Source of the DNA: Eublepharis macularius
Lineage: Eukaryota; Chordata; Lepidosauria; Squamata; Eublepharidae
Direction: 5' to 3'
DNA: 64,000 nt
Assembly (NCBI RefSeq): GCF_028583425.1
Contig: NC_072791.1
Coordinates: forward strand, 40,803,368 to 40,867,367
Every line of letters begins with the position of its first letter. Position 1 is the first letter of the stretch. The notes under the pieces were generated by a model. The model saw nothing but the letters and a program-made list of their open reading frames with translations. It made no database searches and was not told where the DNA came from. The position numbers were made by a program, and so were the translations under genes. Below are positions 1-64,000 of the stretch, in pieces.

Positions 1-60
1 TGTATGCCCTCAAATTTTCCTCCTCTTGTTTTTTTTCTCAGCAAATGGATGACTTGCCTT

Positions 61-159
61 GGTTGTTGTGGGTTTTCCGGGCTGTATTGCCCGGAAAACA
101 GCCCGGAAAACCCACAACAACCATCGTTCTCCGGCCGTGAAAGCCTTCGACAATACATC
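61..159 (+). mobile_element. 99-bp Penelope-like micro-insertion with 13-bp target duplication
   Basis: The 13-mer GATGACTTGCCTT occurs at 48-60 and again at 160-172, exactly flanking the insertion. The insertion is a 24-bp left arm (61-84, starting GGTTGTTGTGGG), a 14-base loop (85-98), the exact reverse complement of the arm (99-122) and a 37-base tail (123-159). Arm and tail match the two ends of the large Penelope-like element at 26389-30746, whose tail sits at 30713-30746 and is likewise absent from the left end. This is therefore an extremely 5'-truncated copy that kept the family's inverted-arm plan. It lies in the intron about 20 bp before the acceptor at 191-192. Confidence 0.85.
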
Positions 160-192
160 GATGACTTGCCTTCTTCCTAATTTCCTTTGCAG

Positions 193-299
193 TATTGACC
201 AAAAGTGCTCTTCCTTTGGATTTAAATGCAGCTAAGAAAGATGCCCTCAGTGCAACCGTCAATGGGATGAAGTTCCAAATGGAACAAGAGAAGTACTAA
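193..299 (+). CDS. Probable terminal coding exon of an unrecognised host gene
   Basis: A pyrimidine-rich tract ending TTTCCTTTGCAG at 181-192 makes a good splice acceptor. It is followed by 34 uninterrupted codons (first complete codon TTG at 195, after two carry-over bases) and a TAA at 297-299. The peptide is leucine- and alanine-containing at its start, has AAKKDALSATVNGMKF in the middle and ends MEQEKY, so it looks like an amphipathic, charged C-terminal tail. No repeat family covers it, and a long AT-rich 3' UTR with a polyadenylation signal follows on the same strand, which supports a real last exon. I do not recognise the gene. A 34-codon open frame can occur by chance, so confidence is moderate; upstream exons lie outside the window. 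Confidence 0.5.
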
Positions 300-1425
300 G
301 AACAACTAAGGAATACGCGATTTCACTGCAAGAAATACAGCTGTGCCCACTCTCTGCTTCTGAGGCAGTCGAGTCCAGGTGTATTTACAAAAGCAACGCC
401 GATTCCTTGGTTTTACTGATGCCAAATATTAACTGTGACATCATCATGTTGGTGTACATAAAGACGAGTGATGCGTGAATATTCAACGTACTGAAAAATG
501 CCAAAGTATCTTGTGGTAGGAAGCGCTGTTCCCCTCTGCTTTGTTTCTGTTCAGTTCCAACCAAGCCCTTCAGTTCCTCAGTGCCAAATGTAGACTGCTT
601 TTATTGAGTCTTTTCTTTTAAACCCTGCAATGTATAACTTAAATCTGTTTTAACTTCAAAGATGTGGTGATATTTTGGTTGAACAATGTAATATAAGCAC
701 ATTTTTGATAATCAGGAAATGGTTAATAGAAATTGCATTGTGTGTAAATAAGTTGTTTTCTAAATTTAGTATGCCAGCCCATGTGCATATAATAGCATTT
801 TCACAACAGAGGTGCCTCAAATGATGCATTATGCAGTGATTACATTATTGTGCTTAATAATAGAAGTGGTTTATATCAGAAACAATGAACTGTATTTCCT
901 TCTCTATGGGGAAAGTTCAGATTCCATTCTGTATCTCACCCTGTTTGGGAATGGTCTGTTTGTTGATCCAAGTTCAGCAAAGAACATATCTTAACCTAAA
1001 TTTCCCCCAAACTGGAGGAAATGCAGTTAACTGCTTGTTATAAGCCACCTCTGGTACTAAGCATTAAAATAACGCTCCCCAAACATTCTAATAATAATGT
1101 AATTCCATGTGTTTAATTCCAATTTGGGAATGTAAATCTGGAGTCACAATATCACATTTTGTCCTACAAACTTACCAGAACCACCTTCTTAAGAACCACT
1201 GGTGGGAGAAGTTGGCTTGAATGAGACAAAGCCTTTTAAAAAGCAGTTTCTAATAATCACATCATTTCCACTCCCGCAATCTTAAGTTTATTAAACTGTC
1301 ACCTTCACTTTAAAGTGTTAATGACAATGTACAGTATTTTAGCCTTATTTTGTGGTCTCCACTGATGCAATCAGATTGTTTCCTTTCTTGTCCTTTCTAA
1401 TAAACTCCTGAAGCAGCCTCATTTT
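300..1425 (+). other. Putative 3' UTR and polyadenylation region of the 193-299 exon
   Basis: This AT-rich, non-repetitive sequence directly follows the putative stop codon. AATAAA occurs at 1399-1404. Some 40 bases further on comes a T/GT-rich stretch (TGATGGTTGGTTTATTG) like a cleavage downstream element, so the transcript probably ends near 1420. The open frames inside it are short and not convincing. This is inference from position and signals only. Confidence 0.4.
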
Positions 1426-2565
1426 CACCTGTCTTGATGATGGTTGGTTTATTGTCCTTATCTTGGTTTTGATCTGTGGAGTGTTTTTAATGTCTCTAGC
1501 AAAGCCTCATTAAAGTGTCTTGAGAGCCAACACAGTAGTCAGACCAGAGATTGTTCTAGCGATATAAACTGCTTTTCAATGGCTCCCTTATGTCAGCTAT
1601 TTCTTTAGAAAACCCACTTTTCAAAGACTCTGACTCTGTACACATGACCTCTCTATGCTCTCTCCCTCTTGATCAACAACAAGTGTCCCTGATCATGGGG
1701 AGGTAGCATAAGTGCAGACACTTCCTGTGTGTGTTCACTGCATACAGACATCCCAGTGATTGTGTGGGGTCAGTGCACTCATGCCCCCCCCCACTCATCC
1801 CTCCCCACACATTCCATCACACAGAGGGGTCATATTCAGTAGGCTTCTGGTTCCTTTCCTGGCAAGCATGTGAAGATCTCACTTTAATTAGTAACAATTT
1901 CCAGGTTGTTTTGTGTCTACCAAGGGATCAACATTACTTGGAAATGGGTTTGCTGGCCAGTGCTATTACCTGAACTGTTCTGGGGGAAAGGGTCTCAAAT
2001 TTGCCTTTGTCTTGTACACAGCATCTAGTTGTGCTCTGCCGATGGAAGCTAGAGAATTTGTACACTGTGTCTCTGAGCATGTAGTATACCTCAGAAGGTA
2101 TTGTTTCTCCAAATAGTTTGCCTTGTCCATTATTGGATGTGTACACTTTACTAGTGAATGAGCCAGACCAAAGGCTTTTCTCGTCCAATTTAGATATATA
2201 GGCAAGACAAATAATGCGTGTATACATGCAGCGGCAGATGCTATCAGCGTTACCAAAACCAGACAATGAAAAGTTGTTTTTGCTGTAGGAGCACCAGGAA
2301 ATAAAAGTCAAAGTCAATCGAGAGGTTCATTAAACTATTGTATCACCTAATTGTTATCTTTTTAAAAGGTTAGATAAGGTAGCCCTTGAAAATTGGATGT
2401 TGACAATACCTATCTGGTGAAACACTGGGGGCTTGGGAAAGAATGGATTTGTTCCTCTATCCTGTGCTATTTTCCACATCAAAAATGCCCTGCCCCAGCT
2501 ACCCTGGGAGAGGAAAAGAAAGGAAGGCACCTGTACTGACTTCTTTCTTTACTGAAATGTAGTTG
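1426..2565. other. No identifiable feature
   Basis: Non-repetitive AT-rich DNA. A short C-run sits near 1785. The overlapping open frames near 1731-2317 on both strands have no family resemblance I can see. Confidence 0.4.
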
Positions 2566-2569
2566 GAAG

Positions 2570-2795
2570 GAATAGCATAGTGGTCAACTTGTTGGGCTGC
2601 GACGCAGCACTTCGCTGGTTCAAACCTCACTACTACCATGAACTCACCAGGCAGCCTTGGGTAAGCCACTCCTCTCAGCCTCAGCTCCCCACCTTTTATT
2701 GTGTGGATAATGACATTGACTTTGTTCACCGCTCTTAGTGGGCATTAATCTGTCCAGAAGAGCAGTAAGCAAATGAACTGTTGTTGCTATTGATC
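2570..2795 (+). mobile_element. tRNA-derived SINE (family with GTT-type tail)
   Basis: The head resembles a tRNA promoter: the A-box-like stretch near AGCATAGTGGTCAA and the B-box-like GGTTCAAACCTC. The body has a CAGCCTTGGGTAAGCCACTC block. The tail reads TTAGTGGGCATTAATCTGTCCAGAAGAGC and runs into GTTGTTGCTATT. The same body and tail are seen at 53611-54290 and, reversed, at 20703-20905. The copy is old and diverged. Confidence 0.7.
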
Positions 2796-2799
2796 AGGG

Positions 2800-3975
2800 A
2801 CATTTTATGGAAGAAATGTTGACCTCTACACAGACTTCTCTTGTGGGGCCACCATGGCTATTTTCTAGCGCCAAATATCATGCTAGTTTTTGCAATCATG
2901 GAACTTGAACATCCTAGGTAGTGTGGTCCTTAACTCATAGGGCTAAAACTTTATCCTGAGCTATACTTTATAACCGAACGTAATAACCAAATCAGTCATA
3001 CCACTTACATTACCCAAGTGCAATACAACTTGGTTGCTTATTTTCCTCCCAAGTCCAATTGGTGACATTGGTTAAAAATGTCCTGTGGGTTAAAAAAGGG
3101 AGATTTTGTTTTCTGTGTTGGCAAAAGATGTTCTAAGGCAGCAAAATAGGTTGTTTATGTGCAGTTTTCACCAGATGCCTTATATTTGTGAACCTTTACT
3201 TATCCTAGATCCACTGAACATTAAAAGACCCTAACCTGCTCTCTCTGCACAAAGTGGAGAAAGAGTTTTGAATATTAGGAATGGTTCAAATGAAAAAGCA
3301 TTTCTCTTTATTGTTTATTGGGTTTATTGTTTGTCTATCAAACCCTGGTTCAAAAACCCTTCTGAAATTGTGTCATCTTTTCAACATTTACGAAGAGGCC
3401 ATATGGATGGAGTTTCCTGGATGGCAAGTACAGGTAGTTAAGTTTATTTTTGGTCACACCTAAGAAAATGAAGGAAGAACTTATTGTAAAGGGTAGAGCC
3501 TTGCTGTGAAAAATGATGTGTGTCGCATATCACATCATTAAAACTAAGGACACAATGAGAGGTGTTCATTAAAACTCTCACAAGGTGTCTTTCAGAAATG
3601 TGTTACAAATTACCTCTTTCCTGTATAGCAGAATCCTCCAAGTTTTACAACATGTATATTACGTGTTAAAAACAGAAACCAAATTGAATATTTGTACTAG
3701 ACTGCAATGTTTCAACAAGTAATTTTGAAACCTCCATTTCTGAATAGAAAAAAAATGAATGGGGAGAGCAAATAGCTCCTTATTAAATGAACATGTTGGG
3801 GACACATCAAAAATATCTGGTTAAAAATAAAAAGAGAAGAAGTAGAAGACTCGAGAAATGCTATATGTAAACCAGATAATAACTAAATAGGACCGTTCTA
3901 AGTCAGGAGGTGGGTATCAATTCTTCTAATATTTGTAGGTGGGAAATTCTTATCTCTTAAGAAACTCCCACCGTT
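2800..3975. other. No identifiable feature
   Basis: AT-rich unique-looking sequence without convincing coding potential, repeats or RNA genes. Confidence 0.4.
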
Positions 3976-3981
3976 ATTTAG

Positions 3982-4270
3982 GGAAAGGTAAAGGTAGTCC
4001 CTTGTGCAAGCACCGAGTCATTACTGACCCATGGGGGGGACGTCGCATCACAACGTTTTCTTGGAAGACTTTTGTTATGGGGTGGTTTGCCACTGCCTTC
4101 CCCAGTCATCTACACTATACCCCCAGGAAACTGGGTACTCATTTTACCAACCTCGGAAGGATGGAAGGCTGAGTCAACCTGAACCCAGTTTCCGCCGGGA
4201 TCGAACTCAGGTCGTGAGCAGAGCTTGGGCTGCAGTACTGCAGCTTACCACTCTGCGCCACAGGGCTCCT
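3982..4270 (-). mobile_element. tRNA-derived SINE, minus strand
   Basis: Read on the minus strand it begins with a tRNA-like head (GTGGCGCAGAGTGGTAAGC as A box region, GAGTTCGATCCC as B box, near 4270-4195). A body follows containing the diagnostic GGGGAAGGCAGTGGCAAACC block, and it ends ACTACCTTTACCTTT near 3982. This is a common lizard-type SINE layout by my recognition. It is not a functional tRNA gene: the acceptor and anticodon arms do not fold properly. Confidence 0.75.
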
Positions 4271-4274
4271 ATAT

Positions 4275-5760
4275 TTATAGAGTGAAAAATTGTGTCAAGG
4301 GGTTATATTGAAACTTCAGGTACAAGCTTTGACAGCAATGATTGGCTGTCTTTATTGTGAGGTGCAGTCTTTAAAACATTCTAAATAAACCTTTGGCTTC
4401 AAGATCCATTTTCAAGGATGGCAGTTTCATCTGGTTCATCAGCGTGGCTTCATACATAGTGTTAGTTCATGAAAACAGAAGGAAAGTCTACTAACAAATT
4501 CTCATAGAATATAAAGATCTAAAGAAATCAGAGGTATGTTTTAAGCAAGCAAAACTTCTATACACCATGCAAGCCTGAAAACTGAGATTTTGTACAAAAT
4601 GGAACCATTTGTGGATTCAGGTATATTTAAAATAGGACTGATCCAAAGGGAAGGGCACATTTTGCGAAAAGTTTGTTTCTATGAAATTAGCCACCCACAA
4701 TTAGACTGCGAGATGGAGCATGTTCATCCGTGCAGACTGTGCAAGAAGCATGACTTGCTCTGATTTGGCTTTGTAGGATTATCACACAGTCCAATCAGAT
4801 TTGCTGGCACTATGACAATATCACATGGGCTACATAATCCCTGATTGGCTTGATTATGTAGCCATTTAAAAAAAACTCTTTTTAAAAAATGGCACATGAG
4901 AAGCTGGCATGAAGAGCAGGACACAGTGCAAAAATGGCAACGTTCTTTTGCACAACTTTTAGGGCCTCTCAGTTCCCTTATTCACATTGAACATTTCCTC
5001 ATGAAATTTTGGCTCAGCTTCTTAGACTGTCATGAGTTGGTGCACTTTTAATTCATTTAGCTTATTTATAGCCTGCCTTTCTCACTGAGGCTCAAGATGG
5101 ATTACAGAGTAAAGAAAGAGAAAACAAAATGTAATCATACATCACTGTTTGAATGGTGAGTGACTGTCTAAACTACTAAATGCTACTTAATACATCCAGT
5201 TTTGCCTGATCCATAGAATCTGTAATATACTATGAATTTCCAAGTGGTCTCATGTGTGGATACTTAAACCTGTGGGTCGAGGCCACTCTGGGTGACCTCC
5301 AGAGTTGCAGAAAATCTGACCCCCCCAAAAAAATTATTGGGGAGTTTAAATTCCCACAAAACAACACTCCTCCCCCCCCCACACCCCATTGCTACTTTCA
5401 GAGAAGCTCCTGGCAGCCTCCACCATCTTTGCCATGGGAGTCAGGGATGGCAGTGCTGTCTGGGGGATAAAGCACCTCCACCCCCATCCTTGCCTTCTCT
5501 GATGGGTCCTGTGGGGCCCACAGCATCAACATTGTCAAGCAGCTTGCCATGGCAATAAAAAGCGTGTGGCCGCCTTCTAGCCACAAGCAAAGCCAGGCAG
5601 CCCTCTACAACTGTGGTTGCCAGGCTGGTGTCTCCTAGCTTTGCACCACCAGTATGGAAAGTAAGAAGGAAGGAAGTGGGGAGACTTACAGGGGGAATTT
5701 GGGTGAGGGAAATGATAACAGAAAAAGATTGTGTGGAGGGCAAAAACAACTGGGAAAAGT
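4275..5760. other. Mostly unassigned; short L2-like 3' tail at about 5050-5125 (minus)
   Basis: At 5050-5125 the block GCCTTTCTCACTGAGGCTC and its surroundings match, in reverse, the 3' end of the L2-type LINEs at 17935 and 53264. The rest is unassigned, with C-rich and A-rich low-complexity runs around 5320-5390. Confidence 0.45.
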
Positions 5761-5764
5761 TGAA

Positions 5765-5830
5765 TGCACTGGGCAGGGGGTTGGACTAGATGGTCTGTAT
5801 GGCCCCTTCCAACTCTATGATTCTATGAAT
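5765..5830 (+). mobile_element. CR1 LINE 3' end fragment
   Basis: The run GTTGGACTAGATGGTCTG, then CCCCTTCCAACTCTATGATT and a repeated ATTCTATGA terminus, is the canonical end of amniote CR1 LINEs. Only the last 60-odd bases are present, a typical severe 5' truncation. Confidence 0.8.
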
Positions 5831-5834
5831 GGGG

Positions 5835-7880
5835 CAAAATGTAACAAGGAAATATTGGGTGGGGGAAGAGTAACAGGGATGGGTGGGTGGGACAGGGAAG
5901 CAAAGGCAGGGGGATGGGATTTTCCCTCCCCAGAAATTCCCTGTCCCCCCTCCACCGTCAACCTCCAGGCATCACCAGACCCAGCACATCTTGCTGCCCT
6001 CCTCACATTATCACAACAAAATCCACAACTATTTGTTGTGGGCCCCCAGTTTTGTAATCTAAAGTAACTATGTAACTTTTTAGAGAAGGAAGGAAGGAAT
6101 AATAAGGGAGTTTAATGTTTGCTTCTACAAAAAAAGTCAGCTACTTTGAAGTCCCCTTTACATGGTTTTACTTGAATACAGAATTTGAATTCATGCGTGT
6201 TTTTGCTATGATGACCCTGAGAGAGGGTGCCTGCTTCTCTATCTTCCTTGTTTCTTCTTCCCTTTTCTAACCTTATTAACATGGTTTCTCAAGTCCAATA
6301 TTTAATCCTTAACACGTTTAATGCATTTCCCTTTTCCTTTCCAACTGAAGTTCTGGTTTTAGACTCTTTCTTAGCTGTTGTGCCTGTGAATATCCAAGAG
6401 GAGACAGTTTGACCCATTGTCACAGGTTTCAGCCTTGAGATCACTTTCAGCAGCTTATTTATGGTTAACATAAGAAGCAGCTCTTTCTAGTAATTCCTTT
6501 ACAAGTGGATTTCACTCACATTGCTTGCTGCAATAAAAAGCTACATTGTCAAAAGAAATTAGATCACATGTGGCTTAGTTTTGAAGCCCAACCCACGGGT
6601 GGAAGTAAGTAAAGTATGCGGTTTGTTCTGGTCTGCTGAGTGCTACAATTGTTTCTTGGTCATAAGCAGGGTAGAGGGGAGGGCCAAGGAGGCAGCTTTT
6701 GGGAAAATGTAAGCTGTACTGAGCAGGGATGCTGAAAGACAGAGGTCTTCCCCATCACCAAAAGCTGTAAAACCAAACACAGCCGGTATATTAAAAATAT
6801 GAGGCTCAGTTTATTTTGAAGCTTTAAAAAGATCATTGCTTGAGCATCGGGCTGTGGTCTAGCAGATGAAGGGTGAAATTCAAAACACAAATACCTGATT
6901 TTACAGTGTGTTACTCTCATGGATTGCATTTTTGCTCCCTTATATTGAGAATTCCTTGCTCATGGAACTCAAGTATGTCAAGGAAAATTATTCCACCCCT
7001 GGCCTTGATCTTTGACAGGCTACATTTCTAAATGTAGGGAGTTGTTTACATGGGGAGTGTCCAAACTTGATCTCCATCTGAGACTAAAATGGTATACACT
7101 TGGAAGGGCTGTACTACATGATAGATTAGCAGAGGAATACTTCAGTTCTTCATCATCAAAAATGATGGGAGCTACCTTGAGGGAACACTGTAAAAACTAT
7201 ACCACACTTTGGAAATTAAGACTGATATGTAATAGGATTGTTTATGGGTTTGAAAAGTGACAATCTTTATTCCAGCCAGCACTGTTTTCGGAAGAAGTAG
7301 TGATTAATGCATCCTACAGTCATACATTATATATCCCCAGGATAAAGCATCAGATCTTTGAATTACTGTATTAAACTCGGCCAATATTTTATTGAAATCT
7401 GACCAATTTATTAAAATATTGTCACCTCCTTTTACAAACATTAAAAACTAAATGACATTTAGAACCAACATAGCCTCTTAAGGCTGTGCAGTGAGAATAG
7501 AGCTTTGCTGAATATTTCTCAAACACAACTATTATCAGGATGTGAAATCAAAGCAGTTTTGAAGTCTTTGTTTTATTCTTCCTCTCCGGATACATTTTCA
7601 GGAACACGGCATGACCTCCTCCCACAAGGAGATCGATCCCTCCCTTAGTCTGGCTGCTCAGATATTGATGATGATTTGAGCTGTGTTAGTTTTGGGCAAA
7701 GATCTGTGAAACCATCTAAACATATATTATCTTTTGGTTCCAGATTCCAACGCAACTCTCCAAGGATGACTTTGAGGGACCTATAATGCAATATAGAAGC
7801 CTCAGAAAACACAACACTAGTGTATACACTCTCCCAGGGCAGTGTTCCAACAGCATGGGTGAGGCATGAGATCTTTTGCT
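5835..7880. other. No confident feature
   Basis: Contains a G-rich then C-rich stretch (5850-6000) and an unrecognised 82-codon open frame at 7012-7260 that may be a decayed repeat frame. No motif in it can be named. Confidence 0.35.
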
Positions 7881-7885
7881 CTACC

Positions 7886-8385
7886 TAGGGTTACCAACCT
7901 CAGTGTGGGGCCTGGAGTACTCTTGGAATTACACCTGATCTCCAGATAGGGTTGCCAACCCTACGCCTGAAAATCTCAGGAGCATTTGGGCAGTAGACCT
8001 TAGAGTGGAGCATCACAGACACTAATCACCCAGAAGTGACACCGTAGACCTCCTCCTCTCCGCAATGCTCTAGGAATTCTCCTAGTCTCTATGGTAAAGT
8101 TCATAGAGTTTAGAGGATATTTCAAGAGTATCATGGTCACTGTGACATTGTTCCCTCCCCATTTTTCATCCTGCTGCTCAATTGATCAAGCATAGGCAGC
8201 TGAGGACAGATGTGGAAGTTTGCCAGTAAATCTTTCTCCAGACCACAGAGATCAGTTCCCTTGGAGGAAATAGCAACTTTAGAGGGATGATAACCCACTA
8301 AACTCCCTCCCATCACCAATTCCACCCTTCTGAGGCACTGCTCCCTGATCTACAGGGATTTCTCAAGCCAGAATTGGCAACCCTA
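7886..8385. mobile_element. Non-autonomous hAT-type element, TAGGGTT(A/G)CCAA termini
   Basis: The 8-mer GCTCTACC is present at 7878-7885 and 8386-8393, an exact 8-bp target duplication as expected for hAT transposases. The termini are inverted: TAGGGTTACCAA at the left and TTGGCAACCCTA at the right. A second TAGGGTTGCCAACC at 7946 suggests a composite or internally rearranged copy. It has no coding capacity. Related remnants occur at 35080, 39080, 46055, 47150 and 56820. Confidence 0.8.
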
Positions 8386-8394
8386 GCTCTACCA

Positions 8395-9000
8395 TGCAGA
8401 GAACTATAGTGTGAACCAGAACAAGCATATGATACCTCTCCACTTTTTAAGACTATTGCAAACTGTGCCTCTGTATAATCAACTCTTCATTCACACAGTT
8501 CACAGACCAGGCTGTCAGGATGCTGGAGAGGGGCGACTTGAAGTACTCTTGCACCACACAGTTGCAACATCATTGCAGCTAAACATGTAACCCAAAAGTC
8601 ACTATAATGGGAAGCATATTGAATTGGACTTAACAATGATGCTTGGGGGTCAACATACCTCTCAGGGGCATTGGGAGGATAAAATGGTGAGAAAGCCATG
8701 CTAGCTGCCTTGAGGTCCTTGTAGGAAGCCTAGGACACAAATGTAATTGATAGGCACTGTTCTCTTCCTTGTAAATTTTGTACCAATGTGACTTGTAAAC
8801 AGCTAAGAGCTCCTACCTGAAATCTGCAAGGTACAATCAGCAATTTGTTATTCTTTGTTTTTCTTTATTTTTATGATCTTGTCATATCACAAAGATTCCT
8901 TGACATCGAGATTCAGAATCAGGATTTTCACCCCTGGGTTTGGAGGTTTTACCCCATGGGTATAGGGCAGAATATTTTACCTGTTTAATGGCCCCACATT
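8395..9000. other. Mostly unassigned; SINE tail remnant near 8640-8740
   Basis: The block ACCTCTCAGGGGCATTGGGA, followed by AGGATAAAATGG and CTGCCTTGAGGTCCTTG, resembles the body and tail of the squamate tRNA-SINE family in plus orientation, but the head is gone. The rest is unassigned. Confidence 0.4.
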
Positions 9001-9760
9001 AACACAGAGCTTATTTGTTAGCTTGGTTTAATGTGCTACCTTCCACGATACTTTATGGGAGATTTCATAAAACGTCATATGCTAACAGGTTATGCACTTG
9101 TGCTCAGTGAGACAGAGAACCCCTGGAACATGTTTTTTTGTATTGTATTTATTACCATAATATACACCCAGCCCCGGCGCCAGGATTACCAGCACCTGAT
9201 GCCATCCTTGCGCGCACGCTGTGCGCGCGTGTCCCCAGGCTGCGTGATGATGTCATCACACATTGACGCCGAGACCATTGGCCAGCAGGTGGCTGGGGTG
9301 GTGCGAGGAGGCCGCCCGCACTCCACATGTCACCCCGGCCACCTGCCGTCCCTGGCCCACGGCTGCTGTGCCCACCTGGGGGCATGTAGCAGCGGCGGCA
9401 GTGGTGGCACGGGGCTGGCTGGCAGTGGCACTATGTGCACCTCCGCCCCCAGAACCCCCTCTGGCACCCCCTCTGGCCCCCACGGCCCCTGCCTCACAGC
9501 CTCAACGGTGGCACCGGCCCTGTATACACCCCACACTTATTGATCCGTTGCTGAGAGAGCAAATTGGAAAATCTGATAAATGTAAAATTATCTTCCTATT
9601 GGCTACTTGGAACCAAAAGGTGATCGAAACTATAGCTTAATTTTTGTATCTTGCATCTATGAGGCGAGTTGTGTATTTGTAGACTGAGTTTTGATTGCGT
9701 GGAGTGTTTTTGTTATTAATGTGGATGGAATGCCAATAAAGGTTGCTGCTGTTGCTGGTC
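9001..9760 (+). mobile_element. Decayed LINE 3' portion split by a hAT-type insertion
   Basis: Bases 9031-9168 translate to a LINE-like C-terminal stretch (YLPRYFMGDFIKRH, then SETENPW). Beyond the insertion at 9169-9522, bases 9545-9642 translate to a second piece ending KVIETIA and a stop. A 3' UTR with CCAATAAAGG and a (GCT/GTT)-like end follows at 9735-9760. The two parts join once the insertion and one target copy are removed. Clade is uncertain: the end resembles that of the LINE at 30880-31245 in style only. Confidence 0.5.
9169..9522. mobile_element. GC-rich non-autonomous hAT-type element (354 bp)
   Basis: An exact 8-bp target duplication TATACACC lies at 9161-9168 and 9523-9530. 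The termini are imperfect inverted repeats: CAGCCCCGGCGCCA at the left, and CAGGGCCGGTGCCA when the right end is read inward (11 of 14 match). The interior is strongly GC-rich, contains GATGATGTCATCA at 9245-9257 and encodes no transposase. Its overlapping open frames on both strands are compositional artefacts. Similar elements are at 47769 and 61192. Confidence 0.85.
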
Positions 9761-9764
9761 CTTC

Positions 9765-10060
9765 CTGTCATATCATACATGATTATTTCTTAAATGCCAT
9801 GTGGTCTACTCAATAGAATGCCAAATTCACACTTGATGGATCTCAGCCATGGAGTACCTATTCCTTGAGCACGGCTTTGATTCTCAGTCTTACTTCCACA
9901 AATATAAAATGGGAACGATGGTGGCCTAACACACAGGCTTGTTGTAAGGATGAACTAGGACACTTAAAATCTACTGTTTGTTAAAACTGCTTTAGAAGTC
10001 CAACATCCTTTTACAGTGCAATACTATTTGCACATTGTTTTAGGGTACTATAATTCTAAG
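9765..10060. other. No identifiable feature
   Basis: AT-rich sequence. The part at 9870-9990 faintly resembles an old SINE body but is too diverged to call. Confidence 0.3.
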
Positions 10061-10064
10061 GAGC

Positions 10065-10278
10065 TCCAACCTGGAGAGCCCGGGCAAGCCCAATCTCATC
10101 AGATCTTGGAAGCTAAGCAAGGCCAGTCTTGGTTAGTAATTTGATGGGAGACCTCCAAGGAGACCAGAATTGCAGAGGCAGTCAATGGCAAACCTTCTCT
10201 GTTAGTCTCTTGCCTTGAAACCCCCAGCAACGTCACTGTAAGTCAGCTATGACTTGACAGTTCTTTCCACCACCACCA
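10065..10278 (+). mobile_element. 5S rRNA-derived SINE
   Basis: Bases 10081-10160 closely resemble the internal promoter half of 5S rRNA: CCCAATCTCATCAGATCTTG, then GGAAGCTAAGCAAGG, then GGTTAGTAATTTGATGGGAG. The body (AATGGCAAACC, then GACTTGACAG) follows and ends in a CCA-repeat-like tail. A second, reverse-oriented member is at 43953-44155. The start of 5S is replaced and the end is not 5S, so this is a SINE and not an rRNA gene. Confidence 0.8.
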
Positions 10279-10279
10279 A

Positions 10280-11130
10280 TACTGAAGAAGTATTGCAACT
10301 CTTGCTCATTTGCACATCTGGATTTGTATCCTTTTGTGTGATTTTAAATGACCAGTAATAGATCCATCTGCCCGCTTCTGGCATTTGCAGTCTAGGTTGT
10401 GCGCATTATCCCCCCTCCCCCAATCAAGATAGTTGCATTAGTGAGCAAACTGATAGAGTGGCTTGGCAAACAAATCAACAGCTTCTTCAAGTGGAAAAGG
10501 CTTCAGGAAAGTTATCAGACTGACACTGGGTTCTGTTTCATAGCAGGACAAATGGACACAGTGCAATGAGACGGCAATTGTGCTTGTCAGTTCTGAGATC
10601 CATCTGCCACCTATCATGCCTTTAAGAGGTTTTTAAGCTGGCCTAAAAGCAATTAACTGACTTGCCTTTAGGCAAATTGCCTGGCTGTATAGAAGTTGGC
10701 CAAAAACACTTATTTAACTAGTTATCAAATGCCTTTTGTTCAGCGGTATAAATACATTGATGCCATTTATAGCTCTCCATTTGAACAAGGCAGGAAAAGT
10801 CCTCCTCTGCTTTTCTCCATTTTTTGAACGCAGCTCCCTTGTAATTCTTGAAGTTTGTATGGCCAGACAAAACAAAAAGAACAACAAAGAAATATCTCGC
10901 ACAATTTTTTTTGTCTCACTCAAGTGAAGGCAAAAAGGCTCGTCTACAGAGTAGCAGATCCACTACCCCCATCAGATCCCCAGAGAGAGAGATCACGCAT
11001 GCCACCGGGGAGTTTAGCCAGCTCTCAGCCGAATAACCGGTTCTCTCTCCATCTCGTCCAGAATCTAAATTGCTCTTTGTGTATGCACACATCTGACACA
11101 TTCCTTCAATTGTATGGGTTCCCTCCTCCC
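10280..11130. other. No identifiable feature
   Basis: Unique-looking sequence. The opposed open frames near 10714-11394 are mutual shadows with no recognisable motif; the largest partly reads the SINE at 11140. Confidence 0.35.
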
Positions 11131-11139
11131 ATGAACACA

Positions 11140-11342
11140 TGGATCTACCCTATACTGAATCAGACCATTGGTCTATCAAGGTCATTATTTTTGACTTTGA
11201 ATGACAACCTCTCTCCATGGTCTCAGGTTGAAGTCTTTCATGTCACCTTTTCTTACCCTTTTAAGCGGACATGCCAGGGATCGAACCTGGGTCCTTTTGC
11301 AAGCCAAGCAGATAATCTGCCACTGAGGCATGACCCCTGTCC
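11140..11342 (-). mobile_element. tRNA-derived SINE, minus strand
   Basis: On the minus strand the head is tRNA-like: GTCATGCCTCAGTGGCAGA as the A-box region and AGGTTCGATCCCTGGCA as the B box (11342-11270). The body includes GACCAATGGTCTGATTCAG on that strand. The duplicated copy at 38791-39070 belongs to the same family. Confidence 0.75.
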
Positions 11343-11715
11343 TAAGCAATCTCCTCATATGCAAACATGTACTCATAACATCCACAATAATTAAGAAATT
11401 GTAATATCGTAATTGTAATATTCTTTTATTTTAGAGTCAGGCTCCCTTTCTCATTAGCTGAACCTATAACTCCATTGCACCTGTCATTTTCTACCTGTCC
11501 CCCACATCCCTGAGCTAAAAGAAGAGCGTGTTTGAGAATCTTCTACTGAAAAAAATGCTTGGGGAGAATACCAAAACTCTCCCCCAGTGCCGTGGTTCCA
11601 GTCTATATGTGATCCCTATGAATGCTTTTTTGGGAAAAAGAACACATTGGGAATACAATAATGGAAGTGCAATATCACCTGTTAGCAATGCTAAGTAAAA
11701 CACTATTATTTAGAC

Positions 11716-12124
11716 CAGGTGTCCCCAACCCTTTTAAGTTTTGGAATTCTGATACAGTGTGTGGGGGGGGGAGCGGGGCACAATCACAAAATGTCAGGGA
11801 ATGAGGTCATGCATAACTCCAACAGTAACTCTTCAACAGGCAAAAGCTCTGCTTTACAGGCTGCCTTTTAAAATGAACATATTATTTAAAAATATTTTCT
11901 TGCATACACACAATTAACTTTTAGTTGCACAGTACAGATCTTTGTGCTGTAGTGACATTGGTTGCTGAAGCTTTTTTTTTTTTTAATTGCACAGACAGCT
12001 AGATCTCCAATGGCTGATTAGAAGTCCCACTGGGCAAAACCCCACCCTGGCCCTGCCCTAAAAACACTTGGCAGGTGCCAGGAAAAGTACCATAGCACCA
12101 TGTGCACCGCATCAGGGACTGCTG
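11716..12124. mobile_element. Non-autonomous hAT-type element with CAGGTGTCCCCAACC start
   Basis: The left end CAGGTGTCCCCAACCC is a hAT-like terminus of a family also found at 22792. The right end includes GCACCATGTGCACC and stops at CTG. The flanks ATTTAGAC (11708-11715) and ATTTGGAT (12125-12132) agree at 6 of 8 positions, consistent with an aged 8-bp duplication. It contains a G-run at 11762 and has no coding capacity. Confidence 0.6.
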
Positions 12125-12129
12125 ATTTG

Positions 12130-12555
12130 GATAATGAGCCCTAGTTTGTGTGAACAATCTGGTTTTTACTCATCGCCTTGGTTTTGGGTAACTGCTCTTT
12201 TAGCTTCATAAACCCTTCATAAGCCCATAGTAGCATATGCCCTTCTGAGACAACTTTTATATGTACTCCAACTGCATATAATAGGAGCACAAGCTACACA
12301 CAGCCCACTCACTATATATTGTTGCCTTTTCATTTGATATGGGGCATCACATGTACTTTCTATGTCCATACAGCTTTGGTACCTACATAGGGAACCCAAC
12401 ATGTGTTCACATGTGCTGCAGCTGTATGTATTTGGAAAATGTGTGTATTGTCCACACATAATAGCAACTGCATGCGATGGGAAGACAGCCTGTAGCATGT
12501 GCTCCCTCTACATGCAATTGGAGCCATCTTAATCAAACGTATGAAAAGGGGTATA
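12130..12555. other. No identifiable feature
   Basis: AT-rich sequence with ACATGTG-type words scattered through it. No structure assigned. Confidence 0.3.
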
Positions 12556-12557
12556 GA

Positions 12558-12960
12558 GAATCAACATAATTTAGTGGTTAGAGAGTTGGATTTGGACTGG
12601 GACAACACACATTCAAATCCCCACTTGCTGTGAAAATTACTGGATGACCGTGGGCCAGTCACGTTTCCACATGTCCTAGCATCGCACCACACTCACAGAA
12701 TGAGGACATCTTCCTGGTGTGATTTTTGATGTCATCGCACCATGATCCTGTTTTTGTGGCATGATGACATCAGAAATTGCGCCAGGAAGACGCCCTCGTT
12801 CCATGAGTGTGGTGCGACATTAGGACATGTGGAAATGATGACACTCTCAGCTGCATTCTACCTCATAGGGCTTCTGAGGATAAAATGGAGGAGGGGAAAA
12901 TAACACGTTACCTTAAGCTTCTTGGAGGAAGGGTGGGATTTAAAAAGTGTTAAAATGAAT
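12558..12960 (+). mobile_element. tRNA-derived SINE interrupted by a palindromic MITE
   Basis: The head TTTAGTGGTTAGAGAGTTGG and the B-box-like CATTCAAATCCCC begin a squamate tRNA-SINE. Its body breaks off at GGGCCAGTCAC (12662) and resumes at 12837 with ACACTCTCAGC, then AGGATAAAATGG and a CTTCTTGGAGGAAGG tail. The break is filled by the snap-back element at 12663-12836. Removing it restores the normal order of family blocks. Confidence 0.75.
12663..12836. mobile_element. Self-complementary (snap-back) MITE, TTTCCACATGTCCTA arms
   Basis: The left end GTTTCCACATGTCCTA and the right end TAGGACATGTGGAAA are reverse complements. Complementarity continues inward over most of the length (CGCACCACACTCA against TGAGTGTGGTGCG; TGATGTCATC against GATGACATCA), so a single strand would fold into one long hairpin. 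A second member is at 36654-36849. The target duplication is unclear. It is inserted in a SINE, so it is younger than that SINE. Confidence 0.75.
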
Positions 12961-12964
12961 TTTT

Positions 12965-15900
12965 TAAAAATGTAGAAGTTGCCTCTAAAAGTGGGGCGGA
13001 TAAACGATGAGGCTCTACAAATGGTGCATTGTGCCTGGAGGAATTTGAATTTATGGTTTCTATTTCTCCCAATTCTGGAATGCTTTCCCAAGGGTAGCAG
13101 GGGGTTATGATCTGATATATGTCTTCATCTCATTTTGACAAATCTCAGACACTTATCAGCCAAAGGGGAAACATGAAATGCATCCCTGTCTGTTTCTGTG
13201 AACTTCATATGAGATGCTAGCCATAGCATACGTCAAATATGTAGCCGCCAGTTAGTGGGATTCCCTTGAAGAAAGGCGAGAGTGAGGAGAGAGTTTGGTC
13301 CGTATTATACTAATGCCAGTTTAATCTCTGGCTAGAATAGCTGCCCTTGTAAGTCATCTCTGTGTTTTAGCAACATGAGCTTCCTATGCCACCAAAAGGA
13401 AGGTTGCCTTTACAAAGAGGAAACCAAAATACATCTCCATACATCCCCAAGATATATAGGGTATGAAGCCTTAATATGTATTTCTCTTGCGCTTCCCTTC
13501 CACTCCCATTACGTTGAGGCCATTCATTCCAAAAAGATGCTGTTGTTCTAGAGCTAGGCCATATCAATTTTGTGTTTCAGAAAGTCTAAATTTTTAAAAT
13601 AAAATCCTAAAAAACAATTCTAAACCCACCTCCCAACTAAGCCAACTAAGATTTCCATCACTTGAGCAACATAGAAAGCAGTCCTAACGCATCTTGATTC
13701 ATCTTTAGCAAAGATTGTCTAAGTTTTATTGAGACCTCTGTCTGGTAAATGTGTTTCCTTAACAGATGCTGATGCAGTAACTTTTGGATTCCATTTTCAC
13801 AAGGCAATAAATATCTGAAAGTTATTAGGCCAACAAAAAAGTGTTCAAAATGCCTCAGTAATGCATTTCCCCCCAACCGTAAAGTCTAAGATCAATACTG
13901 TAGGCACCAAGAGTTGCATGTTCCAGGCACAGCAACAACTGCGGCTGGCAAATGCAGTAAATGAGATGGTTAAATGGAAAGAACCACTTTCAGATTCCAG
14001 GTGGAAGATACTAGGTGGGATCCACTGAAGTGTTTCCACAGAAGGCTGGAAGAAGGAAGGATTTCTACAGTGAACCATTACTTTCTTGCCTCCCATCGCA
14101 ATCTAAAATGTCCCAAACCAGAATTTCAGGATGTATGTGGGATGCAGTGGGATGAGACAGTCATGGTCTACAGACAGAAATTCTTCCATCTGCAGAAATG
14201 CACTGGCAGATCCAAGCGAGAGCTTCTAAATTCTCTCCATGCAAAAAAACCAAATAAAACTCCTTGCAAATAGAAAACTAACATGTCAGAGAGGTCTGCC
14301 CTGTTGTGCTGGCTTTTCCTCCCTTTAATTTGCAATTATTATTTTTTTTTAGTGTAAGGCTGAGTTGGAAAATGTGATCCTGCAGCCTGAATTGATACGC
14401 ACTCCATTCTACCGACTCTACATTCTACCACCTCATTATGCTGTGTGCGTGTGTTGTGTGTGAATCTGTGTGTAATCTGTTTGTTGCTACAAGGCATCTT
14501 GTTCACTCAGCTTTCAAAAAGATTAAAAATAGCTCCAATGAAATGTGCGGTACATTTAAATAGAAAGTAAACAAAAGTTTGGGCACGGCTAGGAAATTCT
14601 GCCTTAATTCACGGGGCTATTATGTGTTCCTTAAATAGTCTCTATCTTTGGAGGTGCCCTTAAGGAATTGTGAAGTCGAGGAGAAACCTGGCATTATTTA
14701 CAATGAATGTCACACTTTCTATTCTGTTGGTTAGCACAGCCTTAACCCCATCCTGTCCTTTGTTCTCTGGCACTGCTCTTGCAAACATTCGCCTGCACGT
14801 AGACCCACCAAAGGGAGAGGTTTTTATAAGTTTAGTGCTTTCAGCACTAAGGACCTGTATTTGTGAGCAACCTAAAAAGACAACTCTTTCTGTTGTCTGA
14901 GATTCTAATTACACTTCAGATCCCAACCATAACACATTACGAATGGGATTGCTTTTTGAAGACGATATTTGCTAATTAAAACCACTTTGTAATGAGATTC
15001 TCTCAAGACTTGTCTTGTTAAATACCTTCTAGCCTCTGAGAGACAAATCTTGTCTTCTTTGTAAATCAATGGGCTCGGGAAGAAGGTAGACTCATCACAG
15101 GCTATTTTCTCACTAGATACTGGCTTCAGATAAAATTCTTCTGCACTTGCAAGTCACAGAAGTTGTTACTTAAATTGCTGCTCCAGACATATTAACCTTC
15201 CTTTTGCTAATGTTCCTCACAACTGAGAGATGAAAATGTAACAAATTGAATATTGCAAGTCCTTCAAGTATTGGGAAAGCTTCAGCCCAAGTTGAGCATG
15301 TTTTGTCCTGCTGATTTTAGTGCAAGAATTATGTATGTTTCCCCCACAAAAAATAATGGAAGATTGTGCAGGATCTCCAGTATGTTTGCTCAGTTTAATG
15401 GGAATTAGTACATAAGAAAAGCCCTGCAGGATCAAACCAAGTTCCCTTTCATACAGGTTCTTTGACAGACTGACTTCTGAAGGCAAACAGATTTTTTAAA
15501 AGGTTTAACACACCTGAAGAATAAAATACTGTCACCCTGCAGCTAATAAAGCTTTCATTTGTGTTTCCCCTCCTGTGGCAATGGTCCAAGGTCCAGTGGT
15601 CCAATGGGTCATCCCACTTTCAGATGCAGAGGGCCTGAACCACATAGGTCTGCATTTCACCATGTTGTAAGATCCCTGCCCCTGACAGCTTGGCTGGTGA
15701 CCCAGTAGATCAATGGCCATGCAGACTGGCAGAGGTGCTTACGTCCTCCAGGAAGCCAGCCACAGGAAGGTCATAAGCTGCAAAATGGCTAAGATTTAAA
15801 ATTTGGGCCTCGGCTTAACCCAGAGTCCTGCAGTCTGGCAAGCATCTTTGAACATCTACTACATCTAAAAGATTAAGTTTTATCAGTTACATTAGCTGCC

Positions 15901-16800
15901 ATTTCAGCATACTATGGCAATGTTGGTGACTCTACAGTGTTTTCAGCTCAGGTATCAAAAACATTTTGAAGGGCTTTTTAACTTGTATCTTCCCATTTCC
16001 CCACCTGTTCTACAATGGAGCTTAAAGTTGGTGCTATCACTTTGATGTATAAACCTTTTGAACCTTTGGCTATATATGACCTCCCTGTCCTTTCATATAA
16101 AACTGCCTGTTTGGTGACAATTACATCAGCAAGATGAATGGGACTGCAGTATGGGACTGCAGAGAGTCACAAAGATGAAAACAGGGTTGTGCTTACTTGT
16201 AACTGTTCATTGAGTGGTCTTCTGTGCAGGCATACATGGTTTGGGTGAGAAAATACCAGCTCGCACCTAGGGGAGGAGGAGCAGTCCGGGTGCCTTGAGA
16301 ATCTTGAGAATCTTTATCTCCATGGCTAGCCTGTGTGTATGTGCCTGCACAAAAGACCTCTTAATGACCAACCATTACAGGTAAGTGCAACCTGTTTTAA
16401 TATGGCAGTCTGAATGCAGGCCACTCCAGTAACTAAGGTTAGTTAGGGTCTCTTAAGCTAGGGTCTGAAGTTGTTACAAGCACAAAGCCTTAATTACGGT
16501 TTTCTGCAATGTTTGAATGCAAATATCCTTGTGTAATCCTGATTTAACCCTGGTTTGTTTTCTGGTGACAGCCTCCGAATCTGATAGAGAAATCAATGAA
16601 ACCAGTAATTGTCGAGGCAAACCAGGATTTGAATGATTGTCTGTGAACTACGGTTTTGTATTATGTTTGAATCGAACCTAAAAACACATGTAAATAATTA
16701 TTGTCAGTGGTCAGGTAGGTATCTCTTGTAAGTTCACAAGAAGGGCACCAAGATTATTGCTCTTCATTGTATTTCTAGCATCTGGTTTTCAGAGGTATAC
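12965..16800. other. Long stretch with no identifiable gene or repeat
   Basis: About 3.8 kb of unique-looking, mostly AT-rich sequence. Open frames (for example 13974-14273, 14670-14900, 15217-15486) are short and show no domain I can recognise. A GT-rich low-complexity patch lies at 14440-14480. Some parts could be conserved non-coding sequence, but I cannot judge that from a single genome. Confidence 0.35.
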
Positions 16801-16807
16801 ATCAGCA

Positions 16808-17005
16808 TGGTGAACATTGGACTAGGATCTGGGAGACCCAAGTTCAAATCCCCATTCTGCCATGGACACATATTGGATGATCTGGGGCCAGACACATCTT
16901 TCAGCCTAACTTACCCTTCAAGGTTAGGATAAAATGGGTGAAGAGGAGAATGTTGTATGCCCATTGGGGAGAAAAGTGGGGTAAAACTAAAGTAAAATAT
17001 GGTTG
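16808..17005 (+). mobile_element. tRNA-derived SINE
   Basis: The head retains GGACTAGGATCTGGGAGACC and the B-box-like AAGTTCAAATCCCC. The body has CAGCCTAACTTACC and AGGATAAAATGGG, and the tail is GCCCATTGGGGAGAAAAGTG then GGGTAAAACTAAAGTAAA. This is the same family as 31750 and 52742. Confidence 0.75.
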
Positions 17006-17009
17006 TTGG

Positions 17010-17930
17010 GGGTTTTCCAGAAGAAAAGTGTGAACATGCAGTTCCTCTGTCCCTCAATCTGTGCATGCCCTAGCTGCTAAGGCAGGCTCTTTAACTTAAA
17101 AAGTACAGTGTTCTAAAAACTGCCTATTATCTTGCTACCTTACAAAACCAAATCCAATAAAATTCAAGCTAATTTTATTTCTGAATATCATCTATAATGC
17201 AAATACGTGCTCTCACCTAAAGGTATGGTCCAAGAGATTTTTAAAAATAGCATTAGATGTGTGTTGTGTGTATGTAGCAGCAATCTCTCTTGCATCGGTC
17301 TGCAATGTATTTAAATTATTTGTATCCCACCCTTCCTATAGGCTAATGAGAGAAATGCCTTTGCTGTTCCCCAGTCTATTGGACCTAAAGGTGGAAACTC
17401 AGTTGTGGGCCCAATGCAGGCTACATGGCATGCTGATGTCCCACCTAGCACCTACCTTTTTAGGTATGGTTTAAATCCTACCACAAAGGGGCTAATTTAG
17501 CACAAAGAGGCTAATTTTTGCTGATACTCCCCTTCTGTGGGAGACGTCTGATTCCCCATAAAATAATCCTGAGGGTTCCTCCCTCCTCCAAGAGCAGTTT
17601 TTTCAGGGGCATTTGGGGCTGCTGCAGAAGGGGGAATTGACAAAAATCACCCCCCTTCCTTGCACATGGCAAAATCTTGATGCAGCCCTATATTTTTCAT
17701 GATTCCAATTTGCTGTGCAAATCCCCCTATATTTAATTGTTTAAGATATAATTATACTACGCGCGACTGAAGATAAATCCATATAACTTGACTATAACTG
17801 GAGCTTGAACAGCATGCATTAGTGATCCCCTGGTTTCATACTGCTGTTCAAATAAAAAGAGAGAACTTTTCGCACTAAAAAGAAAACATTCTTGAAAATG
17901 TTTTCTTATAGTTTTAAGTATTATTTATTA
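17010..17930. other. No identifiable feature
   Basis: Unassigned sequence; a short hairpin-like A/T stretch (AAAACATTCTTGAAAATGTTTT) lies at 17882-17903. Confidence 0.3.
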
Positions 17931-17934
17931 TTTT

Positions 17935-19240
17935 ATTTATTTCATTTATGTCATTTATAGTCCTCCTTTCTCACTGAGACTCAAGGTGGATTACATAGTA
18001 TGAAATTAGTACAATCAGTATCAAGTACATTCAATATAGTATCAAGGACATTTCATAAACAATACCATACGATAAATAGAGATAAGTTTAAAAGACATAG
18101 TATTAGAAAGCATCCAATACAGAGTAGAAAAAATACTGAAGCAAAACATAATTCTAGGACTAACATTAGACAACATAGAGCACAGGTGGTACATAGGAGG
18201 ACATATTTAATGCAGCAAATATATAAGGCAATATAGTGATGAAGTCTGTGGTCCCTAACTCATTAGCAAAGCATCTGAGACCCCATCCCTACAATACAGC
18301 CGTCCCATTTGAGTAAAAAGCCTTTTTGAATAGTTCGGTTTTGCATCGTTTATGAAAAGCCAGGAAAGTGGGGGTTCTTCTGACTTCCTCAAGCTGGTCA
18401 TTCAACAGGATAGGGGCCACACAGAGAGAAACCACGTGTACAGGCTGCTGCTGACTTCACCTGTGTGCCACCTGGCACCTGCAGGAGACCCTGTTCAGAT
18501 GAGTGAAGGTGCCATGGAGGAACATAGAGAGGGAGGCCGTCCCGTAGGTATGCCGAACCAAAGCCATGAAGAACTTTGTATGTAATAACTAATACCTTGA
18601 ACTGAGCATGGTAACTGATGGGTAGCCAATGGAGCAATTGTAGGATGCGAGTGATGTTCATGCTCCTGCTCACTCCTGATAACATTTGAGCTGCAGCATT
18701 TTGCACTAATTGGAGCCTCCTAGTTAACTTAGATGGGAGACCTATGTATAGAGCATTTCAGTAGTCAAGCTTTGATGTTACCATAGCATGGATCCAAGTG
18801 GCCAGGTCAGATGTGTCAAGATAAGAAGCCATCTTCCAGACTAGAGTGAGTTTGTAGTAAGCACTTTTTGCCACTGCCTTGACTTGTTTTTCTAGTAATA
18901 ATGCTGGGTCCAGTATAATCCCTAGGCTCTTAACTGAGTCTGCAAGGGTCAGACGAACACCATTGAAAGTGGGGAGTACAATGTTCTTCAAGATCTCTGC
19001 TTTCCCAACAAGCATCACTTCAGTCTTGTCTGCGTTCAATTTAAATTTGTTGTTTTTCAACCATCTCACCACAGCTGTCAGACAGCAGTCTAAGATTTCC
19101 ACTGCATCTTGTGGGGACCTGAACAGTGAGATATAGAGTTGGGCATCATCTGCATATTGATGACATCCAACTCCATAGCTATGAATGAGTTCTCCTAAAG
19201 GTTTTACGTAGAGGTTGAATAACATGGGAGATAAGCACAT
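17935..19240 (-). mobile_element. L2-type LINE, 5'-truncated, reverse transcriptase part
   Basis: On the minus strand an open frame (19240-18758) carries reverse transcriptase motifs: LSPMLFNLYV, then the catalytic QYADDAQLY (YADD), then LNADKTEVMLVG and LGIILDP. A second frame (18706-18398) continues with QNAAAQM, LQLLHWLPI and FKVLVITYKVLHG, the usual L2/CR1-clade C-terminal blocks. The 3' end (17935-18000) has the CTTGAGTCTCAGTGAGAAAG terminus. The element stops abruptly at 19240 just before the QGC-type block, a 5' truncation. A frame break lies between the two frames, so it is dead. Confidence 0.9.
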
Positions 19241-19244
19241 TTAT

Positions 19245-19733
19245 AACAAACAATTATTAAAATACTTAGTAAGCTGTGTGGGTTGTTAATGTAATTGTGA
19301 TCCTTTTGACCAATTTTGTCAAAAACTCTTCATGTTTCTTGACATATTGGGAGAAAAAAAATCTATGCAGTAAAAATGGAGCAGCTATTTAGCTATTAGT
19401 GGTTATTATCCATGATAGCTAAATGGAGTTCTAAAATCAAAGGACAGTTTTTGACATTGATAAAAATGTTTGTGAAAATTGCTGCTCCTCCCTTTGGCTC
19501 AACCTTACCTCGTCTGAACTGAAAATATGGGTGAGGAAGGCTATTTCATGCATTCATGTAGTTAATACATTCAGAAGAACATTAGTAAAGCTTTTACTGC
19601 AGGGCACAACTTCCGACAGTGAGTGAGTTGCATGTTTGAATGTACCCTCAAAAAGAAACCTTGTAAATGGATAAATAGCACGTCATGGAGAAGGCTTAGG
19701 TGAATTCTCTCCCCTGAAATACTAGCTTTCTGT
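19245..19733. other. No identifiable feature
   Basis: AT-rich unassigned sequence between the truncated L2 and the hAT-type element. Confidence 0.3.
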
Positions 19734-19741
19734 GTTATAGA

Positions 19742-20412
19742 TAGGGTTGCCAGGTCACCTCAACCTCCTGACAGGGGATTGGGGCCTGGCACTTACCTGC
19801 GGGAGTGGGATCCGCACCACTTCTAGGAAGTGACGTCATCACGTGGCTCCTGGGAGCGCTCCCACGCTCTGCAGGGGCCGGATTGGGGGTGCTGCAGACC
19901 GTGGAAATGCTCCTGCCCTCCACAGCGGCCCAAAACACGCCAGTTTCAGCCCAGATCAGGCTAGTTTTGGGCCTGATTTGGTGTGGATCTGGCCCGTTTT
20001 GAGCTGCTGTGAAACACTCGGCAGCAGCCCGAAACAGGCCCAATCCAGGCAAAAACAGGCCTATTTTTGGCCGCTGCAGAGCGCAGAAGTGCTCTCGCAC
20101 TCCACAGCAGCTCAAAACGAGCCCAATCCTTGCAAAAATGGGCCCAAAATGAGCTCAATCTGGGCCGAAATGGGTGCAATTTGAGCCACTGTGGAGGGCA
20201 GGAGCGCTCCTGTGCTCTGCAGCAGCCCCAATCCGGGCCTGATCCAGGCCAAAACGGTCCAATCCAGGCAGCTCCAGTGCACGGGAGTGTGCAGTGCTGT
20301 AGGGGAGCACGCATGGAAGGTGTGCTCCCCCCTGCTGGCCAGGTAAGCAGGAGCGGGGTGTGGTGGCGGAGGAAGGTGATCCCCCACCCCTGGAGGGGGT
20401 CTGGCATCCCTA
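19742..20412. mobile_element. GC-rich non-autonomous hAT-type element (671 bp)
   Basis: The left end TAGGGTTGCCAGGTC and the right end GGTCTGGCATCCCTA are inverted. Flanks GTTATAGA (19734-19741) and GTTATGGA (20413-20420) match at 7 of 8, an 8-bp duplication. The interior is GC-rich with many CAGCAGCCC/GGGCTGCTG-type and AATCCAGGC/GGCCTGATT-type words, which keep long frames open on both strands without coding anything. A perfect TGACGTCA lies at 19831-19838. Confidence 0.8.
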
Positions 20413-20702
20413 GTTATGGAATCTTTTTTTTTCTGCATAGAGGTATATTGAAACATGGAACCCCACCAAGCAGAACTGAAGCAGTACCTTCCAGAAAAGA
20501 CTTTACAGGTTGATTCTTCTGAATGTCTAACCTGGGATCCTCAACAACCTGCAGGCAGCTTTGGAATTTTGAGGAGGGGACCCAAGCCCCCAAATGACTG
20601 CTGGTGGAGTCAAATGCAGTACTTCTCTCCTTGATTTGCAAAAGGGAAATAAAAAGAAATGACAGAAAACTCGGGGGAAGAGGGGAAAGGAAAAGGGGAA
20701 TA

Positions 20703-20905
20703 AATAATACTAATAATAACATTTGATTTATATACCACCCTTCAGGACAACTTAACACCCATTCAGAGTGGTTTACAAAGGATATTATCCTGTGGGGTGG
20801 GTGGGGTTGAGAGAGCTCCGAGAAACTGTGACTGATCCAAGGCCATCCAACTGGCTTCAAGTGGAGGAGTGGGGAGTTCTGCCACTCTTAACCACTACAT
20901 CACGT
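20703..20905 (-). mobile_element. tRNA-derived SINE (GTT-tail family), minus strand
   Basis: Read in reverse: head near 20905 (GTGATGTAGTGGTTAAGAGT), body with AAGCCAGTTGGATGGCCTTG, and tail CTGAATGGGTGTTAAGTTGT followed by CCTGAAGGGTGG and a TTATTATTAG-type end. The same family occurs at 2570 and 53611. Confidence 0.7.
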
Positions 20906-20909
20906 AAAA

Positions 20910-21940
20910 ATAAAAGAAGGAAAGCTTGATAAGGAGGAAGTGAGAAAGAGAATGAGAAATAAAAAGAAGGAAAGCCTGAAAAAGGAATGGAACCACACAA
21001 TAATGACAAAGGAAAGCCTGGGAGCTTACCAGTCCTTCTGATCTGCTAGTGGTTGTACCTGCTGTTTCAGCAGTGAAAACCCCTTTCTTTTGAATGAGTG
21101 CAGTGAACAACAAGCCCTACTGTACAATGGCCCCATTATTTTCTGAGAAGCTCAGTGGATGTTGTGGCACCCATAGGCACGACATTGGGGAACCCTAATC
21201 TAACCAGTTGCTTACAGTCAGTCAGCAGCATGGCAAATCCATCTGCAGAAGTCCTATAATTGAGGCAACAGGATGGGTGAACAAAATGACTCATTCAGGA
21301 TTAACCCTTTAATGTCTTGCAAGGTTAACAGCATCATCTTCGTAGACTGCTTGTATAGGAAAATGTCAGAGACTACAGGAGAACTAATGAACAAGCAGCA
21401 GCAAGAAGGACAGGGGAGAGATGAGGCTTCATTGTTAATATTTTTTTTACTGTACTTGGTAGGCTACTACATAGAATAGTAATAAAAGAATGATATAATA
21501 AATTCTGCTGTAGACAATCATCTGCTTCCAGTAGGATTTTAAAAATGAACGTTTGACCCTGGCCCCAGGCGCTCCTTCCTAATCCCTGCGACAGCTTCCC
21601 GGGGATTCCACATTTTACTCATCTTTTTATTGAGTGTTTCAACTGTTTTTCAGACAAGCCATAACAAAGGACCCTGATCCTTTGTGTTCATCAGATCCCC
21701 TGGTGCTCTTTTAACAAAGTTTGGGAAATAGCCTGGGGGTCTTGGCCATTATCCCGTTTGCATTATTACATACATCCTGTCTACTTTCAGCAATTCCTGA
21801 AGGAGATGGGGTTTTCTCCTCATTTCCTGACTTGTACTCCAACAGGAGTGTCTTCAGACTTTTAGACAGCTTCTGTAAGAGGAGGAAGAAGCAGAACTGT
21901 CTGAGGAGAGGATCTGAGGCATAATGAAACGAGAAGACTT
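20910..21940. other. Mostly unassigned; possible hAT right-end remnant near 21150-21197
   Basis: GGCACCCATAGGCACGACAT followed by TGGGGAACCCTA resembles the inverted end of a TAGGGTTCCCCAA-type hAT element, but I could not find its left end. The rest is unassigned, with A/G-rich low-complexity sequence at 20925-20990. Confidence 0.3.
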
Positions 21941-21945
21941 CAAGA

Positions 21946-22186
21946 CAGGGTTGCCAGGTCCCCTTACCCCCTACCCTGCAAAGCATGAGTACACTCCCAA
22001 GGTGGCACTTCCAGGAAGTGACATCATCATGCAGGGGCCAGGAGCACTCTCATGCTTTGCAGCACCGGCCTGAGAGTGCACCCAGGAGGCCTGTTCCCCT
22101 GCCTGCCCCCCCCAGTGGCTAGGTGTGGGGGTGAGGGGCAGAGGGTGGGAGCAGGGGATCCCCTGTCACCACTGGCAGGATTCCTA
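21946..22186. mobile_element. Non-autonomous hAT-type element (241 bp), CAGGGTTGCCAGG start
   Basis: The left end CAGGGTTGCCAGGTCCCC and right end GGCAGGATTCCTA are imperfect inverted repeats. Flanks CTTCAAGA (21938-21945) and CCTCAAAA (22187-22194) agree at 6 of 8. The interior shares GGAAGTGACATCATCATGCA with the 19742 and 54764 elements, so these three form one family. Confidence 0.65.
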
Positions 22187-22194
22187 CCTCAAAA

Positions 22195-22790
22195 CATGTG
22201 AAACTAATGACTGGACCATTTGTTTATTGCATTTTTTTCCTACCCTTCCTCCAAGGGTGTTCAAGGCAGTGCACATCTTGACCATGTGGTGAGGTCCTCT
22301 GTCTGCATCTTTAGGCCTTTCTAGATATTCTCACAGGTTTTATTTTAGTGGGTCACTGAAGAACAAAGTAAAAAGAGTAGAAGGGAAAAGCATATGGCTT
22401 ATTTCAAGGGAGCAATGCGGTTTATTCTGTATTTTTAGTGCCAGCTGGGGCCAGTTTTGCAATCTGAAGGCAGTAAACTCAATTCAAGAGACATGAGGCA
22501 AATTCAGCAGCAAGAAAAAAAAAGGGTAAATCATGTCAGAAAAACAAGTGGCTATGGAAAGAAATGTGGAAAAAAATCTGTTTTAGGGGCTCAGATAACA
22601 TTTTGGTGGTACATCCACATTAAAAAAAACATTCAAAATCAAAACACACACAGGGAAGGTTACTCTCTTTAAAGCCCTTGACAGTCAAAGCACTTACACT
22701 GAAGCACTGGATTACACTGTGAGTGTTTTAATGTTTATTATTTTAATGTTGATTATTTATTTAGTTATTTCCGCTGCTGTATATTCTCGA
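22195..22790. other. No confident feature
   Basis: Contains a possible SINE tail scrap near 22230-22275 (CCTACCCTTCCTCCAAGGG, reversed family tail). Otherwise unassigned. Confidence 0.3.
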
Positions 22791-22791
22791 T

Positions 22792-23081
22792 CAGGTGTGT
22801 TGAACCTTTTTGAAAATGGCAATTGCAGGTTGGTTGTGGGAAGTGGGGGTGACCTCTGGGGGAAATTTCCTTGTGCATTCACAGAGCTCTTGTATTCTGG
22901 AACACTTCTGCATCTCACTGGGAACGACGTCATTCCCCAGCCCCCAGTGGTGGAATGGAATCCCTGTCTTGTATATAAACAGTTTACCTTCAGTCATGGA
23001 GTGAAGAACCTTGTGCGGTAGGGACAGCTGCTGCCATAGCAACTTTTTAAAAATCACAGGGCACCATGTTGGGGACCCCTG
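22792..23081. mobile_element. Non-autonomous hAT-type element (290 bp), CAGGNGT termini
   Basis: The left end CAGGTGTGTTGAACC and the right end GTTGGGGACCCCTG are degenerate inverted repeats of the family seen at 11716. Flanks TTCTCGAT (22784-22791) and TTCTAGAC (23082-23089) agree at 5 of 8 and suggest an old 8-bp duplication. Two sizeable open frames on opposite strands are shadows of each other with no transposase motif. Confidence 0.6.
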
Positions 23082-23084
23082 TTC

Positions 23085-24575
23085 TAGACTCATATGCCTC
23101 TGTAAGCTCCTTTTGTAGAGGTTCTGTTGTGACCCTGAAGTAATAAAAACATTTTAACAAATAGATGCACAGAGAACAGTATTATGAACGATTTGACAGT
23201 GATGGACATCTGGAAGAGTTGCTTGGTAGGGTTCCAAGTCAAGCATTTGAAGAATGAAGTTTCTGGGTAAAATGTAGTTTTTTAAGATTATAATTATATT
23301 ACTGCAAGTCCACACATTATGCTCTACTTGTGTGATGTGAACAGATAATTAGGCACAATAGTACATGGTGAACTCATTTTTGTGTATGCATGTTGTTTTT
23401 AATAAGATAAGAGCCCTTCTATGATCATAGGTTTGATGTAACGATTTTCCCTGAGGTAAATGTTCAGCGAGTTCTGTGTGCGCAAGGACATGTTTTTAAA
23501 TATTTTTTTGAAGAAGCTGTGGTGGGGGGAGACTGAAAAGAAAAGCAACATTCAAGCAGGCTATCGTTTTCCAAATCTTCCCACTGCCTCTGAAGGTCAG
23601 GTTTCAAGTACAAATCCATTTTTGTTGTTTTTTTGTTTTATATAATTTATGTTGGCTGGCATTTTAAAATTGCAGTGGAGCAGTGAAAAGTCTGAGCTCA
23701 AAGATATTATCTGCCTTTGCCATATTTTTAAGGAGACAGGGAAGAAAAATGTCAAAGTCTTTTGCAGAGGCATGAGATGTGTACAATGCCGTTAAGAGCT
23801 CTATGCATTTGTCAGTGCCGTAATTGCTCTTTATGTTCAATTTGTTCTTATATTTGTATGTCATCAACTAAAATATTTTCTCACCCCCTTGACAATTTAC
23901 AATAAACGCTGCAAATGTTTTTTTTCCTCTATAAGGGTGGGGGGTTTGGAACCTTGGTCTATGGCCAACATTCTACTCTAAATTCAGATCCCCTTTAGGA
24001 AATCTAATGTCTTTTGTTGATAGATTAACCTAATTTATGAGGCACTAAGAGGAAATAATCAGGAGAATATGTTATACACAGTCCTTGAAAAAGAACTGTC
24101 TAAAGATCCATTAGGGACGTACAGTAGAAGCTATTAAAAACATGCCGTTTCAATCATTAGCCCAGGTAACTTGTTTTTCAGTGCTAAATCAATGCTAATT
24201 TGAGATGCCAACTTGATCTCATGTGTAATTATGATAATGATTCTAATGACAACCAGCTAGATTGTAAACCTCTGTGCTTTTTTCCTGGAAATTGTAAAAT
24301 GCTGACTTGTAAACTCTATATAAATAAGAATTAGTAGTAACAGTCATGATAATGATGGTTATTACTTCCATCATTCTTTGCCATCTAAATCTATAATGAA
24401 AAACTATCAAAATGAATATGAGACGTCTGGCTCACAGTTGATTGCAGGTTTTAAGGTCTCTGGGCAAAAGGTCTTTCCATATCACCTCATGCAGAAGTCA
24501 CAAGTCTGTTATCACTGGTTGCAGCATATTAACAGGGCTACCCTCCCCAATGCCTGGAATTATATTCTACATGTC
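23085..24575. other. No identifiable feature
   Basis: AT-rich unique-looking sequence. No gene, SINE or DNA transposon ends found. Confidence 0.35.
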
Positions 24576-24579
24576 ATAA

Positions 24580-26388
24580 TTTTGTGACCCTCCTTGAATA
24601 CATGGGAACACATGGGAGAGTCTTTTTCCTTCAGACTACTTTCTGCCCTGGAGATCTCTGGTATTGATTGTGTGGGCCTAGTGTGGGGTGCCGAGGAGAG
24701 TTTGGCTATCCGTGTTGTGTACCGACTGCCTAGCGCACCAGCAGATACCCTGTCGCGCCTGTTGGAGGCAGTAGCGGGGTAGGCCTTGGAGTATCCAAGA
24801 CTGATAGTGCTGGGAGACTTCAACGTCCACGCCAATGATGCCGCCTCTACTCGGGCTGCAGACCTGGTATCCTCCATGGCCGCACTGGGACTCTCCCAGA
24901 TTGTTGTGACCCCCACGCCTCAAGCAGGCCACACATTGGATCTGATCTTCAGGGTGGGGATAAATGTGAATCTGGAAGCAGTTGAACTGGTGCCATGGCC
25001 AGACCACTTGGTTCTGAAGGCTCGGCTGGATATGCCGCCCCGACCCTGCAAGGGCGTCAAGCTTATTTATGCTCACCCACGGAGACGTATGGATCCAATT
25101 AGTTTTCAGAATCCTCTGCATGATCCTATACTCTCTGGCGGTTCATTGGATGAGCTGGTGGAAGACTGGCAAGTTCGTCTTTCCGAAGCCATTGACAAAA
25201 TTGCCCCCTGTCACCCTCTTCACCCCTGCACCAGTTTGGCTCCCTGGTATACAAAGGAGCTACGATGGGTGAAGTGGGAGCTGAGACAGCTTGAGTGAGG
25301 GTGGCGGCAATCTCGCAATGATCATCTTATAGGACATTTATGAAAGCCTATAACATGGCGGTGAAGGCTGCAAAGAAAGATTTCTATGCAGCTTCCATTG
25401 CATCAGCTAGCTCACGCCCAGCAAAATTGTTTAATGTGTTTTGGTCACTGGTCTCCCTATCAGGGGGAGACAGTCAAATTTTGAATTCAGATATTAGCTG
25501 TGAGGCTTTTGGGAGCTTTTTTACTGATAAAATCTTGGGAGCTTTTTTGCTGATAAAATCTCAAAGACGGAGGTCCTGCATGTGAGTCTGGGGGTCATGG
25601 GCATGGGACTCCAGCTCCCCACTCTTGATGGAGCGCTACTTGCACCAGTTTCGAGAGTTAGGAGGCTGGGGGTGATCCTGGATGCCTCCCTGACTATGGA
25701 AGCACAGGTCGCAGTGGTTGTCCGGTCTTCATTTTTCTATCTAAGACAGGCCCGGCAGCTTGTCCCCTACCTATCAACCCATGACTTAACTGCAGTGATC
25801 CAAGCAATTGTCACCTCTAGATTAGACTACAGCAACTCGCTCTATGCAGAGGTTCCCCTGGGCCTGATCTAGAGGCTACAGCTGGTCCAAAATGCAGCTG
25901 CACGAGTAATTGCAAGGGTTCCAATTAGGGAACATGTAACACTTATACTATACCAGCTGCACTGGTTACCAGTTGAGTACCGGGTCCGGTTCAAGGTTTT
26001 GGTGTTGACCTATAAAGCCCTATGTGTACTGGGCCGAGCATATCTGCAGGACCCCATATGTACCCCAGAGGATGCTTCGTTCAACTAATAAACAACTGTT
26101 GGTGGTCCCTGGCCCAAGGGAGGCCCGCCTGGCCTCAACCAGAGTCAGGGCCTTTTCGGTCCTGGCATAGACCTGGTGGAACTCTCTGTCTGAGAAACCA
26201 GGGCCCAGTGGGATTTGTTATCTTTCCACCAGGCCTGTAAGACAGAGATGTTCTGCCAGGCATATGGTGGAGGTTAGGTTGGGCCCCCACTGACCACGCT
26301 AAAGATCTGTCCGCCACCCTACATATGAGCCAGGGCTTGAAAAGCAGTATTTTATCATCACCATCTGAAGAGAAGCTGTATTGTATTT
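24580..26388 (+). mobile_element. L2-type LINE, endonuclease and C-terminal RT parts, internally deleted
   Basis: Frame 24594-25298 (one internal TAG at 24780) holds the apurinic-endonuclease domain: RVVYRLPSAPADTL, LIVLGDFNVHAND (catalytic GDFN) and WPDHLVLKA, where PDH replaces the usual SDH. Frames 25340-25585 and 25582-25872 carry the linker and the late RT blocks LGVILDASLTMEAQV and VTSRLDYSNSLYAEV. After a stop come QNAAARVIARVP, LHWLPVEYRV and FKVLVLTYKAL. The RT core with YADD is missing: the sequence jumps from SFFTDKI to KTEVLHVSL near 25560, next to a 24-base direct repeat. The 3' UTR continues beyond the nested insertion at 30747-30880. Confidence 0.9.
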
Positions 26389-26425
26389 GGTTGTTGTGTG
26401 TTTTCCGGGCTGTATTGCCGTGGTC

Positions 26426-26491
26426 TTGGCATTGTAGTTCCTGACGTTTCGCCAGCAGCTGTGGCTGGCATCTTCAGAGGTGTAGCACCAA
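26426..26491 (-). ncRNA. Hammerhead ribozyme (dimer type) in inverted left arm
   Basis: The minus strand repeats the same 66-base motif as 30609-30674, with the identical CTGAAGA, GCCAGC/GCTGGC stem II, GAAA, CGTC and TTGGTG/TGCCAA distal stem I. The predicted cleavage site is within GACGTTTC at about 26443 (plus-strand coordinate). One element therefore carries two oppositely oriented copies. Confidence 0.8.
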
Positions 26492-26548
26492 AAGACAGAG
26501 ATCTCTCAGTGTCACAGTGTGGAAAAGATGTAGGTCATTTGTATCTCC

Positions 26549-26977
26549 TCAGGAGGGATGGGGTTGAGCTGAGTCATCCTGTAAGAGTTTCCCAGGGTGT
26601 GGAATGCTAATGGCGGGAGGCTTCACTGTATCCTGAGGAGGTTCTTTTGCATATGGATTGGTACTTGATGTGCTAATCTTCTCTGCAGGGCTATTGTCGG
26701 GGATAGAATGTTTTGTTAGCCTGGTGTTTTTCAGAACCGGAAACCATGCTCTGTTCATTCTTAAGGTTTCTTCTTTCCTGTTGAAGTTTTTCTTATGCTT
26801 GTGAATTTCAATGGCTTCCCTGTGCAGTCTGACAAAGTAGTTGGAAGTGTTGTCCAGTATTTTGGTGTCCTGGAATAAGATACTATGCCCTGTTTTTGTT
26901 AGGCTATGTACAGCCACTGCTGATTTTTCAGGTTGTCCAAGTCTGCAGTGTCTTTCATGTTCTTTTATTCTTGTCTG
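26549..26977 (-). pseudogene. Inverted duplicate of the GIY-YIG C-terminus in the left arm
   Basis: The minus strand of the left arm reads QTRIKEHERHCRLG through to the same C-terminal QDDSAQPHPS end as the main copy. A few replacements are visible (for example AVAVHSL for AVAEHSL, and TKTGH for MQTGH). GVY and YIG are missing because the arm starts after them. It is a by-product of the element's inverted architecture and not a separate gene. Confidence 0.85.
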
Positions 26978-26987
26978 CAAAGCAAAC

Positions 26988-27899
26988 TTTCAGTTAGGTC
27001 ACAGGGTCTACAGGAAACCAACTCACACTGATCGGTACTTACACAAAAACTCCAATCACCACCCCCGACAGAAAAGAGGCATAATGAAAACATTAGTGGA
27101 TCGTGCAAGACGGATATGTGAGCCGCACTTTCTCAATGAGGAAATTAATCATCTAAACCATGCACTTCAGGCAAATGGCTACTCCAGAAATGAAATCCGA
27201 AGAGCAATCAAACCCAGGGTGAATCAAACAACCAAGGAAAAACAGTCTCCTACAGGAAAAGTGTTTTTGCCATATATCAAAGGAATTACTGATCAGATGG
27301 GAAAGCTTATGAAAAAGCATAACCTTCAAGCAGTATTCAGACCCACCCGAAAAATACAACAGATGCTACGATCAGCAAAAGACAGTAGAGACCCCCTCAC
27401 CTCTGCAGGAGTATACCGTATACCCTGCAGCTGTGGACAAGTTTACATCGGGACCACAAAGCGTAGCATCCAGACAAGAATAAAAGAACATGAAAGACAC
27501 TGCAGACTTGGACAACCTGAAAAATCAGCAGTGGCTGAACATAGCCTGATGCAAACAGGGCATAGTATCTTATTCCAGGACACCAAAATACTGGACAACA
27601 CTTCCAACTACTTTGTCAGACTGCACAGGGAAGCCATTGAAATTCACAAGCATAAGCAAAACTTCAACAGGAAAGAAGAAACCTTAAGAATGAACAGAGC
27701 AAGGTTTCCGGTTCTGAAAAACACCAGACTAACAAAACATTCTATCCCCGACAATAGCCCTGCAGAGAAGATTAGCACATCAAGTACCAATCCATATGCA
27801 AAAGAACCTCCTCAGGATACAGTGAAGCCTCCCGCCATTAGCATTCCACACCCTGGGAAACTCTTACAGGATGACTCAGCTCAACCCCACCCCTCCTGA
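26988..27899 (+). pseudogene. Penelope-like polyprotein C-terminal part: RT end plus GIY-YIG endonuclease
   Basis: The conserved reading begins about FQLGHRVYRKPTHTDRY (27006: VYRK), the end of the Penelope-type reverse transcriptase, where the primer-side helix is followed by the SNHHPRQKRG block. A linker of about 110 residues precedes the GIY-YIG nuclease: GVY at 27408, CSC cysteine pair at 27426-27434, YIG at 27444, the catalytic-type arginine in QTRIKEH at 27477, and REAIEIHK (likely metal-binding glutamate) near 27625. The frame ends with TGA at 27897. It is open over all 304 codons but lacks the start and most of the RT, so it is a dead fragment with an intact nuclease domain. Codons before 26988 are antisense arm sequence, not protein. 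Confidence 0.9.
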
Positions 27900-27921
27900 G
27901 GAGATACAAATAGGGATGTGC

Positions 27922-28080
27922 GTTTCGGCATTCAGAATGCCGAAAGAATGCCGAAACAAAAGTGTTTCGGCTTCTTTTGGGGAATGCCGAAACGTTTCGG
28001 GGAATGCCGAAACGTTTCGGGTAGCCGAAAGAAAAAAGCCGAAACGTTTCGGGATTCTTTCGGCTTTCTTTCGGCTTTTC
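27922..28080. repeat. Left subterminal array of CCGAAA/TTTCGG motifs
   Basis: About 13 copies of CCGAAA or its complement TTTCGG lie in ~160 bases, in both orientations, several as head-to-head pairs (CCGAAACGTTTCGG). Subterminal arrays of short motifs are the usual transposase-binding layout of hAT elements, so binding sites are the likely role (inference). Confidence 0.75.
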
Positions 28081-28361
28081 TATGGGAAAATGCCTCCGTC
28101 TTCCAGGACGCCTGGAGGAGGCATTTTCCCACCGAATAAGCCCAAAATTGGTGGGGCTTCCTCTAACCCTTCTCTAACAACCACCCAAGTTTCAGACAGA
28201 TTGGACTTTGGGGGGCCATGTTATGGCCCCCCAAAGCAGGTCCCCCCATCCTCCCATAAGAAAGCGAAGGAGCAGCATATTGTTAGCATGCTGCTGCTGA
28301 TCTTTCTTCATTATTTCCTATGGGGAAAAAATGAAGAGGCAGGCTTCCTTTGCCAGGGGTA

Positions 28362-28840
28362 GCATTTTGCATGCAAAATGCCCCCCAGCCCTCAGGGGCC
28401 CTTCTCCCACCCCTCCTCCCACCCCCCACCAAGGCTCAGCCTGCTCCCACTTGGGGGGGCCATTTCATGGCCTCCCCAAGTAGGTGCTCTAATCTCTACC
28501 ACTGACAGCTGGGGGAGGCTTGTGTTGCCAGGGGTGGCATTTTGCATGCAAAATGCCCCCCAACCCTCTGGGGCCCTTCTCCCACCCCTCCTCCCACCCC
28601 CCACCAAGGCTCAGCCTGCTCCCACTTGGGGGGGCATTTCATGGCCTCCCCAAGTAAGTGCTCTGCTCTCATCTCTACCACTGACAGCTGGGGGAGGCTT
28701 GTGTTGCCAGGGGTGGCATTTTGCATGCAAAATGCCCCTCAGCCCTCTGGGGCCCTTCTCCCACCCTTCCTCCCACCCCCCACCAAGGCTCAGACTGCTC
28801 CCACTTGGGGGGGCATTTCATGGCTTCCCCAAGTAGGTCC
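28362..28840. repeat. Tandem array, unit about 175-179 bp, 2.7 copies
   Basis: The perfect 20-base palindrome GCATTTTGCATGCAAAATGC recurs at 28362, 28537 and 28716 (spacing 175 and 179). Each is followed by a C-rich block, CACCAAGGCTCAG, CCACTTGGGGGGGC and CACTGACAGCTGGGGGAGG. A fourth, inverted-arm copy of the palindrome is at 30093. Confidence 0.85.
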
Positions 28841-29340
28841 TCTCAGCCCCTAAAGTCCACCCCTTACAGCCCCACACAAACCCAATTCCCCCCCAGCTGC
28901 CACACACAGACCCAAATCCCCACATTAGCCCCTCACAGACCCAAATCCACCCCCACCTGCCCCACACCCATAACCCCAGGAACAGGCTGGCAAAGGCCAG
29001 CCCTCTCCCTTTGTTCCCTATGCTGGGAACTTCTAAACTCTCTTTCCCTAGGCAATTCTGCACAGCCCAGGGGTGCCACAATGGTGGGCACACTTCTGAG
29101 TGCCAGCTGGTCCCTGTGAAAGAGCACCTGAACCACAGACACCCTCCCTCAAATTCCCCCATCACCTACAGAGATGGCTGGCCAGCCAGCCCCATTGTTC
29201 CCTATGATGGGAACCAACTGCACAACAAAGAATAAAACAAGAACAACACAAAATAAAGTTTTAAATTTTTTTTTCTCCCTTCCAAAGTACAAGTAGGCAA
29301 AGCATTATGACACATTACACCAGCAGTCCCCCACACAGAA

Positions 29341-29985
29341 AAATAACACAACTCACTTAACATCAGAGAATCACAAAGCATGATACCTGTCAAAAACACT
29401 TTATTTCTTGAACAGCTTTAGGTTACACAGCAGGGGGGAACACCAAAGGGCATGGCAGCACTATCTTACACAAAAATAACACAACTCACTTAACATCAGA
29501 GAATCACAAAGCACGATTCCTGTCAAAAACACTTTATTTCTTGAACAGCTTTAGGTTACACAGCAGGGGGGAACACCAAAGGGCATGGCAGCACTATCTT
29601 ACACAAAAATAACACAACTCACTTAACATCAGAGAATCACAAAAACACAATTCCTGGCAAAAACACTTTATTTCTTGAACAGCTTTAGGTTACACAGTAG
29701 GAGGGCACAACAGGGCATGATAGCAATGTACTACAAAAAATAATACAACCCACTTCACCGTTTTTGACAGCAATTGTGTTTGTGTGATTCTCTGATGTGA
29801 AGTGAGTTGTGTTATTTTTGCGTAGTACACTGCTTTCCTGCTCTGCGGTGCCTTCCTACTGTGTAACCTAAAGCAGTTACAGAAATAAAGTGCTTTTGAC
29901 AGCAATTTTTTGGGGTGATTCTTTAATGTGAAGTGAGTTGTGTTATTTTTGTGTAAGATACTGCTTCCATGCCCTTTGGTGTCCC
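29341..29985. repeat. 133-bp tandem repeats, three forward then two inverted
   Basis: The marker ATAACACAACTCAC recurs at 29343, 29476 and 29609 (period 133) and in degenerate form at 29740. From about 29760 to 29985 the unit runs the other way, with GTGAAGTGAGTTGTG at 29797 and 29928 (period 131). The switch point near 29750 is the centre of the foldback element. Confidence 0.85.
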
Positions 29986-30402
29986 CCCCCCCTGCTGTGT
30001 CCCCCCATGAAATGCCCCCCCAAGTGGGAGCAGGCTGAGCCTTGGTGGGGGGTGGGAGGAGGGGTGGGAGAAGGGCCCCAGAGGGCTGGGGGGCATTTTG
30101 CATGCAAAATGCCACCCCTGGCAAAGGAAGCCTGCCTCTTCATTTTTTCCCCATAGGAAATAATGAAGAAAGATCAGCAGCAGCATGCTAACAATATGCT
30201 GCTCCTTCGCTTTCTTATGGGAGGATGGGGGGACCTGCTTTGGGGGGCCATAACATGGCCCCCCAAAGTCCAATCTGTCTGAAACTTGGGTGGTTGTTAG
30301 AGAAGGGTTAGAGGAAGGTCCCCACCAATTTTGGGCTTATTCGGTGGGAAAATGCCTCCTCCAGGCGTCCTGGAAGACGGAGGCATTTTCCCATAGAAAA
30401 AA

Positions 30403-30532
30403 GCCGAAAGAATGCCGAAATAATGCCGAAAGAATCCCGAAAGTCGAAAGCCGAAAGAGATTCTTGTTTCGGCTTTCGGCTTTAACGATAGAGAATCTTC
30501 TTTCGGCTTTCTACTTTCGGCTATAGCCGAAA
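30403..30532. repeat. Right subterminal array of CCGAAA/TTTCGG motifs
   Basis: About ten CCGAAA/TTTCGG copies plus one TCGAAA are visible. They mirror the left array, but their spacing differs from it. Confidence 0.75.
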
Positions 30533-30608
30533 ATTTTTGGCTTGCACACCCCTAGATACAAATGACCTACATCTTTTCCACACTGTGACACTGAGAGATC
30601 TCTGTCTT

Positions 30609-30674
30609 TTGGTGCTACACCTCTGAAGATGCCAGCCACAGCTGCTGGCGAAACGTCAGGAACTACAATGCCAA
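30609..30674 (+). ncRNA. Hammerhead ribozyme (dimer type) in right arm of the Penelope-like element
   Basis: All core elements are present in order. Core box CTGAAGA is at 30623-30629. Stem II is GCCAGC/GCTGGC (30631-30636 with 30644-30649), capped by a 7-base loop. GAAA is at 30650-30653, then CGTC at 30654-30657 with predicted cleavage after C30657. Stem I forms from CCT/AGG next to the core and TTGGTG/TGCCAA distally, with an internal loop between. Stem III is only the self-complementary ACGT (30653-30656), so activity would need two molecules pairing. Hammerheads of this kind are established in Penelope-like elements. The fold is my manual pairing. Confidence 0.8.
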
Positions 30675-30746
30675 GACCACGGCAATACAGCCCAGAAAAC
30701 CCACAACAACCATCGTTCTCCGGCCGTGAAAGCCTTCGACAATACA

Positions 30747-30880
30747 TGTATTGTATTTATTGTATAAAGTTTTGTTATTTGTATAATGTTTTATCTGTTT
30801 TTAACTGTTATTTATGTAAATTGAAATGTTGTACTCCGCCCTGAGCCCGCCTGGTGGGGAGGGTGGAGGGAGGCTCCGAG
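30747..30880 (+). mobile_element. 3' end of the plus-strand L2 interrupted at 26388
   Basis: After the Penelope-like 3' target copy, the AT-rich L2 3' UTR resumes and ends in TACTCCGCCCTGAGCCCGCC and GGTGGGGAGGG, the terminus also seen at 51735-51780. This confirms that the Penelope-like element landed inside the L2. Confidence 0.75.
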
Positions 30881-31245
30881 CTAGAAGACTTGTGTCACTG
30901 TCTTCTATGCTGTCCACTCTACACATCCCCTAGAAAGAAATTTCTAAGCCCAATCTTAGCCAGGTTGGGACCCAGACATGATAATGAAAACATTGTTGCC
31001 GTATTAGCAGATGTGGACCCAGAGACCTCATACAAGGTCCCTCTTTTTGCCCTTGCAGCAGAGAAAATTCGAGAGAAGGTGGTGACAGCTCAGGGCTGTC
31101 ATTAGGCTGCAAGCGCAATAGTGTAATTCTTATAGTGTTTTATTAAGTGTGTATTGTATATTTTATCTGTATCATAGCTTATATATTTGCTACTGTTTTA
31201 TTGTTTGCAATGGCCTTTAGTCCAATGCAATAAATCCTGAACTGA
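30880..31245 (+). mobile_element. LINE 3' end, clade uncertain
   Basis: Frame 30854-31105 ends in a LINE-like C-terminus: CHCLLCCPLYTSPRKKFL (Cys/His cluster followed by a basic stretch), LARLGPRHDNENIVAVLADV and a final AEKIREKVV before the stop. A 3' UTR with GCAATAAATCC and a (TGAAC)(AATAA)-type tail follows. I cannot assign it to L2 or CR1 with confidence. Confidence 0.5.
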
Positions 31246-31297
31246 ACTGAATAAATAAAATAATGTGATTTTTTTTCAATCTTCCATTCACTGGCTG

Positions 31298-31436
31298 ATT
31301 CCGCACACGTTGGATAATGCACTTTCAATGCACTTTATCAATCATTTGAGGTGGATTTTTTGTTCCGCACACCAAAAAATCCGTTCCAATTGATCTATAA
31401 AGAGGATTGGAAGTGCATTATCCAACGTGTGTGGAA
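31298..31436. mobile_element. Palindromic MITE with ATTCCGCACACGTTGG arms
   Basis: The left end ATTCCGCACACGTTGGATAA and the right end TTATCCAACGTGTGTGGAAT are inverted with one mismatch. The arms extend through GTGCATT/AATGCAC and a second GTTCCGCACAC inside. No coding capacity and no clear target duplication. Confidence 0.7.
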
Positions 31437-31539
31437 TTACTCTATGATTCTGCAACCTTATGCCACCTCAGTTTATTTGCTTTCTGATTATGGCAGACTA
31501 ATTTAGATTAAATCAGGAAATGTGTTCTGAGAATTTTGT

Positions 31540-31747
31540 TCATGTATTTAGTACATTTTTATGCCACCTGTCCTCCAAGGAACTCAGGGAGCCATATGGC
31601 ATTCTCCCCACATCCATTTTATCTTCACAATAACCCTCTCAAGCTGAGAAAGAATGACTGGCCTGAGGTCATTAGCAAGTTTCCATGGCAGAGTGGGGAT
31701 TTGAACTCAGGTCTCCTAAATCCTAATCCAACTGCTACTCGATACTG
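31540..31747 (-). mobile_element. tRNA-derived SINE, minus strand
   Basis: Reversed family layout: TATGCCACCTGTCCTCCAAG (tail), TTTTATCTTCACAATAACCC, then GCAGAGTGGGGATTTGAACT with a B-box complement and the head near 31740. It lies head-to-head with the plus-strand copy at 31750. Confidence 0.75.
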
Positions 31748-31749
31748 GT

Positions 31750-31990
31750 TCAGAAGGATTCCAGAGCGGTATTGTGGTTAGAGTGTCAAGAGTACAATCT
31801 GGGGGACCTAGGTTCAAATCCACACTTTGTATGGAAGCTTGCTTGGTGACTTGGGCCATTCACATGCTCTCAACTTAAACTACCTCACAAGGTCATTGTG
31901 AGGATAAAATAGAGTAGAGAAGAATGATACAAGTTGCTTTGGGTCTCCATCTGGGGAGAAAGGCAGAGTATTAAAGAAGTAAATGTATAA
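31750..31990 (+). mobile_element. tRNA-derived SINE
   Basis: Head GGTATTGTGGTTAGAGTGTC, B-box-like TAGGTTCAAATCC, body CTACCTCACAAGGTCATTGT and AGGATAAAATAG. The LINE-like tail GGGGAGAAAGGCAGAGTA is followed by AAAGAAGTAAATG. Confidence 0.8.
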
Positions 31991-31994
31991 TTAA

Positions 31995-34900
31995 AAACTG
32001 AAGAGGACTGAAGTTCTTCAGCTCCCTCCCAGTATCCTAAAGCAACTTTCATTGCATGCATTTGTCGTATCCCCATTGGTTAAGCCTGGCCATTAAAAAA
32101 AAAACATTAGCATGTATCTAATGATCTCTGAATCTCATAGAGCAGGATTTTCATGCTTCACCCTCTGCCTGCAGCCCGCTGAGCCCCTGGAAATTTTATT
32201 GCTGGATGTCAGCAGACCTTCAGGAGCAGTGCAAGGTGCTAAGTGAGTGGCTATAATGGGAGGGGGAAATCAGCAGAGATTATTGCCCCCTTTCCCAAAG
32301 ACTCAGATAACCTTAAGTCTTCAGAACTGTGTGGTTGAATTAATTTGTCTCAGTAACCTTCTAAAAAAACAGTGGTTTATAGAACTTTTAACAGTGTGGA
32401 AGAACTTTCTTTATAACATCATGCTATCCAGTCAGGACTGTCTTGTGCTCTGTATATGAAAATCCTATAAACATGAGTCTTCGCGTAAGAGAGCATACTT
32501 CGAGTCTGTTGTATAAACAGGTCTAAGTTTAGCACAGCAAACTCTTGAGAAAAAAAGATGGGAAATAAGCACTTAATCAGCAAGTAATTTTACTACCCTA
32601 TCCAAGATTAGGAAAAGAGAAGGGTGAAGTCAAGGCCAAGTGTATCAGACAGAGAGCAGTTGAAATAGTACCATGCCAATTTATATATGGAAGTCCCATA
32701 ACACCATTAAAATGTGCACAATCTTAGTGTGTTGTTGTGTTACCTTTTAGCTATATCCCCGAGAAAAGTTACTGTTACCCAAACTGTGTCCCTCCCACAT
32801 GGCTTGTTTAAAGCAACCAAAAGGAATGAGACAGGTAAGTTGGGCTGAGTGGACCGAAAGGTACAGTGGGATAAATTCAGAAGGAGATTTGGTTAGGAGG
32901 AAATGAGCTCCTGACCACATGGGGAGGCTAGGGGAAGACTACTAGCAGCAGGCAGACCAGTCTGGAGTGGGAGAGTCATGAGATGGGAAATGGGTAGAGA
33001 GAGGTGAAGACTTAGATCTGGGGATTAAAGACACTCTGATTGTCAGGACAGGAAACGTGTCTGGTGACTCCATGTTCATGGTTCTGGGGGGGGGGGGGGG
33101 AGACCAGCTCTGAAAGATGGGGGCTTGAGATGCCCTACTATTTGTTTAGAGTTGCAAGGATGGGGAAACTCTTCCACTAGTCAAATTCTGTGCGGAGTTA
33201 GGCTCTGAGCTGGGATTGGGCCAAGGCTGTGGGGTCTCATTCCTATTGATGGGTTTCAATTTTCACTTCCATGGTGAAGTGGAAATCTAAATATGGCCAT
33301 GCTAGGTGAGGCAACAGGACAGCAAAGTGATCTAGGTGGGATGAGTTGTGGACCAGCTAGGAACAGTTCAATAGAGGGTGAGCAGTGGCTTGATGGCCTT
33401 CCTTGGGCTTGTGACTGAATTGCTGGAAAAGACATATAGTGGGAAGTAGACTGGAACTTTAAGGTATTACCCTGAAAACTTACATCACTGCTTGAACCTC
33501 TGGAGGACTAAACAAAAGGGACCCTGATTACTGTTCTCCAGGAACATTCAGGCAGTTAGGCTACTCCATTTTGGAACTGTCTGAGAGGAATTCCTGCCTA
33601 GACTGAGAGACCCAGTCTAAATATTATGTTTTATGCCTGCATCTGTAACATCTGTGGCCAGAAGATCTTGGGGTGCAAAGTAACACCAAGTATGTGTATG
33701 GAGGGGACAAAGCCTCTCGTCTCCCTGGGCAGCAGTTAGATCACAGACTGCAATGTGGTGCAGGAATAGCAATAGCCAGTAATAGAGCTCTGTGTCATAT
33801 AGAACATTTGTTTAACATATCTAAGTAGGAGATCATCGCTTTGTTTTTTGTAGGATAGAGGTCGTAATTATGTTGTTTTCAACCCCTTAGATGTTCTGTT
33901 CTGAGATTCTGGGTATTTAGGAAAAATTATTGCAAAAGGATGGCTGGTACTCTTCTCTACATATCAGCTGCAGTGTATTGGAAATATGCTTTATAACATT
34001 TAATATGTTGTCACAGTTATGCAATGTGCAGGGAGCCAAGCAAAATTCCATTCTTGTATTTTATCTTAAGATGTAGAACATTGGCCCATTATCCATCCAC
34101 TTGCAGAGGTTAGAAGCAAAATCTGCTGAAACAAAAGTAAATAATTTCCTATGCTGTATTTTTACAATTTTACCATTCCCTTTCTTATATCTTCAGCTTT
34201 TTGTGTGTGTGTAACAATTTCTTTCACCCTCCAAATTTATTTTTTTAAGATACTGCTATTGAGTCCTGTTATTCTCTTCTTTCTCTTTTAAAAGAGGGAT
34301 TTCTCTTCCATTTCTCTTTGAAGAGAAATCAAGGCACCCTTTTGTAACTTCAGCCCTTGCAGTTCTTCGTAACAAATCACAGGGGTGTGCTCCTGCACGA
34401 GGATAGGATAGGAGGCTAAGAAGGTTCGGGAAGACATTGTCTGCCTCTGAGCATCCACAGAGTAAAATTCTGAATTTTTGCAGAATCTCTCTTCCTGACC
34501 CTCCTTTTTTCAAATTTCCCTTTGATCAAAATAGAATTGGTTTGAAACAGACTCCAGATTTTTAAAAAGAGGAAAAGAAATGGATTGATGGATTTCAGAG
34601 AGAAATTAGGTTACAAGGAACTAAAAGAATTTTGCTTAACACTATTTTTGGGTATAGGATGTCTGGGGTTGGAAATGTAAAGTCATGATATGTAATTGAT
34701 GCCAACCACATGTGCATTGTAATAATTTGGGGGCTAGGAATATATGGCCATATATGTGAAACAATTTTGCACATTGTGTGGGACAAAAGATGAAGTGCCT
34801 GTACTTGTTTTCCCACTTCAAGGGGGTGGGATTTATGTGCAGGGTGATTGTATAAACGAGCCTGAAATTTCACATAAACTGCATAATGAACACAATAAGC

Positions 34901-35070
34901 AGTTTGGTTAATGACTAAAAAGGCAAAATTGCTGTTTCCTGTGCTATGTTGGCAAAGCTCCTCTCAGAAGTTCACTTTGAAGGGAGGTTAAAAAGCTGCA
35001 GAAGAACATAACAAAACATTTCATGCCATAGCTCTGAGGGTATAGCTATATAACCTGCCTCCTGCAGTAA
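31995..35070. other. Long stretch without identifiable gene
   Basis: Unassigned sequence. A G-run of 16 bases sits near 33086-33101. The part at 32950-33060 (GGAGTGGGAGA, AATGGGTAGAGAGA, AAAGACACTCT) resembles 35925-36030 (GGAGTGGGAGATGG, AATGGGTAGAAAGA, AACACTCTTAC), so both may derive from one undescribed dispersed repeat. Confidence 0.35.
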
Positions 35071-35079
35071 TCAAGATTA

Positions 35080-35690
35080 TAGGATTCCCAACACTGCCTC
35101 TGCAAATGCCAGGAGATTTGGTGACAATGCCTGCAGAAAGCAGAGTTTGGGGAGTATGCAGTGTCACTTCTAGGTGATGCTGTAGGCTGCCCCCTAGTCT
35201 CTATGGTCCACTACTTACTAAAGGTGGGCAGGAACCAAAATATGAACTGAAGTTCGTCACGAACCAGACCAGTTTGTGGTTTGCGTACCAGTGGTTTGTG
35301 CGAGCTCATTTCTCACGAACCGTGACGAATTTTAGCACAGTTCATTTCGTTCATATTTTGGTACGTCGCTGCAGACAGCCTGGCACTTATCGATCAGTTC
35401 CCTAGGCGACTGGGGGGTAGTGGACTCTGCAGATCTTCTGCTAACCCAGAAGTGATGTTTTCATGAACTGAACAAACCTGTTTGCGAATTGAGGCAACTT
35501 TGTGAAAGTTCATGGTTTGTGAAAGACACAGTTTTGAATTTTCCCAGTTCGTGTCCATCTCTAGTCTTTACCATAGGAAAATTCCTAGAGTGTCACCTCA
35601 TGGAGGCCATTTTTCCTCCATTCCTCCATTCATTGGGGCTGGGAAATTGGGGCTGGAGGCTGGTAATTCCCTACCCTGGGAGCTTAAATG
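35080..35690. mobile_element. TAGGGTTGCCAA-family hAT remnant hosting a nested MITE
   Basis: The left part (35080-35218) has TAGGATTCCCAACACTGCC and the family block GCCTGCAGAAAGCAGAGTTT. The right part (35564-35690) has GGAAAATTCCTAGAGTGTCA and ends GGCTGGTAATTCCCTA. The MITE at 35219-35563 splits it. I could not confirm a target duplication for the outer element. Confidence 0.5.
35219..35563. mobile_element. MITE rich in GTTCG/CGAAC words, TAGAGATGG-type end
   Basis: The right end, read inward, is TAGAGATGGACACGAAC and the left end is TAAAGGTGGGCAGGAACC, a decayed inverted pair. The interior repeats GTTCGT, CGAACC and ATGAACTG words in both orientations. Flanks CTACTTAC and GTCTTTAC agree at 5 of 8. 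It is a diverged relative of the better-preserved 44322 copy. Confidence 0.6.
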
Positions 35691-35699
35691 AGAGACCTA

Positions 35700-36650
35700 C
35701 ATGACTGCCATGTTTCCAGATAACAGCCTAACAGATGTCATGATTAGCATGTTGCCATGGGAAGGGCTGGACTCACACCCTGCTGAGACCTGGGGTGATT
35801 TTGGGCTATTCATTTTCTATTAGCTTAATGTACCCCACAAAGTGATTGTAAGGACTGAAAAAACCTGGGACCACCCATTCAATGCGCGATCATCTTCTGA
35901 GCTCATGCCCATCTCTACTGGCCAGGAGTGGGAGATGGAGAAGCAAAGGAACAGGTAATGGGTAGAAAGACATGAAAGGTTAAATTCTGGATGGAGAGTA
36001 AAACTGGGAAAAGAAAAACACTCTTACTTGTTTTGAAGAGGAAAGGCTGAGTGATTTCATACTTGTGGTGCTGGAAGACAGAGGGGAATCAACTACAGTG
36101 ATGGAGAGCTTGATATGTTCTTCTTATGCACTTGGATTACCTGGGCTCCAAATGGGGGAGCTCTGTCATGGTCCAAATTCAGAGCAGGACTTGTTTCCAT
36201 GATCATATTGGACCATGATCGTATTGGATCGTATTGGATCTATGATCGTATTGGATCGTATTGGACTTGAATTTTTGGTAAGCAGAGGATGATGTGTAGC
36301 CAGAGAAAGTGGTAGTCCACATATGGTCATAAGGGAGAGGAGAATGGTGGGCACTATCTGACAGCCGTATGATCTGAGTGGCAAACCAGGCCTGTCTGAC
36401 AAAGGCCAGGAGGTGGCTTCATGATCCTTCCTGGGTTTATGATGACTAATCAAGGATGATTGCATTGTAGGGGGAATCCTGAGAGCTTTGGTTATTTGTC
36501 CTGGAAAACAGGGTCATTGATTATGGCCATAGGTGTGAGGTGTTTCAGAAAGTCAAACATAGGAGCTTTGATTAACTCCTAGAGTATTCATTTTGAGAGT
36601 ATGCAGAGGGACTAAAGGGACTTAAGGGACTGCCGTAATCAAGAGACCCA
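35700..36650. other. Mostly unassigned; short ATCGTATTGG tandem repeat at 36196-36266
   Basis: Around 36196-36266 the word GATCGTATTGG recurs five times (GATCATATTGG, then GATCGTATTGG copies), a small minisatellite. The rest is unassigned apart from the faint similarity to 32950-33060. Confidence 0.5.
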
Positions 36651-36653
36651 GCC

Positions 36654-36849
36654 GTTTCCGCATGTCCTTAACATAGCGCAAGACTCTGGAATGCTGGCAG
36701 CTTCATCATGCAATTTCTGATGCCACCCCGTCATGATGCCGTTTTTGTGGCGCCCTTGTAACTGCGTGCATTTGGGTGACATCAGAAATTGTGCTACGAA
36801 GCCACCAGCATTCAGTGAGTTTTGCACTATGTTAAGGACATGTGGAAAC
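36654..36849. mobile_element. Self-complementary MITE, second copy of the GTTTCC(A/G)CATGTCC family
   Basis: The left end GTTTCCGCATGTCCTTAACA and the right end TGTTAAGGACATGTGGAAAC are complementary (one G-T mismatch). Complementarity continues through TAGCGCAA/TTTGCACTA-type and CAATTTCTGATG/CATCAGAAATTG stretches. Flanks share AGCC on both sides, but the duplication length is not settled. Confidence 0.75.
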
Positions 36850-38785
36850 AGCCCAGTTTGTATTTTCCCAAAACTTCAGTCATCTGAAGACCAGCATTTC
36901 TTATGGTACCCCTGATGGGAGTCTTCAGTGTGTGTGAGAACTCAAGGGCCCCTGGGGGAACAAGAGGACACTTGCCACCTTTTGCGCATTGTGAGAAGAG
37001 GAGCAGATCAAAGCCTTTCCAACTTTGGAAGGAAATGCATGTTGGAGGTGTGTTGTCTGTTGATTTTTAAAAAAAATTAAGGCTCACGTTATGAGCTGTG
37101 TTCTTAGCTGGTTTGTTAAAAAAGGCAACTCCCAAGATAGGCTTAACTGCTTGCAGGAGCCAAGGGATGAGGATGAGGGATGAAGCAAGGAGTGTAAGTT
37201 GTACTGCGGGGATAGCTCACTATTAATTCAGCTGTGCCTGAGCACAATACCAGAGAAGGCGGCGGAAAAATACTTCAAAAGCCCACTGATTGGTCACAGC
37301 TGTCAGGAAATATCAGCCTTACTTGCTCCCAATCTTCTTAGCTATTTCAGGAAAGAAAAAACATCTGAAGAATTTAATGTTAATTATATAAAATAACACA
37401 CTAGGGAAGCAGAGCCTGCCAGGGCCTACCCCGTATCTCATGTCTCACATAATTTGCTCACTGCCCTGGCAGGCAGGTCCCATGGCATACTCGTCATGTG
37501 AGTGGCGGCCCTTCAAGGCTTTGAGCTAATTTGTCTTTAGAGCGATAATTCACTGTTCCTGTGGCTTTAAACCTGATTAATGAATCAGAAGTTGGCATGG
37601 TTAGCAGCACTTCACGTATCTGCTGGAAATTAATTAGTAGACTTGCTTTCATGAATCCTTGTGCTGTCCTCTCCGCGCCATGGGTGGTGTGGTGGGATGG
37701 TTAAACAAAGAACTCCTGGATAGCATTTTGAGATCTAATGACCTTTCAGAGCCAGGTGCACAGTGTGTGTGTAAAAAAAAAAAGGTTTTTGGAGAGAGGA
37801 TGGAAGGAAAGAACTGAAGAATTCTCCCACTGACACCTCATGACAGTATCAAGGCATAGTCAATGATAACTCCGGACAGCCAAATTGTCTGTGTGCTTCA
37901 ATCCAACTATAGGGGTTGTTCTTGCATGAGCCTCCTTTTATTATGATCGCAAGTGGCAGGAATGGAATGACCCTAACTTCTCCATATGACGGCAAACACC
38001 TTCTTTGGGCATTTGAGTTTGTTCAGAAAAGTAATGACATTGGGGTAAGGAAAACCAGGGCAGAATGTTGCAGGTACACACTTTTCTGCCTTGTAGGTTC
38101 AGCTCCAAGATCTTGAAATGCTGACAGCATCACTGGGACTCAGCTGGCTTCCAGCCATGGTCCAGTATGGAAGAAGGTGACAGTCATTGCTTCTTAGACC
38201 TGTACTCTTGGCATAGTCCATACTGGCCAAGCTTGCTCCCAGCTAGTGCAGGGGGAGAGGAGGCAACTGGTGTCATTGGCTAGGCCCAGTCTGATCCGGA
38301 TCCAAGCCAGGCCCTTGCTCTATTATCTTTAGGCTTGCCCTGAACCACTTGGGAAATCCCTGCAGACTATAGTTTAAGATCTGTTGCCTTAGAGGAAAAA
38401 ATATTGATGTCATAGAGGATAGTTTGCATGTAAGACCCAGCTGCTTATTCCTCCCCCCACCCAACAATCTCTCCTCTGTAAAACTTCACATGGATAATTC
38501 TCAGCATTTACCTGAATCACAGCCCCTGGTGACGCACAGCCATTAGTGTTCCCATAGCAGCTGGAACAAGTGCTACTCCAGTTGTGAGGAATCAGCGGTT
38601 GCTGTGGTCATCTTCCTTCTGCAGTTGTCTCTGGATTCATATGGAAGGTTATTTCCAGTTTATACATGGTCTTCTGTGAAAATGTCTCCTTGCTCATTTC
38701 TAGAGAAGTATAGTGAACAGCTGCTCAGGTCCCTTAACAGAGCTGTTTGCAGGGCAGGATCAAAACAGACACCACTGTGCAACAA
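36850..38785. other. No identifiable feature
   Basis: Unique-looking sequence. The A-run near 37773 is low complexity. No gene recognised. Confidence 0.35.
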
Positions 38786-38790
38786 GAGCC

Positions 38791-39070
38791 ACTCCCTTAT
38801 CTGCCTTATATTATATGTCTTATGCGAAGTCAGACAATTGGTCCAGCTAGATCACCATTGTCTGCTCTTACTGCTACCACTCCCTTATCTGCCTTATATT
38901 ACATGTTTTATGCGAAGTCAGACAATTGGTCCCGCTAGATCACCATTGTCTGCTCTTACTGTTAAGAGTTCTTCAGAATCTCAGACAGTGGTTTTCTACC
39001 TGATACTTGAGGTACCAAGAAAGGAACCTAGGATTTTATGCATGCATAGAGCTGTGGAAACTCCTTGGAA
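38791..39070 (-). mobile_element. tRNA-derived SINE with internal 88-bp tandem duplication
   Basis: The block from ACTCCCTTATCTGCC to TGTCTGCTCTTACTG is present twice in tandem (38791-38878 and 38879-38966), differing at a few positions. Its GAAGTCAGACAATTGGTC core is the same as the body of the SINE at 11140. The tRNA-like head (GAACCTAGGATTTTATGCA, near 39025-39045) is decayed. Confidence 0.65.
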
Positions 39071-39074
39071 GTAT

Positions 39075-39245
39075 AGTTGTCGGGCTGAGTCTGGAAACTG
39101 GCAGGAGGGTTGGGGGCAGGGACATGGAGGGTTTTATCACAGACATGATGATGTCACTTCCAAGGAAAACCCAGAAGTGACAGCTATTCCTAGAGCTAGC
39201 TGACATCACATCTGGGTTTTTCTTGGAACTGACATCACCACTACT
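39075..39245. mobile_element. Remnant of a TAGGGTTGCCA-family hAT-type element
   Basis: The blocks GGGACATGGAGGGTTTTATC, GATGATGTCACTTCCAAGGA and its inverted partner TCTGGGTTTTTCTTGGAACT occur in the order seen in related copies such as 46055-46325. The ends are eroded. Confidence 0.45.
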
Positions 39246-39361
39246 GTGACACTGATGTTTAAAAAAAAGTTTGTTCCAATGCTATTGCATAGAGCAATCT
39301 CCAGCTACAGGAGCTCAGGGATGGCAGACTTCCTTAGAAGTAGATCAAAATGATTAGCCAT

Positions 39362-39560
39362 CTTAGTCTGTCTGTAGTGGTGGAAAAGAGCAAAAGTCCA
39401 GTAGCATCTATAAGAGTAACAAAACTTGTGGTAGGGCTTTCATGAATCACCACTCTCAGTATCTGTTATCTGAAGAAGTGAGTGGTAAATCACAAAAGCT
39501 CATACCCTACCATGAATTTTGTTAGTCTTACAGGTGCTTCTGGACTCTTGTTCTTTTCCA
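39362..39560. mobile_element. Penelope-like inverted-arm relic with degenerate hammerhead
   Basis: The left arm (AAAGAGCAAAAGTCCAGTAG, then AACAAAACTTGTGGTAGGG) and the right arm (CCCTACCATGAATTTTGTTA, then CTTCTGGACTCTTG) are inverted copies about 85 bases long. Between them on the plus strand lie CTGAAGA (39470-39476), a GTGA/TCAC stem II, AAAA in place of GAAA (39494-39497), and AGCTC with a self-complementary AGCT like the ACGT of the 30609 ribozyme. I infer an old Penelope-type insertion with an inactive ribozyme. Confidence 0.55.
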
Positions 39561-39564
39561 GCCC

Positions 39565-40465
39565 TAGTTGGAACTGTAGTTGCCAGAATGGAAGACTTTG
39601 ATTCAGCCTAGTCTGAAACACAAAACTCATTGGGTGACGTTGTGCTAATCATTATCGTTCAGCCTGACCCACCTTGCACAGCTGTCATGAGGATAAAATG
39701 GGACAAAGGCATACATGCCTACCCTGACTTCCTTTTTATGCTCAAAAACCTTGCAAGATGGAACAAGCTGAGATACCATGACTGTGCCAAAATCACCCAG
39801 GGAATTTCATGACATTTAAAAACAAGGACTCCCCAGTCCCAGTCTAACTCTCTAAACATAACACTATGTTGTCCTCTTAACTAATTTGCATTGCTTCCAC
39901 AATTCCTTGGGTCCCCAGTGTTCTGTATTTCTTAGGCAAACTACCCTAAAGCAGTGTTGAGCAACTTGTGAATAATAGTGTTCTTCCAAAGTGCCCTCCA
40001 GTGATGCTCTGTGTGTATTTTATGTGCCTCATTTCCCTTCTGCCTGTGTTGGCACCTTCACCATTACCCTACTTGAGTCCTTGCATGCGAATCCTAGTTG
40101 AGTCGAATTACACACAGAATAAAGTTTGAGGATATAGACCAGTTTGTTGTGTGGAAGTGAGACAGAGCCTTATACTTGACTGTGTGCCTTCCGCTCAGTT
40201 AAGTGGTAGTTAAATAAGAAGCTCTGTAGTTCTGTTCTTTTTAATGACCTAGATGAAGAATTTATACTGTAGGCCAAAGTAACTCAGATTCTGCTCATGC
40301 CAGCAAATAGCCACATATTTATTTTGCATACTAATTCCATACCAAAATGTCTGGTTTTCAAATATCTCAGATTTTTGGACAAGTCTGGGATGAGTGGAAG
40401 GAGAGATCAAGACTGGGGTTAGGTGATTCAACAAATTTTAGACGTGGGAAAGGATTGTGTTGTCA
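39565..40465. other. No identifiable feature
   Basis: Contains a possible old SINE scrap near 39655-39790 (CCACCTTGCACAGCTGTCAT then GAGGATAAAATGGG). Otherwise unassigned. Confidence 0.3.
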
Positions 40466-40469
40466 GACA

Positions 40470-40800
40470 TTCATAGAATCATAGAGTTAAAGGGGCTTTA
40501 CAGACTATCTAGTCTAACCCAGTGCAGGAACAGCCTAAAGCATCCCTGACAAGTATTTGTCCAGCTCTCCTTGAAGACTGCCAGTGAGGGGGAACCCACC
40601 ACATCTCTATGTAGCTGATTCCACTGTTGAATTACTATTAATGTGAAGAAGTTCTTCCTAACGTCCAGCCGGTACCTTCCCTCCTGTAGTGCAAACCTAT
40701 TATTTTGATTCCTATTCTCTGTTGCCACCAGGAACAACTGCCTTCCCTCCTCTAAGTGACAGTCTTTTAAATACTTAAACAGTATGCCTCATGTTTGAAG
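40470..40800 (-). mobile_element. CR1 LINE 3' end with C-terminal ORF2 fragment
   Basis: On the minus strand the frame 40737-40498 reads YRLDVRKNFFTLIVIQQWNQ, then LHRDVVGSPSLAVFKESW, the last conserved block of CR1 ORF2. The 3' UTR ends in repeated ATTCTATGA words at 40468-40490. It is 5'-truncated near 40800. Confidence 0.9.
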
Positions 40801-42260
40801 CCCGCCAGGGACCTGATGCCTGTTAACAGGCTTTCAGAACATTTCTTGTCCAATCATAAGAGACTAGAAAGTTTAGAAATATCAGTGTGGAATTTTAGGA
40901 TGTCCAGTCCCTCATAATAGAGGGTTGGTTGCTCACTATGGAAGGGGGGGGCATCAATGTTCAAGCTGCTGCTAAGATAGCTATCATGTTTTTTTAAAAA
41001 GATAAGAATATGCTATTGTGCAACCAGTGAATTAGGTTTCATCAAAAGGGTTGTTCTTTTTTCACAGGTTGGCAGAACTAATTTACTGATGATAGCAAAA
41101 ACTACAAATAAATGCAGATGCTGAAAACACAAATAGAAAGACAGCCAGATCTCTGACGTTTGCATACTTTCCCCTTTTCTCTTTATCCCATGCATGCCAA
41201 ATCAATGGAACAGGAAACCTTTGTGTTATTGAGACACCCCACCCACCATCTTTTTCCTGCAGCTGTTACTCCACAAAAGGTCATGAAGCCCTCTGTTTTG
41301 AACATGACATACATCGTTCCACTGACAAATGAAAGAGGAGACAGAGCAGGAGAGATAATGATCAAGAAATAGTTCCTAATGTAGGCAAATATTAGTTTAT
41401 GGGATACTCAATGCAATAAAAGAACCGGCATTCTTCTAATACTTACCACTCATACTATCCTTGTCTTTGCTCAGAGGCTTGAATGACTTCCTCTTTAACA
41501 GGGCATGAAGCTCTTCACAACTAGGTCATTTAGACAAGCCCAGCACACACACAGGACCAGGTCAGGATTTGCTCAGCAAGTCAGTATGAACAAACTGGCA
41601 AGCAAGATCTTTTCATGCTACAGGCAAACTCTGCAATGTGGTTGAAGCACACTGAAAAGCAGGATGGAGGAGGGGACTGGACTGAAGCCATTAATTAACA
41701 AAATAGATAACAAGGCTACTAGCCTGTCTCCACCAGAAGCTCTGTTTTCAATGTTTAAAAAAAACCCACCAAGCATTGGATCCTCCATTTTGTATGTATG
41801 ATTTCCTTCCACCTTCCATGATGGAAGGGCAACCTTTGAACTATCTTATTAAAAACTGCTAAGGTTCCTGTCCTGCAGCAGCGAGTCCCACACATCAAAT
41901 GTGGTTCTCTTTTATTATGTACAATATATTCTTATTTCTGTTTTTATATTAGATATTTATATTGTTGCTTTCTGTTGGTTTAGAAAATCAACAAAACAAT
42001 GTTAAAACTGTGTGTAACATGACGGAAAAACCCTTTTGCTGGTTTGTTACCTGTTTGCTGTTTAAGAAATGTGGAGGGTTAGTAAATCATAAGAGGGGGA
42101 AATGTAGGATGAAATTTCAGTCTTTCATTTCTTAAGATTTGGTGAAATGTAAATTGAGTACGCTATCTGAAGAATACTTTGCTGGAAACAAACCCACCGA
42201 AAAGATCTGAGTAGATTTCTGAGTAAGACTTGCTTCCGATTACTCTTACAGCCTATAAAT
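40800..42260. other. No identifiable feature
   Basis: AT-rich unassigned sequence. Confidence 0.35.
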
Positions 42261-42264
42261 GGTT

Positions 42265-42395
42265 TCAGGTAGGTAGCCGTGTTGGTCTGCAGTCAAACAG
42301 CAGGATTTGACTCCAGTGGCACCTTAGAGACAAACAAGATTTTCAGGGCATAAGCTGTTGAGAGTCAAAGCTTTGAAGAAAGGAGCTGGACTCAA
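42265..42395. mobile_element. Penelope-like arm relic
   Basis: GGTAGCCGTGTTGGTCTGCA, then GCAGGATTTGACTCCAGTGG, GACAAACAAGATTTTCAGGG, and after TTTGAAGAAAGGAGC the inverted piece TGGACTCAAATCC. The TTGAAGA, stem and GAGTCAAAGC order resembles the ribozyme-bearing arm junction of 39362, but most of the right arm is deleted. Confidence 0.45.
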
Positions 42396-42583
42396 ATCCT
42401 AATAACTTAGAAATGTTTATAGAACTTTACCTAGACACCTCTTCCTTGGTAATGTCCAATAATAATCTTTTGAATTAGGGCTGGCCCAAGATTTTTTGGG
42501 CACCCTAGGTGATCTATATCTTTGGTGCCCCCATTCAATAGAGGCCAGAGCAAGAAATCTAGAATGAGCATGTTACTTACTGG

Positions 42584-42861
42584 CAGGGCTTTTTTTCTGG
42601 GAAAAGAGATGGTGGAACTCAGTGGTGGAACTCAAGACCGCACAATGACGTCACTTTGGGTCAACTGGAACAATAGGGGAGTTTTTTAAAGTTTAAATTG
42701 CCCTCGGCAAAAATGGTCACATGGCTGGTGGACCTGTCCCCTGCTCTCCAGACAGAGGGGAGTTTGTCTGGAGATCAGGGGGTAGGGCCACCAGCCATGT
42801 GACCATTTTTAAGAGGTGCTGGAACTCCATTCTACCGCGCTCTCACTGAAAAAAAGCCCTG
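42584..42861. mobile_element. Non-autonomous hAT-type element (278 bp), CAGGGCTTTTTTTC termini
   Basis: The left end CAGGGCTTTTTTTCTGGG and the right end GAAAAAAAGCCCTG are inverted. Flanks CTTACTGG (42576-42583) and CTTACTGA (42862-42869) match at 7 of 8. The interior has an inverted pair GGTCACATGGCTGGTGG / CCACCAGCCATGTGACC around 42715-42810 and a perfect TGACGTCA at 42646-42653. Confidence 0.9.
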
Positions 42862-42869
42862 CTTACTGA

Positions 42870-43685
42870 ACATTTAAAATGAACAACATAAAAATAAACA
42901 TAGATTAGATCTTCTGAAGTCCCATGTTCCACCATGGCAGCTAAAGAAGACCAGAGTCAACAGATATGGAAATTCTAGAAGCCAGTTAATAACATAATAA
43001 CAATAATAACAATGTGCTTGTATTATTACCACTTTGTGGACCCTGTTTGGGTGGGAAAGTGGCATATAAAGGTTTTAAATAAATAAATATAAATATATTT
43101 TAAATCTGTTTTGAAAGTTGCAAAACAAATCAATAAACTTGTGATACAAAAAAGAATGAAGTATGTTTTTTAAAAAGTGACCAAAAGGAGAAAATAACCC
43201 TCAAGAATATATTTAGCATTTGTACTAAAGCTACTTCTAATATTCATCTCAGGTTTTGGTCTGTTCCAAAAACAAAATGAAAGATCTCCACTGCTGCAGA
43301 ACCAATTCTCCAGTGGAAACTCTACATTCCCATCACTTGTTCAAAAAATACCAGTTTGCTCATTAGCATGGCATTCTTTCTTTGGCTGTTCTTCCATTTT
43401 AGATAACTGCATCTGTTTGCAGCATTTTGCTAATCACATTCTTGCAACAATTAATACATTTCCTACTAACGTTAGTTCTTCCTTTGCTCAGATCTTCAGA
43501 CATCCCAACATAGTAACAAGTAATGGAATTGCATATCCCCTCCCCCTTTTTTGCATTTTTACTTTGAGTTGAGCTTAGATCCAGTGGATTCTCTCAGCTA
43601 TAATGAATCTTCCGTAATAGGAACACTGCCATTGGCGTTCTCTTCCTAACAAAAGGACTCTTCTTCCAAAAAAAGCTTTCCCACA
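42870..43685. other. Mostly unassigned; LINE-like tail near 43020-43095
   Basis: GGGTGGGAAAGTGGCATATAAAGG followed by AAATAAATAAATA looks like the end of a LINE or SINE, but too little remains to classify it. Confidence 0.35.
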
Positions 43686-43687
43686 TA

Positions 43688-43908
43688 TCTACCACATTTT
43701 TATCCCAACCTTCCTCGAGGGAGGCAGTGTATATGATGCTTCTCTCTCTCTTTTATCCTTAGAACATACCTGTGAGATAAATTAGGATGAAAGAAAATAA
43801 CTGTCCCAAACCCATTAAGCATCATGGTAGACTGGGGATTTGAATCCAAATTTTCCCAGGCCTAGTCTGAAACTCTAATTACTAAATCATACTGGCTATT
43901 AGTTGAAA
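43688..43908 (-). mobile_element. tRNA-derived SINE, minus strand
   Basis: Reversed family blocks: TATCCCAACCTTCCTCGAGG, TTTTATCCTTAGAACATACC, GACTGGGGATTTGAATCC (B-box complement) and the head remnant near 43895. Confidence 0.7.
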
Positions 43909-43952
43909 GGCATTTGAAATAGTTACATTCCCTGCACAGGATTTTTAAAAAA

Positions 43953-44155
43953 GGTCTCTGTGTTTAAAGTGCCATCAAGTCACAGCCAACTTATAGAGAC
44001 CCTGTAGAATTTTCAAAGCAAGATACCTCAGAAGAGGTGGTTTGCCATTGCCTATCTCTACATGGTGACCCTGGACTTTCTTATTAATCTCCCATCCAAA
44101 TACTAACCAAGGCCAACCCTGCTTAGCTTCCAAGAACTAAAGAGACTGGGCTAGC
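43953..44155 (-). mobile_element. 5S rRNA-derived SINE, minus strand
   Basis: Reverse complement of 44155-44080 reads GAAGCTAAGCAGGGTTGGCC, then TTGGTTAGTATTTGGATGG, the 5S internal control region. The body (GGCAATGGCAAACCACC) and the tail (GGCTGTGACTTGATGGCAC) follow toward 43953. Same family as 10065. Confidence 0.8.
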
Positions 44156-44321
44156 CTCCCAAAATTTACCTATATTTGGCCACATATATTTGGATCCTGA
44201 GCAGCACAGACCTCCACTAATACGTTGTTTTATAACATCCCTCTTTAAAACTTATGTCAAATGACTCCTCAGGGCATACTTTACAGATGTAGTTTACGTT
44301 TACAGTCTGTGAACTCAACAC

Positions 44322-44726
44322 TAGAGATGGGCACGGACTGGAAAAAACCCAAACCATGTGGTTCGTGGTTCATCAAATTTCACGAACCACAAACTTTCAT
44401 GAACCTGCCCCTGGTTCGCGAACTGGTTTGTTTGGTTCATGAAAACGTCACTTCTGGGTCAGAAAACCATCACTTCCGGTCCAGCAGAAGGTCACTTCCA
44501 GGTCAGCAGAAGGTTTGCAGGAAGTCCATCCCCTGTTGCCTAGGAAACTGAATGATTGGCACTAGGCTGTCTGCCATGACGAATGAAAAAACTAAACAAA
44601 CGAACCAGCCTAAAAGTTCGTGGTGGTTCATCAGAAATGGGATCTGACGAACCATGGTTCGCGAACCACGAACTGGCCTGGTTCATGCTTAAGTTTGGTT
44701 CGTATTTCGGTTCATGCCCATCTCTA
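44322..44726. mobile_element. hAT-type MITE (405 bp), TAGAGATGGGCA termini, CGAACC-rich
   Basis: An exact 8-bp duplication CTCAACAC lies at 44314-44321 and 44727-44734. Termini are TAGAGATGGGCACG and TGCCCATCTCTA. The subterminal ~150 bases on both sides are packed with GGTTCG/CGAACC and GTTCGTGGTTC-type words in both orientations. The centre repeats GTCACTTC(T/C)GG(G/T)TC. No coding capacity. Confidence 0.9.
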
Positions 44727-44734
44727 CTCAACAC

Positions 44735-46050
44735 CCATATTTTATTTTTGCATAAGCATTAATTTTTGTGTGTGTCAATGAGAGATTTTTGTGGTATTAT
44801 CTACACTAAATGCTTGGGATTAGGTGGTTTAGAAATCTAAGGCCTTTTTTTGCACGGGCAATTTTTGCTGCTTTTGGTGCAAAAAAGGCCTAACACATGT
44901 AACATTATTTATTTTGAAGATTTTTAACATGCTTTTCTCATAGAGACTCAGAGGCTTGAGAGAAATAAGGCAAATGTCTTATGCCAGTCAATAACTGAGA
45001 AACATTTCTCATTCTCATTGTGTACCTGTAGACCATTTTCTTTTTCTATGTCCCGGCTGCCAGAAATGAAGATTCTTGTCTTTTCTGCTGGTCTATGACT
45101 GTAAGACCGTAACCTTATTGGTCTGGTCTATGACCGTAAACAGTGGATTGATTGATTCCTGTCTTGTCAATTCTTGTAGAATATTTTGAAGGGGTTTTTG
45201 TTTGCGGGGTGGAGTAGGGATGTCACAAAGGCCATCCATGGCAAACTCCATCATTTGTACTAAGGGCTCCAAAACAATTTTAACCAGACAGGTAAGATAC
45301 ATGTGACCACACTCTCCAAATGGCAAGTGCTGGGAGACAGCCGTCTGAAGTGTATGGAATTGTATTGGCTGATTTGGGAGGCTAGGTAGAGTTAGGACAT
45401 CTGTTAAAACTTCTGACAGTTCATCAGAAGCAGGCTGATTTCCTCCCACCCTCCAGCCACCAGGCCCAAGCAAATACATTTCTCAGGATACATAGCCAAG
45501 ACTAGGAATATGCTGCCAATATTGTGGTGCACAGTACAAATAGGCCTGCCCACTGAACAACTCAACGAGCGCAAAGTTTTGCCACCCAAGTAGTTGACTT
45601 GGGCCAGGGAATCATAGCACAGCTGTACCCCCCTCCTCCATAGTTGCTTGAGAGCCAAGCCTTCTTTTCCCTCATGAAGCAACCACAGGGGGAATTTGGC
45701 CTCAGAAATGACATATCCTTTAGTGAGCTGATTGTGAACCCAAACCTTAGCTTCCAACCTCCAACAACTGCCTCTGGGACAAAGGGAGGCCTACTTCTCT
45801 TTTCCCTACCAAACTAGTAAGAGGGAAGGAATTTCCTAAGTAAATATCCAGGGTTCTGACCCTGGTCCATTGTATGTAGAAAAGAAAATTCTAAACACTC
45901 CATCATACTCCGGAGGAGCCAAGAAACAGCTCAGGCTGTGGCTATACATGTGAACAGGCTGGACAATGTAGAACTCAATATGACCTCCACACCCCCTGTG
46001 TATTACATTACAATGGAACAACCTGTTCTTGCCTCTGATAAGTGTGTGTG
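44735..46050. other. No identifiable feature
   Basis: Overlapping antisense open frames at 45093-45757 have no motif I recognise; see rejected items. The rest is unassigned. Confidence 0.35.
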
Positions 46051-46054
46051 TTGC

Positions 46055-46325
46055 AGTGTTGCCAGGCTCCCCGTTTCTGCTGCCACTTGGAGCAGGAGAA
46101 TATTTTTTAAAGGGCCATCAGTACGACAGTGTGATATCAGTTCCAAGAAAAAACTGGAAGTGACGTAAGTAACTAAGTACTTTTTCTAGGAATTTCTGGA
46201 AACACTATGGTTTTACTGTAGCATTTCAAGTGATTAATAGAGGAGTAAGCTGTCATATCCAGGTTTTTCTGGAAGTGATGTCACGCCATCATTGATAGCT
46301 GCCCCCCACCACCACATGTCACCAG
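46055..46325. mobile_element. Remnant of a TGCCAGG-type hAT element
   Basis: GTTGCCAGGCTCCCCGTTTC at the left, then ACTGGAAGTGACGTAAGTA, and TTTTTCTGGAAGTGATGTCACG at the right match the internal blocks of 39075 and 21946. The ends are not resolved. Confidence 0.45.
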
Positions 46326-46329
46326 TTTC

Positions 46330-47145
46330 ATATCATGGGGTGGAGTTCCTGCTTGTTAGTGAGAATGGTAGACTGCATTGGCTTCCTTGTTCTGAAAACA
46401 GTTGCTCCCATCCTGAATGAATACTCTGCTCCTGATTTGTAAGCAAAAAAGACACCCTTAGCTCTGGCACAAAACACAACGGCTTTCACTGTCAGAGATC
46501 TTATGAGGAGTTCAACGTGTTTATGTTTGCACTGATCATTTGTGTCTGCATTCCACAGATCAAAATGACCGCCATCTTGCTGTCCATACATACTTGCTAA
46601 ACACAGCTTCCCTAACATTTCACAGAAGAGTTTTAAAAAACACCTTGTAAGTATTGTAGTCCTACTGGGTCAGAAACATCTCTACTAGTACTAGTACTGC
46701 TACTACTACATCTGTGGGCCATATGTTGGTGCTCTTATTGTTTGTGGAGGAATGTTGTAGCACCCAGGAGGATTGCGGTTGTTCTCATTTAAGTGTGTAG
46801 GCTGTGGAGGCGGGAGGAATCTCAGAGGCTGCCGTTTGGGCTCAGGAAACAGGTTATAGCTGCAAAAGGAGGAAGAGGCTTAACAATATGGTGGTGAGGC
46901 CACAGAAAAGGAAAGAGGTAGAAAGCCAAAAAGAGGTGAGAACAGAAAAGGCAACAGAATACTATTAGGGACTGGATCAGCATTGGTCTACTGTCATGTG
47001 ACAGCTACAAGGGGAGTCCAAAAACAGCTGCAGACCCTCTCCAACCAGCTACACATGTGTTGTTGCCTACATGGGCAGAGAGGAGAACTCTATGAGGGTT
47101 TTCCTCAACATCTACAGCATTTGGGGAGCTCAAACATAATCCTAT
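46330..47145. other. No identifiable feature
   Basis: A small ACTAGTACTAGTACTGCTACTACT run is at 46685-46710. Nothing else assigned. Confidence 0.35.
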
Positions 47146-47149
47146 GATA

Positions 47150-47412
47150 GGGACTGACGAACTGCCTGGGAGTAGCCCTAGCATTTCCAGCACTACATCA
47201 CCAAATGCTGGGATATTTTGGTAGTGGTGCCTGTGGAGGCCAGAGTTTGGGGAATATGTGATGTCATTTCTGCACGACGCTCTAAGCTGCCTCCTTAGTC
47301 TCCTTAGTTTACCATAGAGACACAGGGAAATTCCTAGATTTTCACTATGCGCAGGCAATGTTTCTCCCATCCTTAATTCCTTGGGGTCAAGAAATTGGGG
47401 CAGGTGGCTGGT
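47150..47412. mobile_element. TAGGGTTGCCAA-family hAT remnant
   Basis: It shares GTGGAGGCCAGAGTTTGGGG, GTGATGTCATTTCTGCACGA, GGAAATTCCTAG and GGTGGCTGGTAAGTTCTTACC with the 7886 and 35080 copies. The left end is altered and no target duplication was found. Confidence 0.5.
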
Positions 47413-47768
47413 AAGTTCTTACCCTCTATGGGTACTCTCCACTTGCAGTCAGAATGCTATTGGTCACTCTAGTATCTCAGGATTCTAGCAACTCATTCGG
47501 CCACCTGTGCAGATGAGGACTAAAGGTCGGTTTCATGTCCTGTTTCTAGGGCTTGTTTGCTGCCAAGCTGTTTCCTCCTTACTTACATAGTTAGCAGAGG
47601 GAATGATTTCACCACAGGCCCCAGGCCCAGGCCCAAAAAAGTATGGTGCCAATGACAGATGCTCTGTGGCCTATTATAGCAAACATGTTCAAATAGAGCT
47701 AATTCTGAAGAATTTTTCTCATTTTGAGAGCAAACCCCAAATGCAGTCAAGTGAACCATCTCCTCCCT

Positions 47769-48170
47769 CAGGGCTGGCCTGTCCATTGAGGCCAGTGAGG
47801 TGGCCGCCTCAGGCGCTTAGGCGCCGGAAGGGCGCCAACCCGGGGGTGGGGGAGCGTGCCACGGAGCTGCCGCCGCCGGCCAGAAGCGTGTGCTGGCGGT
47901 GGCAGCGTGGGGCAGCTGAGCAGGCAGCCTCCCATTCAGTTGGTCTGCAGGCCAGGAGCAGCCGGCGGCCAGGGCAACTGGCTGTGCCTGGCCCACAGAG
48001 CAACTGAATGGGAGGGCTGGAAGGCTCCCCATGCACGTGCCAGTCCCTGCATGATGACGTCACATGCAGTGACATCATCACGCAGTCCGGTGTGTGTGTG
48101 TGCACATGCACACACACACAGAGGCAGCATTAAGCTGCCTCGGGTGCCGGCAACACTGGAGCTGGCCCTG
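47769..48170. mobile_element. GC-rich non-autonomous hAT-type element (402 bp)
   Basis: The left end CAGGGCTGGCCTGTCC and the right end GGAGCTGGCCCTG are inverted. Flanks TCCTCCCT (47761-47768) and TCCTCCCA (48171-48178) match at 7 of 8. The interior is GC-rich with TGACGTCA at 48055-48062 inside a CATGATGACGTCACATG-type palindromic zone, and a (GT)n(CA)n stretch at 48090-48120. Open frames on both strands are compositional. Confidence 0.85.
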
Positions 48171-48174
48171 TCCT

Positions 48175-48640
48175 CCCATCACAGTATTCTTGGAGCCTTG
48201 GAAGGCTCTTTTATTGTAGTAGGCAAGGCATCACCCAGGTCAATTGTGAGTAAATTTCTTCCTTTAGCTAGGGAAGTCTTCTAGAATTTTAAACCAGAGA
48301 AGTATCTTGAATAGAATATCCACTTCAGGATGGTGCTAAACGTGCCCATAAGTTATGAAACAGGTTGTGTGACATTTGGATGGTTTCTAGTGGGGAATTT
48401 GTTAGTTATGAAAGCCCGTTACTTGCACTATGGCTTCTAGCTCTGGAACACAGCCTGCTTCTTTCTGGCCCTTTTAAGTAGCCAGATTATTTGCCTTTCC
48501 AATGCAATTTATCTAATAAGCCAAGATAATCAAATTACATGTGGGTTTTAAAATTTAATTCTTTGACACAGGCTGACGTTCCAATTAGAACTTTAAAAAT
48601 GTCCTTAGGAAGCAGCCAATTAATAACATCCCCAAAGGCG

Positions 48641-48704
<64 letters not shown>

Positions 48705-49200
48705 GTTTATCAACATTTCCATAGCCATATGTGCTGGCAAAAGCAGAGGTAAGATTTATTTAGTTTAAGAAAATAACACCAAGTGCTTAAAAGTAACTTT
48801 TGAAGCAACTTCCAGATGTGGTCTTGATCCAGTGTAAAACCGTGCATTCAATTCCAGCAACCATAAGCTCTCTCTCTTTTTTTCAAAGTAAGCCTTTAAT
48901 TTGTAATGAATGGCAATCAAGCCACATGAAGTTAGGATTTTGGGAGTCAGTAGGATAGGGTAGGATTCTTGTTTGTAATGAAGTAAACAAGCACCCTTTA
49001 AAAGTTAATATAGCAGCCTGAAACCTGAGTAGAAGACTATCAGCAGTGATTATTTGCTGAAGAGCCCTGTTTGGAGGAAAAGGAGTTATTTTTTCTCTCA
49101 GCTTTTGTGTGTATGGAACTTAGGCACAAATTCAACAAGGTTTCCCCAGTGGGAGGAAAACAAACTCTGGGGAGTGAAGTGGAGAGCAAGTTGTACATTT
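48175..49200. other. Unassigned apart from a (TA)n microsatellite
   Basis: The (TA)n run at 48645-48701 translates to an artefactual Ile-Tyr repeat. Other sequence is unassigned. Confidence 0.4.
48645..48701. repeat. (TA)n microsatellite, about 28 units
   Basis: Uninterrupted TA dinucleotides preceded by GTGTG. It is long enough to be length-polymorphic and prone to cruciform extrusion. Confidence 0.95.
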
Positions 49201-49214
49201 GTACTTACTATTCA

Positions 49215-49400
49215 TTCTACACGTGCACTGTGTAAACTGCCTTGGATCTCAGGGCCAAGCTACAAGTGACAAATGACACTTGAACGGCAAGTGGATTGAG
49301 TGGTGGGCAAGTGAGTGGGGAGAAATACACTTGCTATTCAAGTGTCATTCGTCACTTGTAGCTTGGCCCTCAGTGAGAAAGGTGGATTGATAATGATAAT
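49215..49400 (+). mobile_element. L2-type 3' tail split by a 120-bp palindromic MITE
   Basis: GTGTAAACTGCCTTGGATCTC runs to 49250 and CAGTGAGAAAGGTGGATTG resumes at 49371, ending in (TGATAA)n. Together they give the terminus also found at 53300-53340. The gap is the MITE at 49251-49370. Confidence 0.7.
49251..49370. mobile_element. 120-bp palindromic MITE, AGGGCCAAGCTACAAGTGAC arms
   Basis: AGGGCCAAGCTACAAGTGAC (49251-49270) and GTCACTTGTAGCTTGGCCCT (49351-49370) are exact inverses. Complementarity continues through ATGACACTTGAA/TTCAAGTGTCAT. Comparison with the uninterrupted L2 end suggests a duplication of only one or two bases (C or CA). Confidence 0.8.
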
Positions 49401-49404
49401 GATA

Positions 49405-51640
49405 ATGATAATAACTACTTTAACCTTTCTACAATTTATTTTCTGTAAATAAATATATTTCGTTGTTCTGTTCCAACTGTGTGCAATCTGTCCAGTAAAA
49501 AAAATACTGCGGGAAAAGGGGTTTCTACTCACCTCACAATCAAGTACCACATTATTAGGGTCACAACTATACGACTTTTATGGAACAAAAGGTACATGTT
49601 ACAATCTAATCAATAAGAGGGTATCTCCCTCCTTTATCTTGGTATTGTGGCTGCAGTGCTGGAGTTTAACCAGAAAGAGAGGCCAGAGTGTGGGGGTAAT
49701 AGGACAGCATTCAGTCCAAGGAGCCTTGACCTCAGAGTTTTCTGCCTCAGCTCCCCCTCCTTCTCCTTCCCCTATCACATCAGGGCTACACCCCAAATAA
49801 AATCAATGGCACCCCAAGCCGAGCAATCACAAAATACAACAAAAATCGTGACAAGCAAGCACTAACTGTCACATTTCATCTCATTGCCGGAGGGTGGAAC
49901 CACATGTAACCTTACTGATTTTTAAACACTTGTGCTGCACTTTAAAAGGGAAGACAGCTATTTAACTCTTTCATCTAGTTCTATGTTCCTGCTGAAAATT
50001 GCCTTCCCCCGGGAGCTGGTCATTATGATGCTATACATTAAGATGGCTTTACCACCTCCACATACTGCTAGATGGTCCAAATGACCACTGAAATCATAAA
50101 GACATGGAACAGGATGCTTAATTTTTAAAGCACAGAGCCGGATATGTTTTAAGCAATCAACTGAAAATTAGGAAAGAGAAACCTAGCAGAAGGCACTGTC
50201 ACCTTGTCAGGCAGACCTTGTTCCTCTTTGTTTCAGATTCTGCACAAGTTGAACAATTTATTACAAGTGACAAGCTTGATGTTCCCTTTCACTCAGCCAT
50301 ATCTGCAGCCTCAGGCATTGATCAAAACCAAAGCAGCTGTCCTTGGAAAGTAATAACTGTACAATTACAAAGCAGGCATTACAAAAAAAGCAATTAAAAG
50401 AATAAAATGGAATCTCATGCTCAACTCTGGGGCATTAAATGACCTTTGGGTATTTTCAAAAAAGATATGGTAAGTGCAGTAAGAATCCACTCATTCGCTT
50501 TACAGTGACAGCCAGCTCTTCCCTGTGGCAACCCTCCTCGAGACCACAAAAATCCCCCCTTCATTTGTTTAAGTTCTTTGCCACTTGCAGAAAAATTGGA
50601 GACGGGATCCCTCAATAAGCTTGATGTGAAAGACTTGACCCTTGTCTCCTATTATTCCTTTGGAATAGGCATTAATGTGGAGAGCAGTTGGTACCTGACC
50701 CTTACCTTGCATTGGGCTCTAAAGAAGTAAAAGCAGGGATTCTCACCTACCCTTCTACAAAAGCTGGCACAAAGGTAGAGAGAATTCTCTTTCCTCCCCC
50801 AGGTCTTGTACACATACAGAAGACAAACGACAGAGGAGAGATCTAGAAATACTGTCTGGATAGTGAGTCAAACCAAAATTTGTGGAACTCTCATGAGTAG
50901 CACAAGATTTTTTCCTTGCATTGTTGTGAGCAATATCCAGGCAATGGGAGAAGGGACTGGGGCCAGAACTACATCCAGAACTGTGCAATGTCTTGTCTAT
51001 GACCAATAAGTCATAATATAGCAAGGCACAATCATCCCATACAAGAGGGCTCAGACATTTTGAGAAAAGGGCTATGTTACAACAAAATGTAAATACATTT
51101 CATCAGAATCAAATCCTGGCATTCTGTGCCAAGTGAAGTCCAAGCCGGAGTGGCAAGGTGATGTGGCGATAACAAAGTAAATGGGTACGTGGAAGCCCTT
51201 TGGATCTGGAATGCAGTCCTTGCCAGGAAATGGCATATCAGACCAAGCCAGGCAATTTGTCACAGAGGAAGCCAGGTCTGTGAGTATCAACAATTAACAA
51301 CAAACGCTGCTCAGAGGTCAGAACAACATGAGCACATGATCCTCCCATGCAATGTCGTAAGGCTGGTGCCAGGGTTTGAATACCTCCTTTGAATCCCAGG
51401 ACTTCCAGCCTTATCAGAGTACAAGGAATCCCATATTGGCTACCAGACTCAGAGCTCTTCATCCATGCCATCTGTATCATGATGACTCACCATTAAGCCA
51501 TGGTTGAGTATGGGCTGTGCCCTCCCCACTGGTGACATCTCCATCTGTTGAATACTTCCTGATGCTCTGGTGCTGCTGACTAAAGGGTTGTGCCCTGTGC
51601 CTAGGTATAGTGCATTTTACTGTGCCGCTGTGTATATGTG
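49405..51640. other. No identifiable feature
   Basis: Unique-looking sequence with no recognisable gene. Short open frames such as 50755-51024 are not supported by any motif. Confidence 0.35.
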
Positions 51641-51800
51641 TAGATATTTATATATATATTTATGTATCTTTTTTGGATGTTTTTAATTTATGGTCTTAAA
51701 TGGTATGAACTGTCTGATGTGATTTTAACTTTGCGTGTAAATTGTGATCCTCCCTGAGCCTGCTGTCGTGGGGAGGGCAGAATACAAATATAATAAATTA
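51640..51800 (+). mobile_element. L2-type LINE 3' end fragment
   Basis: The AT-rich UTR ends GTGATCCTCCCTGAGCCTGC, then GGGGAGGGCAGAATACAAAT and an (ATAAATTA)-type tail, matching the end of the interrupted L2 at 30840-30870. Confidence 0.7.
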
Positions 51801-51889
51801 AATTAAGAGTTAAGGTCTGGGTTACGGAGATGGGGCTACTGCAAGTCAGAATGTTAAGGTCTGCTGGGCACAGGAAGCAAGCTGCCCTG

Positions 51890-52085
51890 TCTATCATATT
51901 TGTATCCCACCCTTCCTCCAAGGAGTTCAGAGCAGCATACCTGTTTCTCATACATCCTCAGCAACCCTATAAAGTAGGCTAAGCCGAATGACTGGCTCAA
52001 GATTACCCAGGGTGCTTCGTGGCAGAGTGGAGATTTGAATGCAGTCTGACATTGTAACCACTGTTCCATACTGGGATTTGGGGGA
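51890..52085 (-). mobile_element. tRNA-derived SINE, minus strand
   Basis: Reversed blocks TGTATCCCACCCTTCCTCCA, AGCAACCCTATAAAGTAGGC, GCAGAGTGGAGATTTGAATG and a decayed head ending near ATACTGGG. Confidence 0.7.
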
Positions 52086-52089
52086 TGTT

Positions 52090-52740
52090 GTTCCACTTTA
52101 TTTAGGCAGCTTATTCATGACTGTTGCTATATAATATTTAGTATTTTATTGTATTCTGCAGCACTGTAGAAAAACACACTTGCTTCTCTGCAGACCTTAT
52201 GCTTGTACTGATATGGTGGCCTAGATATTGTTCCAGGGAACGGGTGACCTACTTTAGATAACGCTGCTGCTTTGGGGGTTTCTTACAATATTGTGTCACT
52301 GACAGAGTTTCAGATTAAGTATTCATGGCTGAGAGTTCTATAAATACAATGAATTCCTTGGGGTTACCATTATTGTCTCTCCTATTGCATTAGGAACTAG
52401 AAGTCAGGTGGGGTCAGGCTTGCTAGGAATGTAGCTGAACACTGTAGTAAATGTTAGTTTCTCCCCAGTGAGTTTATCAACTAAAAAGTTGTTTATGCTG
52501 AGTTTGACCCTGAATATTAAAGCCCAGATTGACAAGTGTATCCAAAATGTCCCATGATTGGCACACCTGGCACTCTTCCTGTCAAACTAGCCTTAGAGAG
52601 GAGCACCAGGCAGAGCTCTTCTTACTTTAGGATCCGGAAGAAAAGAGAGAGAACTGATGTTCAGTTCTTCATTAAGGAGTTAATTAGCACCTGATCAATC
52701 AAACACTAGCTAACTGCTCATATATTGTGCTAACTGTAAC
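52090..52740. other. No identifiable feature
   Basis: Unassigned AT-rich sequence. Confidence 0.3.
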
Positions 52741-52741
52741 A

Positions 52742-52965
52742 TGAGAGCCAGTACAGTGTAGCGGTTAGAGTGTCAGAATAGAATCTCGGATGTTCTGGTT
52801 CGAATTCCTGCACTGTCATGGAAGCTTGCTGGGTGCCATTGGGCTGCTCAAATACTCTCAGCATAACCCACCTCACAGGGTTGTTGTGAGGATGGAGAAG
52901 AGAATAATATAAGGGCCCCCTTGGGGAGAAAGATGGGGTATGAAATAAGTAAATAAAATAAATAG
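52742..52965 (+). mobile_element. tRNA-derived SINE, well preserved
   Basis: Head GAGAGCCAGTACAGTGTAGC then GGTTAGAGTGTCAG, B box GGTTCGAATTCCTG, body CATGGAAGCTTGCTGGGTGC and CACCTCACAGGGTTGTTGTG. The LINE-derived tail GGGGAGAAAGATGGGGTATG is followed by AAATAAGTAAATAAAATAAAT. Confidence 0.85.
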
Positions 52966-52978
52966 CTTAAATTAAAAA

Positions 52979-52997
52979 AAAACCCTAACCCTAACCT
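52979..52997 (+). repeat. Short telomere-like CCCTAA repeat
   Basis: AAACCCTAACCCTAACCTT contains two and a half telomeric units directly behind the A-rich tail of the SINE at 52742. It is too short to say whether it is a true interstitial telomeric site. Confidence 0.5.
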
Positions 52998-53149
52998 TGA
53001 ACTATCTCAAGAGCCATCCTGCAAAGAGGTAAAACTAATTACTCCCCACTCCTGCGCACTCTCTGTTACAGCTCCTACCTGTTCAAATGACCTGCTGCAA
53101 AAGGTCAGGAAAGCTCCCACTCATCTATCATTCCACAGAATATATAAAA

Positions 53150-53350
53150 CAGAATAGTTCAGCAGTTCTAATTTTGAAATCCGGTTTATGGGATGTATTG
53201 TACCGGTTTTATTTCATTGTTCTTTAATTGTGTGCTCCAGTTCCATTGCAATGTTCATTGTAATATTATACTGGTCTTTATTGCTTTGTTTTTTATAACT
53301 GTGCAATGTGCCTTGAGTCTCAATGAGAAAGGCGGATGAGAAATGAAGAA
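53150..53350 (+). mobile_element. L2-type LINE 3' end fragment
   Basis: The AT-rich UTR leads to GTGCCTTGAGTCTCAATGAG and AAAGGCGGATGAGAAATG followed by (AAAC/AAAT)n, the L2-family terminus. Confidence 0.65.
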
Positions 53351-53497
53351 AACAAACAAATAATACACCTGCATAACACCCTTATTCAAGGTTGCTTTAT
53401 GGTTGCCAGTTATTGATTTTGAAATTATGGGGCTTGGGTGAAACAATGGGGTATGACATTACTGCATGCATATTGATAAAATTCTACTGCCAAGGCT

Positions 53498-53610
53498 TTG
53501 AGTAGGGCTACCAGCTACGGGTTTGGAAATTCCTGGAGATTTTGGTGGGGGAGCCTGTGGAGGACAGAATTTGGGAGGGGAGGAAACGCAGCTGGGTATA
53601 ATGCCATAGA
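53498..53610. mobile_element. Left part of a TAGGGCTACCAGC-type hAT element
   Basis: Begins TAGGGCTACCAGC at 53504. The typical GGAAATTCCTGGAGATTTTG and GTGGAGGACAGAATTTGGG blocks follow. It is cut short by the SINE at 53611; no right end found. Confidence 0.5.
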
Positions 53611-54290
53611 GAGCCAGTTTGATGTAGTGGTTAAGAGCGATGGGACTCTAATCTGGGGAACCGGGTGTCAGACTGTGGCTTATTAAAAGTTGCAATCCAG
53701 ACTATCTCTTGCAATTAGACATGAGTCCATTGGTTTCAAAAGACTTTACTGAATATAAACAACCATTATAGTCCACTGGCCAAGATTCAATATCTTGGCT
53801 GGGACACGGATGTTGTTACGAATGAAGGTAAAGGTTAGGATACAGAATAGCATTGCCCAGCAAATCCCATCCTCCCCCCACAGTTCTCAAAACACGCGGC
53901 TTGAAGCTGAGAGAGTGAAACTTTCCCAAGGCTGGAAGGGCCGTAGTCAAAACATTCCTCTTCTTTGAGATAAGTGTTGCAGGGCTGCTTGTCACCTGCA
54001 AAAGAAGAGCTTAAAACACGGACAGGATTAAAATGGAGTCTCTCTGGTTAGAACACACAAGAAACATATGTCAGACCTGACACCGGGTTTGATTCCCCAC
54101 TCCTCCACTTGAAGCCCTCTGAGTGACCTTGGGTTAATCTCAGCTTCTTGGGGCTCTCTCCGAGAAGGTTGGTTGTCATGAGGATAATAATAGCACACTT
54201 TGTAAAATGCTCTGAGTGGGGGTGAAGTTGTCCTGAAGGGCAGTATAAAAATCAAATGTTGTTGTTGTTGCTATTGCTGTTATTGTTATT
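53611..54290 (+). mobile_element. tRNA-derived SINE (GTT-tail family) split by a solo LTR
   Basis: The head GAGAGCCAGTTTGATGTAGT then GGTTAAGAGCGATGGGACTC runs to AACCGGG at 53665. The B-box region CCGGGTTTGATTCCCCACTC resumes at 54083 and continues through TGAGTGACCTTGGGTTAATC, TTGTCCTGAAGGGCAGTATA and a (GTT)n tail. Joining the parts at one CCGGG restores the family order. Confidence 0.85.
53666..54082. mobile_element. Solo LTR (417 bp) with CCGGG target duplication
   Basis: Starts TGTCAG and ends CTGACA, the TG...CA inverted tips of an LTR. It is flanked by CCGGG at 53661-53665 and 54083-54087, a 5-bp duplication. No internal retroviral or Gypsy-type genes are present, so it is the recombination product of a full element. 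No family or orientation can be assigned with certainty; 5-bp duplications fit Ty3/Gypsy-type elements and some endogenous retroviruses. Confidence 0.85.
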
Positions 54291-54294
54291 ATTG

Positions 54295-54760
54295 AGTCTC
54301 TCTTCCAATACAACCATTTTCTCCAGGGAAACTGATCTCTCTTCTCTGGAGATTAGATGTAATTCTAGGATATTTCTAGCCACCTTCTGGAGGTTGGGAA
54401 CACTAGCTTTGAGTTACATATCATCACCTGGCATAAGTGTTTTACCACAGGGAAGCTGAAACCCTGAAGGCAACCCTGTCTCTTAGTTATATGAGTTTAG
54501 GGGAACCCAGTACATGGTGCCACTGCTCCCAAGGGTTCAGTGCAGCCTGGGCTCACCAAGAGATCTGAACCACAGATCGGTGGAGGAATTCAGCACAGCT
54601 CCCCCCCCCCATGCACAGAAAAATGCCCAAGATTGAGAACAAATGGATTTTGCTGGCCCCACTTTCTTCCTCTCCCAGCTTCATAGGCATAACAATTACA
54701 CTTGCTAATTGGTGTAGTTAGTCAAATTACTTTTAAGTCACTTCAGTAGGATGGGCCTCC
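54295..54760. other. No identifiable feature
   Basis: Begins beyond the (GTT)n tail. Contains a C-run at 54601. Unassigned. Confidence 0.3.
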
Positions 54761-54763
54761 TAT

Positions 54764-55127
54764 AAGGGTTGCCAGGTCCCCCTGTACTCCTGGCAGGAGG
54801 TGGGGTCCCAGCACCTACTTTCCAGTATTTCTCAGTCGCATGTGCGCAAAGTGCGTGCATGCCCCCAGTCCTGTGCAATGACGTCACTTTGGGGAAGCAG
54901 TCACCCCCCCCGCCCCATGCTGCAGCAGCCCAATCTGAGCTGATTCAGGCCTGATTCAGGCCATTTTGAGCCCATGGGAGTGCGCCATGCAGCCTGGAGC
55001 ACGGTGCACTGCCCAGAAGTGTGCCCGTGAGGCCTGTGCCTCCTCCACAAGCTAGGTAAGCAGGGCAAGGGGTGGAGGGTGGGAGCGGGGGAATTATCCT
55101 GCCACCAGCAGGGGACTGGCAAGCCTA
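54764..55127. mobile_element. Non-autonomous hAT-type element (364 bp)
   Basis: The left end AAGGGTTGCCAGGTCCCC and the right end GGGGACTGGCAAGCCTA are inverted. Flanks CCTCCTAT and GTTCTTAT agree at 5 of 8 (aged duplication). A perfect TGACGTCA is at 54879-54886. Same family as 19742 and 21946. Confidence 0.65.
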
Positions 55128-55139
55128 GTTCTTATGCAA

Positions 55140-57600
55140 AACCTCAAACAGAACAGTAGACTTTCAAGTCTGAGAAGGATCACAGTTCCCTGAAATTTAG
55201 ATGTTTTATTGTAATGCTCTGATCTATTTGGTATATCAAATCTACAAAAGGAGTACTTTGTTCCCTTAGAATACTCTCAGAATAGCACACCAAATCTTGT
55301 GTTTTAGCAGAATCTTGTCATTAGCAATCAAAGGTTTACATCAAAAAAGTCTGCCTACCCTAACATCCAAGTATCCGGATTCCTGTCTCTGCTCAACTCC
55401 CGTACCCAGCTAATCCCTCATCCCTTGTTTTCCTGCTCCACCCCACCAGCACAGTTATGGAAGAGTCATGCACAAACACCTTGCAGTATGCAGCCATGTG
55501 TAAAATGATATGCCAGGATTGAACTTAGGAACTTGGTACCTTTATGTACTTGTATATACACTATCAAATATGTCAATTGAGTAAAAACAATGCGGTTGAC
55601 CTCCGTTCAAAAGTGACCTCAAGTTTTTAAAAAGGCCCAGTTTTTTCCTGATTATTTGGAAATCCAAGATTGTTTACTATTTCCAGCTGTGGCCAACCAG
55701 ATTTATTTATTGCATATCATTTGTATGTTATCTCTCTCTAAGTGGAGAACACATTTTTTTGCCTGTAATTTTAACCCATCTATCAAATTCCAGCAAAAGG
55801 GACAAAAATATGTTTTAGAGATACTTGTCTTATTTGCACCACAGGCAGAGGGAATCTGTAAATTAGTGTGTGTGTGTGTGTGTGTGTTTGTGTGTGAGTA
55901 AAGTTTCACTAGGATGCCAGGCTGCTTTGGGGGATTTTGACAGTGATCCGCAGCTCTGACAAAGCCTTGGATGGGGACTGGAATGCTTGGCCCTTCAGGA
56001 ATAGGCAGTGTTGCTCCCCAACGTCCTCTCCTTCCCTCAAATAGGGAGTCCTTTCTGCAGTTTACTTCCAAGATGAGAGATTTAGAGCATTGTTGAGAGC
56101 ACCCTATAAAGTCAAGAAGGTGGTAAATGGGGCAAAGAAACATAACTCCTCTGTACCGTTGCACTAGCCAAATTATATTTGACTTGATACTTTGAGGTAA
56201 CGCAACATCTGATGGCTTATAGATCTGAGTCCCAGAGTGACATAGATTTGGCTATAAGCTGTGATATTTTTTATCTAGGGTTTTTTGCTAATAAAATTGG
56301 CCACTAGTCTCTACCTCAACCCCTCCTCCCCCATGCAGACAAATTGCTTCTTGTTAGAAGGGGGCTGTTTTTTGCCTCTGCCTCTGCCCCCCACTTTCTG
56401 AAGCTTTGCCTGCCTATCAGTGTGTATAAGAAAAGAATTTGCCTCTGTGTTTAAGGTGGCAGCATCCCAGAAAATAAAACCATACTTATATAGAATGAAG
56501 AAAACTGTCCCAAAGACACCAAAGACTGTGTAATGATTGGTGGAAAATGGAAACACTGTGGTGCACAGAAATGTCAATCCTGTTTGGCAGGGATATCTGC
56601 TAAACTGTTCTGTTTGGACAATGTCTCTGCCAGTCACTCTCTCCTTGAGCTGCCCAGTGTCAGAAATCAGACTGTGCAGTGTCATAATAATGGCCATATT
56701 TGAAGCATCTGATCATTACTATTATCAAATGTCAGAAATTATTTTTTGATTTTTAATTAACTTTTTATTGTATAGAGCTGAATTCATTATTAGCCAGCTG
56801 CCCATTGCTAGCAGCTACATGTAGGGAGGCCAGCTGCCCACCCATCATGGGCAGTCTCTTGGCAATCCCGGCCTCTGCTTGCTGATCACCAGCTGAGTGA
56901 CAGGAGGAGGCAGGTACCAGAAATGGGGGCGTGCTCCACAGCATCCCACAATAATATCACTTCCAGTGTGACTTGGAAGAATAGTGAAAAACCAAAACAC
57001 TGCAGAAATGCAAAAAGGTAAGTCACTGGCACTCCCATCCTCTCAGCACCTGCCAATTGTTAGTAACCCTATACGTTGTTTAACAGTTTGCTTCCAAAAC
57101 CAATTCAATGTGCTGTTTTTAACTAAACAACTAAAATGTTCTTTAACCATTAAAAAAAATTTGGTTCATTTTCTTTTAAAAACTTGATCTATATTTGTTA
57201 AACTCATTCATAAATGTATTGGTTTCACTTATTCAAATATGTTCTCTGGACCTTCCTGAAGCCATGGGAGGGGATTTGTTGGGGGTCTCTAAATGGAGAG
57301 ATCACAGAAGTGTTACCATGGCTCATAAATATTTCTCTGTAGCATCTGTGGTCTCTTCACAGACACTGGTGCTTTTCACACTCGTACTTTACAGCGTTTC
57401 CACACCTGTTTTGTGTTCCATGTTTACAGAGGTTTCACACTTGCAAGCTAGTCATGGGACGCAGTGCCGCTCTTAGTCCATGGTATCTCTGATTTCCCCC
57501 CCTATTGACATATTGCAATATTATTTTGAACCCACTGCCAACTCATGCCTGGCCTGATTAATGCTAGTGTGAACACTTTTGTCCTCTTTTTGCTTCTCTC
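55140..57600. other. Mostly unassigned; (TG)n at 55867-55900 and hAT remnant near 56820-56960
   Basis: A GT microsatellite lies at 55867-55900. At 56820-56960, AGGGAGGCCAGCTGCCCACC and ATATCACTTCCAGTGTGACT resemble the TAGGGTTGCCA-type family. No gene found. Confidence 0.4.
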
Positions 57601-58224
57601 CCCACCTTCTCCTTTTCCTCGGGAGCTGATTGGTCTGTGTGGATCTGACTACACTCACTCTCCTCAGCTCCCCGAACGCTTTGTCTGCCCCTTTCTTTAA
57701 TGTTTCATCGTTTGGTGGCAGTCAGGAAAAGTGTCCCCAGCCTGCCCAGCTGGCTGGCTGGCAGCAGGGAGCTGGGTGCCCGCCTGGCCTGGCCCAAGCA
57801 GGGAAAGCAGAGAGCAGTGAGAGGGAGGTGGGCAAGGCCGGGGTTGTGGGGTGCAAGTGTGCGTATGCTCGCCTTCTGTGCCCCAGCACTTCTGTCCAAG
57901 CAATGCCCCTGAAGAACTTGGGCTTGGCGGGCAGCCTTGGTGGGGGGAGGGCTTCAGCTGTGCAGCACGCAAGGTGCTTGGTGTGCAGTCTGGGGCTGAG
58001 CCGACTTTAATCTTTGCTCAGCTGCCTCTTGCCAAGTGCCAGTGAATTTGTGAACGAGGGGTTATCTGCGGCCCAGAGTGAAGGAGGGCGGAAGACTGGG
58101 AATGAGCAAGGGGCACAGGAGACTCTCCCTCCGGCAAGGCCTCCGCTCAGCCTCTCCTCTCTTCTGGTTCCCATCCTTGTGCCCCCCTCCACCCCTGCAT
58201 CCTGCTGCTGTGGCTTCCTCTTAC
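57600..58224. other. GC-rich stretch and one copy of a diverged direct repeat
   Basis: Bases 57606-57690 (TGATTGGTCTGTGTGGATCT, then CTCCTCAGCTCCCCG, TTTGTCTGCCCCTTTCT) recur in diverged form at 59038-59115 (TGATTAGTCTGTGTGAATCT, then CTCCTCAGCACCCCG). The GC-rich interior yields open frames on both strands with no recognisable protein. Confidence 0.45.
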
Positions 58225-58440
58225 AATAACAATGTCTCCCTATTTTATTTACAGTAATTGCATAATTTAACAGAACTATACCACATGTAACCAGTTCTAG
58301 GAAAAATTATTTTGCAGGCGTCATATATGCTCCAAAGTCCATACATAAAGTGTCCAGTGCTTCAAGTGCTCTATTAATATTGCAACAGGTATTAAAGTGC
58401 AAATGCTTCCTAGCACCATGTACACATTAATTATTTCATA
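58225..58440. repeat. Left arm of a near-perfect 216-bp inverted repeat
   Basis: From CAATAACAATGTCTCCC to TTAATTATTTCATA. Its reverse complement is 58706-58922, one base longer on paper. Confidence 0.95.
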
Positions 58441-58705
58441 CAAGCTCACCTTATATTCCAACTGGAGTTGGGTATAGTCCAAGATTTGGTTCCAATAAAC
58501 TGTGTAGTTCACAGATCACAAGTAGACCTTTACGTGTATTCTTTAGGTGTACATTGATAATTCTGTGACATCATTATTCTAACGGAAGGTCCAGATCACC
58601 ATTGTATCCGTTTCCAAACTCTTTCTCAAAGAACACAGTTGTCAAAGTTTCATGCAGCTACCACTCCATATTAGTCATCAGTTTTCCAATTTTCACCATT
58701 TTTTG

Positions 58706-58922
58706 TATGAAATAATTAATGTGTACATGGTGCTAGGAAGCATTTGCACTTTAATACCTGTTGCAATATTAATAGAGCACTTGAAGCACTGGACACTTTA
58801 TGTATGGACTTTGGAGCATATATGACGCCTGCAAAATAATTTTTCCTAGAACTGGTTACATGTGGTATAGTTCTGTTAAATTATGCAATTACTGTAAATA
58901 AAATAGGGAGACATTGTTATTG
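58706..58922. repeat. Right arm of the near-perfect inverted repeat
   Basis: From TATGAAATAATTAATG to GGGAGACATTGTTATTG, the inverse of 58225-58440. Confidence 0.95.
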
Positions 58923-58995
58923 CACGGGAAATTGTGTTTTGTTGCTGCCATACTTACCGTGTTGCTCCATATTTTGTGCTAGTGGCTTCCTCTTA

Positions 58996-59895
58996 AGCTT
59001 CCTCATCATATTTGAGCTGTTTGCTTCTCTACACTGCCCTCTCCTTTTCTTTAAGCTGATTAGTCTGTGTGAATCTAATAAAACCCACCCTCCTCAGCAC
59101 CCCGTCTGCTTTTTCTATATATTCTTTTGGTATTTCTAAAGGATGGTAACATTTCAGCATTGTGCATTTTTTAAAATCAATGGATAGGAAGCAACACTCT
59201 TACATTACTGCTGTTTGGGGAAAAGGTGCCACAGGAAATCACCACCAGTAGATACGCTCTCTGGCTCCACAAAGAACCACTTCTGTTCATTTGAACATTT
59301 GGACACGTTTCCCTTTTGATTTTTAATGCTCAATATAAATGATAATGATGGCCTTAAAAATGGCATTCGAACAAACATGGGGAGTCTTTCTCTAAAAAGA
59401 TCACCACACCCCATCCATTCAGGGTTCATTTGATCATGTAAGACCAATGGTGGCCAGAAAATTTGCTGAGGGGGACAATCAGCTCTCAATACCCCTCAGT
59501 GCTATTTTCAAACATGAAAAGTTAGGGTGTGAAAATGTCTGCACAGAGATGCAGTATTGATGTGCATAGGGAGAGGTGGGTTTTTAAGTGGTAACATCAC
59601 AAAGTTACAACGCATCTACAAACTTTTTTTTTAAAGGGTGACATGAATTTCAAAGCCCACAAACAAAATACAGGACACCAATTCGAAACTTCTTGGACCG
59701 TGTGAAAGGCATGGGTGCTGAGCCAAATCTGTTGCAATCGTGGCGACTCCTCAAAAATGGCGAGTGAAATGTACCATTGTGAGAAAAGGGGTTTCTGAAA
59801 GAAGTGTTGGAAAGGATACCATTCCATCTCCATAGTTCTAATTCTGCTTGGGTTAAATGCCCCAGGAGAGAATTTGAACCCTACATGGGAAGGAA
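58996..59895. other. Mostly unassigned; second copy of the diverged direct repeat at 59038-59115
   Basis: See the entry at 57600. Other sequence is not assigned. Confidence 0.35.
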
Positions 59896-59899
59896 GTAT

Positions 59900-60105
59900 G
59901 CATTTACATTCATCTCCTTTGTCCCACCTCCAAGGAACTGCTGGCAACATAATGGCTCCCCTCTATTTTACCTTTACACCAATACAGTGAAGTAGGTTAG
60001 GGAGAGAATGACTGACTGACTCAAAGTCATGCAATAAGCACCACAGCTAGGTGGAGATTTGAACTTGGCTCTCCCCATTGCCGGTCTTGTGATTTTGGCT
60101 GCTGC
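59900..60105 (-). mobile_element. tRNA-derived SINE, minus strand
   Basis: Reversed family blocks TTTGTCCCACCTCCAAGGAA, AGTGAAGTAGGTTAGGGAGA, TAGGTGGAGATTTGAACTTG and a decayed head. Confidence 0.65.
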
Positions 60106-60109
60106 AGCA

Positions 60110-60850
60110 CATTGGCTGTCATCAAAGATACAGGCCTGCTTTCTGACTGGGCTGGTCTCCCTGTGCTCAGGTTGAAGCACAAAATGGGAAAATAAAAGCT
60201 GAGCCATCCCTTCCCACCTAGTGTGACTCACTTTACTTGCGGATTGAAAGACAGCTAGCTAGCAATAAATAATTGTTTTACAATAATAAAGTTTCACTTT
60301 CATATACCTCCATCCTTTCCTGGACTAGCCAACCTTGGAACAGGAAATGCCAAGATTCCAAGAGTGAAGGTTTTCCTGACCTCTCCAGAACTGGGCAGGA
60401 TGACAAATCTCCTGGCATCCTTGTCAATTTTGCTGGTTTGGAAGAGAATCCAAGCATTGGGATGGAACCGCAGCACACATCCAAATGTCTTAGATTTTGC
60501 TGGTTGCTAACTATTGTGAAATCAAATGCACGCTGGGATACATTCTGCTTGAAATGCCTTAGCGTCCAAGTGTTACAGATTATAAATTTGCCTACTGACC
60601 CTACAAACACGTAGATTAATCCCTGAAGTCAAATACATCTTTTATATTTTATTCGTGTCTTAATTCTTCATAACTTGCTTCACCAATGCTGAGGCAGCCT
60701 GCTCTTTTCAGCAAAAATCCTACTAAAAGCTGGTTTACGCATATAAGCCGTATTTTCTCCATAGGACCATGTGCTAAAACTGGACAATGATGGAAAGACA
60801 AGTTGCTGTGAAATAGGCTGTATGCAGAAACAGGCACCAACCATTCATCT
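60110..60850. other. No identifiable feature
   Basis: Two opposed open frames at 60273-60614 mirror each other; no motif recognised. Confidence 0.35.
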
Positions 60851-60851
60851 T

Positions 60852-61035
60852 GCCCTTAGTCCAGGGAACTCAGGGCAGCATTTTCTCTTTTATCCTTATA
60901 ACAACTCTGTGAGACAGGTAAGGTTGAGAGAGAGTAGCTAGACAAAGAGAATTCAGTGGGCTTCATGTGACATGAGAATTTGAACCCAGGTCTTAATACG
61001 ATGCTCTAGCCACTGTACCAAAGCGGCTCTCATTT
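60852..61035 (-). mobile_element. tRNA-derived SINE, minus strand
   Basis: Reversed blocks CCCTTAGTCCAGGGAACTCA, TTTTATCCTTATAACAACTC, GAGAATTTGAACCCAGGTC and the head GCTCTAGCCACTGTACC. Confidence 0.75.
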
Positions 61036-61191
61036 GTCAACCACTATGAGATCCAGGAACACTCTCTGTGCACTCCCAGTTTCAATAATAATTCTTCATA
61101 TTGATATTTGGTCACATCCATGGTGATGTGGAGACAACAAAATGGATTTTTGATTCCCCCCCGCCCCCGCACCTCTGTCTGCAAATTCTGG

Positions 61192-61603
61192 CAGGGCTGG
61201 ATCTAGGGTCGCTGGCACCCAGGGCAACCCAAGTCTGGCTCCCAGCACTGCGTGATGACATCATTTCTATGACATCATCATGCAGGGGCGGAGCATGCCA
61301 CCAGCGCGGCAAGCTGGCTGTCCCGGCACATGGTGCGCTGTGGAGCTGGTGGCGGTAGCACGGGCAGCTGGGAGGCCACCCATGTCATTTGCCTGCCCCG
61401 CTGAGGGGGTGGCTGGCTTGCCACGCACACCCTGTCCTGCAGGGCAGGTGAATGGTGTGGGTAGCCTCCCCCCCTCCGCTCACCTGTTTGCGCTGCCACC
61501 GGTGTGCTCCCGGCAGCTGGCAGCTGTGCCCGGTGCCCCCTCTTTGGCAGTGCTGGGGGCAGACTACCCCCCCCCCCCCCACACACACACCAATCTGGCC
61601 CTG
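61192..61603. mobile_element. GC-rich non-autonomous hAT-type element (412 bp)
   Basis: An exact 8-bp duplication AATTCTGG lies at 61184-61191 and 61604-61611. Termini are CAGGGCTGGATCTAGGG and TCTGGCCCTG. The interior is GC-rich with GTGATGACATCATT and GACATCATCATGCA blocks near 61252-61285 and a poly-C/(CA)n run at 61566-61590. Related to 9169 and 47769 by ends and internal blocks. Confidence 0.9.
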
Positions 61604-61611
61604 AATTCTGG

Positions 61612-63260
61612 ATATGGATTTGGATATGACTACAACTCCTTTTCAGTAGGAACTGTGTTGCTTGGATTACATCTTTCCCCTTGTATTTGACTATACTCCT
61701 TTAATAGTCAATAAAAGTGATCATAACTTTATGATGTCCATCATATGTCTGCTTCAAAGTCCTCATGTTATCCCCCTCCCCGCCCAACTATGGTGCAACT
61801 ATGTGCAACTATGCCCCCCACCCCTCCAGCAATGGAACATTACAGAAAAGGAGGTATCTAGAGATTAAGATTGGGCCAGAAAAAAAGATATAGACGTTCT
61901 AGATAGAAGACAGCTCTGTTGGAGAGACTGTCCTGTTTGGAAGAAAACTGTTACATTATCAACATTTAAGTTTTCTTCTGTGACTAGGTAGTCGATTTTA
62001 GATTGATGATGTGATTTACTTTATTAGGTTTCTGACCATGAATGTTGCAGAGGTTACCATAGTTTCATTCCAAAAGTGTGGCAGAACAATAACAAGAAAA
62101 ATAAGTATACTGTAGAAAAAATGAAGCAAATATTGTGCTTTTAAAATACCCTTAGATTGGCTGGGTTTTGTTTTGACAACAAAAATTTGCATCACGATAA
62201 ATGTGATATGGCCAGATCCTAAGCACCCTTATTTGGAAACCACTCCCTCTGTGTTCAGTGGAGCTCCCATCATGGTATAAATATGCAGACTTAGATGGGA
62301 TCCACATGTACCACTTAAGCTGGATCCACATGTGCCTTGTAAAGCTTTTCCCAGCCCTTCTCAAAATGATGATATACATGAAACGGAAAGGCAGTTCTGT
62401 ATATGCTTGTACTCGGTTTCTGAGTCAATTCATGATCATCCTGAAAAACTGATTTTCAATCAGAGTTCAATCTTCCATAGCTTCACAAGGCACTTGTGAT
62501 TTTAGGTCTAGCTTTCACAAATCATGGATGAGGTAGTAAACCAGCATTTCTGCCGGACCAGTCCATGTCGTCTTCAGGAGAGAGCTCAGATGATGAGGTG
62601 CCCCTGAATATATAAAAAAAGATTCCTAATTTTCTGCATGCAGTGCTTTTCTGTGTATGAAAAAAACATTCAGTCATGTGGGTCTCCACCTCCAGTCTGT
62701 AGTGGCACAGCCCAGAACCAACTTCATCACCTCTTCTGCTGTGTGTGAGAATAAGATCTTCAAGGGGCCTCCGAGGCTTGTGCTGCAAATGAATAACTGA
62801 TGTGGCTTCTTTTTTTTTTTTTGGATTAGTGAATCTTTCTCAGATGCTTTCAATGCTGTTGACCACAAGGTGGCATTGACCTATCTCAGCAGCCCTCTGG
62901 AAAGGGAACAGTGCTGCTTCTGAAGCTCACTTTAGTCTCTTCTCCTTGAGCAACATGAGAGATTGAGTGCTGAACTGCCAGTTGTTGCAATGAGGATACA
63001 TCATAGGAGATTTCCCCTTTAATATCCATGCTAAGTGTATGCCATCACAAGGACTTTGTTTTAGGATGAACTCTCTCCTAGGGATCAGCAGCAGTTCATA
63101 ATTCTCCCCCTTCTGCCCTCTGCAATACATTTGGTTCCTGTTACTCCATTCATTCTCCAAAATCACGAGATACTGTCATGATGTCTCATTGAAGAGAGGT
63201 TTTCATGAATTTTTTTCCAGGAAAAGTGGATGTGCTCTCCCTCATGGCACAGCAATGTAG
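61612..63260. other. Mostly unassigned; possible LINE reverse-transcriptase scrap at 62835-62935
   Basis: The plus strand at 62841-62925 reads FNAVDHKVAL then YLSSPLE, similar in style to the AAFDTVDH block of L2/CR1-clade reverse transcriptases, but too short to be sure. Remaining sequence is unassigned. Confidence 0.3.
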
Positions 63261-63261
63261 A

Positions 63262-64000
63262 TGCATAAGAACATAAGAACATAAGCAAAGCCATGTTGGA
63301 TCAGGCCAGTGGCCCATCCAGTCCAACATTCTGTCACACACAGTGGCTAGAAATCCAGTGCCATCTAAAGGACTGTCAGTGAGGCCAGGACACCAGAAGC
63401 CCTCCCACTGCCTTCCTTCCAGCACCAAGACAACAGAGCACCACCTCCCCACAAAGAGAATACCATCTATCTCCTGTGGCTAATAGCCACTGATGGACCT
63501 CTGCTCCATACATTCGTCCAGTCCCCTCTTGAAGCTGGCAATGCTTGTAGCTGCCACCACCTCCTGTGGCAACGAATTCCATGTGTTTATCACCCTTTGT
63601 GTAAAGTAGTATTTTCTTCTATCTGTTCTAACCCGACTGCTCAATAATTTCATAGAGTGCCCACGAGTTCTTGTATTGTGAGAAAGGGAGAAAAACACAT
63701 CTTTCTCGACCTTCTCTAACCCGTGCATTATCTTGTAAACCTCTATCATGTCTCCCCTCAGTCGTCTTTTCTCCAGGCTAAAGAGCCCCAAGCGCCTCAA
63801 TCTTTCCTCATAGGGAAAGTGTTCCAACCCTTTAATCATTTTAGTTGCCCTTCTCTGTACTTTTTCCAGTGCTATGATATCTTTTTTAAGGTGTGGCGAC
63901 CAGAACTGTACACAGTACTCCAAATGAGGCCTCACCATCGATTTATACAGAGGCATTATGATACCGGCTGATTTGTTTTCAATCCCTTTCCTAATAACCC
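63262..64000 (-). mobile_element. CR1-clade LINE, C-terminal RT part, running off the right edge
   Basis: The minus-strand frame 63956-63480, which continues past the window edge, contains PLYKSMVRPHLEYCVQFWSP, LEKVQRRATKMIKGL, RLRRLGLFSLEKRRLRGD and NTWNSLPQEVVAATSIASFK, the classic end of CR1-clade ORF2. The 3' end near 63262 is TTATGTTCTTATGTTCTTAT on the minus strand. The frame is open from the edge to its stop, so this copy is relatively young. The catalytic core would lie beyond base 64000. Confidence 0.95.

What the first reader, a model, noticed from the sequence alone, without database searches (positions are those of the whole stretch)
30609..30674. Dimer-type hammerhead ribozyme in the right arm of the Penelope-like element
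Seen: CTGAAGA, GCCAGC/GCTGGC stem II, GAAA, CGTC and a two-part stem I (CCT/AGG and TTGGTG/TGCCAA) in correct order. Stem III is only self-complementary ACGT, so two molecules must pair. Known: hammerheads occur in Penelope-like elements. Inference: this copy could still self-cleave as RNA after C30657, because no core base is mutated.
Basis: partly seen in the sequence, partly recalled or inferred. Interest (0 to 1): 0.8.

Follow-up and report, generated by a model that had tools for sequence, protein, structure and literature searches.

The report
Hammerhead ribozyme in a Penelope retrotransposon
This is an intact copy of a small RNA-cutting motif that Penelope-like jumping genes are already known to carry, lying across the start codon of such an element in what is probably a reptile genome; it is a neat but ordinary member of a described kind.

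Summary
The motif is real at 30609-30674, with an identical copy on the minus strand at 26426-26491. None of 300 shuffles matched a descriptor of it. No Rfam hammerhead model reports it; the form has no closed stem III. It lies in a truncated, head-to-head Penelope-like element whose protein end has squamate proteins as its top three hits. The layout equals the published Anolis Poseidon hammerhead (PMC11167929): start codon at stem II, cut 26 nt downstream. That ribozyme cleaved only with the element's protein added, and mutating it did not stop insertion; the same paper also recalls Penelope hammerheads self-cleaving in Mg2+. So the identification is right and the class is known. 'Could still self-cleave' is weaker: no same-sense partner in cis, one extra U after A9, and a predicted local fold that hides stem I. 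Both long arms run through the cut site, so sense templates, if used, were uncleaved (inference). Two insertions end near +118 and +83/84 of the frame, matching the published reverse-transcription start and tail. Ordinary; interest low.

The parts
30609..30674 (+). Minimal type I hammerhead ribozyme motif, right arm
   Evidence: letters checked; 0 of 300 shuffles
26426..26491 (-). Identical hammerhead copy in the inverted left arm
   Evidence: 66 of 66 identical; core match 26443-26477
30609..30614 (+). Stem I outer, 5' strand (pairs with 30669-30674)
30620..30622 (+). Stem I inner, 5' strand CCT (pairs with AGG 30658-30660)
30623..30629 (+). Core CTGAAGA (C3 to A9)
   Evidence: numbering recalled
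30630..30630 (+). Extra U between A9 and stem II; middle base of the ATG
30629..30631 (+). ATG of the Penelope reading frame (MPATAAGETSGTTMPRPRQ...), at the edge of stem II
   Evidence: translation; same layout described for Anolis Poseidon (PMC11167929)
30631..30649 (+). Stem II hairpin, 6 bp, loop CACAGCT
   Evidence: pairing probability 0.94-1.0 alone, 0.63-0.78 in three longer contexts
30650..30656 (+). GAAA and self-complementary ACGT (stem III only between two RNAs)
30657..30657 (+). C17; predicted cut between 30657 and 30658, inside codon 10
   Evidence: 29th base from the A of the ATG, 26 past the start codon
30584..30619 (+). Upstream hairpin predicted to take up the stem I 5' strand
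   Evidence: z -2.93, 2 of 200 shuffles as good; 30609-30614 pair with 30589-30594 at 0.96-0.97
26979..27899 (+). C-terminal part of the Penelope-like protein (endonuclease end), stop at 27897-27899
   Evidence: 319 proteins at E 0.001 or better among 709 candidates, 120 listed; top three squamate
26388..26977 (-). Left, inverted arm of the element (590 nt)
   Evidence: 579 of 590 identical to the right arm
26978..30746 (+). Right arm of the element, interrupted by a transposon at 27912-30553
27912..30553 (+). Later insertion of a transposon with inverted repeats; 10-bp duplication AGATACAAAT at 27902-27911 and 30554-30563
30713..30746 (+). 34-nt optional tail, present only on the right arm; ends at +118 of the reading frame
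   Evidence: compare PMC11167929 and PMC3846280
26377..26387 (+). Target-site duplication TGTATTGTATT, left copy
30747..30757 (+). Target-site duplication TGTATTGTATT, right copy
60..157 (+). Second, tiny head-to-head Penelope insertion without the hammerhead; ends at nearly the same element positions; 12-bp duplication GATGACTTGCCT at 48-59 and 160-171

Best explanation
This is a minimal, stem-III-less type I hammerhead ribozyme of a Penelope-like retrotransposon of the Poseidon kind, lying across the start codon of the element's reading frame. The cut would fall between C30657 and A30658, inside codon 10. It needs a partner RNA to complete stem III (ACGU with ACGU) and, by analogy with Anolis Poseidon, may also need the element's own protein to fold. 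It is probably not needed for making new copies: reverse transcription starts downstream of the cut (+83/84 and +118) and reads through it, so a sense template that made this insertion was uncleaved. This copy itself is a dead, truncated, transposon-split insertion. Shown here: letters, duplicate, boundaries, target duplications, reading frame. Inferred: cleavage, dimer, protein help, sense template, order of events.
For: Motif and chance tests. Penelope-like protein upstream, top three hits squamate. Position of the ATG and cut as described for Anolis Poseidon: C3 and G8 before the start codon, cut 26 nt after it. Both insertions found in the window end near +118 on the right and +83/84 on the left; in vitro, Poseidon reverse transcription starts 111-118 nt into the frame and a 30-40 bp tail lies between its two start sites. 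Inverted arms, tail and target duplication are reported for other Penelope elements (PMC3846280, passages). Both long arms run through the cut site.
Against: No Rfam hammerhead hit at any threshold used. Extra U30630. The hammerhead fold costs 4.6 kcal/mol over the best fold for the 66 nt alone, 9.1 in 183 nt and 10.7 in 335 nt; outer stem I pairs have probability 0.25-0.58 alone but 0.0 in longer context, inner ones 0.0-0.01 throughout; the double hammerhead scores -27.5 against -43.3 kcal/mol for the best dimer fold. The model ignores tertiary contacts and ions. No relatives' DNA was obtained, so no covariation test. I saw the paper's description of the Anolis ribozyme, not its letters. Against a need for protein: the same paper recalls Penelope hammerhead self-cleavage at 3-25 mM Mg2+. 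Against the uncleaved-template inference: PMC3846280 favours self-priming on an antisense template for head-to-head structures, in which case the sense ribozyme would not matter.
Confidence: 0.85

Rival explanations
1. At this locus the motif is an inert fossil: intact because the copy is fairly young, never transcribed in a form that cleaves.
For: 0 of 11 arm differences in the motif is expected by chance (p = 0.27). The element is 5'-truncated and split by a 2.6-kb transposon. The second motif is antisense. In Anolis RNA-seq no reads begin or end at the cut (PMC11167929).
Against: Core and stems are intact in both arms. Transcription was not examined.
Confidence: 0.6
2. It self-cleaves by itself as a monomer.
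For: Core letters fit, stem II is stable and outer stem I is partly predicted when the 66 nt are folded alone. PMC11167929 recalls Penelope hammerhead self-cleavage in Mg2+, form not stated in the passage.
Against: ACGU cannot close on itself without a loop, so a monomer has no stem III; the monomer's best fold pairs away part of the core; Anolis Poseidon RNA showed no cleavage without protein.
Confidence: 0.04
3. Chance hammerhead look-alike in coding sequence.
For: No Rfam hit. Five hits to the core pattern exist in two large collections (1, 4): four lack stem II by the descriptor and the fifth lacks stem I, so the pattern alone does occur by chance there.
Against: 0 of 300 shuffles of the window; location and spacing of the published Poseidon ribozyme.
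Confidence: 0.02

Closest known systems
Hammerhead ribozyme of Anolis carolinensis Poseidon (PAc), PMC11167929 (main-text section read in full)
   Same: Place at the pseudo-LTR/ORF junction, ATG at stem II, C3 and G8 before the ATG, cut 26 nt downstream; insertion end at +118; optional tail
   Different: Another element, fragmentary and split by a transposon; its protein end is 74% identical over 78% of the query to the best-listed Anolis (A. sagrei) protein; activity untested; letters of the Anolis ribozyme not compared
Small Penelope-associated hammerhead variants that cleave RNA as dimers (Lunse et al. 2017; only the title and mentions in other papers seen)
   Same: Penelope setting, no closed stem III, self-complementary stem III
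   Different: Consensus letters and the extra U could not be compared; the paper is not held
Penelope hammerhead motifs of Cervera and de la Pena 2014 (only mentions in other papers seen; not held)
   Same: Minimal type I motif in Penelope pseudo-LTRs
   Different: No letters compared
Metazoan retrozymes with type I hammerheads (PMC7229834, passages)
   Same: Type I hammerheads; dimer action in amphibian examples
   Different: Retrozymes are short non-coding tandem repeats; this lies in a protein-coding element

Membership tests
Hammerhead ribozyme, minimal type I (Penelope variant) | Core CUGANGA ... GAA with A15.1-U16.1 and H17 | tested here: met
   consensus recalled
Hammerhead ribozyme, minimal type I (Penelope variant) | Stem II follows A9 directly (general hammerhead consensus, recalled) | tested here: not met
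   One extra base, U30630. The ATG-to-cut distance equals that given for the active Anolis Poseidon ribozyme, which suggests the same spacing there (inference). I keep the filing on that ground
Hammerhead ribozyme, minimal type I (Penelope variant) | Stems I and II | tested here: met
   9 and 6 possible pairs, though stem I is not predicted to form in longer context
Hammerhead ribozyme, minimal type I (Penelope variant) | No closed stem III; self-complementary for dimer action | tested here: met
   ACGT 30653-30656, no loop
Hammerhead ribozyme, minimal type I (Penelope variant) | Cleavage after H17 | not testable with these tools
   Needs RNA
Rfam hammerhead families | Score at the gathering threshold | tested here: not met
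   0 matches in the window; no hammerhead among 40 rows with E up to 10 in 25000-36000 or 3 rows in 30560-30750
Penelope-like element | Telomerase-like RT plus GIY-YIG endonuclease protein | tested here: inconclusive
   Only the endonuclease end is present. Some of the 120 listed homologues bear PF00078 or PF01541 (names RVT_1 and GIY-YIG recalled); the query itself passes no Pfam cut-off; motif VYRIPC...VYIG by eye
Penelope-like element | Inverted partial copy, optional tail of about 30-40 bp, target duplication | tested here: met
   590-nt inverted arm, 34-nt tail, 11-12 bp duplication; second insertion alike; compare PMC3846280 and PMC11167929

The most novel reading that the evidence does not exclude
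The ribozyme may be a protein-triggered off-switch for its own mRNA. A pseudo-LTR hairpin (30584-30619) holds the stem I strand, so the start codon is usable. When the element's protein builds up and binds the first part of the reading frame, it frees stem I, the hammerhead cuts inside codon 10, and the start codon is severed from the message; RNAs escaping the cut serve as templates. Cutting and translating (or copying) one RNA would then be mutually exclusive. (Put at 0.07 instead of my earlier 0.08 after re-reading the passage on Mg2+-only self-cleavage.)
Probability: 0.07. Interest if true: 0.65.

Novelty: new member of a known kind. Interest (0 to 1): 0.25.

Why it matters
The role of Penelope hammerheads is described as unknown (PMC7761336, passages). 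This locus adds two natural insertions whose ends match the in vitro start sites of Poseidon reverse transcription, and arms that run through the cut site, which fits the view that cleavage is not part of copying. It suggests a simple genome-wide test: do arms end at the cut site (+30) more often than chance?

Tried and rejected
Rfam at gathering and E-value thresholds: no hammerhead. The best MIR821 and MIR3440 rows lie in palindromes (the first inside the inserted transposon), far below their gathering scores; taken as artefacts, not tested further. Core pattern in viral and genome collections: 1 and 4 matches; four fail the stem II descriptor and one lacks stem I, so chance. Related loci in viral contigs from a 15-protein alignment: 121 pattern matches, none confirmed. 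N-terminal peptide, two searches: no candidate sharing three words; the first query was 499 residues, shorter than the full-length protein I meant to imitate, so the length filter was not ideal. Solved structures: none at E 0.001. A cis dimer between the arms was rejected because the left copy is antisense. No covariance model was built: I had only two identical sequences. Paper searches; none of these listings showed a paper on the start-codon switch idea, but the libraries hold only open-licence papers and I did not search for it exhaustively.

Full report
Observation. The core reads CTGAAGA (30623-30629), then U30630, a six-pair stem II (30631-30636 with 30644-30649), GAAA (30650-30653), ACGT (30653-30656) and C30657. 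Stem I has an inner part CCT/AGG and an outer part TTGGTG/TGCCAA with two G-U pairs. Two places in the 64-kb window meet a general descriptor of this form, this one and 26443-26477 on the minus strand; none of 300 dinucleotide shuffles does. A stricter pattern gives the same two places and none in 100 shuffles. Both were written after seeing the motif. Folded alone the motif is not remarkable (z -1.37, 19 of 200 shuffles as good).

Rfam. No hammerhead family reports it: 0 matches in the whole window at gathering score, no hammerhead among 40 rows with E up to 10 in 25000-36000, none among 3 rows in 30560-30750. I do not take it as refuting, because the motif has no closed stem III, which standard hammerhead models describe (recalled); I had no positive control for this variant.

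Surroundings. The element is a head-to-head Penelope-like insertion. The left arm (26388-26977, minus strand) equals the end of the right arm at 579 of 590 positions. The right arm begins at 26978, carries the C-terminal part of the protein (26979-27899) and ends at 30746. It is flanked by TGTATTGTATT at 26377-26387 and 30747-30757; one further T is ambiguous. A 2.6-kb transposon (27912-30553) with inverted repeats and a 10-bp duplication AGATACAAAT has split the right arm just after the stop codon. The protein search returned 319 proteins at E 0.001 or better among 709 candidates, 120 listed; the top three are from Pogona vitticeps, Liasis olivaceus and Anolis sagrei, while many further hits are from insects and unnamed sources. 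The query passes no Pfam cut-off itself. The host is therefore probably a squamate (inference); its genome could not be searched, since eight requests did not complete.

Relation to the reading frame. The next frame's ATG is 30629-30631: its A is core position A9 and its G the first base of stem II. The predicted cut is 26 nt past the ATG, inside codon 10. The paper on Anolis Poseidon, PMC11167929, whose main-text section I read in full ([quoted passage not shown] There the ribozyme cleaved only with the element's protein added, catalytic mutants did not affect insertion, and no RNA-seq reads were found to begin or end at the cut. The same paper's methods say that its authors had earlier seen self-cleavage of Penelope hammerheads at 3-25 mM Mg2+, so a need for protein may not be general.

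Ends. The right arm ends at +118 of the reading frame and the left at +83/84. A second insertion at 60-157, with the duplication GATGACTTGCCT, ends at the same left position and at +118 to +120 on the right. These are the only two Penelope insertions that a blastn search of the window with this element found. The paper reports reverse transcription starting 111-118 nt into the frame and a 30-40 bp tail between the two start sites; here the two ends are 34 nt apart. Both long arms run through the cut site, so a sense RNA template was not cleaved there (inference). A paper on rotifer Penelope elements instead favours self-priming on an antisense template for head-to-head structures (PMC3846280, passages); then the arms would say nothing about the ribozyme. 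Of the four arms in the window none has its inner end at +30, but four is few.

Likely mechanism. Two RNAs would pair their ACGU to make stem III; double hammerheads are described for Penelope elements (PMC6466107 section 7; PMC7761336 passages). In this copy the second motif is antisense, so a partner must come from another transcript. In the predicted fold of longer context the stem I strand is held by an upstream hairpin (pairs at 0.96-0.97; hairpin z -2.93, 2 of 200 shuffles as good). Alone, outer stem I pairs have probability 0.25-0.58; in longer context 0.0. Forcing the hammerhead costs 4.6 kcal/mol alone, 9.1 in 183 nt and 10.7 in 335 nt. The double hammerhead scores -27.5 against -43.3 for the best dimer fold. 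These numbers ignore tertiary contacts, ions and protein. They agree with the published need for protein and do not prove it.

Selection. Eleven of 590 arm positions differ and none in the motif, which chance gives with p = 0.27. Intactness is thus no evidence of function at this locus.

Verdict. This is a member of a described kind: the minimal Penelope hammerhead. A bolder reading, a protein-triggered switch that severs the start codon, is not excluded and is given at low probability. The two defining papers (Lunse 2017, Cervera 2014) were not held, so I cannot say whether this exact family is listed in them.

Noticed in passing
60-157: Tiny second Penelope insertion made only of two inverted end pieces, with a 12-bp duplication; ends at nearly the same element positions as the main one
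   Followed up: yes
27912-30553: Transposon with long subterminal inverted repeats (428 nt at 98%), ends AGGGATGTGC / GCACACCCCT, 10-bp duplication AGATACAAAT; family not identified
   Followed up: partly
28310-28842 and 29335-29600: 179-nt and 133-nt direct repeats inside that transposon
   Followed up: no
29620-29935 and 31289-31448: Plant microRNA models match these palindromes far below their gathering scores; probably artefacts of hairpin shape
   Followed up: no
24783-25298 and 25531-25872: Open frames that look like remnants of a LINE-type retrotransposon (first one: weak Exo_endo_phos match, E 0.00088, below cut-off; second by eye); the Penelope element may sit inside or next to it
   Followed up: no
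protein P0013: A partial protein labelled Escherichia coli is a clear Penelope relative; likely contamination of the record
   Followed up: no
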